Positions 1-50,396 of a DNA stretch of 50,396 bases are shown here, one piece after another. Each line of letters opens with the position of its first letter. The first letter of the stretch is position 1. The stretch is from an uncultured Erysipelotrichaceae bacterium (lineage in GTDB: Bacteria; Bacillota_I; Bacilli_A; Erysipelotrichales; Erysipelotrichaceae). The stretch is taken from positions 1 through 50,396 of the forward strand of contig CALVGQ010000076.1 of assembly GCA_944327135.1 (NCBI GenBank), given 5' to 3'. Position numbers and translations under genes: made by a program. The notes beneath the pieces were generated by a model. The model searched no databases and was not told where the DNA came from. It saw nothing but the letters and a program-made list of their open reading frames with translations.

Positions 1-1
1 T

Positions 2-265
2 AAAGTCCTCCTGTCTGGTCATACCAAACAGGATTACATAATCAGCTGCATCCTAAAAAAAGAGATCGTTGTTTATGCCAATCCTTATGTCTTTCGAAGC
101 CTGCACGTCGAATTGATTCACTTCATCAATTTATACGGTACGGCCATTTCCGAAGACGATGAGGAAATGATGGTATGGGTGCTGCAGATGATCTTGGCAA
201 TACATGCCAAAGAAAAGTCATCTGTCCGCCCAAAACCTGACATCCAAGCCATTTTTAAGAAGTAA
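2..265 (+). CDS. C-terminal fragment, possible mobile-element (mobilization-type) protein
   Basis: An open frame enters from the left edge and ends with TAA at 263-265, giving 87 codons without a start in the window. The fragment reads KVLLSGHTKQDYIISCILKK and continues into an EIVVYANPYVFRSLHVEL stretch, then an acidic helix and a Lys/Pro-rich tail. The 'SG.TKQDYI...L...EIVV..NP.V...L' pattern resembles small DNA-binding accessory proteins found beside relaxases or replication helicases in mobilizable elements of Firmicutes. That resemblance is from memory and is inference. The frame is open across its whole length while the other strand offers only a short overlapping frame. It faces guaA tail to tail, about 200 bases away. 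Confidence 0.5.
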   Translation, partial: KVLLSGHTKQDYIISCILKKEIVVYANPYVFRSLHVELIHFINLYGTAISEDDEEMMVWVLQMILAIHAKEKSSVRPKPDIQAIFKK

Positions 266-423
266 ACACCTGAAAGCCACTTGGTACTAGCATACGATTT
301 TTTGGCACTTTTTAGAGGTTTTTTCACAAAGTTTTGCACTTTTTGGTGCTAAAAAATGACAAAAAATGGCCTAAAATTGAAATGCGTGTTTTCAAAATGT
401 TTTCACGGGCCCAAAAGGGAACG
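266..423. other. AT-rich spacer with short repeats between fragment and guaA
   Basis: This spacer holds two related copies of a GCACTTTTT core (TTGGCACTTTTTAG at 302-315 and TTTTGCACTTTTTGG at 332-346) and a small inverted repeat, GCAC...GTGC, at 336-349. No gene is visible. It may contain the junction of an element with the guaA 3' end or a terminator for the plus-strand fragment; neither is proven. Confidence 0.3.
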
Positions 424-448
424 AAAAAAGCCCTTAAATAAAGGGCTT
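424..448 (-). terminator. guaA terminator
   Basis: On the minus strand an 8-bp stem (AAGCCCTT / AAGGGCTT, loop 436-440) is followed by a T tract (complement of 424-429). It lies 15 bases after the guaA stop codon. Confidence 0.85.
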
Positions 449-463
449 CAAGGTGATTTTGTA

Positions 464-2005
464 CTATTCGAACTCGATCGTTCCCGGCGGCTTGGATGTA
501 ATATCCAACAAGACGCGATTGACATGCGGGACCTCATTGACGATCCGGCTGGAAATGATCTGCAGCACCTCAAACGGGATCTGTGCCCAGTCCGCCGTCA
601 TGCCATCGATCGACGTTACAGCCCGGATCGCAACCGCATAATCATACGTCCGCTGATCGCCCATGACTCCCACTGAACGCATGTTGGTCAAAGCCGTACA
701 ATACTGCCAGATTTCTCGGTCCAGCTTCGCCTTGGCAATTTCTTCACGCAGGATCGCATCCGATTCCCGGACGATCTCCAGTTTCTCTTCAGTGATCTCT
801 CCCAATACCCGGATCCCTAAGCCCGGTCCTGGGAAAGGCTGACGCCAGACCATCTCATCCGGCAATCCCAGCTCGACTCCTAACGAGCGAACCTCGTCCT
901 TAAACAAGGTATTCAGCGGCTCGATCAGCTTGAACTGCATGTCCTTTGGCAATCCGCCCACATTGTGATGGGACTTGATCGTCTGGGCCGTCTTGGTTCC
1001 GCTTTCGATCACATCGGTATACAGCGTTCCCTGAGCCAGCCATTTGATGTTCTCTCCCTCGGCGATCTTTTTGATCTCCTCATCAAAGGTATACACAAAC
1101 TCGTTGCCGATGATCTTCCGCTTCTGCTCCGGATCGCTTACGCCCTGAAGCTTATCCAAGAATTTGCGGGATGCATCGATCTTGGTCAGATTCAGCTTCA
1201 TGTTGCGGCCAAACGTCTCCATCACGCTCTCTGCCTCGCCTTTGCGCAGCAGTCCATGATCGATGAACATGCAATACAGCTGATCACCGATCGCTTTGTG
1301 CAGCAATGCCGCAACGACCGAGGAATCCACTCCGCCAGACAGCGCCAAAAGCACCTTGTCCTGACCAACCTGCTCGCGGATCTTCTCGATCTGCATCTCA
1401 ATAAAATTATGCATCGACCAGTTGGCCTGTGCCTGGCAGATCTCAAACACGAAATTCTTCAGCATTGCATTGCCATATTCGGTATGCCGAACCTCCGGAT
1501 GAAACTGCACCGTATAGATCTTTTTCTCAGGATTGCTGGTGGAAGCATACAGACAGGTCGCGCTGGAGGCATCCTTGCTAAAGCCTGGAGCCAGCTGGCT
1601 CACCTGATCGCCATGGCTCATCCACACCGTCTGCGTTTTCGGCAATCCTTTAAACAGCAGCGAATCGGTTTCCACCGTGATCTCGGTCCGGCCATATTCC
1701 TTGCTGCTGCAGGCCTTGACCTTACCGCCATTCATCCAATGCGTCATCTGCATGCCATAACAGATCCCCAAGATCGGAATGCCGCTTTCAAAGATCTTCG
1801 GATCGCATCGAAAAGCATCCTTATCATACACGCTGTTTGGCCCTCCGCTGAAGATGATGCCTTTGACATCCTGCAAGGATAGGATCTCCTTCAGCGTCAT
1901 CGTATTCGGATGCAGCTCGCTGTAAACGCCAAACTCCCGGATCCGGCGGGCAATCAGCTGATTGTATTGACTTCCGAAATCCAGAACAATAATTTTATCT
2001 GCCAT
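464..2005 (-). CDS. guaA: GMP synthase (glutamine-hydrolysing)
   Basis: 513 residues, the normal length. It converts XMP to GMP using ATP and glutamine in the cytosol, the last step of guanine nucleotide synthesis. The N-terminal class I glutamine amidotransferase domain shows the catalytic Cys82 in GICYGMQ and the His169/Glu171 pair in FHPEVRH. The ATP pyrophosphatase domain follows with the P-loop SGGVDSS at 223-229, and the dimerisation domain ends in the family signature PPGTIEFE. The ATG follows a GAGGTG ribosome site. A terminator separates it from the purine permease upstream, so it probably has its own promoter in the 90-base gap. The guaA 3' end is a known integration site for genomic islands, which matters here because a possible mobile-element fragment lies just beyond it. 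Confidence 0.97.
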
Positions 2006-2032
2006 ACATTCACCTCGTAATCATTTTAACCA

Positions 2033-2068
2033 AGAAAACCAAAGATTACAATTCCTCTTTGGTTTTCC
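2033..2068 (-). terminator. Terminator after the purine permease
   Basis: An 11-bp perfect stem, AAAACCAAAGA (complement of 2056-2066) with TCTTTGGTTTT (complement of 2035-2045), lies between the permease stop and guaA. The trailing T run is short, so termination may be partial. Confidence 0.7.
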
Positions 2069-2095
2069 GTTTTATTTATTCTATTTTTATTGGAT

Positions 2096-3418
2096 CTATT
2101 TGCAGAAATACAGGATAAAGACTACGATCAGACCCCAGCAGATCGGGCTGATTTCCTTCGCTCTTCCGCTGCAAACCATCGTCAAGCCAAAAATGATGAA
2201 GCCCAACGCCAAGCCATCAGAAATTGAATACGCCAGCACCATGAACAGGATCGTAATAAACGCACATGCTGCAATTGCCGTATCGTTCCAATCGATTTCC
2301 TTCAGCTGCTTAGACATCAGAATTCCAACCACAAAGATTGCCGGAGCTGTAACGGCATTGACCGCAACGCTCAAGATCAGCGGGCTTAAAAAGATCGACA
2401 AGATAAAGCAGATTCCTGTTACCACTGCCGTCAGACCGGTCCGTCCGCCAGCAGCTACTCCTGCTCCGGATTCTACAAAGGAGGTCACGGTCGAAGTTCC
2501 CAAAGCAGCTCCGACCACGGTGCCGACCGAATCCGCCAGCAAGGCCTTTTCAATGTTTTCCATTTCTCCGTTTTCATCGACCAGCCCGATGTTGTTGCCC
2601 ACGGCCACCAGCGTTCCCGCGGTATCAAAGAAATCCACAAACAAGAAGCTAAAGACGACCACAAACCAGTTGGAATGACCAAACAGCCCCGCAAAGCCTC
2701 TAGCAAAGGCACCGGCCGTATCCATCGTAAAATCCGTCGTCAAAAGGGAAGAAGGCAGCTGCGGCATGCCCGGAACGCCCACCATCGAAAGCAGGATTCC
2801 GACCACCGCCGTGATCACCAAACCATAAAACGGCGCTGCATTGACCCCCTTGACCATCAGGGCAATCGTCACCAGAATTCCAAATACCGCTAACAGCACC
2901 GCCGGATCCTTCAGATTTCCCAGTGCGACAAAGGTCGATTCATCTGCTACGATGATCGCTGCATTCTTCAAGGCAATAAAGGCAATGAAAAAGCCGATTC
3001 CAGCCCCGATAGCCAGCTTCATGTTCTTCGGGATCGAATTGATGATTAGCTTGCGGATCCCGGTCACCGAAATCACAATAAAGATCACGCCTGAAACAAA
3101 GACGGCGGCCAGTGCTTCTTCAAAAGTATAGCCGTATTGAAGACAGACCGTATAGGTAAACAGGGCATTGACTCCCATTCCCGGAGCCAAAGCGACCGGA
3201 TAGTTCGCCAACAATCCCATCAAGATACTGGCAATCGCCGAAGAAATCGCCGTTGCCAGGAAAACCGAAGCGGGATTCATCCCCGTCAAATCACCGCCCA
3301 GAATATTCGGGTTGACGCCCAGAATGTACGCCATGGCCAAAAATGTGGTCAATCCAGCAACAATTTCTGTACGAACCGTCGTGTGTTTGCTATGAAGCTT
3401 GAAAATCTTCTCTAACAT
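2096..3418 (-). CDS. NCS2-family guanine/hypoxanthine permease (PbuG-like)
   Basis: 440 residues starting at MLEKIFKLH; a longer in-frame reading would run through the riboswitch terminator and is rejected. It is an integral membrane purine importer of the AzgA/PbuG branch of NCS2. The N-terminal signature RTEIVAGLTTFLAMAYILGVNP is followed by the alternating hydrophobic segments of the family, the DFFDTAGT motif in the middle, and the TVTSFVESGAGVAAGGRTGLT region that lines the substrate site. It is controlled by a purine riboswitch of the guanine type directly upstream, which supports guanine or hypoxanthine as substrate. Its neighbours guaA and pyrG place it in a nucleotide supply region. 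Confidence 0.93.
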   Translation of the reverse strand: MLEKIFKLHSKHTTVRTEIVAGLTTFLAMAYILGVNPNILGGDLTGMNPASVFLATAISSAIASILMGLLANYPVALAPGMGVNALFTYTVCLQYGYTFEEALAAVFVSGVIFIVISVTGIRKLIINSIPKNMKLAIGAGIGFFIAFIALKNAAIIVADESTFVALGNLKDPAVLLAVFGILVTIALMVKGVNAAPFYGLVITAVVGILLSMVGVPGMPQLPSSLLTTDFTMDTAGAFARGFAGLFGHSNWFVVVFSFLFVDFFDTAGTLVAVGNNIGLVDENGEMENIEKALLADSVGTVVGAALGTSTVTSFVESGAGVAAGGRTGLTAVVTGICFILSIFLSPLILSVAVNAVTAPAIFVVGILMSKQLKEIDWNDTAIAACAFITILFMVLAYSISDGLALGFIIFGLTMVCSGRAKEISPICWGLIVVFILYFCK

Positions 3419-3440
3419 ACTGCTCCCCTTCCTTAAAATT

Positions 3441-3470
3441 GAAAAGGCGCTTTTTCCCACAAAAGCGCCT
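3441..3470 (-). terminator. Expression-platform terminator of the purine riboswitch
   Basis: On the minus strand the stem GGCGCTTTT / AAAAAGCGCC with loop GTGGG is followed by a T-rich tract (complement of 3436-3444). It lies between the aptamer and the permease start, the layout of a transcriptional OFF switch. Confidence 0.85.
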
Positions 3471-3482
3471 GAAAAGCCTTTT

Positions 3483-3547
3483 GTTGTAGTGTGATCTTCT
3501 GGCGTCACGTAGAAACTTTTGTAACCATTCCATACAAAATATACAAC
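3483..3547 (-). promoter_or_regulatory. Purine riboswitch aptamer, guanine type
   Basis: Read on the minus strand, P1 is GUUGUA/UACAAC. P2 is UUUUGUA/UACAAAA capped by a loop ending in AUGG. J2/3 carries the invariant GUUUCUAC. P3 is a short GUGA/UCAC stem whose loop contains CC able to pair with the GG of the P2 loop. J3/1 reads ACUA, with a C at the specificity position (position 74 in the known aptamers), which predicts guanine/hypoxanthine rather than adenine. P3 is weaker than usual, about 4 bp. A terminator follows and then the permease gene. Confidence 0.88.
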
Positions 3548-3586
3548 CAAAATACTTATTTAGTATACTCGTTTCAAAATTTGAAA

Positions 3587-5295
<1,709 letters not shown>

Positions 5296-5340
5296 GCCGA
5301 TGCCTCCTTCGTCTCATCCATTCCTGATTTAACGAGAGGA

Positions 5341-5368
5341 ATTATAGCGCAGTTTTTTCTCACTTCAA
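5341..5368 (-). promoter_or_regulatory. pyrG promoter
   Basis: A perfect -10 TATAAT (complement of 5341-5346) and a -35 TTGAAG (complement of 5363-5368) are separated by 16 bases. Transcription would start near 5334, about 40 bases before the leader peptide ATG. The first transcribed bases are not the GGG run needed for reiterative CTP-sensing initiation. Confidence 0.75.
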
Positions 5369-5406
5369 TAGGTTTTTATTGGAATTTTCCAATTTTTGAA
5401 AATAGT

Positions 5407-5450
5407 TTCTGAAATATTGTCAACAAGTTACTTGACAACATTTTCAGAAA
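5407..5450. repeat. 44-base extended inverted repeat
   Basis: Two arms, TTTCTGAAA-TA-TTGTCAA and the reverse complement of TTGACAA-CAT-TTTCAGAAA, face each other around a short centre that itself contains CAAG-TTA-CTTG. It sits between the pyrG promoter and the candidate small RNA, and its right arm provides the -35 TTGACA of the small RNA promoter. It could be an operator for both divergent transcripts. Confidence 0.6.
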
Positions 5451-5460
5451 AGATTAAACT
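5432..5460 (+). promoter_or_regulatory. Promoter of the candidate small RNA
   Basis: A consensus -35 TTGACA (5432-5437), a 17-base spacer and a -10 TAAACT (5455-5460, four of six matches) predict a start near 5466-5468. That is exactly where the first hairpin of the candidate RNA begins. Confidence 0.6.
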
Positions 5461-5466
5461 ACTTCC

Positions 5467-5580
5467 ATAAATACTTTCCCGAGTATTTATAAAGAAAAAT
5501 GTGTTTTAAATACCTTATCCTGTTTCTTCTTTTTCCCGTAAACACATTTTTCGAAAAGACCCTTTCCCGTGGGTCTTTTT
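5467..5580 (+). ncRNA. Candidate small RNA with three UUUCCCG-bearing hairpins
   Basis: This stretch has no plausible gene of its own but reads as a compact RNA of about 114 bases. Hairpin 1 is a perfect 9-bp stem (5467-5475 with 5482-5490) whose loop shows UUCCCG. Hairpin 2 pairs AAATGTGTTT (5497-5506) with AAACACATTT (5540-5549) and carries UUUCCCG at 5532-5538 in its large loop. Hairpin 3 is an intrinsic terminator, AAAAGACCC / GGGTCTTTTT, with loop UUUCCCGU (5563-5570) and a T tract. The heptamer TTTCCCG occurs three times (5475, 5532, 5563), each time in or at a loop. C-rich UCCC loops are the hallmark of Staphylococcus Rsa RNAs and RoxS/RsaE, which pair with ribosome binding sites. Homology to those families is not claimed. 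Confidence 0.6.
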
Positions 5581-5590
5581 ATTTGCATTC

Positions 5591-5616
5591 AAAAAGCGCC
5601 GTTCTTGCGGCGCTTT
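5591..5616 (-). terminator. Terminator of the CcdA-thioredoxin gene
   Basis: The stem AAAGCGCC / GGCGCTTT (5593-5600 with 5609-5616) follows the stop codon by three bases on the minus strand and is followed by a T5 tract. Confidence 0.85.
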
Positions 5617-5618
5617 CT

Positions 5619-6752
5619 TTATTCTCCCTGCATCTGCTCAAAAATATCCAGAACCGTTGCTTTATCCAAATAGCCTGGTGCATAGCCATAAAACTCCCCA
5701 TCGGCCTGCACGAAGAAATTATTCGGATAAGCGCTGATTCCATAGGTCCGGAATACCTCCCCGTTTTCATCAAACAATACCGGAAACGTATAACCCATTT
5801 CATCGAGCCAAGCGATGATCTCTTCTTTGGACAGATCACTGCCGCCCGGCTGGATCACTCCCAGCAAAACCACTTCATCCTGTTCCTCATAAAGCTCCTG
5901 GATGTGCACCAGCTCGGCCTTGCAATAGCCGCACCAGGTCGCAAAAAAAGTCATCATCACCGGTTTTCCGGAATACTCGGAAAGCGTATGCGTACGCCCA
6001 TACTGATCCTCTAACGTAAAGTCATACGGATTATCCGTATTTTCCTGCTGGGCCGTTTCCGACTGCACCGCCGAAACGCTGCGAAAGCCTTCATTCATCA
6101 TGAAAATTCCCATGATCACCAGCAGGATCCCGCCCACTTTCACCATCGTCTCTAGCAGCTTCTGTTTGCTTCTAAGCAGCTTTAATGCCTGATTGGACAA
6201 CAGCCCCAGCAGCAAAAATGGAATTAAGAACCCCGCCGCATAACAAAAGATCATGACCGTTCCCTGCATGCCGCCCGCTTGGGCCGCCAGCAGGATCACG
6301 CTGCTTAGCGCCGGACCAATGCAGGGAGTCCAGGCAAAGCTGAACAGAAAGCCCATCAGAAAAGCCGTCATTCCATTCATCTTCTGCACATTCAAGACCT
6401 TCGGCAGCCGATGCTCCCGCATCAGCCACGGGATCTGGATCACATTCAGCTGCAAAAGTCCCATCAAAACCACAAACACGCCGCCCAAGATCGTCAACTG
6501 CAGCTTCCAGCGGGCAAACAGGTTGGATGCACTCACCGCCGTCAAGGCCAGCACAAAGAAGGTCATCGTGATTCCCAGCACAAAAAACAGTGTATACCAC
6601 AAGATCGAAGAACGCTTATAGCGGATCGTTCCATCCGGCGCCACCTGCTTGGCATTCTGGCTCAAATACCCGATATAAAGCGGAAGGATCGGCAGCACAC
6701 AGGGGCTAAAGACCGAAAGAAATCCTTCCGAAAAAAGCAGAAATAATTTCAT
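5619..6752 (-). CDS. CcdA-like thiol-disulfide transporter fused to a TlpA-like thioredoxin
   Basis: 377 residues from the ATG at 6752. An ATG two codons earlier sits only two bases from the AAGGAG site, so the second is favoured. Residues 1-220 are the DsbD-beta/CcdA membrane domain with its paired cysteines in FSPCVLP (Cys18) and TPCIGP (Cys144). After a linker, residues 240-377 form an extracytoplasmic thioredoxin-like domain with the redox motif WCGYC (Cys274, Cys277) inside MTFFATWCGYCKAEL. The protein should carry electrons from cytosolic thioredoxin across the membrane to its own external redox domain, as in methionine sulfoxide or cytochrome maturation systems. No such partner gene lies nearby. 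It follows uppP by 12 bases and may share its transcript. Confidence 0.9.
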   Translation of the reverse strand: MKLFLLFSEGFLSVFSPCVLPILPLYIGYLSQNAKQVAPDGTIRYKRSSILWYTLFFVLGITMTFFVLALTAVSASNLFARWKLQLTILGGVFVVLMGLLQLNVIQIPWLMREHRLPKVLNVQKMNGMTAFLMGFLFSFAWTPCIGPALSSVILLAAQAGGMQGTVMIFCYAAGFLIPFLLLGLLSNQALKLLRSKQKLLETMVKVGGILLVIMGIFMMNEGFRSVSAVQSETAQQENTDNPYDFTLEDQYGRTHTLSEYSGKPVMMTFFATWCGYCKAELVHIQELYEEQDEVVLLGVIQPGGSDLSKEEIIAWLDEMGYTFPVLFDENGEVFRTYGISAYPNNFFVQADGEFYGYAPGYLDKATVLDIFEQMQGE

Positions 6753-6764
6753 TGTCATCGCTCC

Positions 6765-7589
6765 TTAAAAAAGCACCGTCACCAGCACGATCGCTCCCAG
6801 CACGATCCGATAGACGCCAAAAATCTTAAAATTATGCCGGCGGATATAATCCATCAAAAAGCGGATCGCAATCACCGAAACCACAAACGCCACCAGCACA
6901 CCGGTCAATACCGTAGCCCAGGCCAGCGAATTCATCACCACGTTCATTTTAATAATTTTCAATAGACTGGCTCCGGCCATGACCGGCACCGCCAGAAAAA
7001 ATGAAAATTCTGCCGCCACTGTCCGGGAAGTTCCCAACAGCACCGCCCCCAAGATCGTCGCCCCGGAACGCGAGGTCCCCGGAATCAAAGCCAACGCCTG
7101 AAAACAGCCGATCAGCAAAGCCGTTTTATAATCCAGATCCTCAAAGGAGCGGATCGTCGGCCGCCGCCGCTGGCTTTCAATCACTAAAAACAGCACGCCA
7201 TACACGATCAGCATCAGTGCGATTACTTCCGGTCCATGCAGATAGGCATCGATCACATCATCCAAAAGGATCCCGGCAACTCCCGCCGGAATGACTCCAA
7301 CGATCACCTTGCCCCACAAATTCAGCGTTTCCTGTTTTTCCTGCGGATTCTTCCGCGAAGAAAACGGATTCAGCTTATGAAAATACAGGACCGCGACTGC
7401 CAGGATCGATCCAAACTGGATTACCACCATAAACATGTTCACAAAGCTCGTGTTCATCACCGGATCCTCAAAGACGCTCAGCTTCATCAGCTCATCTACC
7501 AGCAGCATATGACCGGTGCTGCTGATCGGCAGCCACTCCGTAATGCCCTGAACGATCCCCAGGATCACCGCTTTGACTATTTCCATCAT
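6765..7589 (-). CDS. uppP: Undecaprenyl-diphosphatase (BacA/UppP)
   Basis: 274 residues from MMEIVKAVILG, close to the 273 of E. coli UppP. An upstream in-frame ATG is rejected because the AAGGTG ribosome site lies after it. The integral membrane enzyme dephosphorylates undecaprenyl diphosphate to recycle the lipid carrier of cell wall synthesis, and its overproduction gives bacitracin resistance. The first catalytic motif is seen in GIVQGITEWLPISSTGH and the second, PGTSRSGAT, in the middle. At least seven hydrophobic segments follow the family pattern. It leads a two-gene unit with the CcdA-thioredoxin fusion. Confidence 0.95.
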   Translation of the reverse strand: MMEIVKAVILGIVQGITEWLPISSTGHMLLVDELMKLSVFEDPVMNTSFVNMFMVVIQFGSILAVAVLYFHKLNPFSSRKNPQEKQETLNLWGKVIVGVIPAGVAGILLDDVIDAYLHGPEVIALMLIVYGVLFLVIESQRRRPTIRSFEDLDYKTALLIGCFQALALIPGTSRSGATILGAVLLGTSRTVAAEFSFFLAVPVMAGASLLKIIKMNVVMNSLAWATVLTGVLVAFVVSVIAIRFLMDYIRRHNFKIFGVYRIVLGAIVLVTVLF

Positions 7590-7642
7590 TTTTATCACCT
7601 TCGCCATTATACCACATTCTATTCTTCTGTCCGCCCTAAAAT

Positions 7643-7671
7643 GAAGAAACGCTCCGATCGGAGCGTTTTCT
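7643..7671 (-). terminator. Terminator of the pyrophosphatase gene
   Basis: A perfect 9-bp stem, AAACGCTCC / GGAGCGTTT around GATC (7647-7667). It follows the stop codon directly; the flanks are T-rich on both strands. Confidence 0.8.
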
Positions 7672-9303
7672 TTACATGTTTTTCAACAGATTCGACAGCC
7701 GCGGTACCAGCTGCTGTTTGCGGGAGATGATATCATGATCATAACCGCTGCTGGCATCAAAAACCGTAGCAATCAGCTCATTCATCAGATACGAAAGCGG
7801 TCCGCTATACACAAACATCGTTCCCTCGGCCATGACATGCGTAAACATCATGATCATCAGATCGATGCTCTTTTCCTCCTGCTCCTTCTGCAGGGTTTCC
7901 TTAAATCGCGGGATCAGCTTCTGGATGTCTTCCACATTGCGGTAATTGGTTTGTCCGATCGCGATCCGGTATTTTCCAATCTCATAATTCTTCAAGTCAC
8001 GATTCAGGATCTGACTTGGCGTGGCATCCTTCAATGCCACCGATGCGCTCAGCATTTCCATGGCATAGCTGTTCAGATCGACCCCTGCCAGCGTTGCCAG
8101 CTCCTGAGCTGCCTGAATATCAAACGGCGTCGTCGTTTTGGATTTAAAATTCAATGTATCCGAAATGATCGCGCTCAGCATGATCCCAGCCATCGCCGGA
8201 TCCGGCGTAATCCCATTTTCCTTATACAGCTGAGCAATAATGCTGCAGGTACAGCCGCAGCGCTGATTGCGGTAAAAGATCGGCTTGGTTGTTTCAATGT
8301 TGCCAATATGATGATGATCGATGATCTCCTCGACCTCGGCATCATCGATGTTGTTGATCGTCTGCATTTTCGAGCTGTGATCCACTAAGATAAATTTCTT
8401 CGGTTCATATTTCAGCAAATGATACCGGGAAACCGCTCCAACAATGTTGCCCTCTTCATCCAGCACCGGATAGCTGCGGTAGCGTGTGTTAGCGATCTTC
8501 TTGCTGATATCATCAACGTACTCGCTATCCTGATAGGTAATCACCGATTTGGTCATGATGCTGTCGATCGGGAACGATTCATTGATCACGCGGGCTACCT
8601 TCATCGTATCATTCGGCGTCTGAATGATCGCACACTCCATCTTTTTAGCGAATTTCAAGACCTCCGGGGTCACCTCATGGCCGCAGGTGATCACCAGGCA
8701 CTTGGCTCCGGCCTCGATCAGCTTTTTCTGCTTACGGGAGTCATCCGAAAGGATACAGATGCTTCCACGAAAAGAAGCCAGATAATCCGCATCATTGTTC
8801 AAGGTCACAATAAAAATCTTGCCATTGTTACCAAAATGCTCCACCGGACAAACCACTTCTCCGCCAATTGTTTGCGCAATCGAATCCAACGAGGCCTTTC
8901 TCATCAGATCCTCCAGCTCCTCATCCAGCATCAGCCGGATCAGAGCCAAATTGGACGTGGAGACGATTCCGATCAGCTTTTGATGCTCATCCACCACAAA
9001 CAGCGATTTATTCTTTAATACAAACAGCTTTTCCCAGGCTTCCTTCATCGAACATTTGGCACTGACGATCGTCGGCTTATCCATCTCGATATCCTTAAGC
9101 TGGCTGCGGGCATCCGTCAAAAGCAGCGGATTCATCAGATCAAACCGCTTTAAAACAAATTTGGTTTCTTCATTCAGCGGCCCCAGCCGGCAGGCCACCG
9201 CATCCATCCCCAATTTCTGCTTCAGATTGGCATACGCCAACGCAGAACAGATCGAATCTGTATCCGGATTTTTGTGACCGACCACATACACCTTTTCTTT
9301 CAT
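7672..9303 (-). CDS. ppaC: CBS/DRTGG-domain manganese-dependent inorganic pyrophosphatase (family II)
   Basis: 543 residues; plain family II enzymes are about 310, and the extra length is the regulatory insert of the CBS-PPase subgroup. The DHH catalytic domain begins VVGHKNPDTDSICSALAYA and resumes near residue 310 with IIDHHHIGN, both metal-binding motifs. The DHHA2 domain ends with the substrate-binding SRKQQLVP. Between them are a first CBS motif (KPTIVSAKCSMKEAWEKL), a DRTGG-like domain, and a second CBS motif ending GAVSRYHLLKY. In characterised members adenine nucleotides bind the CBS pair (AMP/ADP inhibit, ATP and diadenosine polyphosphates activate); that is family knowledge. It hydrolyses the diphosphate released by nucleotide and polymer synthesis. 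Confidence 0.95.
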   Translation of the reverse strand: MKEKVYVVGHKNPDTDSICSALAYANLKQKLGMDAVACRLGPLNEETKFVLKRFDLMNPLLLTDARSQLKDIEMDKPTIVSAKCSMKEAWEKLFVLKNKSLFVVDEHQKLIGIVSTSNLALIRLMLDEELEDLMRKASLDSIAQTIGGEVVCPVEHFGNNGKIFIVTLNNDADYLASFRGSICILSDDSRKQKKLIEAGAKCLVITCGHEVTPEVLKFAKKMECAIIQTPNDTMKVARVINESFPIDSIMTKSVITYQDSEYVDDISKKIANTRYRSYPVLDEEGNIVGAVSRYHLLKYEPKKFILVDHSSKMQTINNIDDAEVEEIIDHHHIGNIETTKPIFYRNQRCGCTCSIIAQLYKENGITPDPAMAGIMLSAIISDTLNFKSKTTTPFDIQAAQELATLAGVDLNSYAMEMLSASVALKDATPSQILNRDLKNYEIGKYRIAIGQTNYRNVEDIQKLIPRFKETLQKEQEEKSIDLMIMMFTHVMAEGTMFVYSGPLSYLMNELIATVFDASSGYDHDIISRKQQLVPRLSNLLKNM

Positions 9304-9396
9304 GATCTCACCTGCTTCTTTTTGTTTCTCTTCTTTATCATCATACTTGATTCAAGGCTAAAATTCAAGGCATCTGCCGTCAAACCCAGATCCTTG

Positions 9397-9432
9397 AAAA
9401 AAAGAAGAAGCGAAATTTGCCGCTTCTTTTTC
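9397..9432 (-). terminator. Terminator of the aminopeptidase gene
   Basis: The stem AAGAAGCG / CGCTTCTT (9405-9412 with 9421-9428) is followed on the minus strand by a long T tract. It lies 15 bases after the stop codon. Confidence 0.85.
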
Positions 9433-9442
9433 CATGTTTCTT

Positions 9443-10750
9443 TTATTTCGAAAAAACCAATGTTCCGCTTCCATCCATCCTGATCGTATGGTCAAAAAAC
9501 GCCCGCAGCGCCTCGATCGCATAGCCGATATCGGCCGTTGCCCCTGTTTCAAATGTCGAGTGCATCGCCAGCTGAGCCAACCCTACATCCACGCTCGGTA
9601 CGCTTACCTGAGATGCCGAAATATTTCCCAGCGTGCCGCCGCCCACCAGATCACTGCGGTTGCAGAAGGTCTGCGTCAAGACGCCGGCTTCTTTGCACAG
9701 GCTTTCAAAATACGCAGCACTAAATGCATCGGACGTATAGCTTTGCGCCGCGTTGAACTTGATCACGATTCCCTTGCCCGGCATCGGGCGGTTCAATTCA
9801 TCCGCTTTCTCCGGATGATTCGGATGGACCGCATGGGCATTGTCACACGAGACCATCAAGGAACGCGCCAAAGCGGCAAAATAATCCTCTCCCTGGATTC
9901 CCAGCGCCAAGGCGATCCGCGTCAGACAATCCGCCAAAAACGTCGAAGCCGCCCCCTGCCGCGTCCGGCTGCCGACCTCTTCATTGTCGAAACAGCCAAA
10001 CACGTTGATTGAGCGTTCGTTGGTGCTTTCTAAAAAGCCCTGTAGTGAAGCAAAGGCCATTTCCAGATCATCCAGCCGCGGGCCCGAGAAAAACTCTTTG
10101 TTTTCACCCCAGACGACACATTTTTGCGGATTATACAAATATCCGTCGACATAAACGAGCTCTTTTTGAAGACAGCCCAGACGCTTTGAAAGAAAGGCCT
10201 TAAAATCAAATTTTTCCGCATCCATCCCTATTAGTGGAAGCAGATCGATCTGTTTATTCCAGCTCATGCCCTCATTGGCCTGGCGATTCATATGGATCGC
10301 CACATTCGGGATCAGACAGCAAGGCTCTTTTAAGTCAAACAGCTGTTCTTTCAAGGTCGATCCGCACCGAATCATCGCCCGTCCGGCAATCGACAACGGC
10401 CGATCCAGCCAGGTACTGCACAGCATTCCTCCATAGCCTTCAGTATTCAGACGAACATAGCCGCCGCGATTCAATACGCTTTCCGGTTTGATCTTAAAAC
10501 TGCACACATCGCTGTGACTGGCACAGATGTTATAAGTCAGCTCCTGGATCTCAGCTGGAAGCGTAAACGCAATCAGACTGGAATGATTGCGCGTCGTAAA
10601 GTATTTCCCTTGACGCTGAAGCGTCCATCTTTGATTTTCATGCAGCTCCATAAAGCCCTGCTGCAAAAGTCTGGTCCGAATCGTTTCCACGGTCTGAAAC
10701 GCTGTCGGACTCTGTTCAATAAATTCTGCACATGCTTGTATCTTTTCCAT
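9443..10750 (-). CDS. M18 family metalloaminopeptidase (aspartyl/lysine aminopeptidase type)
   Basis: 435 residues, normal for the family. M18 enzymes are cytosolic dinuclear-metal peptidases that form large dodecamers and remove N-terminal residues, often acidic, from peptides. Visible metal and catalytic motifs are SHSD in ICASHSDVCSFKI, DNEEVGSRT with the catalytic Glu pair, and SCDNAHAVHPNHPEKAD near residue 300. The C-terminal third holds the GGGTLGNI motif and a glycine/serine-rich segment. It starts two bases after the dut stop codon and is very likely cotranscribed with dut. Substrate preference cannot be read from sequence alone. Confidence 0.92.
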   Translation of the reverse strand: MEKIQACAEFIEQSPTAFQTVETIRTRLLQQGFMELHENQRWTLQRQGKYFTTRNHSSLIAFTLPAEIQELTYNICASHSDVCSFKIKPESVLNRGGYVRLNTEGYGGMLCSTWLDRPLSIAGRAMIRCGSTLKEQLFDLKEPCCLIPNVAIHMNRQANEGMSWNKQIDLLPLIGMDAEKFDFKAFLSKRLGCLQKELVYVDGYLYNPQKCVVWGENKEFFSGPRLDDLEMAFASLQGFLESTNERSINVFGCFDNEEVGSRTRQGAASTFLADCLTRIALALGIQGEDYFAALARSLMVSCDNAHAVHPNHPEKADELNRPMPGKGIVIKFNAAQSYTSDAFSAAYFESLCKEAGVLTQTFCNRSDLVGGGTLGNISASQVSVPSVDVGLAQLAMHSTFETGATADIGYAIEALRAFFDHTIRMDGSGTLVFSK

Positions 10751-10752
10751 TC

Positions 10753-11271
10753 TTATTTTCCTTTGGTCGTACTGCCAAATCCTCCATTTCTTACTTCTTC
10801 ACAGGCATCCTCTTCGGTAATTCCAAAGGGCAGAAAAATGCCCTGTACGATTCCTTCGCCAGCTTGGATCTGGACGCTTTTTCCCTCCAGCGAATCATTG
10901 GTCAGCTTAATGAACAGATGCCCTTCATTGTCTGATCCATAATAATCACTATCAATGATCCCCACCGTGTTATTCAGCTGCAGACGGTACTTAAAGCCCA
11001 GTCCGGAACGAGGAAACAGGGCCAGTACCCAGCCCGGTTCGATTTTCACCCGCATCCCGGTCGGGATCTGGATGCTTTCCTGCGGGGCCAATGCAAAATC
11101 AAGCGGAGAGAAAAAATCATAGCCGGCCGATCCGCGGGTTGCCCGCTGCGGCTGCTTCAGGCCCTGATAAATGAGCACCGCTTGTTCCTCCTTCTCTTTT
11201 GGAAAGGCTTTGAGCCAGTCTTCGACAAAACGCTTTTGACTGACCTTTTCAAATCTCGCAATTCGCTTCAT
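10753..11271 (-). CDS. dut: Deoxyuridine triphosphatase (dUTPase)
   Basis: 172 residues from MKRIARF; a GTG four codons upstream is possible but the GAGGGTG site fits the ATG better. The trimeric enzyme hydrolyses dUTP to dUMP, keeping uracil out of DNA. The five family motifs appear in order: GSAGYDF, PRSGLG, the uracil-binding loop NTVGIIDSDYYG, a short GIVQGIFLP strand, and the C-terminal NGGFGSTTK that closes over the active site. An N-terminal extension of about 45 residues before the first motif is longer than in short bacterial enzymes. It heads the dut-aminopeptidase pair. Confidence 0.93.
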   Translation of the reverse strand: MKRIARFEKVSQKRFVEDWLKAFPKEKEEQAVLIYQGLKQPQRATRGSAGYDFFSPLDFALAPQESIQIPTGMRVKIEPGWVLALFPRSGLGFKYRLQLNNTVGIIDSDYYGSDNEGHLFIKLTNDSLEGKSVQIQAGEGIVQGIFLPFGITEEDACEEVRNGGFGSTTKGK

Positions 11272-11407
11272 GTTCACCCTCACTTACCCGATCATTATAG
11301 CACAAACAAACAAAACGCGAAAAGTCAATGCAGTTGTCCCGGCTTTCCTTTCGTTTCAGACATAAGATAAGCCAGGGAAGCTTTTCCCAAAAGAAAGGAG
11401 GAACACA

Positions 11408-11824
11408 ATGAATTCTACTTCACAGCACTGCTGCCTGTCGCTGATTCTGGCCATCCTGATTGGTGCCTTGGCCTTTTTGCTTAGCTCACAGGGACTGCTT
11501 AACGCTTCCGCTTTGCCGGCAATTTTCTTTGCCGCCATGGTGATCGGAGTGATTCTGATGATCGTGATCTACCGTTCGATGCTGCGGGCCGAAAAAACTC
11601 AGCTGACCCGTTCAGCGTATTGCTGCTGCGGCAACCTCAGCGTAATGGGCAGCGTCGGCCTCATCCTCAGCGCCCTGCTGAGCCTGGCTCTTCAAACCAG
11701 CCGTCTTCCGCTATTGATTCATCTTGGTCTGGGTTTGGTCTTTTTCTTTCTGGCACTGGCCTTACTAGGCCTCTGGTGTTTTTTAAATGCGCTCTATCGC
11801 TGCAGCTGCCACAAGGAATGTTAA
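11408..11824 (+). CDS. Small four-helix membrane protein of unknown function
   Basis: 138 residues with an AAAGGAGG site six bases before the ATG. Four hydrophobic segments are visible: about residues 8-28 (with two neighbouring cysteines at its start), 34-56, 80-100 and 108-128. A short basic loop with RAEKTQLTRS and a CCC triplet lies between the second and third, and the C-terminus is cysteine-rich (CSCHKEC). Cysteine clusters at both cytosolic ends could bind a metal, which is speculation. I do not recognise the family. It is a single-gene plus-strand unit ended by a strong bidirectional hairpin shared with the ABC transporter operon. Confidence 0.75.
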   Translation: MNSTSQHCCLSLILAILIGALAFLLSSQGLLNASALPAIFFAAMVIGVILMIVIYRSMLRAEKTQLTRSAYCCCGNLSVMGSVGLILSALLSLALQTSRLPLLIHLGLGLVFFFLALALLGLWCFLNALYRCSCHKEC

Positions 11825-11850
11825 AAAACGGGGGAATCTCCCCCGTTTTT
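11824..11850. terminator. Bidirectional terminator
   Basis: The perfect stem AAAACGGGGG / CCCCCGTTTT has T tracts in both directions. It ends both the small membrane gene (plus) and the ABC exporter operon (minus). Confidence 0.9.
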
Positions 11851-13621
11851 ATTGAAATTGTGAACGATACAGGGTAGCATACAAGCCTCCCTGATCCAGC
11901 AAGGACTGATGATTGCCCTGCTCCACGATCTCTCCATCCTGAACGACTAGGATCGTATCGGCATTCTGGATCGTTGACAGCCGATGTGCGATCACAAAGC
12001 AGGTCTTGCCCTCCATCAGCTTGCGCATCGCTTTCTGGATCTCAATTTCCGTTCGCGTATCGACATTGCTGGTCGCCTCATCCAGAATCAGCATCTTTGC
12101 ATCCAACAGCATCGCCCTGGCAATCGTCAAAAGCTGCTTTTGGCCCTGCGAAATATTCAAGCCGTTTTCTGTCAGAAGCGTATCATATCCGTTCGGAAAC
12201 CGCATGATCGTCTGATGGATATGCGCGGCTTTCGCGGCATTCATGACTTCCTCCAGGGTAGCATCTTTTTTGCCATAAGCCAGATTTTCAAATACCGTTC
12301 CTTGAAACAGCCAGGTATCCTGCAGCACCATCGCATACTGAGCACGGACACTGCGCCGCTTCAGCGCACGCAGATCATACCCATCCAGCTTCACTGCACC
12401 GGCATCCGGATCATAAAAACGCATCAGCAGATTGATCAGGGTCGTTTTTCCCGCTCCGGTCGGACCGACGATCGCAACCAGACTGCCTGGATCGGCATGC
12501 AGATTCAGATCATGGATGATCGTTTTTCCTGGAAGATAGCCAAAGGAAACATGCTCCACATCGACCTGGCCTTGACAAGACTCTAAATCCTTTGCCTCTG
12601 GAGCATCCTGCAGCTCCGGTGCCTCATCGATCAGCCGGAATACCCGCTCTGCAGCCGCCATCGAAGACTGCAGCTCACTGATGATGTTCGCTACCTCGTT
12701 GATCGGTCCGGAGAATTTCCGCGAATACAACACAAAGGAAGACAGTGTTCCCAATGTCAAAGCATCCGCCAGAAAAAGCAAGGAGCCAAACATGCTGATC
12801 AATGCCAGCGAAAGATTGTTGATAAAGCTGACCGAAGGACCCGTCATGCTGCCATAATAATCCGCATCATAATAGGCATCCACGGCCTCCAGGTTCTTTT
12901 GATCAAAACGGTCGATCATCGTCTTTTCCTGATGATACGCTTTGACCGTCTTCTGTCCGCCAATGATCTCCTCAACAAAGCCGTTCAGCTCTCCAAGCTT
13001 GCTGGAGCGCTTCGAAAACAGCGGCCGCAAGCGCGTCGTCATCACCTTAGTCAAAACGATCGAAAGCGGAACCGTAAACGCAAAAACCAGAACCAGGACC
13101 GGCGAGATCGCGATCATCATTGCCAAAGAACCAACGACCGTGATCACACTGGTCGCAATCTGCAGCAAATCATTGGAAAGCGAGGTATTCACCGTATCAA
13201 TATCATAAGAGATCCGACTGACAATATCCCCCGCCTGATGCTGATCAAAATAGCCTACCGGCAGCTCCACCAATTTTTCAAAAACATCGCGCCGCATTTG
13301 ATAAACGATCTTCTGAGAAAAACGGATCATCAAAACCGAAAGCAAATACGTCATGGCCGAGGAAGCGATATAAAACACCAGCATCAATCCGCAGTTCCAG
13401 AATACCAATTCAAAATTTACCTTACCAGCCTCAGTTCCGATCGCATCGATCGCTCTTCCTGAAAGCATTGGTCCCAGCAAGACCAGAAAGTTGCTGGCAA
13501 AGGTCAAAATCAGGCAGATCATCAACAATCCTTTCTGCTGCAAAAGATACTGACCCAGCCGCAGCATGACCTTACGGCGGTCCTGCGGTTTTTCAATTTT
13601 TCCCCGTGGTCCTTTAGGCAT
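11849..13621 (-). CDS. ABC exporter, fused membrane and ATPase domains (second subunit)
   Basis: 590 residues from MPKGPRGKI; the GGGAGG site is eight bases before this ATG, and an ATG two codons earlier is a poorer fit. Residues 1-330 hold six membrane helices of the type I exporter fold. The nucleotide-binding domain shows Walker A GPTGAGKTT, Q-loop VLQDTW, signature NISQGQKQL, Walker B MLILDEATS and the switch His in VIAHRLS. It overlaps the preceding transporter by eight bases, so the two are translationally coupled and most likely form a heterodimeric multidrug or lipid exporter of the YheI/YheH or BmrC/BmrD kind. The leading MarR gene suggests induction by a small toxic compound. Confidence 0.93.
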   Translation of the reverse strand: MPKGPRGKIEKPQDRRKVMLRLGQYLLQQKGLLMICLILTFASNFLVLLGPMLSGRAIDAIGTEAGKVNFELVFWNCGLMLVFYIASSAMTYLLSVLMIRFSQKIVYQMRRDVFEKLVELPVGYFDQHQAGDIVSRISYDIDTVNTSLSNDLLQIATSVITVVGSLAMMIAISPVLVLVFAFTVPLSIVLTKVMTTRLRPLFSKRSSKLGELNGFVEEIIGGQKTVKAYHQEKTMIDRFDQKNLEAVDAYYDADYYGSMTGPSVSFINNLSLALISMFGSLLFLADALTLGTLSSFVLYSRKFSGPINEVANIISELQSSMAAAERVFRLIDEAPELQDAPEAKDLESCQGQVDVEHVSFGYLPGKTIIHDLNLHADPGSLVAIVGPTGAGKTTLINLLMRFYDPDAGAVKLDGYDLRALKRRSVRAQYAMVLQDTWLFQGTVFENLAYGKKDATLEEVMNAAKAAHIHQTIMRFPNGYDTLLTENGLNISQGQKQLLTIARAMLLDAKMLILDEATSNVDTRTEIEIQKAMRKLMEGKTCFVIAHRLSTIQNADTILVVQDGEIVEQGNHQSLLDQGGLYATLYRSQFQ

Positions 13622-15329
13622 GCGCATTTCCTCCCATCTGACTTTCACTGATCTGCCGATACACTTCACAGCTCTTCAATAGCTCCTCATGGGTTCCTAA
13701 GCCGATCATCCGGCCTTCTTCCAAAACCAGGATCTTGTTGGCCTGCATGATCGAGCTGACCCGCTGAGCGATGATCACGGAGGTCAGATCGCTGTATTTT
13801 TCCTTTAGCTGCTTCCGTAAACGTGCATCCGTACGATAATCCAAGGCACTGCTGGAATCATCAAGAATCAAAATTTTCGGATGATCCGCCAATGCCCGTG
13901 CCACCAGCAGACGCTGCTTCTGGCCGCCGCTGATATTGGTTCCACGGGCAGTCACAAGATGCTCCAGACCATCATCCAAGGAATCAATGAACTCTCCGGC
14001 CTGTGCTGCCGCTGCTGCTCGTTCGATCTGATCCAGGCTCAGCTCCCGTCCAAAATCAATATTTTCATGGATCGTTTCCGCCACCAGAAAATCATTCTGG
14101 AACACCACACCGAACATCGTATGCAGCTCTTCAGGCGGAATCGATTGTACCGGCCGTCCATCGATCCGGATCTCTCCCTGATCCACATCATACAGCCGCA
14201 TCAGCAGCGAGACGATCGTGCTCTTTCCGCTTCCGGTCGCACCGATGATGCCCAGGGTTTCCCCATGCTCCAAAGAAAAATGGATGTCCTCCAGGTTGTA
14301 TTCCTTTTTCTGATAGGAGAAGCTGACATGATCGAACACCAGATGAGCCGATTCTTCTTTTCGCGGCCGTTCTTCAAGCAGCAGATCCTCAGGCGTCATC
14401 AGCACTTCGCTGATCCGGTCCGCGGATGCACTGCCTTTGGAAAGCATCACGAACATCCGTGTGATCGAAAGCATCGCATTTAAAATAATCGTAAAATAGG
14501 AAAGAAACGCAATGATCTTTCCCGGTTGGCTCAGCCCGGCATTGACCCGCCAGGCTCCCACCAATATGACCCCGGTCAAGCCGCAGTTTAGAAACAGGTT
14601 CATCATCGGATTGGTCAAAGCCATCGTGATTCCAGCTCGTTTTTCCAGCCGTACGACCTCTTCATTGCCCTGATGAAACCGTTCTTTTTCATAGTCCGTT
14701 TTGGAAAGAGCCTTGATTACCCGAATCCCGGCAATATTTTCCCGAACGATACGAACCATGTGGTCCGTTCCCTTTTGCAGGGCCGTATACATCGGGATTC
14801 CCTTCCGGCTCACACTGTAAACCAAGATCGCAATAAACGGGAGCGTCAAAATCAGCACCAAGGACAGCACCGGTTCCAGCGTCAGGGTAATGATGATTCC
14901 ACCCAAAAGAAGAATTGGCGCCCGAATTCCCATCCGCTGCATCATCGAGATCATCCGATGCACATTGTAGGTATCCGACGTTAACCGCAGCTCCAAAGAA
15001 GGCAGCGTGAATTCATCGATCTGTTTGCTGGAAAGCATCATGATCCGGCTAAACAGATCATGCCGCACCCTCTCGGTCGTATTACGGGCAACCCAGGAAG
15101 CCATTTGATTGGCCACGATGTTGGTCACCAGGGAAATCACGGCACAGCCCAGCATGATCCCGCCCCACAGAAAAATCAGCTTTTTTTCTTTTAACGGAAC
15201 GATCTCATCGATCATATAGGACAAGATCCATGGCAGCAAAAGATCCATGATTGCCCCGCAGAACTTGATCAAAAGGCCCAGCGTCATACGTCCAAAATAA
15301 GGCCGGATATACCCCACGATCTGTTTCAT
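13614..15329 (-). CDS. ABC exporter, fused membrane and ATPase domains (first subunit)
   Basis: 571 residues from MKQIVGYIRP, preceded by AAGGAG; longer readings run back into the MarR gene. The N-terminal half has six membrane helices. The ATPase half has Walker A GATGSGKST, Q-loop VFQNDF, signature NISGGQKQR and Walker B ILILDDSSS. The residue after Walker B Asp is Asp rather than the catalytic Glu, so this subunit carries the degenerate site typical of heterodimeric exporters, while its partner keeps DEATS. The ATG overlaps the MarR stop (ATGA). Substrate unknown. Confidence 0.93.
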   Translation of the reverse strand: MKQIVGYIRPYFGRMTLGLLIKFCGAIMDLLLPWILSYMIDEIVPLKEKKLIFLWGGIMLGCAVISLVTNIVANQMASWVARNTTERVRHDLFSRIMMLSSKQIDEFTLPSLELRLTSDTYNVHRMISMMQRMGIRAPILLLGGIIITLTLEPVLSLVLILTLPFIAILVYSVSRKGIPMYTALQKGTDHMVRIVRENIAGIRVIKALSKTDYEKERFHQGNEEVVRLEKRAGITMALTNPMMNLFLNCGLTGVILVGAWRVNAGLSQPGKIIAFLSYFTIILNAMLSITRMFVMLSKGSASADRISEVLMTPEDLLLEERPRKEESAHLVFDHVSFSYQKKEYNLEDIHFSLEHGETLGIIGATGSGKSTIVSLLMRLYDVDQGEIRIDGRPVQSIPPEELHTMFGVVFQNDFLVAETIHENIDFGRELSLDQIERAAAAAQAGEFIDSLDDGLEHLVTARGTNISGGQKQRLLVARALADHPKILILDDSSSALDYRTDARLRKQLKEKYSDLTSVIIAQRVSSIMQANKILVLEEGRMIGLGTHEELLKSCEVYRQISESQMGGNAHA

Positions 15330-15766
15330 AGCGAACTCTCCTTCGGCGCTGTCAGCTGCTTCGCTTTCTTTGCCATCTTCGGCAGGACCTGCTCTAACAA
15401 AGCTTGTTCTTCCTCGCTTAGCTCCTCTACCAAAAGCGCATTCCACCGCGTCATCAGCTCAACGACCTGCGGATACAGCGCCTGCGCTTTTTCCGTTGGA
15501 TAAACCTCCATCATACGTTTATCCTGAGCGCTAATCTGACGGCGAATCATCCCGGCATTCTCCAAGGCCGAAAGCTGACGGGCCACATTCGATTTGTTGA
15601 CTGAAATCCGCTGGGCCAGTTTTTCCTGTGAGATTCCCGGATCCCGGCAGATCTGAAAGATATAGACATGCTGGATCCCGCTGAGCCCTTCCTCGCTCAG
15701 CTTATCCACCCGCCACAAATTAGCGCAGCGATGGATTCGGCTGATATATTTCATCAATCCTTCCAT
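15326..15766 (-). CDS. MarR-family transcriptional regulator
   Basis: 146 residues. A winged helix fills residues 40-105: ISQEKLAQRISVNKSNVARQLSALENAGMI contains the recognition helix, and the wing carries QDKRMMEVYPTEKA, the usual D.R motif. It is the first gene of a three-gene operon with two ABC exporter subunits, coupled by an ATGA overlap. An inverted repeat GTTGC-GCAT-GCAAC about 22 bases upstream of its start overlaps the predicted transcription start, so it probably represses its own operon until a ligand binds. The ligand is unknown. Confidence 0.92.
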   Translation of the reverse strand: MEGLMKYISRIHRCANLWRVDKLSEEGLSGIQHVYIFQICRDPGISQEKLAQRISVNKSNVARQLSALENAGMIRRQISAQDKRMMEVYPTEKAQALYPQVVELMTRWNALLVEELSEEEQALLEQVLPKMAKKAKQLTAPKESSL

Positions 15767-15788
15767 CTTGTTCCCCCTTCTCTTATTC

Positions 15789-15802
15789 GTTGCGCATGCA
15801 AC
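15789..15802. promoter_or_regulatory. Probable MarR operator
   Basis: The inverted repeat GTTGC-GCAT-GCAAC lies just downstream of a plausible minus-strand promoter (-35 TTGAAA, complement of 15825-15830; -10 TAAATA, weak, complement of 15803-15808). Its position over the expected start site fits repression by the MarR protein. Confidence 0.6.
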
Positions 15803-15824
15803 TATTTAAAGTTTAGCACAAAAT

Positions 15825-15861
15825 TTTCAAAAAGAAAACAGGGAATCCCAATTCCCTGTTT
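15825..15861 (-). terminator. Terminator of the SIS/HAD operon
   Basis: An 11-bp perfect stem AAACAGGGAAT / ATTCCCTGTTT (15836-15861) overlaps the SIS stop codon and is followed by a T-rich tract on the minus strand. Confidence 0.85.
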
Positions 15862-16609
15862 ATAAATTGCGAATGCGATGGAAATAGCGATCCACCAGCG
15901 CCTCATTGTGTTCACTGGCCCCTTCATCCATAAACGCAATATGTCCATTGTAATACACATCCGGATCGACCCCGCGCTCCACCAGGATTTCCACCATCTG
16001 CGTCAGGATCATGTTTTGAAGTAAGACCATCGGGATCGTGCTGGAAGAACCCACCTTCATTCCAAAGCCTTCGATTTCCGTCAGCGCATCTCCAATCGGA
16101 GTGCAATTATCCAAAACGATGTCCGCCACATCCTTTAGCTTCACATTATCCCGATGCTTGGTTGTCAAATAATTTCCATATTCTACCGCCGTGATCCCAA
16201 TCACCGGGATGCCCTTTTCCTTTGCCCGGATTGCCGCATCCACCGGAGCGATGTTGTTGCCTGAATTGGAAACCACGATCAGGACATCATTCGGCGTGAT
16301 CCGATGATAATCGACGATATGCCGTCCGATTTCATAGGTATTTTCCAACAGATAGCTTTTCGTCACTTCAAAGCTTCCTGTCAGGCTCGGCTCCAGCAAG
16401 GCATAATAATTGGCTGGCGTCGCTGCCCGCCAAAAAGCATCCTCGATCACCAGATGAGAATGACCTGTACCAAAGCCATAGATCAGCCCGCCTCGCGCAG
16501 TCACATCCGCCAGTAGCGTCGCTGCTGCCATGATGTTTTCACCCTGCGTCTGATGGAGGTGTTCCATGATCTCCATCATTCCTTTGAAATATCGTTCATA
16601 CGCCTTCAT
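15860..16609 (-). CDS. SIS-domain phosphosugar-binding protein (UPF0309 type)
   Basis: 249 residues, a single SIS (sugar isomerase) domain with an N-terminal helical arm. Family signatures are GGLIYGFGTGHSH near residue 35, VLIVVSNSGNN for the phosphate-binding serine loop, and GIPVIGIT. The family binds phosphorylated sugars, usually N-acetylhexosamine phosphates, but many UPF0309 members have no proven reaction. It starts after GGAGG and follows the HAD phosphatase gene by nine bases, so the pair may act on the same sugar phosphate. No sugar transporter is adjacent. Confidence 0.85.
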   Translation of the reverse strand: MKAYERYFKGMMEIMEHLHQTQGENIMAAATLLADVTARGGLIYGFGTGHSHLVIEDAFWRAATPANYYALLEPSLTGSFEVTKSYLLENTYEIGRHIVDYHRITPNDVLIVVSNSGNNIAPVDAAIRAKEKGIPVIGITAVEYGNYLTTKHRDNVKLKDVADIVLDNCTPIGDALTEIEGFGMKVGSSSTIPMVLLQNMILTQMVEILVERGVDPDVYYNGHIAFMDEGASEHNEALVDRYFHRIRNL

Positions 16610-16618
16610 AAGCTCCTC

Positions 16619-17485
16619 CTATCTTTCTTCTTCCAGAATGACCGCGATCCCGTCATGATCATTGTCCGCCGTGATCCGATCAGCAGCCGCTTTGACCGTT
16701 TCCATGGCATTTCCCATCGCAACAAAAGTCCCGCAGCCAAGCATCGAAAGATCATTTTCGCCATCTCCAAAAATGATCGTCTCAGCTTTTTCAATTCCCA
16801 GCTTCTGCTGCAAAATCCGAAGCGCTTCTCCTTTGCTGGCCCCGATCTCAGAAATTTCGATCCATTGCGGCGACGTCCGTACACAGTGATATCGATCAGC
16901 CAGCTGATGAAGCGCCAAGAACACCGGTTCCAAAGCCTGGGCCGTATGACATACCGTCACTTTATTAACCGGCTCCTGAATCTCCTCCTTGCTTTGGATG
17001 CTCACGATCCGGCTGTACCCCCGTCGCTGATCACTGACGAGTCCAAAAACACCGCCGGTCCATGGCACCTCTGCTGGAATCTGATGTTCCTTTCGGTATT
17101 GAGTCTTTAAAGGAATCAGGCTGGCCGGGATATAATCAAAGATCGTCGCATCCTGGACCCCCATGATTTCTACCTCCCAAGGCAGAAGAAAGTCAAACAG
17201 CTCATGCACTGCCTCAACCGACAGCTGATGCAGCACGGTTGTCGTTTTCGTTGCGCATTCGGTCAGCGCCGCGCCATTGACCCCAATGAACCAGCCGCCA
17301 TAGCGGTCCATCTGCAATTCCTCACCAAAACCCTGCAGCGTTTTCCAGCTGCGCCCTGAAGCCAGCACCACCACCGCACCTTGCTGCTGGATCCAAAGCA
17401 GAGCTTGCCGGGTCCGCTCTGAGATTGTTCCCTGACGATTCAACAGAGTTCCATCCATGTCCATAATGACTAATTTATTCTTCAT
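16619..17485 (-). CDS. HAD-superfamily (Cof-type) phosphatase
   Basis: 288 residues from MKNKLVIMDMDGTLLN. Motif I is DMDGTLL with nucleophile and acid aspartates; motif II is the Ser in VLASGRS; motif III Lys lies in GASKGEAL; motif IV is FGDGENDLSML. The type IIB cap sits between motifs II and III. Such enzymes dephosphorylate sugar phosphates, pyridoxal phosphate or flavin intermediates; the substrate here cannot be told. A TATAAT box on the minus strand (complement of 17506-17511) lies about 20 bases upstream. Cotranscribed with the SIS protein. Confidence 0.9.
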   Translation of the reverse strand: MKNKLVIMDMDGTLLNRQGTISERTRQALLWIQQQGAVVVLASGRSWKTLQGFGEELQMDRYGGWFIGVNGAALTECATKTTTVLHQLSVEAVHELFDFLLPWEVEIMGVQDATIFDYIPASLIPLKTQYRKEHQIPAEVPWTGGVFGLVSDQRRGYSRIVSIQSKEEIQEPVNKVTVCHTAQALEPVFLALHQLADRYHCVRTSPQWIEISEIGASKGEALRILQQKLGIEKAETIIFGDGENDLSMLGCGTFVAMGNAMETVKAAADRITADNDHDGIAVILEEER

Positions 17486-17574
17486 TTTCCCATCCTCTTT
17501 GGTTTTATTATAGCAGTTTTCCCGTGTTTTTCGAAAAAAAAGAAAGCGCTTCCGCACCAAAACATGAAGCATGC

Positions 17575-17580
17575 TATAAT
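17575..17580 (+). promoter_or_regulatory. -10 box of the MDR dehydrogenase gene
   Basis: A perfect TATAAT 27 bases before the ATG, with a poor -35 region, which suggests activator dependence or weak constitutive expression. Confidence 0.5.
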
Positions 17581-17607
17581 AGCTTCAGAATACAGGAGGA
17601 AAATCTC

Positions 17608-18630
17608 ATGGAACGTCGATTTATCATCCTGACCCAAAAAGGTCAAGCCGAATGCCGCCGTGAGCCCTTTGCGTGGGACGCGAAATCATTAAAACCCAAT
17701 GAAGCTGTGATCCAGACCTCGCTTTCGCTCATCAGCGCAGGAACTGAGCTTTCCCGTGTTTACGCAATCAAACAAGGATTTCAGTATCCGGTTTATCCCG
17801 GCTACACTTCGATCGGAACGGTGCTGGCCAAAGGATCGAAGCTCAGCGGTATCGAAGTCAACGACCGTGTCTTTTATGCCGGTCCGCATGCTTCCATCAA
17901 TCGGATTGCCCATCAGGGCACGACCCAGGGAGCCAAGATCATGAAAATCGATCCGCGCCTTAGCGATAAGCAGGCCTGTTTGATCCAAATGGGCCTGATT
18001 GCGATGAATGCCGTCACGGCTTGTACCGGCAAGCTCACTGATACTGTTTGCGTCTATGGGCTGGGCGCGATCGGATTGATTGCCGCGCTACTGCTGCAAA
18101 AGGAAGGCATGCGGGTGCTGGCCTTGGATCCGGTTGCCTTCCGCTGCCGGCAAGCTGAAAAGCTTGGGCTCAAGGAAACCTTTGATGGTCCTGCCAATCA
18201 ACAAGGTCAGTGGGTCAAAGAAAAGACCCAAGGCCGCGGAGCCGATATCAGCGTAGACGCCTCCGGAATCTCCTCTGTCATCGTTGAGGCCATCGACGCC
18301 GCCGCCCGCCATGGTCAGATCATTTTGCTCGGTTCTCCGCGAGCTCCTTATACCGCAGACATCACCCCACTTCTCAATGCCATCCACATGAAGATGCTAA
18401 CTGTAAACGGCGCCTTCAACGAGCTCAATCCTTTTTCCACAACCGAAGGGACCCGCCGCAGCGTCCTGCGCGATTTTGAAACCGTGCAGCGTTTGATTCT
18501 GGACAATACGCTGGATGCCGAAAAGCTGATCAGCCAGATCATCGCTCCAGATCAGATCATGGAAGCCTACCATGGACTCATGTATGAAAAAGATCGCTGG
18601 CTTAGTGTAGCCATCGACTGGAGCCGATAA
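17608..18630 (+). CDS. Medium-chain dehydrogenase/reductase lacking zinc ligands
   Basis: 340 residues from MERRFIIL after GGAGGA. It has the GroES-like N-terminal fold and a Rossmann domain with VYGLGAIGLIAALLLQ (GxGxxG) near residue 150 and a single acidic residue (LALDP) ending the second strand, which suggests NAD(H). Unlike alcohol dehydrogenases it lacks the first catalytic zinc cysteine (SAGTELS replaces the usual Cys region), the GHE motif (PGYTSIG is present) and the four-cysteine structural zinc lobe. It is therefore a non-zinc relative, such as the BchC-type and sugar-oxidising MDR proteins. Substrate unknown. It stands alone between convergent terminators. Confidence 0.88.
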   Translation: MERRFIILTQKGQAECRREPFAWDAKSLKPNEAVIQTSLSLISAGTELSRVYAIKQGFQYPVYPGYTSIGTVLAKGSKLSGIEVNDRVFYAGPHASINRIAHQGTTQGAKIMKIDPRLSDKQACLIQMGLIAMNAVTACTGKLTDTVCVYGLGAIGLIAALLLQKEGMRVLALDPVAFRCRQAEKLGLKETFDGPANQQGQWVKEKTQGRGADISVDASGISSVIVEAIDAAARHGQIILLGSPRAPYTADITPLLNAIHMKMLTVNGAFNELNPFSTTEGTRRSVLRDFETVQRLILDNTLDAEKLISQIIAPDQIMEAYHGLMYEKDRWLSVAIDWSR

Positions 18631-18653
18631 AAAAGGGGAAGATCCCCTTTTTT
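18629..18653 (+). terminator. Terminator of the MDR gene
   Basis: AAAAAGGGGA / TCCCCTTTTTT with loop AGA overlaps the stop codon region. Confidence 0.88.
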
Positions 18654-18707
18654 CAGGAAACCTTCGCCCCCGCCGCTGCAGCTCTTTTAAATATCTTTAA
18701 TTCTGTT

Positions 18708-18730
18708 TTAAGCCGCAATGCGGCTTTTTT
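18708..18730. terminator. GC-rich hairpin with plus-strand T tract
   Basis: AAGCCGC / GCGGCTTTTTT reads as a terminator on the plus strand. On the minus strand it lies just after the lipoprotein stop but with only a short T run. Confidence 0.6.
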
Positions 18731-19859
18731 ACTTGTTTTCTTCAGTACCAGGCTCTAATAAGCTCCAGTCCTGGATCACGCCATTTAGATCGTACTGCAA
18801 ACACTGCAAGGCATACTGCAAGTCAGAAATCTCGCTCGTGCTGCATTCTCCTGCCAAAACGCTTTGCGCCGCAAGGTCATAGCGACAGCTTCCCACGGTA
18901 CCGATGTTGGTCTTCCAATCCACCAGAAATTGCTTTTCATCATATTCATAAATATACTTTCCAGCATTGAAATCAAAATAATAAAATTCTCCATCGCCAT
19001 AATCCTGCCGGTAAATTCCTTCTTCCAGCAGCTGATAGCCTTCCTGCTTTATTAGCCAGCTCAATAGCTCCTCATGAGTTGAAACCGGATAGGAATTCAG
19101 CCTTTCCATAAACTGCGTCCCCTCCAATTCCTCTATGACCGTCTTGTCAAAATCACGATACCGATAATGATCACGCAAAACGCTCAAATATTGAAAATCC
19201 GGATCAGATGGATCGCTCTCTTCCACATTCAGCTCGATCTGTGCTTCACACAAATACCCCTCTTCATCGATCACAAAAAAGATCGTTCCAGCCGTGATCA
19301 AAGCTTCCTCCGCAACGCTTTGCCTTTCTTCGGCCATGGCTTTTAGCGCTGCCGAGCTCAAGGTCAGGGTCATACGAAGCCGGCCCTCTTTGTTCTCGCT
19401 TTTGATTGATTCTACATCTTCCAATGCAGGGACCGCTACGATAAAATCACCATAATTTTCCCGAACAGCACTCAAATAATCCGTTTCCTCGATCGTCAAA
19501 AAATCGCTGCCCTGCTCATCGATCAGATAAAGAGTTCCCTCCATCAGCCAGGTCTGCAGCTCATAATCCTGATCATCAAACGACCCGCTTAAAGCCAGAT
19601 GATACCAGTTTTCTTCCTCTACCGTTTCTCTTTCTCCTTGAACCTGCTGTACGATCTTCAGCACTTCTGTCATTTCCTCTTCCTTTTGCCAGATGCTTAG
19701 CTGCAGCGTATGCTCGGTTTCTATCTTCAACGAGGAAGCCGACCACGTTTTTTCCAGTGCCGCGATCAGCGTTTCCATCTGCTTCTTTTTGCTGGAGGTA
19801 CAGCCTGAGCTCATCAATAAAAGTCCAAAGACCAAAGCCAGTTTTTTCCAATTTTTCAT
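18729..19859 (-). CDS. Lipoprotein of unknown function
   Basis: 376 residues with a lipoprotein signal, MKNWKKLALVFGLLLMSSGC, cleaved before Cys20. The mature chain is strongly acidic (many Glu/Asp) and rich in alternating polar/hydrophobic strands such as LRMTLTLSSAALKAM and EAQIELNVEE. This recalls the beta-rich LolA/LppX-like lipoproteins common in Firmicutes, but I see no diagnostic motif. A C-terminal segment repeats aromatic pairs (YQLLEEGIYRQDYGDGEFYYF), suggesting a small beta-meander. It should be anchored outside the membrane. It is a single-gene unit with no informative neighbours. Confidence 0.75.
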   Translation of the reverse strand: MKNWKKLALVFGLLLMSSGCTSSKKKQMETLIAALEKTWSASSLKIETEHTLQLSIWQKEEEMTEVLKIVQQVQGERETVEEENWYHLALSGSFDDQDYELQTWLMEGTLYLIDEQGSDFLTIEETDYLSAVRENYGDFIVAVPALEDVESIKSENKEGRLRMTLTLSSAALKAMAEERQSVAEEALITAGTIFFVIDEEGYLCEAQIELNVEESDPSDPDFQYLSVLRDHYRYRDFDKTVIEELEGTQFMERLNSYPVSTHEELLSWLIKQEGYQLLEEGIYRQDYGDGEFYYFDFNAGKYIYEYDEKQFLVDWKTNIGTVGSCRYDLAAQSVLAGECSTSEISDLQYALQCLQYDLNGVIQDWSLLEPGTEENK

Positions 19860-19985
19860 TTCTAATGCGCTCCTGTTTTTTTATTTCCGGGGAAATGATT
19901 ACCCTTTCTGTTTCATCGGCCTGTTTTCCCTTTCGGATGCTTTTTTATTGTACACAAAATAAAAAAGCACCGCAATCGCACCAGA

Positions 19986-20020
19986 TAAAAAAAGAAAGCT
20001 CCCCTGATCTCAAGGGAGCT
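19986..20020 (-). terminator. Terminator of the first DUF378 gene
   Basis: AGCTCCC / GGGAGCT (19997-20003 with 20014-20020) is followed by a T-rich tract on the minus strand and abuts the stop codon. Confidence 0.85.
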
Positions 20021-20213
20021 ATTCCTTCAGCATCGTATAAATTGCCAGACATAGAATTCCGCTGATTCCCACAGCGATATACACCAAATTTTCCAGCAGA
20101 CTTCCATTCCCCAGCAAAAAGGAAACCAGATTGAAACGAAACAGTCCAATCAAGCCCCAGTTGATGGCACCCACGATCGTCAGCGCCAGGGCAATGCCAA
20201 TGAGTGTTTTCAT
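20019..20213 (-). CDS. DUF378 small membrane protein
   Basis: 64 residues. The family signature ALTIVGAINWGLIGLF is complete, followed by FNLVSFLLGN, then a second membrane helix VYIAVGISGILCLAIY. DUF378 proteins are two-helix membrane proteins of unknown role; B. subtilis YuzA is a member. The ribosome site is a modest AGGAGG (GGCTTAAGC lies between it and the start). A divergent second copy lies at 23,802 on the other strand. Confidence 0.88.
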   Translation of the reverse strand: MKTLIGIALALTIVGAINWGLIGLFRFNLVSFLLGNGSLLENLVYIAVGISGILCLAIYTMLKE

Positions 20214-20254
20214 GCTTAAGCCTCCTGCATTTAGTTTTCCCGGATTCCCTCCGC

Positions 20255-20581
20255 TTATTCTTCAAAAAACAGGGATTCCTGAATTTCCAGCTCTATCAGA
20301 TTCGAAAAAGAAAATAGCTGATCCTCCAGCGTCAGGGTTCTTCTGGAAAAATCTACTTTTTTAATCCTTCCCTCCCTGTTCTGGATTGTTCCCTCCTGAT
20401 ACACCGCCAAAGCAACGCTCATTCCTGGCTTCAGCTGCTGCAGCGCCGCCGCGATCTGCTCCTGCTGTTCTTCCGATAAGATCGGGCGTTCTTCCCAGAT
20501 TTTCTCCTGATTTCGAATCAATTCTAAATATCCGCGCAAAGCGGCAAAAGGCAGAAACTGCCGTGCTCGTTCATTCCCCAT
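20255..20581 (-). CDS. YolD-like protein
   Basis: 108 residues from MGNERARQFLPFAALRGY, with GGAGG just upstream. YolD-like proteins are small, SH3-like partners encoded next to Y-family polymerases of the UvrX/YqjW group and are thought to help or control translesion synthesis. Visible hallmarks are the opening R.FLPFAAL.G and the central G...V.Y...G..Q...G.IKKVD segment followed by a hydrophobic strand pattern. It overlaps the polymerase gene by 11 bases, so translation is coupled. No clear LexA box was found upstream of the pair. Confidence 0.85.
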   Translation of the reverse strand: MGNERARQFLPFAALRGYLELIRNQEKIWEERPILSEEQQEQIAAALQQLKPGMSVALAVYQEGTIQNREGRIKKVDFSRRTLTLEDQLFSFSNLIELEIQESLFFEE

Positions 20582-21830
20582 TGTGTCCTCCAATCAGCAG
20601 GTTCCGTTTACGGGCCGTCGCTTTTTCCTGCAGGCTCATCCCCCGCAAAACGGCATTTTTTCCGTACCGTTTTTTCAGCTGCGAAACCGCCAGCTGGATT
20701 CGCTGTTCTTCTTCCTGTTTTTGAGCATCATGAAACAGATCCAGCTGACAGGCTCCCTGGCTCACCACCCGATCCAGACTGATCGTGATCCGCTTAACAA
20801 AAGCTCGGGGCTCAATAGATTTCCAATATATCCACTCAAATGCTCTTTTCAACTCAGCGTAGGAATTGCACAGCGTATCTAGCCGGCAGCTTTTATGCAG
20901 CGGTGGTAGCGCTTCTTCCGCATAGCCGACAAACAGTCCAATTGCTTTGCAAAGCAGTCCTTTCTCCACTAGCTCCAACGTCAAACTATCCAGCATTTCT
21001 TTCAAAACTAAAAAAGCATTTTCAGCGCTGTAAGGCTCCACTAGGATCTGACCAGAGGAAAGTGAACGGCTTTTAGCCACATACTCATGGATCTGCCGGA
21101 TCGTACACGGTTCTCGGCCATGCGCATGATCGATCAAGAACTCCCCATTTGCCCCCAGCTCCCGCAGCAGCACCTTCTCATCGAAATGAGCCACCGCATA
21201 CAGATCTTCCAATCCATATTTTTTCAAGCGTGCCGCAATTCCCTGACCGATGTTCCAGATATCAGTGATCGGCCGATGATGCCAGATCGTTTCTTTAAAA
21301 AGCGCTTCATCCAGCCATCCCATCTGATCCTGGCTCTGCTTTGCCGTAATATCCAAAGCTACCTTAGCCAGAAACAAATTGGTCCCCAACCCAGCCGCCG
21401 CCTCGATCCCCGTTTGTTTTCGAACCTCTTCCATCATTGTTTGCGCCAATTGACGCGGCGTCATTCCATACCATTTCAAATAAGGAGTAAAATCAAAAAA
21501 ACATTCATCGATCGAATACACATGAATGTCTTCCCGATCGATATATTTCAAGTAAATTCCATAGATTTCCGCTGATTTCTCCATATAGCGTTTCATATGC
21601 GGCTTTACGATCCGATAGTCAATCGATCGGGGAATCTGAAACAGCCTTCCGCGGCTGGGAATCCCTAGTTTTTTTAGTGCCGGGGTCACTGCCAATGTAA
21701 TCGCTCCTGGTCCCCTTTCAGGGTCGGCCACCACCAGTCGCTCAACAAACGGATCCAATCCCAGATCCGCACATTCTACCGAGGCAAAAAAGCTTTTCAA
21801 ATCAATGCATGCATAGATCCTCGATTCCAT
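20571..21830 (-). CDS. Y-family DNA polymerase (UvrX/YqjW/UmuC type)
   Basis: 419 residues from MESRIYACIDLKSFFASVE, after GGAGG. The first catalytic Asp is in CIDLKSFFASVE and the second acidic pair in YSIDECFFDF near residue 110. The thumb helix-hairpin-helix motif appears at DIWNIGQGIAARLKKYGL, and the little finger domain occupies the last 150 residues. Such enzymes copy damaged DNA at low fidelity. The pairing with a YolD-like protein matches the UvrX/YqjW branch rather than DinB. The promoter has a good -10 (TATAAT, complement of 21865-21870) but no good -35. I found no CGAAC-N4-GTTCG LexA site. Confidence 0.92.
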   Translation of the reverse strand: MESRIYACIDLKSFFASVECADLGLDPFVERLVVADPERGPGAITLAVTPALKKLGIPSRGRLFQIPRSIDYRIVKPHMKRYMEKSAEIYGIYLKYIDREDIHVYSIDECFFDFTPYLKWYGMTPRQLAQTMMEEVRKQTGIEAAAGLGTNLFLAKVALDITAKQSQDQMGWLDEALFKETIWHHRPITDIWNIGQGIAARLKKYGLEDLYAVAHFDEKVLLRELGANGEFLIDHAHGREPCTIRQIHEYVAKSRSLSSGQILVEPYSAENAFLVLKEMLDSLTLELVEKGLLCKAIGLFVGYAEEALPPLHKSCRLDTLCNSYAELKRAFEWIYWKSIEPRAFVKRITISLDRVVSQGACQLDLFHDAQKQEEEQRIQLAVSQLKKRYGKNAVLRGMSLQEKATARKRNLLIGGHNGE

Positions 21831-21924
21831 TGCCTTGCCTCCTTTTTTCTTTCTGAACACCTCTATTATACTCTAAACAAGGCAAATCGACATTCTTAAT
21901 TTTCAAGTAATTTTTTTCCATCAT

Positions 21925-21955
21925 CAAAAAAAGATAGAACCTTCTTCCCTATCTT
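21925..21955 (-). terminator. Second terminator after the tRNA cluster
   Basis: On the minus strand AAGATAG / CTATCTT (21949-21955 with 21931-21937) is followed by T5. It backs up the hairpin at 21,988. Confidence 0.7.
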
Positions 21956-21987
21956 TTCTTCTTGTTCATTAAAAACTTCGGCTGAAT

Positions 21988-22011
21988 CAAAAAAACCGCA
22001 TCCAATGCGGT
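21988..22011 (-). terminator. tRNA cluster terminator
   Basis: ACCGCAT / ATGCGGT with a three-base loop, then a T7 tract on the minus strand, 13 bases after the tRNA-Gly CCA end. Confidence 0.88.
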
Positions 22012-22023
22012 CAATCAATCTGA

Positions 22024-22097
22024 TGGAGCGGATGATGAGAATCGAACTCACGTAGTCAGCTTGGAAGGCTGAAGTTCTACCATTGAACTACATCCGC
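22024..22097 (-). tRNA. tRNA-Gly (TCC)
   Basis: Cloverleaf read on the minus strand: acceptor GCGGATG / CATCCGC, discriminator U, encoded CCA. The anticodon loop CTTCCAA gives TCC (codons GGA/GGG). The T arm carries GTTCGATTC. Third gene of a Ser-Asp-Gly cluster. Confidence 0.96.
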
Positions 22098-22107
22098 ATA
22101 CAAAAAA

Positions 22108-22183
22108 TGGCGGTCCGGACGGGACTTGAACCCGCGATCTCCTCCGTGACAGGGAGGCATGTTAACCACTACACCACCGGACC
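22108..22183 (-). tRNA. tRNA-Asp (GTC)
   Basis: Acceptor GGTCCGG / CCGGACC, discriminator G, encoded CCA. The anticodon stem CTCC/GGAG encloses the loop with GTC. Middle gene of the cluster. Confidence 0.96.
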
Positions 22184-22195
22184 AGATTAAAGAAA

Positions 22196-22287
22196 TGGCG
22201 AAGAAGGAGGGATTTGAACCCTCGCGCCGCTTAACACGACCTATGCCCTTAGCAGGGGCACCTCTTCAGCCTCTTGAGTACTTCTTC
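22196..22287 (-). tRNA. tRNA-Ser (GCT)
   Basis: Acceptor GAAGAAG / CTTCTTC, discriminator G, encoded CCA. The loop CTGCTAA gives anticodon GCT (codons AGC/AGU). A long variable arm, as expected for serine, lies between the anticodon and T arms. First gene of the cluster. Confidence 0.95.
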
Positions 22288-22298
22288 AGCGCCTTCAT

Positions 22299-22327
22299 AT
22301 AATACCATAGGCTTTTTGACTTGGCAA
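22299..22327 (-). promoter_or_regulatory. tRNA cluster promoter
   Basis: -35 TTGCCA (complement of 22322-22327), 17-base spacer, -10 TATTAT (complement of 22299-22304), just upstream of tRNA-Ser. Confidence 0.75.
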
Positions 22328-22363
22328 GCCCAAAATTGAATTTTTTCGCTTTTACCAAAATCA

Positions 22364-22387
22364 GGCACACCTCTTAGGAAGTGTGCC
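22364..22387 (-). terminator. Hairpin at the end of the MazF gene
   Basis: GGCACAC / GTGTGCC (22364-22370 with 22381-22387) overlaps the stop codon region of the toxin gene. The T tract after it is short. Confidence 0.65.
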
Positions 22388-22733
22388 CCTCTTTACGAAT
22401 CAATCCCAGACTGACCCGAATCGCTTCATCGATTTGTGCCAGCGTTTCCTGATCCAGGCTGCAGATCCATTGCCCAAGCCGCTGCTTGTCGATCGTTCTA
22501 AGCTGTTCCAGCAAAATCATCGAAGTCCTTTCCAACGAGCTGGAAGGAATCATGACATGGGTAGGAATGGGAGGTTTGGACAGTTTCGTTGAGATAGGAG
22601 CGACGATCAGTGTTCTAGAAAAACGATTGCCTTTGTCATTTTGGACCACGACCACCGGCCGTACTCCTCCCTGTTCGCTTCCTACGGAGCCATGCAGATC
22701 TGCATAGTAAATATCTCCGCGTTTGATCATCAT
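22374..22733 (-). CDS. MazF/NdoA-family (PemK-like) endoribonuclease
   Basis: 119 residues, normal for the family. MazF toxins are dimeric, ACA- or UACAU-type sequence-specific mRNA interferases. The start MIKRGDIYYADL, the GSEQGGVRPVVVVQND signature containing the catalytic Arg, the TLIVAPIST strand and the basic segment all match NdoA of B. subtilis. No MazE-type antitoxin is encoded beside it. Its ATG overlaps the last base of the upstream stop codon (TAATG), so it is coupled to a YdcC-like gene. In B. subtilis ydcC-alr-ndoAI-ndoA are neighbours, so the two outer genes of that order are kept here without alr and the antitoxin. Confidence 0.93.
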   Translation of the reverse strand: MMIKRGDIYYADLHGSVGSEQGGVRPVVVVQNDKGNRFSRTLIVAPISTKLSKPPIPTHVMIPSSSLERTSMILLEQLRTIDKQRLGQWICSLDQETLAQIDEAIRVSLGLIRKEGHTS

Positions 22734-23719
22734 TATTTCATCACAGAAACCTGCATGCTTTCCACCACTTGCAGCATTTCATTGACCGACAGATCCTGAG
22801 AATAGACTGAGGTTTCCATCTGACTGTTGATCACAGTCAGCTTGTTGCCATTATAATATCCGATCACGCCCAATCCTTCCACCAGCTCTCCATCGATTTC
22901 CTGTACGGAAAGGTCACTGTTCTGACTGACCTCTTTCTGGATCACAGTAAATTCTTTCCCTCCGCTGAACTCCAGAATATGGCTTGTTTCCCCATCAGTC
23001 GTGCTGACGGTCGACGAGGTCAGCTTGGAATCAAATACCGCCATCGGATAAAGCGGCAGATCGATCAGCCCGGTATACGCACTGGTCGGTGTCTCAATGC
23101 TGGTTTTTGGCGTATCAAAGGTTCCCGCCTCAAAGGCTTCATTATAGCTCACCGAGGTAAAATCCATCTGCAATTCAATCTGTCCATCACCATTATAGGC
23201 AATCAAGCTCTGCGGTTTAAGATCCTTGGTCATCCGGATCTCCTGTTTGATCAAGGTCGTCGCGCTTGGATAACTGGCTGGGGCCGTAATCAAATATCCG
23301 CCGCTTTCTTTGCTGATCTCACATTCCCCCTGAATGATCTCCAGCATCGTCTGCAAAAGATATGGCTTCGGACTGTTCATCGGCCATTCTCCTTGAAACT
23401 TGAAAACCTGATTCAAAGAAGGGGTTATCACAAAGACTCCCTCCGCATTTTTCAGGATGATCTGCTCCTGATTCAGGCTTTTATCCAGCATGCTGACCTT
23501 AAAATATTCCTGATCCCCTTCTTTCATCCAGGATGATGTAATCAGGTAATTTTTGAAATCCTCCTGGTTAGTGATCTCCATGTTGCCTTCCAATCGGTAA
23601 CTGGTCAGATCTTCCTCCAGTTTCCCGACCTTTTTCTCTAATGAATCCGGTTTAAACAACAGATAGAGGACAAACAGAGCAGCGACGACACCAATGCCAA
23701 TCGCTATTTTTTTCTTCAT
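22733..23719 (-). CDS. YdcC/LolA-like membrane-anchored protein
   Basis: 328 residues. An N-terminal hydrophobic anchor (MKKKIAIGIGVVAALFVLYLL) has no lipobox cysteine, so it is a membrane anchor or uncleaved signal. The body has the repeating amphipathic beta strands of LolA/LppX-like proteins: SYRLEGNMEITNQEDFKNYL, WMKEGDQEYFKVSML, GVFVITPSLNQVFKFQGEWP. B. subtilis YdcC and clostridial GerS-type proteins are of this class. Their roles in most species are unknown. Its stop overlaps the MazF start, and the ydcC-toxin neighbourhood supports the assignment. Confidence 0.8.
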   Translation of the reverse strand: MKKKIAIGIGVVAALFVLYLLFKPDSLEKKVGKLEEDLTSYRLEGNMEITNQEDFKNYLITSSWMKEGDQEYFKVSMLDKSLNQEQIILKNAEGVFVITPSLNQVFKFQGEWPMNSPKPYLLQTMLEIIQGECEISKESGGYLITAPASYPSATTLIKQEIRMTKDLKPQSLIAYNGDGQIELQMDFTSVSYNEAFEAGTFDTPKTSIETPTSAYTGLIDLPLYPMAVFDSKLTSSTVSTTDGETSHILEFSGGKEFTVIQKEVSQNSDLSVQEIDGELVEGLGVIGYYNGNKLTVINSQMETSVYSQDLSVNEMLQVVESMQVSVMK

Positions 23720-23801
23720 AACTTCACCTTTCCTTCTGTTAGTAAAGTTATGATTGGCCGCTTCATTTCATGCATAGAATAAAACGAAAAGGAGGAATCG
23801 C

Positions 23802-23990
23802 ATGAAATTGTTAAAACAATCGGCCCTTTTGCTTAGCTGGATCGCCTGCCTGAATTACGGGATCCTGGGAGTTTTTGACTTTGACGTGCTTCAGCATGCC
23901 CTGATCAACTTTCCTGTATTGCATCGGATCCTGTATTTTTTTATCGGACTTGCGGCCTTTATCAATCTGCTCGAAAAAAAAGAAAAGTAG
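23802..23990 (+). CDS. Second DUF378-like small membrane protein
   Basis: 62 residues after a strong AAAGGAGG site. LLSWIACLNYGILGVFDFDVL is a diverged form of the DUF378 signature (…INWGLIG.F…), followed by a second helix ILYFFIGLAAFINLL and a basic tail. Two-helix membrane protein, role unknown. Only 34 identity-type matches could be judged by eye with the copy at 20,019, so they are not a recent duplication. Confidence 0.8.
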   Translation: MKLLKQSALLLSWIACLNYGILGVFDFDVLQHALINFPVLHRILYFFIGLAAFINLLEKKEK

Positions 23991-24003
23991 AGCATGCTCT
24001 ACT
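23971..24003 (-). terminator. Terminator at converging gene ends
   Basis: The perfect palindrome GTAGAGC-AT-GCTCTAC (23987-24002) followed by a T-rich run on the minus strand. It overlaps the ends of two convergent genes. Confidence 0.7.
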
Positions 24004-24190
24004 CCACAATATACCCTGCTTGAATCAAAGCAATCTTAGCCGCATGAACGACATCATTGCTTCCTTCGATTACGATCGCCTTACGCTCCAAGGCAATCGA
24101 ATATTCTACCCGCGTTTCATTTAAGCTTTCTCGAATCGCTTCCACATCTTTTTCAGAAGTTAAATTACGAACAAAAATAATGGACTTCAT
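23999..24190 (-). CDS. Small HMA-fold (ferredoxin-like) protein
   Basis: 63 residues from MKSIIFVRNL, after AAGGAG; a longer reading runs into the aspartokinase gene. The order strand-helix-strand-strand-helix-strand with VRNLTSEKDVEAIRESLNE, YSIALERKAIVIEG and VVHAAKIALIQAGYIVE is that of heavy-metal-associated domains. The CxxC metal motif is absent (NLTS occupies its place), so metal binding is unlikely; it could be a small regulatory or protein-binding module. It lies 28 bases after the aspartokinase gene and is probably cotranscribed. Confidence 0.72.
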   Translation of the reverse strand: MKSIIFVRNLTSEKDVEAIRESLNETRVEYSIALERKAIVIEGSNDVVHAAKIALIQAGYIVE

Positions 24191-24218
24191 ATGATCACTC
24201 CTTGTGCTGTTATTATAC

Positions 24219-24962
24219 TCAATTCCCCTCTTTTTTAGCAACTACTTTTGTTCCCGCCTGATTTTTAAAAGTGGACGCAACCGTAAACGCAATCTGTCTC
24301 TTTTGCGCCAGCTTCACGCTTTCCGGCATCATCACCTTGGCACCCGCCAGCACCAATTCAAGACAAGCCTCATAATCCAATGTCGTAAACCGCTTGGCCT
24401 GGGCATTTTTCTTCGGATCCTCCTCATAGATCCCATCCACGTCCGTATAGATCGTCACTTCCTTGAGCTGCAAGGCTTCCGCCATCAAGATCGCCGTTTG
24501 ATCGCTGCCGCCCCGTCCCAGGGTCGTCAGATGACCTTTGCTATTTAAGCCAATAAACCCCGGCACCAGCACGACCTCATGGTCTTTCAGATAATAGCGG
24601 ATCCATGAGGGATTGAGCTGAAGGACCTGAGCATTCTGGTAACTGTCATCAGTCAAAATCCCAATTTCTGTCGGGGTACAGGCATGCGCTCGAATTCCTG
24701 CCTGACGGCACTGATTTTCAAAAACCAGACTGCTTAAAATCTCCCCTTGTGCCAATAACCGGTCCTTTTGTCTTGGTTCAAGAAATTGTGAAAATGACAG
24801 CAGGGATGCAGTCGAATAGGGATCATTTTGCCTTCCCATCGCCGAAATCACCGCGACCACCTGGTGATTTTGATCCAATTCCTGTTGAATTTTACCAATT
24901 GCATAGCAGCGGTGTTCAAAGGTATCCACCGACGTCCCGCCAAATTTCATGATCCGCAGCAT
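24219..24962 (-). CDS. Aspartokinase catalytic domain without ACT domains
   Basis: 247 residues; normal aspartokinases are 400 or more because of two C-terminal ACT domains. The amino acid kinase fold shows MKFGGTSV at the start, LGRGGSDQTAILMA near residue 145, and the nucleotide loop YTDVDGIYEEDPK. The protein ends soon after this domain with a Lys-rich tail, so it cannot be feedback-regulated by lysine or threonine through ACT domains. It would phosphorylate aspartate for diaminopimelate, lysine, threonine or methionine synthesis. No other gene of that pathway is adjacent. The stop is genuine and no frameshifted ACT region is seen downstream. Confidence 0.85.
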   Translation of the reverse strand: MLRIMKFGGTSVDTFEHRCYAIGKIQQELDQNHQVVAVISAMGRQNDPYSTASLLSFSQFLEPRQKDRLLAQGEILSSLVFENQCRQAGIRAHACTPTEIGILTDDSYQNAQVLQLNPSWIRYYLKDHEVVLVPGFIGLNSKGHLTTLGRGGSDQTAILMAEALQLKEVTIYTDVDGIYEEDPKKNAQAKRFTTLDYEACLELVLAGAKVMMPESVKLAQKRQIAFTVASTFKNQAGTKVVAKKEGN

Positions 24963-25018
24963 CTTCTCACCTCATTGTCAGACTATGCGGCCGACTTTGA
25001 GTCTGCTGGGCAAAGATC

Positions 25019-25046
25019 CAAAAAAAGACCGGTTATCCCGGTCTTT
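25019..25046 (-). terminator. deoD terminator
   Basis: AAAGACCGG / CCGGTCTTT with loop TTATC (25024-25046), then T7 on the minus strand. Confidence 0.9.
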
Positions 25047-25052
25047 ATGAAT

Positions 25053-25763
25053 TTATTCTGCCGCTTCCAATGCGATTTTCATCATGTTGGTAAAACTGAG
25101 CTGTCTTTCCTCTGCCGTGGTCTCCTCATTCGTTACAAAGCTGTCTGAGATCGTCAGCAGACAGGCCGCCTTTTTCCCCAGCACCTTCGCATTGGCAAAC
25201 AACGCAAAGCTCTCCATTTCTACCGCTTTGCAGCCATGCTTTTCAACCAGCTCCTGGATGTATTCCTGGCCGCCCTGACGATAGAAAACATCCGAGCTAT
25301 GGATGCAGCTTTCATGCAGCGGAATATTCAGCGCAGCAGCTGCTTTGCGGATGCGCTCATTCAATGCGGCCGAAGGCTCAATATGATCCCCTTCAAAACC
25401 GGACTGTGTCTTGGCATAGCTGGATTCGCTGTAAGCACTGGTCGCCAGCACGACATCGTAGATTTTCAAGTCAGCACTATATGCTCCCGCTGAACCAATA
25501 CGGATGATATTTTCGACATCATACAAATTATACAGTTCATAGGAATAAATTCCGATGCTTGGCATTCCCATGCCTGATCCCATGACAGAAATAGGTTTGC
25601 CTTGATAAGTGCCAGTAAAGCCAAACATATTTCTAACCGAATTGAACTGAACCGGATTCTCTAAAAACGTTTCCGCGATAAATTTCGCTCTAAGCGGATC
25701 GCCCGGCATCAAAACCGTTTTGGCGATTTGACCTTTTTCTGCAGTGTTATGTGGTGTTGCCAT
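25053..25763 (-). CDS. deoD: Purine-nucleoside phosphorylase, DeoD type
   Basis: 236 residues from MATPHNTAEKG, near the 239 of E. coli DeoD; an ATG one codon upstream is also possible given the GGAGG site. It splits purine (deoxy)nucleosides with phosphate into base and sugar 1-phosphate. The phosphate loop MPGDPLRAKF, the GSGMGMPSIGIYSYEL segment, the RIGSAGAY motif, the purine-site VEMESFALFA and the catalytic Asp in SDSFVT are present. It forms hexamers in the cytosol. Together with the guanine permease and guaA it serves purine salvage, though the genes are far apart here. Confidence 0.95.
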   Translation of the reverse strand: MATPHNTAEKGQIAKTVLMPGDPLRAKFIAETFLENPVQFNSVRNMFGFTGTYQGKPISVMGSGMGMPSIGIYSYELYNLYDVENIIRIGSAGAYSADLKIYDVVLATSAYSESSYAKTQSGFEGDHIEPSAALNERIRKAAAALNIPLHESCIHSSDVFYRQGGQEYIQELVEKHGCKAVEMESFALFANAKVLGKKAACLLTISDSFVTNEETTAEERQLSFTNMMKIALEAAE

Positions 25764-25841
25764 CATGCTTCCTCCTTTTTTACCCGAATTTATTATATCA
25801 CACGGACTCTTCGAAAATAAAGTCCGGCTTTTCTTTCCCAA

Positions 25842-25870
25842 AAAAACGAGGATAGGCACTTCCTCGTTTT
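25842..25870 (-). terminator. ddl terminator
   Basis: AAAACGAGGA / TCCTCGTTTT (25843-25870) followed by a T tract on the minus strand. Confidence 0.85.
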
Positions 25871-25874
25871 GGAT

Positions 25875-27086
25875 TTAACCGCGATAATTAGCTAGGATAT
25901 TGGTTTCAAAAGAAGTAATCATCTTCTCCCGCCGCCGCTGACGATCAATCGCCTGATCGATCAGCCGGTCAATCAGCTGAGTAAAATCGACCTGTTCTTC
26001 CTGCCATAAATAGAAAGCCAAAGAACCCGGGATCGTATTGATCTCGTTGACATAGATCTCTTTGGTCTGATCGTCCATCATAAAATCGATCCGGCACACC
26101 CCGCTGGCGCCCAGCACTTCAAACGTCTTTTTGGCCAGCTGCTGGATCTTCTGCGTTTCCGCCTCTTCAATCGGTGCAGGAACGATGCGGGCCGCACTGG
26201 CCATTCCCGCGGATTTGGCTGCGCCCTTCGCACTGCCGGCTCCCTTCATCGCACCCTTGACACCTTTAGCCGACTTGCCTCCTTGGCCAAGATATTTTTT
26301 TTCATAATCCAAGATTTCATGCGAGCCTTTGCCGACCTCTTCCAAAACGCTTGTCTGACAGTCAAAAACGGTTCCCAGCACCGAGCAGTTGATTTCCCTT
26401 AGATTCGCTACCATTTTTTCAACAACGATCTTGTTGTCATATTGGGCAGCATCCTGTACCGCTTCTAACAGTTCTGCCTCCTCGTGGGCAATCGCAATGC
26501 CCACGCTGGAGCCAAGACAAGCCGGTTTGATTACGACCGGATAGCCCAGCGCTCGGATCTCAGCCTTGATCTCTTCCATCCGCGATTCAAACTGGTGCGC
26601 ATAAAACCAGGTCCATGGACAAACCGGCAGATGACTGTCACATAAAATGTGTTTCATGACGACCTTGTCCTGCCCGCAGGCTGCCGCAATCCCATCACAG
26701 CCGGCATAAGGCAGATTCAGCATTTCCAAAAATCCTTGAATCGTCCCATCTTCTCCGTTGGTTCCATGCATCACCGGGATAGCCAGATCGATCGCTCCTA
26801 ACGGCTTAAAAAACAGCTTGCGCTCAATCGGCTCAATTGTCACCGTATTTCCTTTTTTTACCAAAGAGACCGCTACTGCATTTTTCTTCACTTCCTCCAT
26901 GCTGGAAAATTCCTGAGCCGTCGGGATATGATCGAAATAATAAAAGTCTCTATCTTTAGAAATATATAACGGGATGGCCTGCGCCCGCTCCTCATCACAG
27001 GCATTCATCGCCTGGATCGCTGAAATGATGCTGACCTCATGCTCCACCGAATCGCCGCCAAATAAAAAACCTACTCTTAATTTCAT
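25875..27086 (-). CDS. ddl: D-alanine--D-alanine ligase with an expanded low-complexity loop
   Basis: 403 residues from MKLRVGFLFGGDSVEHEVS; typical ligases have 350-370. It joins two D-alanines with ATP for peptidoglycan precursors. Motifs: HGTNGEDGTIQG near residue 108, KPACLGSSVGI at 187, and the metal-binding VNEINTIPGS at 346. The omega loop retains the LDYEKKY segment whose Lys-Tyr pair marks D-Ala specificity. Directly after it, residues 267-294 form a Gly/Lys/Ala-rich insertion built from repeats of the type KSAKG, KGAMKGAG, SAKGAAKSAG before the normal MASAARIVPAPI resumes. Some Firmicute ligases carry a short insertion here; this one is longer. A TTG-started membrane gene diverges from its promoter region. 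Confidence 0.93.
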   Translation of the reverse strand: MKLRVGFLFGGDSVEHEVSIISAIQAMNACDEERAQAIPLYISKDRDFYYFDHIPTAQEFSSMEEVKKNAVAVSLVKKGNTVTIEPIERKLFFKPLGAIDLAIPVMHGTNGEDGTIQGFLEMLNLPYAGCDGIAAACGQDKVVMKHILCDSHLPVCPWTWFYAHQFESRMEEIKAEIRALGYPVVIKPACLGSSVGIAIAHEEAELLEAVQDAAQYDNKIVVEKMVANLREINCSVLGTVFDCQTSVLEEVGKGSHEILDYEKKYLGQGGKSAKGVKGAMKGAGSAKGAAKSAGMASAARIVPAPIEEAETQKIQQLAKKTFEVLGASGVCRIDFMMDDQTKEIYVNEINTIPGSLAFYLWQEEQVDFTQLIDRLIDQAIDRQRRREKMITSFETNILANYRG

Positions 27087-27201
27087 ACCTTCCACTCCTT
27101 GATCTTTACCATTATACTTCAAAGGCCTGCAAAGTACCACCGGCTTGTTGTTTTTTGGCCTTTTTCGTTGTACTATTGAAGCGTTAAAAGGAGTGAATGC
27201 C

Positions 27202-28422
27202 TTGAAAATAGACAAACGGACACTCAAACTCATCAAGCCTTGGGCGATTCTGGCAGTTTTCTGTACTTTTCTGATCTATCTTTTGATGCATATTACAGAA
27301 ATCACCCAATTTTTTACCAGTATTCTACATCTTTGCATCTCTTTGTTCTACGCGATCGGCATTGCCTATGTGCTGAATATTCCGATGAGCCTTTTTGAAC
27401 GTCAGCTGAAAAAATGGATCAAACCGGGCAGCTGGTTATCCAAACGAATCCGCGCCATTTCTATTTTTCTAACCGTGATCCTGGCCCTGCTGATCATCAG
27501 CATCCTCTTAAGCATCATTATTCCACAGCTGGTTTCCAGTGCGATCATGTTAACCAATAACCTGGTTTCTTATGTTCAAAACATCATCAATTTCCTCAAT
27601 GATATCTTCACCCGGATCAATCTGGACAAGGCTCTGATCGATTTTGATCCGCAGACATTGAACACCTATATCGAATCACTGACCTCAAACTGGGAAACGA
27701 TGCTGAAAACTGCCTCCAACTGGGTAGGAGATGCCAGCCAGATGCTGGTCAAAAATGCCATGGCGCTCACCGTAGAGCTTGGCAACTGGTTCATGGGCTT
27801 CATGCTTAGTCTGTACATGCTTGCCAGCAAAGAAACCTTTCTTTGTCAGCTGCGCAAGATCATCGCGGCCATTTTCCCTTATCGTATGACCGAAAAGATC
27901 TTCGCAATCAGCGCCCGGGCGAATGACATCTTCTGCAGCTTCATTTCCGGTCAGCTGGTGGAAGCCTGCATCTTAGGCGGACTGATCTACAGCGGCATGC
28001 GGCTTTTCGGACTGGGGGAGAACTTTGAAATCCTGATCAGTGTCGTTGTCGCCATCACCAGCATCATTCCGATGTTCGGCGCCATGTTCGCAATGGCCTT
28101 TGGCTTTATTTTGATCCTGGCAACCAATCCGATCGAAGCCCTGTTGTTTGTGATCTTTTTTCAGACCGTCCAGCAGATCGAAGGAAATCTGATCTATCCG
28201 CATGTCGTCGGAAAATCAGTCGGTCTGCCAGCGATCTGGGTTTTGCTTTCTATCGTTGTTTTTGGCGGACTCTTCGGATTGCTCGGTATGCTGATCGCAG
28301 TACCCACGACCGCACTTTTATACAGTCTTCTGCGGGATCTGGTCAACTGGCGTCTGGAAACCAAAAAGATTCATGTCACAACCACCTGTTTAGAAGGGCA
28401 AGAGGAAGAATCGGAAGAATGA
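27202..28422 (+). CDS. AI-2E family membrane exporter
   Basis: 406 residues starting with TTG at 27202, eight bases after AAAGGAG; no ATG fits the site. An N-terminal pair of membrane helices is followed by a long amphipathic region, then three to four closely spaced hydrophobic segments. These include the family-typical segments SGQLVEACILGGLIYSGMRLFG, VVVAITSIIPMFGAMFAMAFGFILI and QTVQQIEGNLIYPHVVGKSVGLPAIWVL. The family (UPF0118) contains the AI-2 exporter TqsA, Na+/H+ antiporters and others, so the substrate is open. It is a single-gene unit divergent from ddl. Confidence 0.9.
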   Translation: MKIDKRTLKLIKPWAILAVFCTFLIYLLMHITEITQFFTSILHLCISLFYAIGIAYVLNIPMSLFERQLKKWIKPGSWLSKRIRAISIFLTVILALLIISILLSIIIPQLVSSAIMLTNNLVSYVQNIINFLNDIFTRINLDKALIDFDPQTLNTYIESLTSNWETMLKTASNWVGDASQMLVKNAMALTVELGNWFMGFMLSLYMLASKETFLCQLRKIIAAIFPYRMTEKIFAISARANDIFCSFISGQLVEACILGGLIYSGMRLFGLGENFEILISVVVAITSIIPMFGAMFAMAFGFILILATNPIEALLFVIFFQTVQQIEGNLIYPHVVGKSVGLPAIWVLLSIVVFGGLFGLLGMLIAVPTTALLYSLLRDLVNWRLETKKIHVTTTCLEGQEEESEE

Positions 28423-28501
28423 TCCGCTTTATCCAAATCGCTTAAAAGATCTTCATCTTTCATAAAAATAGTCCTTACAGCACAAGATCAAATCGCAGCT
28501 C

Positions 28502-28526
28502 AAAGCCAGTCAAGCTGGCTTTTTTT
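28502..28526 (+). terminator. Terminator downstream of the AI-2E gene
   Basis: AAAGCCAG / CTGGCTTT with loop TCAAG and a T7 tract. It lies 80 bases after the stop. Confidence 0.85.
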
Positions 28527-28784
28527 ATACTATTATTTCAAAGCAGCAAAGCTGACATCCTCTTTTCCAGCAGCGAAACGTTGCAATAGTACTATGTCTT
28601 GCCCTTGATTGCTTTCGCTCATTTTCCACTGCTTGCTCTTCCTTCATTCCGTTAACACTGCCTGAAATAACTTGTCACGCATTTCTGCCTTGGCGTTATG
28701 CTTTCAGCCGTATTGGAATGATTTTTATATCAATATGCCAATCGCTCGTTTACGAAATTATTAAGCAAGAAGCTTGTAAAGAAG

Positions 28785-28814
28785 CAAAAAAACCTCCAGA
28801 TACTGGAGGTTTTT
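28785..28814. terminator. Bidirectional terminator of the flavin reductase gene
   Basis: AAACCTCCAG / CTGGAGGTTT with loop ATA and T tracts both ways, 25 bases after the minus-strand stop. Confidence 0.9.
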
Positions 28815-28838
28815 ACAGAAAAGTTTTACGCTGAAACC

Positions 28839-30617
28839 TTATTTGTTCGCCGCTGCGTTTGCACCAGCAATCCGGCCAAAGACCATGATATCGGCGATCG
28901 CGCAGGATCCCAAACGGTTGGTTCCATGAATACCGCCGGTGACCTCACCTGCAGCATACAGATTGTCGATCACATTGCCCTCAGTATCAATGACCTGAGC
29001 TTCTGTGTTGATCTGAACACCACCCATTGTATGGTGAACTGCCGGGGTCGCTACAACGATGTAATATGGAGCTGTTTCAATCTTGCCATTCAGCGAGCCG
29101 CGTCCGAATTCCTCATCGACACCGCTTTCAACATAGCTGTTGTAGTTGTTGACCGTCTCTTCCAAAGCAGCTGCATCGATACCAAAGAATTCTGCTGCTT
29201 CCTGCAGCGTATCCGCTTTAACCAGCTGATTCATCGCAAACATGTATTCCACTTCACCGCCATGGTTTTCTTCGATCTTGTCAGAAGCCCAAGCAGTGCT
29301 GTCAATCAGTTCATAACAAACCTGACCTGTCTGCTCCAGGATCGCATTGGACATTACATCACGGGTATCCAGCTCAGAAACGAACCGTTTGCCTTCTTTG
29401 TTGACAATGATCGAATGACCATACAGACGAGCATCATCGATATACAGAAGACCACCTGAAATCGGATCACAATATGGATAGGTCTGGATGTATTCCATAT
29501 CTACCAGATTAGCACCGACTGCTTCAGCCATCACGATACCATCTCCGGTTGAACCAACAGAATCTGTAGACTTGTATCCTTCACCATATGCTGGATTGTA
29601 TTTTTCACGCATTTCAACAGACGAGCCAAATCCACCAGTAGCCAAAATTACACCGTTATTCGCATGCAGGGTCAGCGTGTCTCCATTGCCCTCTGTATTG
29701 GCACCGGAAACTCCCACAGCCTTGCCTTCTTCCATCAGGATCGATTCGGCCTTGGTATCATAATAGAAGACAACTCCCAGCTCTTCCGCTTTTGTTCTAA
29801 GCTTCATCATGACTTCTTCGCCAGTTGCTCCTACTGGAACCAGTGAACGGGTAATGGAGTGTCCGCCAAAATGCATCAGTTCATCTTCCCATTCTACCTG
29901 AATGTCATCTCTTAACCATTCAGCTGCATCCAAAGCATTGTTTGCCAGCGTCGTTACCAGATCTACATCAGCAATGTTGCCGCCGCCAACCAGCATATCC
30001 TCGATCAGCTGTTCAGGACTGTCTTCGCCCTCTTCCTGCAGCCAGTTTCCTGGAGCCGCCATTTCAGCTCCCGACAACAATGTCGAACCTGCTGCCATCT
30101 TCAGTTTTTCGACTACCGCTACAGAAGCCCCGTTTTCTGCTGCTGTAATGGCCGCTGCCATACCGGCACCACCGGCTCCGATAATAACGACATCATAAGT
30201 TTCTTCCACTGCAGTCGGCTGATGAGCTGCCACTTCATTTTCAACCAGTGTGGCCCCCGACTGATCGATCGCATCCCCAACGGCAACCTTGAATCCTGCT
30301 GAAGTCAGGGTTGCACCAGAAATGGAGTCCACATTCGTGCTGTTTTTCGTGATCATTTCCTCCGCCAGCATATCCATGGCTTCACTGATAATGTCAGATT
30401 CGTTGTGTTTGGTCACTTCGATTGCCGTGATCTTGCTGTTTTCCAAGGTCACTGAGACTTTGATTTCTCCGCCCTTTCCAGAGCCGGTTCCTTCAAATGT
30501 TCCGGAAATGCCCTGATCTCCCGTCGTTTCTGACGGCGTATTGGACGGAGTGGATGTACATGCTGTCATGCTGGCGGCTAAAACCAGTGCCAGCATCACT
30601 TGAAATAATTTCTTCAT
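28839..30617 (-). CDS. Extracellular flavin-dependent reductase lipoprotein (fumarate reductase-like, FMN-binding plus FAD domains)
   Basis: 592 residues from MKKLFQVMLA, after GGGGAGGAAA. A lipoprotein signal ends at Cys20. Residues about 45-118 form an FMN-binding domain with the ApbE flavinylation motif D97-SISGAT103, so FMN should be bound covalently at Thr103. The FAD domain begins near 138 with YDVVIIGAGGAGMAAAITAAE and ends with NLYAAGEVTGGIHGTNRLG. Substrate-site landmarks of the FrdA/flavocytochrome c family, SELDTR, HHTMGGV and the Arg in GTNRLG, are present. No haem motif is present. Related secreted reductases act on fumarate, urocanate, cinnamates or similar acids as terminal electron acceptors; the acceptor here is unknown. 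It diverges from a two-component system. Confidence 0.93.
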   Translation of the reverse strand: MKKLFQVMLALVLAASMTACTSTPSNTPSETTGDQGISGTFEGTGSGKGGEIKVSVTLENSKITAIEVTKHNESDIISEAMDMLAEEMITKNSTNVDSISGATLTSAGFKVAVGDAIDQSGATLVENEVAAHQPTAVEETYDVVIIGAGGAGMAAAITAAENGASVAVVEKLKMAAGSTLLSGAEMAAPGNWLQEEGEDSPEQLIEDMLVGGGNIADVDLVTTLANNALDAAEWLRDDIQVEWEDELMHFGGHSITRSLVPVGATGEEVMMKLRTKAEELGVVFYYDTKAESILMEEGKAVGVSGANTEGNGDTLTLHANNGVILATGGFGSSVEMREKYNPAYGEGYKSTDSVGSTGDGIVMAEAVGANLVDMEYIQTYPYCDPISGGLLYIDDARLYGHSIIVNKEGKRFVSELDTRDVMSNAILEQTGQVCYELIDSTAWASDKIEENHGGEVEYMFAMNQLVKADTLQEAAEFFGIDAAALEETVNNYNSYVESGVDEEFGRGSLNGKIETAPYYIVVATPAVHHTMGGVQINTEAQVIDTEGNVIDNLYAAGEVTGGIHGTNRLGSCAIADIMVFGRIAGANAAANK

Positions 30618-30797
30618 TTCTTTCCTCCCCAAGCCAATCCTCTAGCTTTGTTAAAATTATATCAAGTTCTTTCTTATCTGTATTTAGACTCAATTTCCTT
30701 TTTTTGTACAAATCCAGCATTTTCAGCAAAATTCCATCCTTTTCTCTTGTTATCCCCTCTTCAAAAGTGCATTATAAAAGTAACAGAGGAGAGACCC

Positions 30798-32411
30798 ATG
30801 AAAGGAAATCCAAGCAGCAGCTATCAAAATCGTCTGATCGGGATCTACATGCTTTGTCTTTTGCTGGCATTGATTCCGCTGATCATCTTCACACAACTGT
30901 GGCTGAAGCCTAAAAATCTCGAACAAAACAACCGGCAGACATTGGATCTTGTTGAATCCAACGCCAATGAAATCGGGTCCTGGCTGGATCAGCGGATCAG
31001 TGAGATCCGGGTCATTCACAGCTTTATCAAGGTTTCCGGAATGAATCTGGAAGTCATCAAGCCTTACATCACCAATGTCAATGAGATCGTACGGGATGCC
31101 TATGGCAACCCGCAGGAAACCTATGCGATCGGTGGCACCGACGGATTGGGCTGGATCAACGATTCTTTGACCATCGATGTTTCAAATCGGGAATATTTTC
31201 AAGAAGCGATGCGCACTCAGCAGGAATATGTGATCGGCGCTCCGGTCGTTTCCAAGTCCGATCATGAGCCGATCTTTTTGATCTGTTATCCTATTCGCGA
31301 TGAAGCAGAAAAAACGGTAGGCTTTATCAACGGCTCGATCAACCTGGACCATTTATCTACCATCACCGACGGGATCCAGGTTTATGATGGCACCGCCTGG
31401 ATCATGAATCAAAACACCGATGTTTACACCAGCCAAAGCGTGATCCATGAACTTTACGGGCCCTATTTGTCGACCATTGCCCAAGCGGCCGAAAAAGGCA
31501 ATGGCAGTGTCGAAATCAAGGTCAAGGGACAATCCATCACTGTTTTCTATGCCGCGGTTCCCTATGCCGAAAACTGGCTGCTGTGTGATGCCATTCTCAC
31601 CTCCAGCCTGACAGCCTCTACCGACCGGATCGTCAACAGCCTGCTGGCCTGTGCGATCATCGCTTCTTTGCTGATCTGTCTGGCCTCATTTTTCCTTTCC
31701 AGAAAACTGGCCGAAGAAAATCAGCGGCTCATCGAAGAAGTCTCGATCATCGATGAACGAGAACGCAAAGCTGAGATCCGTGCCTTACAGGCCCAGATCA
31801 ATCCCCATTTCCTGTATAACATCTTAGACACGATCCAGTGGAAAGCACTCGACTATCATGCACTGGACATTGCCGAAATGATCCAGAAGCTCTCGCAGAT
31901 CTTCCGCATTTCTTTAAGCGACGGAAAAGAAGCTATCCCCGTCGCCCAGGAGATCAAGCACGTTCAAAGCTATCTGGATATCCAAAAGACCCGTTACAAA
32001 GAAAAGATCGATTATACGATCCAGGTCGACCCCAGGGCTGAAACGATCATCATTCCCAAGCTGATCATCCAGCCCTTGGTAGAAAACAGCATTTATCATG
32101 GGATCAAGGAAATCGATGGAACCGGGCATATCGCCATTGAAGTCAGCCTTTGCGAAGACCGCCTTCAAATCGAGGTCCATGATGATGGAAAAAGCATGAG
32201 CGATGAAATGCTGAAACAGCTAAAAGAAGAACTGGCATCTCATGTCGAATCGGATCATTACGGTCTTTTCAATATTTATGAAAAATTGTATCTGACTTAT
32301 GGAAAGGCCTTTTCCATGACCTTATCCAATCAAAACGGATTCCATGTAATCCTTTCTTTCCCTGATAGAATTGGAGATGAGAAAAATGCTTCAGCTCGTC
32401 ATCGCCGATGA
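30798..32411 (+). CDS. Sensor histidine kinase (YesM type) with extracellular Cache domain
   Basis: 537 residues; the ATG at 30798 follows GAGGAGAG. Membrane helices at about 13-36 and 278-300 enclose a 240-residue extracellular sensor with the Cache-type segments DVSNREYFQEAM and PIFLICYPIRDEAEKTVGFINGSI. The cytosolic part is a His_kinase domain with the phosphorylated His337 in QINPHFLYN, then an ATPase domain with LIIQPLVENSIYHGI and HDDGKSM. A HAMP linker is not obvious; a short coiled coil (301-330) takes its place. The gene overlaps the response regulator by 26 bases. Position opposite the secreted reductase suggests it senses that enzyme's acceptor; Cache domains often bind small carboxylates. 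Confidence 0.92.
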   Translation: MKGNPSSSYQNRLIGIYMLCLLLALIPLIIFTQLWLKPKNLEQNNRQTLDLVESNANEIGSWLDQRISEIRVIHSFIKVSGMNLEVIKPYITNVNEIVRDAYGNPQETYAIGGTDGLGWINDSLTIDVSNREYFQEAMRTQQEYVIGAPVVSKSDHEPIFLICYPIRDEAEKTVGFINGSINLDHLSTITDGIQVYDGTAWIMNQNTDVYTSQSVIHELYGPYLSTIAQAAEKGNGSVEIKVKGQSITVFYAAVPYAENWLLCDAILTSSLTASTDRIVNSLLACAIIASLLICLASFFLSRKLAEENQRLIEEVSIIDERERKAEIRALQAQINPHFLYNILDTIQWKALDYHALDIAEMIQKLSQIFRISLSDGKEAIPVAQEIKHVQSYLDIQKTRYKEKIDYTIQVDPRAETIIIPKLIIQPLVENSIYHGIKEIDGTGHIAIEVSLCEDRLQIEVHDDGKSMSDEMLKQLKEELASHVESDHYGLFNIYEKLYLTYGKAFSMTLSNQNGFHVILSFPDRIGDEKNASARHRR

Positions 32412-33129
32412 TGAAAAAACAATTCGTGAAGGCATGGCCCGGCTAATTGAAAGCTACAATCTGCCGCTGCACATTGCCGGGCTTGCCGAAGATGGTCTAG
32501 CCGCCTTAAAATTGATCCGAACCCACCATCCAGAGCTGCTGATCATCGACATCAACATGCCGCATCTAAATGGTTTAGAAACGATCGAGCAGGTTCGAAA
32601 AGAAAATCCGGACATGAAAATCATCATCGTTTCGGGCTATGACCAGTTCAGCTATGCCCAAAAAGCCCTGAAGCTGGGCGTCTTTTCCTACTTGCTGAAG
32701 CCTCTGGACCTCGATGAATTCAAAACCGTCCTCGCTGCCGCCATTGAAGGCTATGAAAAACGCATGATAGAAATCGGGCTGCTAAATAAGACCGGCTATG
32801 AAGAGGTCTTGGCCACTTCTAAAAAAGACGACATCAAAGCTTATCTGAAAAACCATTACGCCCAAGCGGATCTTTCCTTAAACAAGATGGCTGAAGATTT
32901 CAAGGTCAGTCCTTCTACCATGGCCAAGCTGATCAAGCAGCGTACCGGGCTGAATTTTTCCGACTATCTGAATCAGCTGCGAATTGAAGCCGCGTTAAAT
33001 CTTCTGGAGCAGACAACGATCAGCATCAACGAAATTTCTGAACTTGTTGGCTACAGCTCTCAGCACTATTTCAGCCGAATCTTTAAAAAATACAAAGGGC
33101 AGTCGCCCTCTGGCTTTCGTAAAAAATAA
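32386..33129 (+). CDS. Response regulator with AraC-type DNA-binding domain (YesN type)
   Basis: 247 residues from MLQLVIADDEKTIREG; two earlier in-frame starts lack better sites. The receiver domain has the acidic pair DD8-9, phosphoacceptor Asp55 in LLIIDINMP and the conserved Lys in LLKPLD. The C-terminal hundred residues contain both AraC helix-turn-helix units: LSLNKMAEDFKVSPSTMAKLIK and ISINEISELVGYSSQHYFSRIFKKYKGQSPSGFR. It is coupled to the kinase. The divergent reductase promoter has a good -10 and poor -35, which fits activation by this regulator. Confidence 0.94.
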   Translation: MLQLVIADDEKTIREGMARLIESYNLPLHIAGLAEDGLAALKLIRTHHPELLIIDINMPHLNGLETIEQVRKENPDMKIIIVSGYDQFSYAQKALKLGVFSYLLKPLDLDEFKTVLAAAIEGYEKRMIEIGLLNKTGYEEVLATSKKDDIKAYLKNHYAQADLSLNKMAEDFKVSPSTMAKLIKQRTGLNFSDYLNQLRIEAALNLLEQTTISINEISELVGYSSQHYFSRIFKKYKGQSPSGFRKK

Positions 33130-33166
33130 CCGAAGAAACGTGAAAATTCGTTCTCCGGTTATTTTT
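33122..33166. terminator. Bidirectional terminator
   Basis: AAAAATAACCG / CGGTTATTTTT (33122-33132 with 33156-33166), with a long loop that has minor pairing. It separates the two-component operon from the convergent MurF-like gene. Confidence 0.85.
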
Positions 33167-34762
33167 CTATTGGTTGAAGGCATCCGGAAGATCGTTCTCC
33201 AACAGGATCGTATCCTGTGGACTGGCCATCTTCCACACCAGCTCAAAGGCTTCCTTGACCGTTTTGACCACATGAACATGCTCCATCTCAAAGCCGCTGT
33301 TTTTAAGTCCTTCGGCAATCGGACGGGTCTGCTGTTCTCCTACCAGGATGACCTCATCCACGCAGCCCTTCATTTTCTCACCAAACTGCTTATTCATTGT
33401 CTTCTGCTGTTCTCCCAGATCGATCATTCCCGGGGTCACAATGAAACGACGACCGCCATCCATGCGTTTTAAAACCTCCAAGGCCATTGCTGAACCAACG
33501 GGATTAGAATTAAAAGCGTCATCAATGAAAGTATACCCATTCATTTTTTTCAGCTGCAGGCGATGTTCGACATACGGAACCTTGGCCACGGCCTGCTGCA
33601 GCTGTTCCATCGTCAGGCCCATCTCCCGTCCCAGCGTGATTGCCGCCAAGATGTTGGCAATGTTATGTTCTCCCAACAAGCGGGTTTCAAACTCAGTCTG
33701 CTGTCCCTTGCGATCGATCACCGTAAAACAAGAACCGGTCCGCGAATAGCGAAGATCAACAGCTCGATAATCAACATCCTGCTGCTCGATGCCATACCAC
33801 AGAATTTTACATGAATTGTGAATCGGAGCATTGCGGATCCATTCGTTGTCCCGATTCAAAACGCCCACGCCATTGGCCGGAAGCATCTCGATCATTTTCA
33901 TCTTTTCATGGACGATGTTTTCCATGGTCTTGAACGTCTGCAGATGCTGCGGACCGATCGAGGTCACAATTCCATACTGCGGCTGAACGAACTTCATCAG
34001 GGTCTCAATGTCCCCCACATGATCCGCTCCCATCTCACACACAAAAACTTCATGCAGCGGTTTCAGCATCGTCCGGATCGTGATCGTGATCCCCATCGGC
34101 GTATTAAAGGAAGCCGGGGTCATCAAACTGTAATACCGCTCAGAAAGCACGCCCTGCAGGATATTTTTACAGGAAGTCTTGCCATAGCTGCCCGTGATCC
34201 CAATGATTCGAGCCGGATAAGAGCGTAGGATCTGTTTGGCCAGATGCATGTAGTAACACTTGATTCCTCGCTCGATTGGCTCGCTCAGCCATGCCATGAC
34301 AAAAATCAGTCCCCAGTTGATCCCGCAGCCCACCAGCACGATCAGACTCCATAAGGAGGATGGCAAACAATGAATCGCCGGAATCAGCCAAGCCAGATTC
34401 AGCAGAACCATCATCACGATCTGACGAATGACCCGGGCCGTACAGTGCAGCGGTTTGATATATGTTTTCATGCGCCGGGCTTCTTCCAGCATGGTCAGGA
34501 TGCTTCCGCCAACTGCCAGCCAAAAAGTCAGGATCAGCCGCAGCCGTTCATCCGGCAAAAACAAAAGCAGCAAAGCCAAGATGCTGATCACCCAGGTTTG
34601 GATCGGTTTTTTTCCTTGGCGAAACTGGGTACAGATCCAGCTTAGCATGCGGCCGCTCTCATAACGATTCTGCTGAAACATATGCAGGATATGCTTTACC
34701 GGCACGCTCATGAAACAAAGCATCACGATTCCAAAGCACAGCTTTGTCAGAAGATCAATCAT
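33167..34762 (-). CDS. MurF-like Mur ligase with an N-terminal membrane domain
   Basis: 531 residues. Residues 1-165 hold about five hydrophobic helices (near 3-22, 55-70, 75-92, 112-130, 137-159) in place of the UDP-MurNAc-binding domain of classical MurF. The Mur ligase ATPase domain follows: P-loop GSYGKTS (191-197), SFNTPMGITITIRTML, EMGADHVGDIE, GPQHLQTFKTMENI, and the C-terminal domain with DDAFNSNPVGSAMALEVL and TPGMIDLG. These are MurF-type signatures (D-Ala-D-Ala adding). It probably works at the membrane, on peptidoglycan precursors or another amide-linked polymer. Another MurF elsewhere in the genome is possible. It overlaps the hydrolase gene upstream by eight bases. Confidence 0.88.
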   Translation of the reverse strand: MIDLLTKLCFGIVMLCFMSVPVKHILHMFQQNRYESGRMLSWICTQFRQGKKPIQTWVISILALLLLFLPDERLRLILTFWLAVGGSILTMLEEARRMKTYIKPLHCTARVIRQIVMMVLLNLAWLIPAIHCLPSSLWSLIVLVGCGINWGLIFVMAWLSEPIERGIKCYYMHLAKQILRSYPARIIGITGSYGKTSCKNILQGVLSERYYSLMTPASFNTPMGITITIRTMLKPLHEVFVCEMGADHVGDIETLMKFVQPQYGIVTSIGPQHLQTFKTMENIVHEKMKMIEMLPANGVGVLNRDNEWIRNAPIHNSCKILWYGIEQQDVDYRAVDLRYSRTGSCFTVIDRKGQQTEFETRLLGEHNIANILAAITLGREMGLTMEQLQQAVAKVPYVEHRLQLKKMNGYTFIDDAFNSNPVGSAMALEVLKRMDGGRRFIVTPGMIDLGEQQKTMNKQFGEKMKGCVDEVILVGEQQTRPIAEGLKNSGFEMEHVHVVKTVKEAFELVWKMASPQDTILLENDLPDAFNQ

Positions 34763-35522
34763 GATTTTCTCCTTCTTCCTTTAAAAAGATATCAAGGCAG
34801 CGGTTAAAACGATCCCATTGATGCCAATAGGCGTAATGATCCTCCCCTTCAAAGATGGCCAATCCTGCTGCCGGCATAGCCTGTTCCATCTTTTTTCCCA
34901 TCCATAGCGGAACTGCCTCATCTTGATCGCCCCATACCAGCAGCACCGGCATCGTGATCTTCTCTAAAAGTTCGCTGACATCATGGTTCACCACTTTGAC
35001 CAGCGTCTGCCGCATCACCCCGCTGCTGTTTTTATAATCCTCGCTTCCAAAATACTGCTGGAGCGCTTCCTTGTAACGATTGAGTCCCGGAAGCGAAACA
35101 AGCTTTTTGGCAAGCTTATAAGCCGCCGTCTTCAGCTTCCACTTTAGCCCATGCTTCGGGCGAATTCCTGAAGCTCCCGTCAGCACCATTTTATGCACCG
35201 GATATTTCGCCGCATACGTGATGGCAATATGACCGCCAAACGAATGGCCGATCAGAATCGGCTGAACGATGTTCAACGCCAGCAGAAAACCATGCAGACA
35301 TTCAGCATAGTCCTCTGCATTCCAGCTCACCAAAGGCTCTGAGGACGCCCCAAAGCCCGGAAAATCCAGTACCGTGACCCGAAAGCGATCCTGCAGATGA
35401 TCCGTGATCTGCTGCATCATGGCAATATTCTGCCCCCAGCCGTGCAAACAGACCACATCCCAGGCACCGCTTCCTTGCTGGATATAATTGATTTTGGTTC
35501 CCTTAATCTCTATTGTGGACAT
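34755..35522 (-). CDS. Alpha/beta hydrolase
   Basis: 255 residues from MSTIEIKGTKINYI after GGAGG. The fold shows the oxyanion loop LHGWGQN, the nucleophile elbow GHSFGG, the acid Asp in WGDQDEAVP and the catalytic His in EGEDHYAYW. The lid region between the elbow and the acid is rich in lysines. Such proteins are esterases or peptide hydrolases; the substrate cannot be inferred. It is translationally coupled to the membrane MurF-like gene, which hints at a role in cell envelope metabolism. Confidence 0.88.
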   Translation of the reverse strand: MSTIEIKGTKINYIQQGSGAWDVVCLHGWGQNIAMMQQITDHLQDRFRVTVLDFPGFGASSEPLVSWNAEDYAECLHGFLLALNIVQPILIGHSFGGHIAITYAAKYPVHKMVLTGASGIRPKHGLKWKLKTAAYKLAKKLVSLPGLNRYKEALQQYFGSEDYKNSSGVMRQTLVKVVNHDVSELLEKITMPVLLVWGDQDEAVPLWMGKKMEQAMPAAGLAIFEGEDHYAYWHQWDRFNRCLDIFLKEEGENHD

Positions 35523-35632
35523 AACATCCTCCATTATCTCTATTATTATATGCAATTTGTGAAAGAATGGGAAGGAAAAACATTACGTAGCCAAAGAACA
35601 AAGTCAAACAATTAAATAAGAAAAATAAGATA

Positions 35633-35660
35633 TTGAAGATAGATAAGAATATGTTATAAT
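35633..35660 (+). promoter_or_regulatory. Promoter of the NfeD-stomatin operon
   Basis: -35 TTGAAG (35633-35638), 16-base spacer, perfect -10 TATAAT (35655-35660), followed 24 bases later by the first ATG. Confidence 0.75.
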
Positions 35661-35684
35661 ATTAACAAGAAAGGAGAGGAAGCC

Positions 35685-36050
35685 ATGTTTACCTGGATCG
35701 ACGGCAATATGTATCATGGGATCGTAACGCTCTATCCCAATAATTTTACGCTGAATCATGTCGCCTCACAACCTTTCAAAGAGATTCGCTGGTGTCGTAT
35801 CGGAATCGATGAGCAGGCACGAAAGATCGCAATCCGTCCGGTAACCAAGCGCGAGGTAGACCTCAATTTAGTCCCGCTGAAGCAGCTGCATAAGGTCTCG
35901 CTCGGCAAAGGATATGCACGAATCTCCAACAAAATGATGATCAACCGGATCAGCGAGCTGATTCAAAACGAATGCAACGGCATAAAATTCAGTGCTGTCT
36001 ATGATGAACGGGAAAAGATGCTGATCATTGATCTGAATGAACCATGTTAA
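35685..36050 (+). CDS. Conserved-looking small protein of unknown function, first gene of the NfeD-stomatin operon
   Basis: 121 residues after an AAAGGAGAGG site. It is soluble, with no membrane segment or signal. The sequence has a strand-rich first half (MFTWIDGNMYHGIVTLYPNN, KEIRWCRIGIDEQARKIAIRP), a basic middle (KREVDLNLVPLKQLHKVSLGKGYARIS) and a final helix-strand pair. I do not recognise a family; the beta-then-helix pattern recalls small DNA- or nucleotide-binding folds but nothing diagnostic. It is 16 bases upstream of the NfeD gene and shares its promoter, so it may act with the membrane microdomain proteins. Confidence 0.75.
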   Translation: MFTWIDGNMYHGIVTLYPNNFTLNHVASQPFKEIRWCRIGIDEQARKIAIRPVTKREVDLNLVPLKQLHKVSLGKGYARISNKMMINRISELIQNECNGIKFSAVYDEREKMLIIDLNEPC

Positions 36051-36066
36051 AGAGGAGGAATGACCG

Positions 36067-36504
36067 ATGAATACCTTTACATTCTGGCTGTGGTTCTGCA
36101 TCTGCATCGCCTCGATCGTTCTAGAAGTTGCCACCATGACCGCACTGGTCAGCATCTGGTTTGCACTAGGAGCCGTTTTTGCCTTAGGGGCTTATTTTCT
36201 TGGATTTGAATTTACCGGACAGGTTTTAGTTTTTTTCATTACCTCGATTGCCATGGTGCTTCTGATTCGTCCGTTAACCACCCATTATATGCGCGGCAAC
36301 ACGGTAGCCACCAATGCCGATCGACTGATTTCGATGCGTACCCGGCTAATCGCTCCGGTCCTAGACAGCCGGCCAGGTCAGATCCGGATCAACGGCTTGA
36401 TCTGGAATGCCGTCTCGGTAGACGGAAAGGGAATCGAAAACGACGCCTTGGTTGAAATCGTCGCGCTGGAAGGCAGCAAGGTGCTCGTCAAAAAAATCGT
36501 TTAA
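36067..36504 (+). CDS. NfeD-like membrane protein
   Basis: 145 residues. Three membrane helices (about 4-22, 27-47, 50-72) precede a cytosolic or membrane-edge OB-fold domain ending RINGLIWNAVSVDGKGIENDALVEIVALEGSKVLVKKI, the NfeD signature with the G..W.A and V.G..L pattern. NfeD proteins pair with stomatin/flotillin-type SPFH proteins in lipid microdomains. The stomatin gene follows 32 bases downstream. It is the short form without the ClpP-like serine protease domain. Confidence 0.9.
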   Translation: MNTFTFWLWFCICIASIVLEVATMTALVSIWFALGAVFALGAYFLGFEFTGQVLVFFITSIAMVLLIRPLTTHYMRGNTVATNADRLISMRTRLIAPVLDSRPGQIRINGLIWNAVSVDGKGIENDALVEIVALEGSKVLVKKIV

Positions 36505-36536
36505 TTTAAAAATAGAAAGGAAACCAAAACGTACCT

Positions 36537-37433
36537 ATGTTTAAATTTATTCTTTTTATAGTAATCTTAATTCTTCTGGCGGTGGTCTTTCTTTACACCG
36601 TACGAATCGTGCCGCAGGCTTCTGCCTATGTCATTGAACGTTTAGGAACCTACAGCACGACCTGGCATACCGGGCTGCATCTGCTGCTGCCCTTTCTTGA
36701 TCGGATCTCCAACAAGGTTTCTTTAAAAGAGATCGTTAAGGATTTCGATCCGCAGCCGGTCATCACCAAGGACAATGTCACCATGATGATCGATACCGTG
36801 GTTTATTTTCAGATCACCGATCCCAAGCTGTATACCTATGGAGTCGACCGTCCGATCAGCGCAATTGAAAATTTGACTGCCACAACCTTACGAAATATTA
36901 TTGGCGATCTGGAGCTTGATGAAACGCTGACCTCCCGGGATATCATCAACACCAAAATGCGAGCCATTCTGGATGAAGCTACCGATCCTTGGGGAGTCAA
37001 GGTCAGTCGAGTCGAAGTCAAAAATATCATTCCGCCGCGGGATATTCAGGATTCGATGGAAAAACAGATGCGGGCCGAGCGGGAACGGCGTGAAAAGATC
37101 CTTCAAGCTGAGGGAGAAAAGCGAGCCGCGATCCTCACCGCCGAAGGAGAAAAGGAAGCCATGATCCTGCGTGCCAACGCCAAAAAAGAGGCCATGATCG
37201 CCGAAGCCGAAGGTCAGGCTCAGGCCATGGAACGGATCTTTCAGGCTCAAGCCACTGGAATCAATCTGATCAATCAAGCTGAGCCGGGCAAGGCCTTCTT
37301 AACGATCAAGGGCTATGAGGCCCTTGAAAAGGTTGCCGATGGAAAGAGCACCAAGCTGATCATCCCAAGCCAGCTGCAGGATATCACCGGCACTTTGGCC
37401 GCACTCAATGAAGTTCTCAAGGAAAACAAATAA
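36537..37433 (+). CDS. SPFH/stomatin-family protein (QmcA/paraslipin type)
   Basis: 298 residues. One N-terminal membrane helix is followed by the SPFH domain: VPQASAYVIERLGTY, TGLHLLLPFLDR, KDNVTMMIDTVVYFQITDPKLYTYGV and ISAIENLTATTLRNIIGDLELDETLTSR. A long charged coiled coil (about 180-230) made of REKILQAEGEKRAAILTAEGE-type repeats follows, then a short C-terminal strand. Such proteins form large membrane-bound cages or rings that organise proteases and lipids. Pairing with NfeD is typical. The ribosome site is weak, so translation may depend on the upstream genes. Confidence 0.94.
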   Translation: MFKFILFIVILILLAVVFLYTVRIVPQASAYVIERLGTYSTTWHTGLHLLLPFLDRISNKVSLKEIVKDFDPQPVITKDNVTMMIDTVVYFQITDPKLYTYGVDRPISAIENLTATTLRNIIGDLELDETLTSRDIINTKMRAILDEATDPWGVKVSRVEVKNIIPPRDIQDSMEKQMRAERERREKILQAEGEKRAAILTAEGEKEAMILRANAKKEAMIAEAEGQAQAMERIFQAQATGINLINQAEPGKAFLTIKGYEALEKVADGKSTKLIIPSQLQDITGTLAALNEVLKENK

Positions 37434-37445
37434 AAAGGCAGAGCC

Positions 37446-37498
37446 AAGACCGAACGACAGAACTGCTCGATGAGCAGCCTTGATCCTTCGGTCTTTTT
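37446..37498 (+). terminator. Terminator of the NfeD-stomatin operon
   Basis: AAGACCGAA / TTCGGTCTTTTT closes over an inner hairpin CTGCTC-GAT-GAGCAG, giving a two-stage stem with a T tract. Confidence 0.85.
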
Positions 37499-37619
37499 GA
37501 ATCGCCGCTTTTATAAAAAAACGGTGATCTTAAGGCTTTCTTTCCCTAACATCACCGGATCAATCATTTACTTCTGCGTTTTGATCCAATCCATTTTCAT
37601 GCGTTTAAATCATTCACGA

Positions 37620-38315
37620 TCAATGCGTCTGGTTTTCTGTTTGAAGGATCAAGCGTGTCAGCTCTGTCGGCTCGACGATCTTGCCATTTTGATACACGCG
37701 CATGTTGCCAGAAGCGATCTCATCAATCAGGATCACTTCCTCGCCGACATAACCAAACTCAAACTTGATATCATACAGCTCCAGTCCCTTTTCTTTCAAG
37801 GACTCCCGGACTATTCCAGAAATTTTCTGTGTCAGCTGTTTCATCTGCGCATATTGTTCCAAGGTCATCACCTGAATCGCTTCCAGGCCATCCGGAGTAA
37901 TCAGCGGATCACCCAGCGCATCATCCTTGAGCGTCGTTTCTACATAACCATTCAGCGGAGCCCCCTCTTCCACATAAGCTCCATAACGGCGAAGAAAGCT
38001 TCCTACTGCACGATAACGGCAAATGACTTCCAGTCCCTTGCCAAACACCTTCGCTGGCAGCACTTCCATGGTCGCCTGTTCCAGATCAGCACTGACATAA
38101 TGCGTTTTGATTCCGGCCTTTTTTAAAATCTCGAAAAAATAGACGGAAACCTTCAAATTCTCCCGACCGATCCCCGCAATTTTAAGGCCGACCGTGTTCG
38201 CCCCTGGATCAAATACCCCATCCGTCCCAGTGCAATCATCTTTAAAAAGAAGCTGGTAATTTCCATTTTCCAATTCGTAAACATCCTTGGTTTTTCCGCT
38301 GTAGATTTTTTTCAT
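37620..38315 (-). CDS. purC: Phosphoribosylaminoimidazole-succinocarboxamide synthase (SAICAR synthetase)
   Basis: 231 residues, the usual bacterial length. It couples aspartate to CAIR with ATP in de novo purine synthesis. Family motifs: [10 protein letters not shown] at the start, the [10 protein letters not shown] segment preceded by [12 protein letters not shown], and [25 protein letters not shown] with the metal-binding Asp/Glu. The ATG follows GAGGAGG. It stands alone, away from other pur genes. Its upstream region holds a large inverted repeat shared with the divergent T-box promoter. Confidence 0.95.
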
Positions 38316-38369
38316 GACCTTTTCCTCCTCAACCTCTTCCAGTTTAGCACAGTCGTCAGGCTTAGCAAG

Positions 38370-38419
38370 AGGAAAAGATGTAAATTTTCCAACAAAATGG
38401 AAATTTTACATCTTTTCCT
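38370..38419. repeat. 21-bp near-perfect inverted repeat between purC and the T-box operon
   Basis: Arms 38370-38390 and 38399-38419 match with one exchange, around an 8-base centre. It lies about 10 bases upstream of the -35 box of the T-box promoter and 55 bases upstream of purC. It may be an operator or a transcribed hairpin; the arms are AT-rich and lack a clear T tract. Confidence 0.65.
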
Positions 38420-38428
38420 GAAAACCTC

Positions 38429-38456
38429 TTGACATTCCCTTCAAACAGCCTACAAT
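38429..38456 (+). promoter_or_regulatory. Promoter of the T-box amino acid transporter operon
   Basis: -35 TTGACA (38429-38434), 16-base spacer, -10 TACAAT (38451-38456). Start expected near 38463. Confidence 0.85.
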
Positions 38457-38479
38457 AAAAGTACGTGAAAATGAAAATG

Positions 38480-38747
38480 CTGTGATAAGGAATAGTACAT
38501 ATCGCGAACATGCTAGAGAAATCCTGATTTGGTGAAATGGATCTTGAACGCATATCGAACACCCCTTTGAGCAATTCGGGCGAACCTTTTTAGTAGTCCG
38601 AATCGGTCCCCTGCACCCGTTATCCTGCTAGAGTATGTTAGTACTCGAAGAGGTTACTGTTGTGAAGCAGTAATAAAAAGAGGTGGTACCACGGTAGCAA
38701 TCGCTCTCGTCCTCTGACACATCGTGTCAAGGCGAGGGCGTTTTTCT
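38480..38747 (+). promoter_or_regulatory. T-box leader controlling an amino acid ABC transporter
   Basis: The leader has the stem I landmarks: AAGG...CCTT base, AGTA on the 5' side, an AGAGA bulge, a GGTG distal loop, and GAA on the 3' side at 38557-38559. The codon after GAA is CAC (38560-38562, His), my best reading of the specifier. The T-box motif AGGTGGTACCACGG lies at 38681-38694, and a terminator follows (38703-38745). The UGGU in the T-box bulge would pair with an A discriminator, while bacterial tRNA-His normally has C, so the histidine assignment is tentative. Uncharged tRNA would permit transcription of the transporter. Confidence 0.9.
38703..38745 (+). terminator. T-box terminator
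   Basis: CGCTCTCGTC pairs with GGCGAGGGCG, with an inner TGACAC/GTGTCA stem, followed by T5. The 5' arm competes with the antiterminator that contains the T-box motif. Confidence 0.85.
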
Positions 38748-38777
38748 TTTTCCGTCAATCTTAAGGAGGAAAAAAAG

Positions 38778-39554
38778 ATGAAAAAGATTGGTTTATGCTT
38801 CTGTCTACTCAGTGTGCTTCTGTTTGGCTGCCAAAAGGAAACTCAGGAAGAACTCTCCGTCATGGAGAAAAAAAGCTTTGTCGTCGGTCTGGATGATACC
38901 TTTGCTCCAATGGGCTTTAAAAATGATGACGGGGAAATCGTTGGTTTTGACGTTGAACTGGCTCAAGAAGCCGCAAAACACCTCGGCATGGAAGTGACCT
39001 TTCAAAACATTGACTGGGATCTGAAAGAAAGCGAACTGGCCAACGGCAACATCGACTGCATTTGGAACGGCTATTCGGTCACCGAAGAACGGCAGCAGCA
39101 GGTCTTGTTTTCGGATCCTTATCTGGACAATCGTCAGATCATCATCGTACTGAATGACAGCGGTATCACCTCCAAGGCCGATCTGGCCGGCAAAACGGTC
39201 TCGGTTCAAAAAAACTCCAGCGCTTATGAGGCGGTCATGGCTGATTCAGAGTTTGTCAGCTCCCTGAACAACGGCGAACTGGTTCAGTTTGATACCAACA
39301 ACGATTGCTTCATGGATCTAGAAGCTCAGCGCAGCGATGCTATCGTTGTCGATGAAACGCTGGCCCGATATTATATGCGTCAGCAATCAAACAACATTTA
39401 CACCGTATTAGAAGAGGACTTCGGCAAAGAATCCTATGCCGTCGGCTTCCGCAAAAGTGACGAGGAATTCTGCAGCGCAATCAACCAGGTCCTTCAGGAA
39501 ATGATGGCCGATGGCACCTTTGATACGATCAAAGCCAAATGGTTTGATGAATAA
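38778..39554 (+). CDS. Amino acid ABC transporter substrate-binding lipoprotein
   Basis: 258 residues from MKKIGLCFCLL after AAGGAGG. A short lipoprotein signal ends in FGC. The body is a type II periplasmic binding fold of the polar amino acid family: FVVGLDDTFAPMGFKNDDGEIVGFDVELAQEAAKHLGM, the NIDWDLKESELANGNIDCIWNGYSVTEERQ region and GKTVSVQKNSSAYEAV hinge. It is first of three genes (binding protein, permease, ATPase) under a T-box. The T-box specifier suggests histidine (HisX-like), with the caveat on the discriminator base. Confidence 0.92.
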   Translation: MKKIGLCFCLLSVLLFGCQKETQEELSVMEKKSFVVGLDDTFAPMGFKNDDGEIVGFDVELAQEAAKHLGMEVTFQNIDWDLKESELANGNIDCIWNGYSVTEERQQQVLFSDPYLDNRQIIIVLNDSGITSKADLAGKTVSVQKNSSAYEAVMADSEFVSSLNNGELVQFDTNNDCFMDLEAQRSDAIVVDETLARYYMRQQSNNIYTVLEEDFGKESYAVGFRKSDEEFCSAINQVLQEMMADGTFDTIKAKWFDE

Positions 39555-39556
39555 CG

Positions 39557-40198
39557 ATGCAATTCTTTCTGCAGCTGCTTCCCTCATTTTTAGACGGTCT
39601 AAGCGTCACCTTGATCTATTGGATCGTCACATTAATCATTTCCTTTTTGCTGTCCCTTCCCACCGCCTATCTTCGGGTTTTTGGCGGCGCTTTGATCCGG
39701 ATCATCCTACGTTTTTACATCTATATCATGCGGGGAACTCCGCTGATGCTTCAGCTGATGTTTTTCTATTTCGGGCTTCCCTATCTGGGGATCACCTTTT
39801 CCCGCACCACCGCAGCACTGATCGCCTTTATCCTGAATTACACGGCCTATTTTACTGAAATCCTGCGCGGCGGGATCGGATCGCTGGATCCTGGCCAAAA
39901 AGAAGCAGCTCAGCTGCTGGGCTATTCCCGAATTGCCGCTTATAACCGCATTCTTTTACCGCAGGCACTTAAAAATTGTATCCCTTCTTTTATCAATGAG
40001 ATCTTGACGCTTTTGAAAGATACCTGTCTGGTTTCTATTTTAGGAACCGATGAACTGCTGCGCAGTGCCAAGATCGCAGCCGGTCACTATGCAACCGGAA
40101 TTCCTTTTCTTTACGTCGGGATCCTTTATCTGCTGTTGAACATTCCAATTTCGAAAGGGCTGAGCTGGATCGAAAAAAAGCTCAGTTATATACGGTGA
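39557..40198 (+). CDS. Amino acid ABC transporter permease
   Basis: 213 residues. Five membrane helices of the HisMQ type, with the family motif FILNYTAYFTEILRGGIGSLDPGQKEAAQLLGYSR containing the EAA loop (EAAQLLGYS......LLPQAL) that contacts the ATPase. It starts two bases after the binding-protein stop and is followed four bases later by the ATPase gene, so the three genes are tightly coupled. One permease gene implies a homodimeric channel. Confidence 0.94.
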   Translation: MQFFLQLLPSFLDGLSVTLIYWIVTLIISFLLSLPTAYLRVFGGALIRIILRFYIYIMRGTPLMLQLMFFYFGLPYLGITFSRTTAALIAFILNYTAYFTEILRGGIGSLDPGQKEAAQLLGYSRIAAYNRILLPQALKNCIPSFINEILTLLKDTCLVSILGTDELLRSAKIAAGHYATGIPFLYVGILYLLLNIPISKGLSWIEKKLSYIR

Positions 40199-40202
40199 GC
40201 TT

Positions 40203-40868
40203 ATGAGCATTCTCATTGAAAACTGCTGCAAGACCTTCCGCAGCGTTCCGGTCTTAAAAAATGTCAGCCTTCAGATCGACGATCATGAAATCGTTGTCCT
40301 CATGGGCCCCAGCGGCTGTGGAAAAACGACCTTGATCCGCTGTCTTTGCGATCTGGAAACCCCCGACAGCGGACGCATCATGATTCATGGAAAGACGCTG
40401 TTCGATCAACAAAAAACCCAAGACAAAGCACTATTGAAACAGATCCATCAGGAAGTTGGCCTGGTCTTTCAAAACTACCAGCTGTTTCCGCATCGTACGG
40501 TTTTACAAAATCTCTGTGATGCGGTGCTTTATCAGCGGCTGCTAAGCCGCGATGAAGCCCACAAAAAAGCATTGGCCCTTTTGAGCCAGCTGCAGCTGCT
40601 TGAAAAAGCGGACGTTTATCCCTCAGAGCTCTCCGGCGGTCAAAAACAACGAGTCGCCATCGCTCGGGCCTGCATGCTGAAACCGCGGATCCTGTGTTTT
40701 GATGAACCCACCAGCGCTCTGGATCAAGCATCGATCCAACAGCTGTTTCCAATCCTGCAGCGACTTCGTGAAAGCATGGCGGTTTTGATCATTACCCACG
40801 ATCAGGAATTTGGAAAACAAATTGCTACACGAACCATTCTGATGAAAGAAATCAATGCAGTCTCATAA
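40203..40868 (+). CDS. Amino acid ABC transporter ATP-binding protein
   Basis: 221 residues. Walker [11 protein letters not shown]-loop VFQNYQLFPHRTV, signature [15 protein letters not shown], Walker B ILCFDEPTSALD and switch His in IITHDQEF. It belongs to the polar amino acid uptake group (GlnQ/HisP). The C-terminus is about 20 residues shorter than the common 240. Last gene of the T-box operon, ended by a strong bidirectional hairpin. Confidence 0.95.
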   Translation: MSILIENCCKTFRSVPVLKNVSLQIDDHEIVVLMGPSGCGKTTLIRCLCDLETPDSGRIMIHGKTLFDQQKTQDKALLKQIHQEVGLVFQNYQLFPHRTVLQNLCDAVLYQRLLSRDEAHKKALALLSQLQLLEKADVYPSELSGGQKQRVAIARACMLKPRILCFDEPTSALDQASIQQLFPILQRLRESMAVLIITHDQEFGKQIATRTILMKEINAVS

Positions 40869-40928
40869 AAAAGGGAAGCGGGAAAGAAACAGCCGATCAA
40901 GCCATCTTCTCCCGCTTTCCCTTTTTTA
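40866..40928. terminator. Bidirectional terminator
   Basis: AAAAAAGGGAAGCGGGA and TCCCGCTTTCCCTTTTTT flank a 25-base loop. It ends the amino acid transporter operon on the plus strand and the amidase gene on the minus strand. Confidence 0.88.
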
Positions 40929-41822
40929 TTTTTTCTCAAAAATGCCGGCGATCCGCCCGTACTGTTCCGGTCTTCGATCCCGAAACAAGCCCCAGGACAA
41001 ACGGTTTTGTGCTAAAACATCCAGATCATACGTATGCAGCAGGATCGCTTCCTCCGTGCGTCCGGCCTGTTCAACAAGGGCTCCGGTCTCATCGCTCATC
41101 AGCGAACTGCCATAGAAACACAATGCAGAGCGCTGATAGCCATTTTCCTTGCAGGGTTCCACGGTCTCTTCACCGATCCGATTAGCTGCAATGACCGGCA
41201 CCAAATTGGCTGCCGCATGGCCCTGCATGCAGCGCTGCCAATGTCCAACGCTATCCGTTTCCAAAATAGGCTCCGATCCGATCGCCGTCGGATAAAAAAG
41301 CAGCTCAGCCCCCTGCAGTGCCAGACAGCGCGCGGTTTCCGGGAACCATTGATCCCAGCAGATCCCTATTCCCAGCTTTCCAAAACGGGTTTCAAAAACC
41401 TTAAAACCGCTGTTTCCCGGTGTAAAATAAAACTTCTCCTGATAATAATGATCATCCGGGATATGAGTCTTTCGATAAATTCCAAGGCTGCTGCCATCGG
41501 CATCCACACAAACCGCCGAGTTGTACAGCACATTTACCTCGCGCTCATAAAAGCTGATGATCAACACGACTCCCAGTTCCTTTGCCAAGCGTTTTCCCAT
41601 CTGAACCGCCGGATTTTCATCTGCCGGCAGCGCATAAGCATAATACTCATAGCGTCGCTGCTGACAAAAATACCAACATTCAAACAGCTCCGGCAAAAGG
41701 ATGATCTGAGCTCCTTGCTTCGCCGCACTTCGAATCATTTCCTCCGCTTTTTTCAGATTCTCTTCCACCTGTTGGCTGCAGCGCATCTGAACCAAAGCGA
41801 CGTTGACCTTTCGCATCTTCAT
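40926..41822 (-). CDS. aguB: N-carbamoylputrescine amidase
   Basis: 298 residues from MKMRKVNVALVQM after AAAGGAG, the usual length. A nitrilase-superfamily enzyme with the triad Glu45 (LLPELFE), Lys118 (YRKTHIPD) and Cys155 (GIGICWDQWFPE). The WDQWFPE extension is typical of the AguB subgroup, which hydrolyses N-carbamoylputrescine to putrescine, CO2 and ammonia in the agmatine route. It lies directly downstream of a complete polyamine uptake operon, which strongly supports the assignment. The agmatine deiminase gene (aguA) that normally supplies its substrate is not in the window. A hairpin between potD and this gene overlaps its leader. Confidence 0.9.
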   Translation of the reverse strand: MKMRKVNVALVQMRCSQQVEENLKKAEEMIRSAAKQGAQIILLPELFECWYFCQQRRYEYYAYALPADENPAVQMGKRLAKELGVVLIISFYEREVNVLYNSAVCVDADGSSLGIYRKTHIPDDHYYQEKFYFTPGNSGFKVFETRFGKLGIGICWDQWFPETARCLALQGAELLFYPTAIGSEPILETDSVGHWQRCMQGHAAANLVPVIAANRIGEETVEPCKENGYQRSALCFYGSSLMSDETGALVEQAGRTEEAILLHTYDLDVLAQNRLSWGLFRDRRPEQYGRIAGIFEKK

Positions 41823-41836
41823 TCTCTCCTTTCGAA

Positions 41837-41862
41837 AAGAAGTCCTCACAGGAGGACCTCTT
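41837..41862. terminator. Hairpin between potD and aguB
   Basis: An 11-bp stem, AAGAAGTCCTC with GAGGACCTCTT (one G-U pair), and loop ACAG, with T runs on both sides. On the minus strand it could reduce readthrough from the pot genes into aguB; the aguB ribosome site starts directly after it. Confidence 0.75.
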
Positions 41863-41864
41863 TT

Positions 41865-42947
41865 TTAGCTCACTTTGATCTTGATCCAGAGTTCTGACAG
41901 TTTTTTCTTCAGTACTTCATTGTGTGTGAAAACTTCATCCTTTTCATAACCGGTTCTTGGCGTATAGGCTTCATTGCCATAGAAGTCACCGCCCTCTGAA
42001 CCCAGCTCATCGACCACGGACTGCACCGCACTGGTATATCCTACCGTCAGCGAGCTGTCCATCATGGAATCATAAGACAAGGCAAAGTTGATAAATTCAT
42101 GAGCCAGTGCCGGACACTTGGCATTAGCCGGGATGACCATCGCATCGTTCCACAAATTGGTTCCCTGCAGCGGCTCAAAATAAGCCATATCCGGATTCTC
42201 CGCAATGATGTATGCTGCAGCCCCGCTGTAAACAACCGCCAAGCTCTTTTCTGCATTGATCATGGCATCATTCACTTCATCGGTCACATAAGCCGGATCC
42301 ATCGTCTGATGCAATTCCAAAAGCCACTGATATGCTTCTTCGATCTCGGCATCATCCTCCGTATTCATCGAATAACCCAGGGCTTTCAACGCCACCATGA
42401 AGCTGTCCCGTTCCGAATCATACATGAAGATCTCGCCCGCATACTCGGTATCTTTTAAGATATCCCAGCCCATTTCTTCTACTTTAGCCGGATCCACTTT
42501 GGTCGTATCATACAAAATACCCACTGATCCCCAGAAATAAGGAATCGAATACGTGTTATCCGGATCATAAGGCTTATTTAAAACTCCCTCTGCCAGATCA
42601 TCCAGGATCGTGATCTTGCTTTTATCCAGCGGCTGAAGCAGATCCTCCTGGATCAGCCGTTCGATCATATAATCCGATGGAACCAAAATATCGTAGGCAT
42701 TGCCGCCCAGAAGCGTCGTATACATTTCCTCGTTGGAATCAAACATCGAATAATTCACCCGAACATTGTAGGTCTTCTCAAAATTGGAAACGACGTCCTC
42801 TCCGATGTATTCTCCCCAGTTATACACATTGATCACATCACACCCATAGGTTTCGATCGGATCCACATCGCTGGACCCTTCATTGGAGCTGCATCCGGTG
42901 CTGATCAACAGAATACCGGCAGCCAGAATCTTAACTAATTTTTTCAT
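41865..42947 (-). CDS. potD: Spermidine/putrescine-binding lipoprotein
   Basis: 360 residues with a lipoprotein signal ending STGC. The periplasmic-binding fold shows INVYNWGEYIGEDVVSNFEKTYNVRVNYSMFDSNEEMYTTLLGG, the usual PotD opening, then VPSDYMIERLI, IPYFWGSVGILYDTT and a DIL..F..S region. Acidic and aromatic residues expected for polyamine amine groups, such as the DSN.E and the W/Y set, are present. It is the last transporter gene, overlapping potC by 17 bases. Confidence 0.94.
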   Translation of the reverse strand: MKKLVKILAAGILLISTGCSSNEGSSDVDPIETYGCDVINVYNWGEYIGEDVVSNFEKTYNVRVNYSMFDSNEEMYTTLLGGNAYDILVPSDYMIERLIQEDLLQPLDKSKITILDDLAEGVLNKPYDPDNTYSIPYFWGSVGILYDTTKVDPAKVEEMGWDILKDTEYAGEIFMYDSERDSFMVALKALGYSMNTEDDAEIEEAYQWLLELHQTMDPAYVTDEVNDAMINAEKSLAVVYSGAAAYIIAENPDMAYFEPLQGTNLWNDAMVIPANAKCPALAHEFINFALSYDSMMDSSLTVGYTSAVQSVVDELGSEGGDFYGNEAYTPRTGYEKDEVFTHNEVLKKKLSELWIKIKVS

Positions 42948-43734
42948 TTTTACCCTTCTTTCTATCCCGAATCACAGGAATCACATTGACAAGCACCAAT
43001 ACCGTTGTCACCACAACCACAATGATCGTGGAAAGCGCGTTAATGCTCGGATTGATCCGCTTGATGGAGGAATATACATAAATCGCGATGTTGTTGACCC
43101 CCGGTCCGGTCGTAAAGAAACTGATGATAAAATCATCAAAGCTCATCGTAAAGGCAATCAAGGCCCCTGAAACGACCCCCGGCATGATCTGCGGGATGAT
43201 GACCTTCGTCAGCGCCTGAAAGGGAGTTGCCCCCAGATCCAAGGCTGCTTCGGCAATGTTGTCATCCAGCTGCCGCAATTTAGGCATCACACTTAAAATC
43301 ACATAAGGAATACAAAAGACGATATGCGCTATCAAAAGCGTCATAAAGCCTTTCTCAATATTCATCGAAGTAAACAGAAGCATGAATCCGATCGCCGTCA
43401 CGATTTCCGGATTCAGCATCGGAATATCATTGATCTGCAATACGACTTCCCGCAGGATCTTTCGTGATTTTGAAAGCCCGATCGCCGTGATCGTCCCAAA
43501 AACGGTCGATACCGCCGTGGCAATCAGCGCAATCACGATCGTATAATACACGGCCTCCATGATCGGCCGGCTGGCAAACATCTTTTCATACCAGACCAGC
43601 GAAAAGCCAGTAAAACGTGTCAGGCTCTTCGATTCATTAAAGCTGAATATCATGACATAAAAGATCGGCAGATAAAAGAACAGCATCATCAGCAGGATAT
43701 AGCCATTTCCTATTTTTCTCTTCAGCGCTTTCAT
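42931..43734 (-). CDS. potC: Spermidine/putrescine ABC transporter permease
   Basis: 267 residues from MKALKRKIGNGYILLMM; longer readings lie inside potB. Six membrane helices. The EAA loop is NIAEAALDLGATPFQALTKVIIPQIMPGVVSGALIAFTMSFDDFI, which fits the PotC/YdcV group including the SFDDF pattern. It starts with an ATGA overlap with potB and is coupled to it. With PotB it forms the heterodimeric channel. Confidence 0.94.
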   Translation of the reverse strand: MKALKRKIGNGYILLMMLFFYLPIFYVMIFSFNESKSLTRFTGFSLVWYEKMFASRPIMEAVYYTIVIALIATAVSTVFGTITAIGLSKSRKILREVVLQINDIPMLNPEIVTAIGFMLLFTSMNIEKGFMTLLIAHIVFCIPYVILSVMPKLRQLDDNIAEAALDLGATPFQALTKVIIPQIMPGVVSGALIAFTMSFDDFIISFFTTGPGVNNIAIYVYSSIKRINPSINALSTIIVVVVTTVLVLVNVIPVIRDRKKGKNEKIS

Positions 43735-44516
43735 TCTTTTTCCTCCCCGATCTGATGATCGATCCGTTTCGTCAAAAACATCGAGAAGATGATCAAAACA
43801 GCCATGATCAGTGAGATCGCACTGCCAAAATTCCAATCTCCCGTTGACACAAAGTAATTTTCGATCAGATTTCCAATCAGCACATAATCACCGCCGCCCA
43901 ATAGCTTCGGAATAAAGAAGCTGGATACCGCCGGAAGAAAAACCAGCGTGATCCCGGCAATTACACCAGGAATCGACAGCGGAAAAATGACCCGCATAAA
44001 TGTCTGAGTCTTGTTGGCCCCCAGATCCTCCGCCGCTGCGATCAGGCTTTGATCCATCTTGCTTAGCGAGGTATGGATCTGCAGGATCATAAACGGAATG
44101 AAATTGTATACCATGCCAATCAGCACCTTGATCTCACTATCAAAATCAAAATAACTAAGAATGCCGCGCCAAGCATACGTTCTAATCAGCATGTTGATCC
44201 ACATCGGCAAGGTCACAAGAAGGATCGCCAAGGCCTGCTGCTTATCATTCAGCTTGCTGATGCAATAAGCCGCCGGATAACCAAACAAAATGCACAGCAG
44301 CGTTGTCATCAAAGCAATCTTCAAGGAACGTGCCATTACGCTAGGAAAAATACTATCCGAAAAGAATCGGGTAAAATTATTCAATGTAAATTGCAGGGTC
44401 AGCACGCTGTTTCCCTCTTTAGTAAACGCATAAAGCAGGATCAACAGCATCGGTGCAACAATAAAGACCGTAATCCAGGCCATATAAGGCCAGACCAATT
44501 TCGAAAACGTCTTCAT
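43731..44516 (-). CDS. potB: Spermidine/putrescine ABC transporter permease
   Basis: 261 residues with six membrane helices. The EAA loop reads LIAAAEDLGANKTQTFMRVIFPLSIPGVIAGITLVFLPAVSSFFIPKLLGG, typical of PotB. It shares one base with the potA stop codon (TAATG) and overlaps potC, so potA-potB-potC-potD are translated as a coupled set. Confidence 0.94.
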   Translation of the reverse strand: MKTFSKLVWPYMAWITVFIVAPMLLILLYAFTKEGNSVLTLQFTLNNFTRFFSDSIFPSVMARSLKIALMTTLLCILFGYPAAYCISKLNDKQQALAILLVTLPMWINMLIRTYAWRGILSYFDFDSEIKVLIGMVYNFIPFMILQIHTSLSKMDQSLIAAAEDLGANKTQTFMRVIFPLSIPGVIAGITLVFLPAVSSFFIPKLLGGGDYVLIGNLIENYFVSTGDWNFGSAISLIMAVLIIFSMFLTKRIDHQIGEEKE

Positions 44517-46087
44517 TAGAGGTTCCCCATCTTGCTCATGACATGAATATCCTGCGGTGAAAACAGAATATCCACCTTTTTGCCCACTTCGCTGGATTTC
44601 GTCGTATGCACCTTGAATTCCCGACCTTTGGTCGCAAAGGTAATCGGAAAATCACCCTCGGTGATCGTTTCTTCATCAAAATCATAAATGATATCTTCAA
44701 TTTCGATCGGACTGCCATCCTCCAGATCCCAAGCCTCCGCTTTAGCCCAGATGCACAGATCAGTATCCAGCGCAATGCTTTCTTTGAGCTCATCCGCCGT
44801 TTTATAGAAATCAAAGGCCGTGATCCCTACACCCTTGCGCTGGTCTTCGATAAATTTCGGCTCCAGCACGGTGATCTTTACAGTAATGGCCGTTCCCGCC
44901 GAAGTTTTAAAGGTCACCGGATACACTCCCGGTTCTTCCTTGACCTCATATTCCACCTTGCTCAAGGAAACCAGTTCATCATCGGTATCCCAGGCCTGCG
45001 CATTGGCCCGGGCGATCACCTCGGCATCGCTTAAATTGGCCACATCCTCCAGGTCCATGTAAAAATCATTCGCAGAGATCTTTTCTCCGGCTTCTTCATT
45101 AGTCAGATCATGATTCTGCAACACATGCATCGTAACTGTTTTAGAAGCCCCCGAAACGGTCTGTACGATGATCTCATTATGAACTCCTTTAAACAGGATC
45201 GACTTGACCTCCCCGCTGATCGTTCCCTTGCCGCGTTCGACAATCTCCAGATCCTCCGGCCGCACCATGATATCGACCGGTTCATTCTTTTTAAAGCCGA
45301 AATCGACACAATCATAGACCCGATCATCAAAGAAGACCTTGTAGTCTTCACGCATCTCCCCTTCGATGATGTTGCTTTCTCCAATAAAGCGTGCAACGTA
45401 TTCATTCGCCGGTTCATTGTAGATATCTGCCGGCGTGCCAATCTGCATGATCCGACCGTCTTTCATGACCACGATCTTATCGCTCATCGTCAGCGCTTCT
45501 TCCTGATCGTGAGTAACAAAGATGAAGGTGATCCCCACCTCCTGCTGGATACGCTTCAGCTCATACTGCATTTCCTTCCGCAGCGCTTTATCCAGCGCTC
45601 CCAACGGCTCATCCAGCAGCAAGACGCTTGGCTCATTGACCAAGGCTCGGGCAATCGCTACCCGCTGCTGCTGGCCTCCAGAAAGCAAGGTTACATTGCG
45701 CTTGCCATACCCTTCCAGACCAATCAGCGAAAGCATTCGATTGACCTTCTGTTCGATGACATCCTTGCTTTGTTTTTTGATCTTCAATCCAAAAGCGATG
45801 TTGTCATACACATTCATGTGCGGAAACAATGCATACTTCTGAAAGACCGTATTAACTTCTCGTTTATAAGCCGGTACCTTGGAAATTTCCTGACCATCAA
45901 AAATGATTTCTCCCTTGGTCTGCTCCAGAAATCCCCCCAAGATTCGTAACAACGTCGTTTTCCCACAGCCGGATGGTCCCAGCAGGGTCACAAATTCATT
46001 TTCATAAATATCCAGATCAATTCCCTTTAAAACCAAATTGCCATCAAATTCCTTGATGATGTTTTTAAACTGAATCAATTTCTTCAT
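44516..46087 (-). CDS. potA: Spermidine/putrescine ABC transporter ATPase with two Ig-like repeats inserted in the TOBE domain
   Basis: 523 residues against 350-380 for usual PotA. Residues 1-235 are the ATPase: Walker [10 protein letters not shown] (37-45), Q-loop [10 protein letters not shown], signature [15 protein letters not shown] (134-148), Walker [13 protein letters not shown], His193. A TOBE domain begins near 240 ([32 protein letters not shown]) but after residue 336 it is interrupted. Residues 337-407 and 420-495 are two similar repeats of the pattern I.A.DFY...D....L.....I..AKAEAWD....PV......V...PG.YPVTF.T..G...V. The TOBE strand order then resumes with [17 protein letters not shown] (501-517). 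The repeats resemble Ig-like modules of Gram-positive surface proteins, yet this protein is cytosolic. Confidence 0.93.
44600..45079 (-). other. Region of potA encoding the tandem Ig-like insertion
   Basis: Residues 337-496 of PotA. Repeat 1 (about 338-407) and repeat 2 (about 420-495) share the framework A.DFY…L…A…A.AWD…V…G.(Y/F)P(V/I)TF.T..G. The flanking protein reads as one continuous TOBE domain if the insert is removed. No base-composition break was obvious by eye. Confidence 0.75.
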
Positions 46088-46110
46088 CGTATTCTATCTC
46101 CTTTAGCAGC

Positions 46111-46650
46111 TTAAAAAATTGGCGGTGTGCAGATCCACAAGACCCGGGCCATTTGCTTCGCCTCATTTTTCATCCAATGCGCACTGTCTCCGCGGATATA
46201 AAAAGTTTGCCCGCTTTTCACTGAAAAACCCTTTTTTTTATCTTCAAAAATCAATTTGATCCGGCCGCTTAGCACATACCCAAACTCTTCTCCTTCATGC
46301 GGATCGATCGTCTGAGAAATTCCCTGGGAAGGCAATTCCAGCAGGATCGGCTCCATTTTGTTTTTCTGAGCATTCGGAACGATCCAGGTAATCGTATGCG
46401 TTTCCTTTTCATCGATAAAGAAATCCTCCGGGGTAAACACGATCTGTTCCGCCCGGTCTTCCTTGAAAAAATCGGACATCGTCATCCCCAGCGCCTCCAC
46501 GATGTCTTCCAATGCTGAAATCGAAGGACTCGTCAAATTCCGTTCCAGCTGAGACAAAAATCCTTTCGTCAGCTCACAGCGGCTGGCCAGTTCCTCCAGC
46601 GTCAGTCCGTTCTTGTTTCTAAGCTGCCGTATTCGCTGCCCGATATCCAT
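46111..46650 (-). CDS. XRE-cupin transcriptional regulator (PuuR-like)
   Basis: 179 residues. The N-terminal helix-turn-helix is IGQRIRQLRNKNGLTLEELASRCELTKGFLSQLERNLTSPSISALEDI; the C-terminal cupin (about 110-179) has PHEGEEFGYVLSGRIKLIFEDKKKGFSVKSGQTFYIRGDSAHWM. This architecture is that of PuuR-type polyamine sensors. It begins the potABCD operon, 23 bases upstream of potA, and a perfect 20-base inverted repeat lies 16 bases before its start codon. It most likely represses the operon when polyamines are plentiful; the ligand is inferred from context. Confidence 0.92.
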   Translation of the reverse strand: MDIGQRIRQLRNKNGLTLEELASRCELTKGFLSQLERNLTSPSISALEDIVEALGMTMSDFFKEDRAEQIVFTPEDFFIDEKETHTITWIVPNAQKNKMEPILLELPSQGISQTIDPHEGEEFGYVLSGRIKLIFEDKKKGFSVKSGQTFYIRGDSAHWMKNEAKQMARVLWICTPPIF

Positions 46651-46665
46651 AACGCCCTCCTTTTG

Positions 46666-46685
46666 TTTAGTTTAACTAAACTAAA
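46666..46685. promoter_or_regulatory. Operator of the pot operon
   Basis: A perfect 9-bp inverted repeat, TTTAGTTTA-AC-TAAACTAAA, in the 5' untranslated region, about 20-40 bases downstream of the predicted start and just before the regulator's ribosome site. Confidence 0.7.
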
Positions 46686-46712
46686 AAAGTGATAATGATA
46701 AACACAAAAATT

Positions 46713-46740
46713 ATTATACACATCTGTTTTCATATTACAA
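46713..46740 (-). promoter_or_regulatory. pot operon promoter
   Basis: -10 TATAAT (complement of 46713-46718) and -35 TTGTAA (complement of 46735-46740), 16-base spacer. The start would be near 46706. Confidence 0.72.
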
Positions 46741-46771
46741 GTATTTTTTAAACTTTTTGTTTACTATAATT

Positions 46772-46805
46772 AAAAAAAAGGAAAATGCCGGTCATCGACC
46801 GGCAT
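46772..46805 (-). terminator. Terminator of the bile salt hydrolase-like gene
   Basis: ATGCCGGTC-ATC-GACCGGCAT (46785-46805) followed on the minus strand by a T8-containing tract, 50 bases after the stop. Confidence 0.88.
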
Positions 46806-46854
46806 GCTAAAAACAAAGAAGTTCGATTTTTCCGTTTAGAAAAAAATATTGTCT

Positions 46855-47832
46855 TTACTCATCCTGAAAATGGATCTGCTGAGAAAGCACCAAGGGAAAG
46901 CGATACAGCGAAGAGGCATCCAGATCATGCCGATGCATATCCACCGCAGTAATCTGCCGATTTTCATACGTGGTGTAATAATAAATTCCCTTCGAAGCAT
47001 TGCAGCAGGAAGTATACAGCGTAATTTCATAGCTGCCGTTGGTTAATCGGCTGCAGCCCCGCGGCTGCTCGACCGTTGCCAGCAGATGGAAGAACTGGCT
47101 CACGCTGCTGCTTTCCGAATCCTCGCAAACGGCATTCTGCTTACTAAACGCGATCCGTGCAAAACGAGAAGGACTGGAAAGATCGCCCGGCAACCCGATC
47201 GCTCCCATTCCCAAACTATACGGCTGAAACGAAAGGGTCGGGGCCCACTGGTTTTCCGGCGAGCGATTGGAAAGCCCCATCCATTGGTTCAAAAAAAACA
47301 TTTGGATCGGAAACGGCGGATTGTTCGTCAAGACCCCAATCGGATTGTCATAGATCTGCAAACCCTCCTGGGTCGCTTCCAACGTCAGCGCTCCGCTTCT
47401 ATCCGCCACCAGCCAATGCAGCTGTGCAGAGGGCAGCTCATCACTGAATGGCGTCTTGACCAGATTCAGTCGCTTTAATTCCCGGCGAACCTCCGTTAAA
47501 TTGGCGCAGCTTCCCAGGATCCATGGAATCAGCTCAAACTGAGCCAGATTCAAACATCCCTCTTTCACCTCATGGTATACAGCATTGCCAACAAAATTCA
47601 GCCCGGCCATCGCCAGTCCTTTCTCATTCATTGCTTCATAATAAAGCGGTACCCCCTTGGCCACCATCGCCATCCCAAGCAGTGCATAATGGCTCATCAA
47701 CGGCTCGGTATGGCGGAATTCCAAAGGAAAATGGCGAGGTGTCAGCACGACTTCCTCCCCAAAGGATTGGTCATAATCCAGCGTTCTTCCAAAATAAAAA
47801 TCACGGGTTTTATAGGTTACAGCAGTACACAT
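46855..47832 (-). CDS. Choloylglycine hydrolase-family enzyme (bile salt hydrolase-like)
   Basis: 325 residues, normal for bile salt hydrolases. An Ntn-hydrolase that needs removal of Met1 to expose Cys2 (MCTAVTYKT). Active-site residues Cys2, Arg16 and Asp19 (GRTLDYD) are in place, with an Asn in GLAMAGLNF near 80, the second Asn region NPIGVLTNNPPF and the Arg in SPSRFARIAF. The family cleaves glycine or taurine from bile salts, or penicillin V; the overall pattern fits the bile salt branch, and a gut host is plausible. The protein has no signal peptide. It is a single-gene unit. Confidence 0.92.
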   Translation of the reverse strand: MCTAVTYKTRDFYFGRTLDYDQSFGEEVVLTPRHFPLEFRHTEPLMSHYALLGMAMVAKGVPLYYEAMNEKGLAMAGLNFVGNAVYHEVKEGCLNLAQFELIPWILGSCANLTEVRRELKRLNLVKTPFSDELPSAQLHWLVADRSGALTLEATQEGLQIYDNPIGVLTNNPPFPIQMFFLNQWMGLSNRSPENQWAPTLSFQPYSLGMGAIGLPGDLSSPSRFARIAFSKQNAVCEDSESSSVSQFFHLLATVEQPRGCSRLTNGSYEITLYTSCCNASKGIYYYTTYENRQITAVDMHRHDLDASSLYRFPLVLSQQIHFQDE

Positions 47833-47956
47833 CCCTTTTCCTCCATTTTCATAATTCCTTAAAGATAGTATACCATGCTTCTTTCCAGCTAGCCCTTTTT
47901 TACTTATTTTTTATCTCGTGATGCTCTTAGCGATGTCTTAAACAGCTTTTTTTAAA

Positions 47957-47979
47957 GAATGATCTTTAAAAATCATTCG
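47957..47979. repeat. Small inverted repeat
   Basis: GAATGAT-CTTTAAAA-ATCATTC in the 270-base gap between the bile salt hydrolase-like gene and a small plus-strand gene. It has no T tract. Confidence 0.5.
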
Positions 47980-48105
47980 TCCTTTTTCAGCACGGCTTGT
48001 TTTAACAGCGCCTAGGGAACAAGCTACCATGTTAAAAAGAAAGCTCATCAGCATGATGTTTCTATTGTTTCTCTTTACATAATAGATCAGAGGTAAAAAC
48101 AGAGG

Positions 48106-48321
48106 ATGAACCCTCAGCGAAATCTATCTCTCATCAGGCTGCTGATCGGGATCCAATTCTTTGTTTTGTTGATTCTTTTCTCGGAAAACAGCCGACAAGT
48201 AACCTTATATGACCAATATATGATTCATGAAGGCTCAGCCAATCTTATGATCTGTTTCTTTTTAACAATCTTCCAAATTCTTATTGAATTTTATATGAAA
48301 ACCAAAATAAAGTGGATGTGA
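48106..48321 (+). CDS. Possible small membrane protein
   Basis: 71 residues, MNPQRNLSLIRLLIGIQFFV onward, with two hydrophobic segments (about 10-26 and 47-66) and a basic end (KTKIKWM). The ribosome site is weak: GAGG lies either at the ATG or 11 bases away, and codon use could not be judged on so short a frame. No homologue is recalled. It may be a real orphan or a chance frame. Confidence 0.35.
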   Translation: MNPQRNLSLIRLLIGIQFFVLLILFSENSRQVTLYDQYMIHEGSANLMICFFLTIFQILIEFYMKTKIKWM

Positions 48322-48344
48322 ATGGTGCTTTTCTGGTGTGAAAA

Positions 48345-48383
48345 AAAGTGATTCTTTTGATTTTATTCAAAAGATTCACTTTT
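48345..48383 (-). terminator. Terminator of the anchored unknown protein gene
   Basis: On the minus strand AAAGTGA-TCTTTTGA and TCAAAAGAA-TCACTTT pair almost fully, followed by a T7 tract, 43 bases after the stop. Confidence 0.88.
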
Positions 48384-48425
48384 GAGTATCCTTGTTTGGT
48401 AACCTGTAAAGAGTCATTAAAAATC

Positions 48426-49670
48426 TTAATTATATAACCATCTACGCCTGACATATGGAGTATATTCACCGTCAAAGCTGTCCAACATCACCGTCTCATC
48501 CTCTTTGATCAAATGCAGTTCAACACTTTCCTCACGCGGTGTAATTCCCAACAGCCCATATTGACAAACCTGAAATCCCGAATACAGTTCCTCTGTGATC
48601 AGCGTTGTGATCCCCTGATTGCTTAAGAAATACACTCCCTGATTCTCTTTCATCCGAAGTGCATCCGCATCCTTCGGTTTGGTTTCCCACGGATTTTCTT
48701 TAAAGCACGTCGGATTCAAAGAATAATAGATCCCACTTCCTGCCGCAAAAAAGGAAATGACCGGTGTCTCGACGATTTGCGTGATTTCTTTGCTTTCCGT
48801 ATCATATTTCATCAGATAGTTTTCTTGCAAATAACCGCCATATTCGTTCCTGTTTTTCAGATAATAGATCGTGGATCCCGCTACTTGTAAATCTTGAATA
48901 TAAGTATCAAATGAAGCCTTATTTTCATATAAATAACATGTTGCATCATGATTTTCCAAATAATAAATCGTATCTCCAATTTCAAAGTAAGCGGCTAATG
49001 GATAGGCAGTGTTAGATAAGCCAAGACTCATATCCGTATAAACACCATTCTCTAACACATAAAGGTATTTCTTATCTGTTAGGTTACAAGCCTGATAAGA
49101 GTTGTTAGTTATTGAGTAAAGGCATGGCAAATAACAATCTTCTTCATCAAATGGAAATGTATAGGCAAAGGTATTGTATGTCTTATTCTTCAAGTCCAGC
49201 ACGACGATCCCTTTTTTCTCTTGAAGAAGACAGGTCAAAAAGCGACCTCGAAAGCTGAAATCGCGAACTTCTTCATTCAGGATCACTTCAGTTTCTTTGC
49301 CGTCATAACAAAGCAGGTTCCCGCTCAATCCCTGGAAAAAGACTTCTTCCCCATATTCATAAGCGAAGAGATTGTCTGATTGAATAAAGTTTTCTTCAAA
49401 GCGATAATCTCCCAGTTCCATTCTTTCATTTTTCTCATAAAGACAATCCACCATGATGGGAAGGATCGGTTCTTCTGAAGGGAAAGGCGTGGGTTCCGGC
49501 TCTACAGTTGGCATGATGATGACTTCTTCCTGGTTTTCCAGTGGTGTTTCTGTAGGACTGACGAGCTCTTCCTTAGGACGATTCTCTGTTTGCTGGGTCA
49601 AAAGGATCCCCAGCAAGATTCCTGTCACGAAAAGAAGAATCGAAGTGATGACTCCTCTGTTCTTTTTCAT
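48426..49670 (-). CDS. Membrane-anchored unknown protein with a propeller-like extracellular domain
   Basis: 414 residues after an AAAGGAAGG site. A short basic start and one membrane helix (about 8-25) are followed by a Pro/Glu/Thr-rich linker (about 28-70) and a large extracellular domain. That domain repeats short hydrophobic strands ending in GDTIYYLEN, GSTIYYLKNRNEY, GSGIYYSLNP and GVYFLSNQG. This spacing of IYY/VYF units resembles beta-propeller DUF5050-type proteins that read as KWTS-like sheets. Several cysteines occur in the domain. The function is unknown. No neighbour helps. Confidence 0.8.
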   Translation of the reverse strand: MKKNRGVITSILLFVTGILLGILLTQQTENRPKEELVSPTETPLENQEEVIIMPTVEPEPTPFPSEEPILPIMVDCLYEKNERMELGDYRFEENFIQSDNLFAYEYGEEVFFQGLSGNLLCYDGKETEVILNEEVRDFSFRGRFLTCLLQEKKGIVVLDLKNKTYNTFAYTFPFDEEDCYLPCLYSITNNSYQACNLTDKKYLYVLENGVYTDMSLGLSNTAYPLAAYFEIGDTIYYLENHDATCYLYENKASFDTYIQDLQVAGSTIYYLKNRNEYGGYLQENYLMKYDTESKEITQIVETPVISFFAAGSGIYYSLNPTCFKENPWETKPKDADALRMKENQGVYFLSNQGITTLITEELYSGFQVCQYGLLGITPREESVELHLIKEDETVMLDSFDGEYTPYVRRRWLYN

Positions 49671-50189
49671 GTTGACCTTCCTTTCTATTGATTTGAATGT
49701 AGAAACATCATGAGAAAATCACATTGATTCACTGATAAATTGGATATACTTTATTTTATTATATAATATTTTTTTATCAATTCACGTCTTTCTGCTAACT
49801 TATACCCTACAAAAGTCTTTATAAAACAGTTTTTCATCAAGGACATTGGATAGAATAAATTTCGTCTGCTAAGCAATGCATCATCGATAAGCAACCTGAG
49901 TGAACAAAACATTCATGACTAAAGCGATAGGCAAAGACCTCATCTATTATCCAGCATGACATTGAAAGCTGCGGATAAAACAGGCAAATTCCTGCATTAT
50001 TAATAAGGATGAAGGATCATCTTTCTTTGCGCTGTTATCCATCGTTTTTGAACTATCGCCTTTATTATGCTTTATCAAGGAACAACTTGAATTTTCTCTT
50101 TCTTCCAATAAAAAAACGATGTTCCTTCCTTGCGAAAAGAACATCGCTGCTTTTTATGACCTATCTTGTTTCACTCACAGGCTAAAACA
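49671..50189. other. 519-base AT-rich intergenic region
   Basis: The left 130 bases carry AT runs that include a TATAAT-like box for the minus-strand gene at 49,670. The rest has no frame with a credible ribosome site; a 65-codon minus-strand frame (49,947-50,144) is cut by the hairpin at 50,106-50,153 and looks like chance. I see no repeats or RNA-like folds beyond the two terminators. Confidence 0.5.
50106..50153 (-). terminator. Terminator hairpin
   Basis: On the minus strand AGCGATGTTC pairs with GAACATCGTTTTTTT over a 14-base loop. It may back up the tRNA-Arg terminator or end an unseen transcript. Confidence 0.7.
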
Positions 50190-50238
50190 AAAAATTTGGA
50201 TGCGTCATCCCAATAAAGGATGTATGCGCATCCAAATC
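50190..50238 (-). terminator. tRNA-Arg terminator
   Basis: ATTTGGATGCG and CGCATCCAAAT pair around a loop with its own CATCC/GGATG stem, then T6 on the minus strand. It begins 13 bases after the tRNA 3' end. Confidence 0.85.
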
Positions 50239-50250
50239 TATCAAGCACAT

Positions 50251-50327
50251 TGGTGCGCCCGACAGGAGTCGAACCTGCGACCTTTTGAATCGGAATCAAA
50301 TACTCTATCCAACTGAGCTACGGGCGC
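50251..50327 (-). tRNA. tRNA-Arg (CCG)
   Basis: Acceptor GCGCCCG / CGGGCGC, discriminator A, encoded CCA. The anticodon loop TTCCGAA within the TTTGA/TCAAA stem gives CCG (codon CGG). T arm GTTCGACTC. Confidence 0.95.
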
Positions 50328-50339
50328 GTGTCTTTTATT

Positions 50340-50368
50340 ATATTAAAGAGAAACCCGTCAAATGTCAA
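50340..50368 (-). promoter_or_regulatory. tRNA-Arg promoter
   Basis: -35 TTGACA (complement of 50363-50368), 17-base spacer, -10 TAATAT (complement of 50340-50345), just upstream of the tRNA. Confidence 0.75.
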
Positions 50369-50396
50369 GTCTTCCCGAGATTTTTGACCCATAAAA

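Follow-up and report, generated by a model that had tools for sequence, protein, structure and literature searches.

Does the stretch between the CTP synthase gene pyrG and a CcdA-thioredoxin fusion gene of an uncultured Erysipelotrichaceae bacterium encode a small regulatory RNA and, if so, does a heptamer that occurs there three times account for the function of this RNA? Both had been proposed in a first-pass annotation of the 50,396 nt of DNA analyzed here (the window, from the genome denoted G000), in which three loops displaying UUUCCCG were taken as the design of the RNA.

Promoter, fold and repeated heptamer of the locus

The region in question spans positions 5432-5584 of the plus strand (Table 1). 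The sequence bears out the proposed start of the RNA, with a TTGACA element, a 17-base spacing, a −10 element and a hairpin from 5467 onward, and the promoter matches 10 of the 12 consensus positions. The RNA from 5467 to 5584 is predicted to fold with −33.1 kcal/mol, compared to −12.5 ± 3.0 kcal/mol for shuffled sequences (z = −7.0, 0 of 200 shuffles), and homologues from other genera, described below, yielded z-values of −7.8, −3.4, and −6.3. The fold consists of three hairpins, of which the central one carries a pyrimidine-rich loop of 33 nt (5507-5539) and the third (5553-5580) is the intrinsic terminator itself. With its own promoter, an intrinsic terminator and no conserved ORF found, the locus has the organization of the C/U-rich antisense small RNAs (sRNAs) of low-GC Gram-positive bacteria. 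The second terminator mainly serves the oppositely oriented CcdA-thioredoxin gene.

Table 1. Positions of the sRNA elements, the neighboring genes and other RNA elements in the window.
Feature	Position	Strand	Basis or remarks
Purine riboswitch	3467-3566	−	Ahead of a xanthine/uracil-type permease gene between pyrG and guaA
pyrG (CTP synthase), divergent neighbor	3587-5188	−	Pfam PF06418, E 4e-125
sRNA promoter	5432-5460	+	−35 TTGACA 5432-5437, 17-nt spacer, −10 TAAACT 5455-5460
5' hairpin	5467-5490	+	Fold; located at the predicted transcription start; apical loop with UCCC; TTTCCCG 5475-5481
Central hairpin	5494-5552	+	Fold; stem 5494-5506/5540-5552
Intrinsic terminator hairpin	5553-5584	+	Loop UUUCCCGU at 5563-5570, followed by a U tract
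Second terminator, bidirectional	5593-5616		Terminator calls and sequence
CcdA-type membrane protein fused to a thioredoxin-like domain, convergent neighbor	5619-6758	−	Pfam PF02683 and PF00578
T-box leader	38473-38717	+	

Several further features were observed in the vicinity. An inverted repeat, TTGTCAA-N8-TTGACAA (5417-5438), lies across the −35 element in the window only and is possibly an operator of the sRNA promoter, whereas the other members of the sRNA family share an AT-rich TTTACAATT..TGAAAAT stretch upstream of the −35 element. Control by CodY, suggested by a AATTTTCWGAAAATT-like site between the −35 and −10 elements, was rejected, as a Pfam search found no CodY in the genome. Ahead of pyrG, the region 5213-5295 of the minus strand could be an attenuator: a 21-codon frame (5230-5295) follows an AAGGAGG motif and has its stop codon inside the first arm of a hairpin (5213-5237) that resembles a terminator and carries a U tract directly ahead of the pyrG start. 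This hairpin differs in several relatives.

The three TTTCCCG copies are present at the positions originally given (5475-5481, 5532-5538, and 5563-5569, plus strand), in or at the edge of the three predicted loops. Their description as loop motifs throughout is only partly accurate, however: the copy in the terminator loop has all seven bases open and the copy in the central hairpin lies at the 3' edge of the loop, but in the first loop only UCCC is fully open, as the MFE structure has the first two U as well as the G in base pairs. Similarly, the view that the repetition is hard to explain by chance has to be toned down. TTTCCCG did not occur three times in any of 20,000 dinucleotide-shuffled versions of this region, but some 7-mer with at least three G/C did so in 32 of them (0.16%), which puts the odds for the region at about 1 in 600, uncorrected for the choice of where to look. 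Six such triple 7-mers exist within the 50-kb window, five of them elsewhere than in the sRNA. The repeat is thus unusual, but not overwhelming.

Conservation of the gene in three genera

A plain DNA search of 60 relatives yielded nothing above chance. A covariance model of the window sequence alone (R1) retrieved G144 (E 1e-4) and G093 (E 0.008), both of genus g21, and a model of these three sequences (R2) retrieved G121 (E 3e-4). The same kind of gene was found by synteny in G034, G128, and G150 of the nearest genus, g35, where it is located downstream of CcdA and transcribed from the other strand, an arrangement identical to that of the window; a third model (R3) added G102 of the same genus. 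Altogether, there are seven homologues in two other genera and eight members in three genera, with the gene present in all four g35 genomes and three of the four g21 genomes seen. The G034 sequence is strongly divergent and was assigned from synteny, promoter and architecture. The window genome has a single copy, its only other model match being antisense inside a coding frame. Weaker matches (L179-L184, L186-L189, L227/L228) were discarded on account of broken stems, promoters absent where inspected, or location within coding frames. Outside the family, 295 genomes of the order contained no credible match, an absence that is soft because the first look scores only about 13 candidates per genome. 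As far as searched, the sRNA family appears to be limited to three related Erysipelotrichaceae genera. In G144, a 64-nt direct repeat (95% identical; L177:1798-1962) was observed 200-300 nt downstream of the sRNA, and G093 and G121 have a similar sequence behind the sRNA; the element is probably the terminal part of a small gene encoded on the other strand.

All eight members have the promoter pattern TTGAC[AT]-17-TA(A/T)A(C/A)T with equal −35/−10 spacing; in the three g21 homologues it reads TTGAC[AT]-17-TATAAT, with CATAAAC at the start. The 17-nt sequence TAAACTACTTCCATAAA is identical in the window and in G102, where it precedes a stretch of N. In addition to promoter and start, the homologues keep a hairpin at or near +1, the central hairpin and the terminator hairpins. 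The best conserved part is the central hairpin, with a C/U-rich loop of 30-46 nt across the family, flanked in the g21 homologues by stems of the AUGUG/CACAU type (GUGUG/CACAC, bulged, in G121) that enclose a loop whose core is CCUAUUCCUUCUUUUUcC. The position of the 5' hairpin is kept in all homologues, but its loop sequence is not, and in G144 this loop has merely three bases.

When the window sequence was aligned with G144 and G093, the alignment being fitted to the structure, 11 of the 33 pairs were changed on both sides, which was equaled by none of 500 shuffles; sliding the pairing partners by 1-3 columns roughly halved the pairing. Compensatory changes affect 5 of the 13 pairs of the central stem, including four consecutive pairs in which AAAA/UUUU became UUUU/AAAA, plain by eye. 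In the terminator hairpin, 5 of the 10 pairs are changed on both sides among the homologues.

The first-pass annotation had expected stems with compensating changes and the three UUUCCCG loops to be kept together in related genomes. The stems are kept, but TTTCCCG, and even TCCC, is absent from all seven homologues, so that the three identical loops are not supported as the design of this RNA. Instead, the three copies appear to be peculiar to the window genome, i.e., lineage-specific. A search for the exact triple pattern in 245 family genomes, with the first gap set shorter than the window's own 50 nt, gave 4 matches compared to 3 in the reversed control, which is noise. What recurs is composition: across the eight members, pyrimidines make up 68-81% and G makes up 2-11% of the unpaired bases. 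UUCC occurs in 2-5 copies per member, mostly unpaired; these counts are in weak excess over shuffles, but for the window (p 0.3) and for G034 (p 0.5) there is no such excess. Apart from G034, the g35 members carry UCC in their 5' loop, and their third loop contains CUUCCUUU; C/U in several loops thus recurs, but not throughout the family. On the evidence of the promoter, the hairpins and covarying stems kept in two other genera, the block 5467-5584 is a real, conserved small-RNA gene, and the initial assignment as a stand-alone regulatory RNA gene is upheld.

Proposed pairing with start sites and alternative readings

The reading that we favor, with a probability of about 0.64, is that 5467-5584 (plus strand) is a free-standing gene for a trans-acting antisense RNA of about 115 nt that blocks Shine-Dalgarno regions without Hfq. 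We infer its expression, its target pairing and the role of each loop as follows. Transcription would begin at the foot of the 5' hairpin, which should shield the RNA end from 5'-directed decay; the central hairpin would present a long C/U-rich loop, poor in G, in unpaired form, and the RNA would end at the intrinsic terminator. The central loop is proposed to pair with purine-rich Shine-Dalgarno regions and thereby block translation or affect the stability of mRNAs, independently of Hfq. In the window genome, the UCCC of both outer loops might pair as well. Hfq (PF17209) was found in none of nine genomes (G000, G034, G102, G128, G150, G020, G093, G121, G144), whereas control genomes were positive.

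The central loops were predicted to bind the start regions (−22 to +2) of 266 genes, sampled from the respective genome, about 5 kcal/mol better than flanking stretches. Dinucleotide shuffles of most central loops bind start regions equally well, and therefore the modeled preference seems to reflect C/U composition and singles out no specific target. The exception is the central loop of G034, for which only 1 of 30 shuffles was as good at ribosome sites. The proposal that UUUCCCG itself pairs with many start regions is weak: among the 266 ribosome-binding stretches, CGGGAAA is absent and GGGAAA is present in 3, compared to 114 with AGGAG, and the heptamer of the first loop binds slightly worse than its own shuffles. 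The heptamer as such is therefore not adapted to ribosome sites, and a small number of targets whose start regions are G-rich and A-rich is likelier than a large one. A target ranking covering 16% of the genome placed deoD- and purC-like genes, identified by eye, on top; it was set aside and is not counted as evidence because the energies follow C/U content. We consider it doubtful that, in a broader version of this mechanism, the conserved anti-Shine-Dalgarno-like C/U-rich loop acts on start sites in general (Hfq not having been found) and that the window genome independently evolved three identical, LhrC-like seeds.

A real RNA could also use its C/U-rich loops to bind protein rather than mRNAs, as a decoy for an RNA-binding protein. 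The long single-stranded loops, the conservation of composition rather than sequence, and repeated motifs that would fit a protein with several binding sites are in line with this. CsrA-type titration, however, requires GGA motifs in loops, and these loops are almost devoid of G, while their composition directly suits Shine-Dalgarno pairing; moreover, we know of no C/U-binding regulator of a suitable kind in these bacteria. We therefore regard a decoy as unlikely. Even less likely is a sponge for, or pairing with, other small RNAs, or an action on rRNA by a loop that mimics the 3' tail of 16S rRNA (UUUCCUCC in G034). This idea draws on the G034 central loop, UUUCCUCUUUUUUCCUCCUUUUCU, which resembles the anti-Shine-Dalgarno tail and surpasses its own shuffles as described above, but the exact anti-Shine-Dalgarno core is missing from the window and from the g21 members.

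The location between pyrG and the CcdA gene, the palindromes that act on both strands and the density of terminators could alternatively indicate a cis element, namely a leader or antisense RNA of one of these genes or a mere stack of terminators between convergent genes. However, promoter and RNA stay while the neighbors change (cutC and CcdA in g35; guaA and glgA, or plsY, in g21), which argues for an independent gene and not a leader. In addition, the sRNA is divergent from pyrG and stops short of the CcdA gene, and members of the bacterial family with adjacent pyrG and CcdA genes but without the sRNA exist, all of which makes a cis element improbable. Least probable of all, and rejected, is a small hydrophobic peptide (toxin-like or from a dual-function RNA) with the C/U-rich loop as Phe/Leu/Ser codons: an ATG at 5499 opens MCFKYLILFLLFPVNTFFEK... 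in the window, and MxSFLFFLSFILL is common to G102 and G150, but such codons arise from any C/U-rich stretch, no ribosome site precedes the ATGs (duplexes of −0.8 to −2.2 kcal/mol), G144 and G093 reach a stop after two codons, one U shifts the frame in G128, and no conserved small ORF was found.

Comparison with known small RNAs

No Rfam family matched at its gathering score, LhrC and RsaE did not match even at E ≤ 10, and the open-access papers searched did not describe any trans-acting small RNA from these gut bacteria. The weak match of 5456-5614 to EF3314_EF3315 of Enterococcus faecalis (RF02634; PMC3166299), which has an equal succession of hairpins, reached 23.2 bits in the window compared to a gathering score of 100 and recurred in none of six homologue loci scanned, and was dismissed as chance.

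This new family probably works like sRNAs that are already known. LhrC, RNAIII, and RsaE are established examples of sRNAs whose UCCC seeds block Shine-Dalgarno sites (PMC4132741, PMC9217828); blocking by a C/U-rich loop has been shown for LhrC (PMC4132741) and reported for RsaE (PMC9217828), and by analogy the C/U-rich loop of the window sRNA would act in the same way. With RsaE/RoxS of Staphylococcus and Bacillus, small RNAs of low-GC Gram-positive bacteria, it shares C-rich seeds (PMC9217828, PMC5419742) expected to bind G-rich Shine-Dalgarno regions, whereas architecture and sequence differ. The promoters of RsaE/RoxS are under Rex/ResD control.

The closest likeness in layout is to LhrC of Listeria monocytogenes, which regulates lapB independently of Hfq by masking the Shine-Dalgarno region (PMC4132741). 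It is about equal in size and has three redundant C/U-rich UCCC sites, in the 5' loop, a middle single-stranded stretch and the terminator loop (PMC4132741), and the window sRNA has UCCC at all three places. In Listeria, LhrC is LisRK-dependent, acts on defined mRNAs and is present in five copies. The window sRNA has a single copy, and its middle site is part of the loop in a long closed hairpin; its three sites are not kept in the homologues, all seven of which lack UCCC. The three UUUCCCG copies may represent a lineage-specific elaboration in which, as with the CU-rich sites of LhrC, several seeds are redundant. A family that can be followed from promoter to terminator and has a recognizable seed would offer a first handle on post-transcriptional control in Erysipelotrichaceae gut bacteria, and a natural comparison for the origin of LhrC-like multi-site RNAs.
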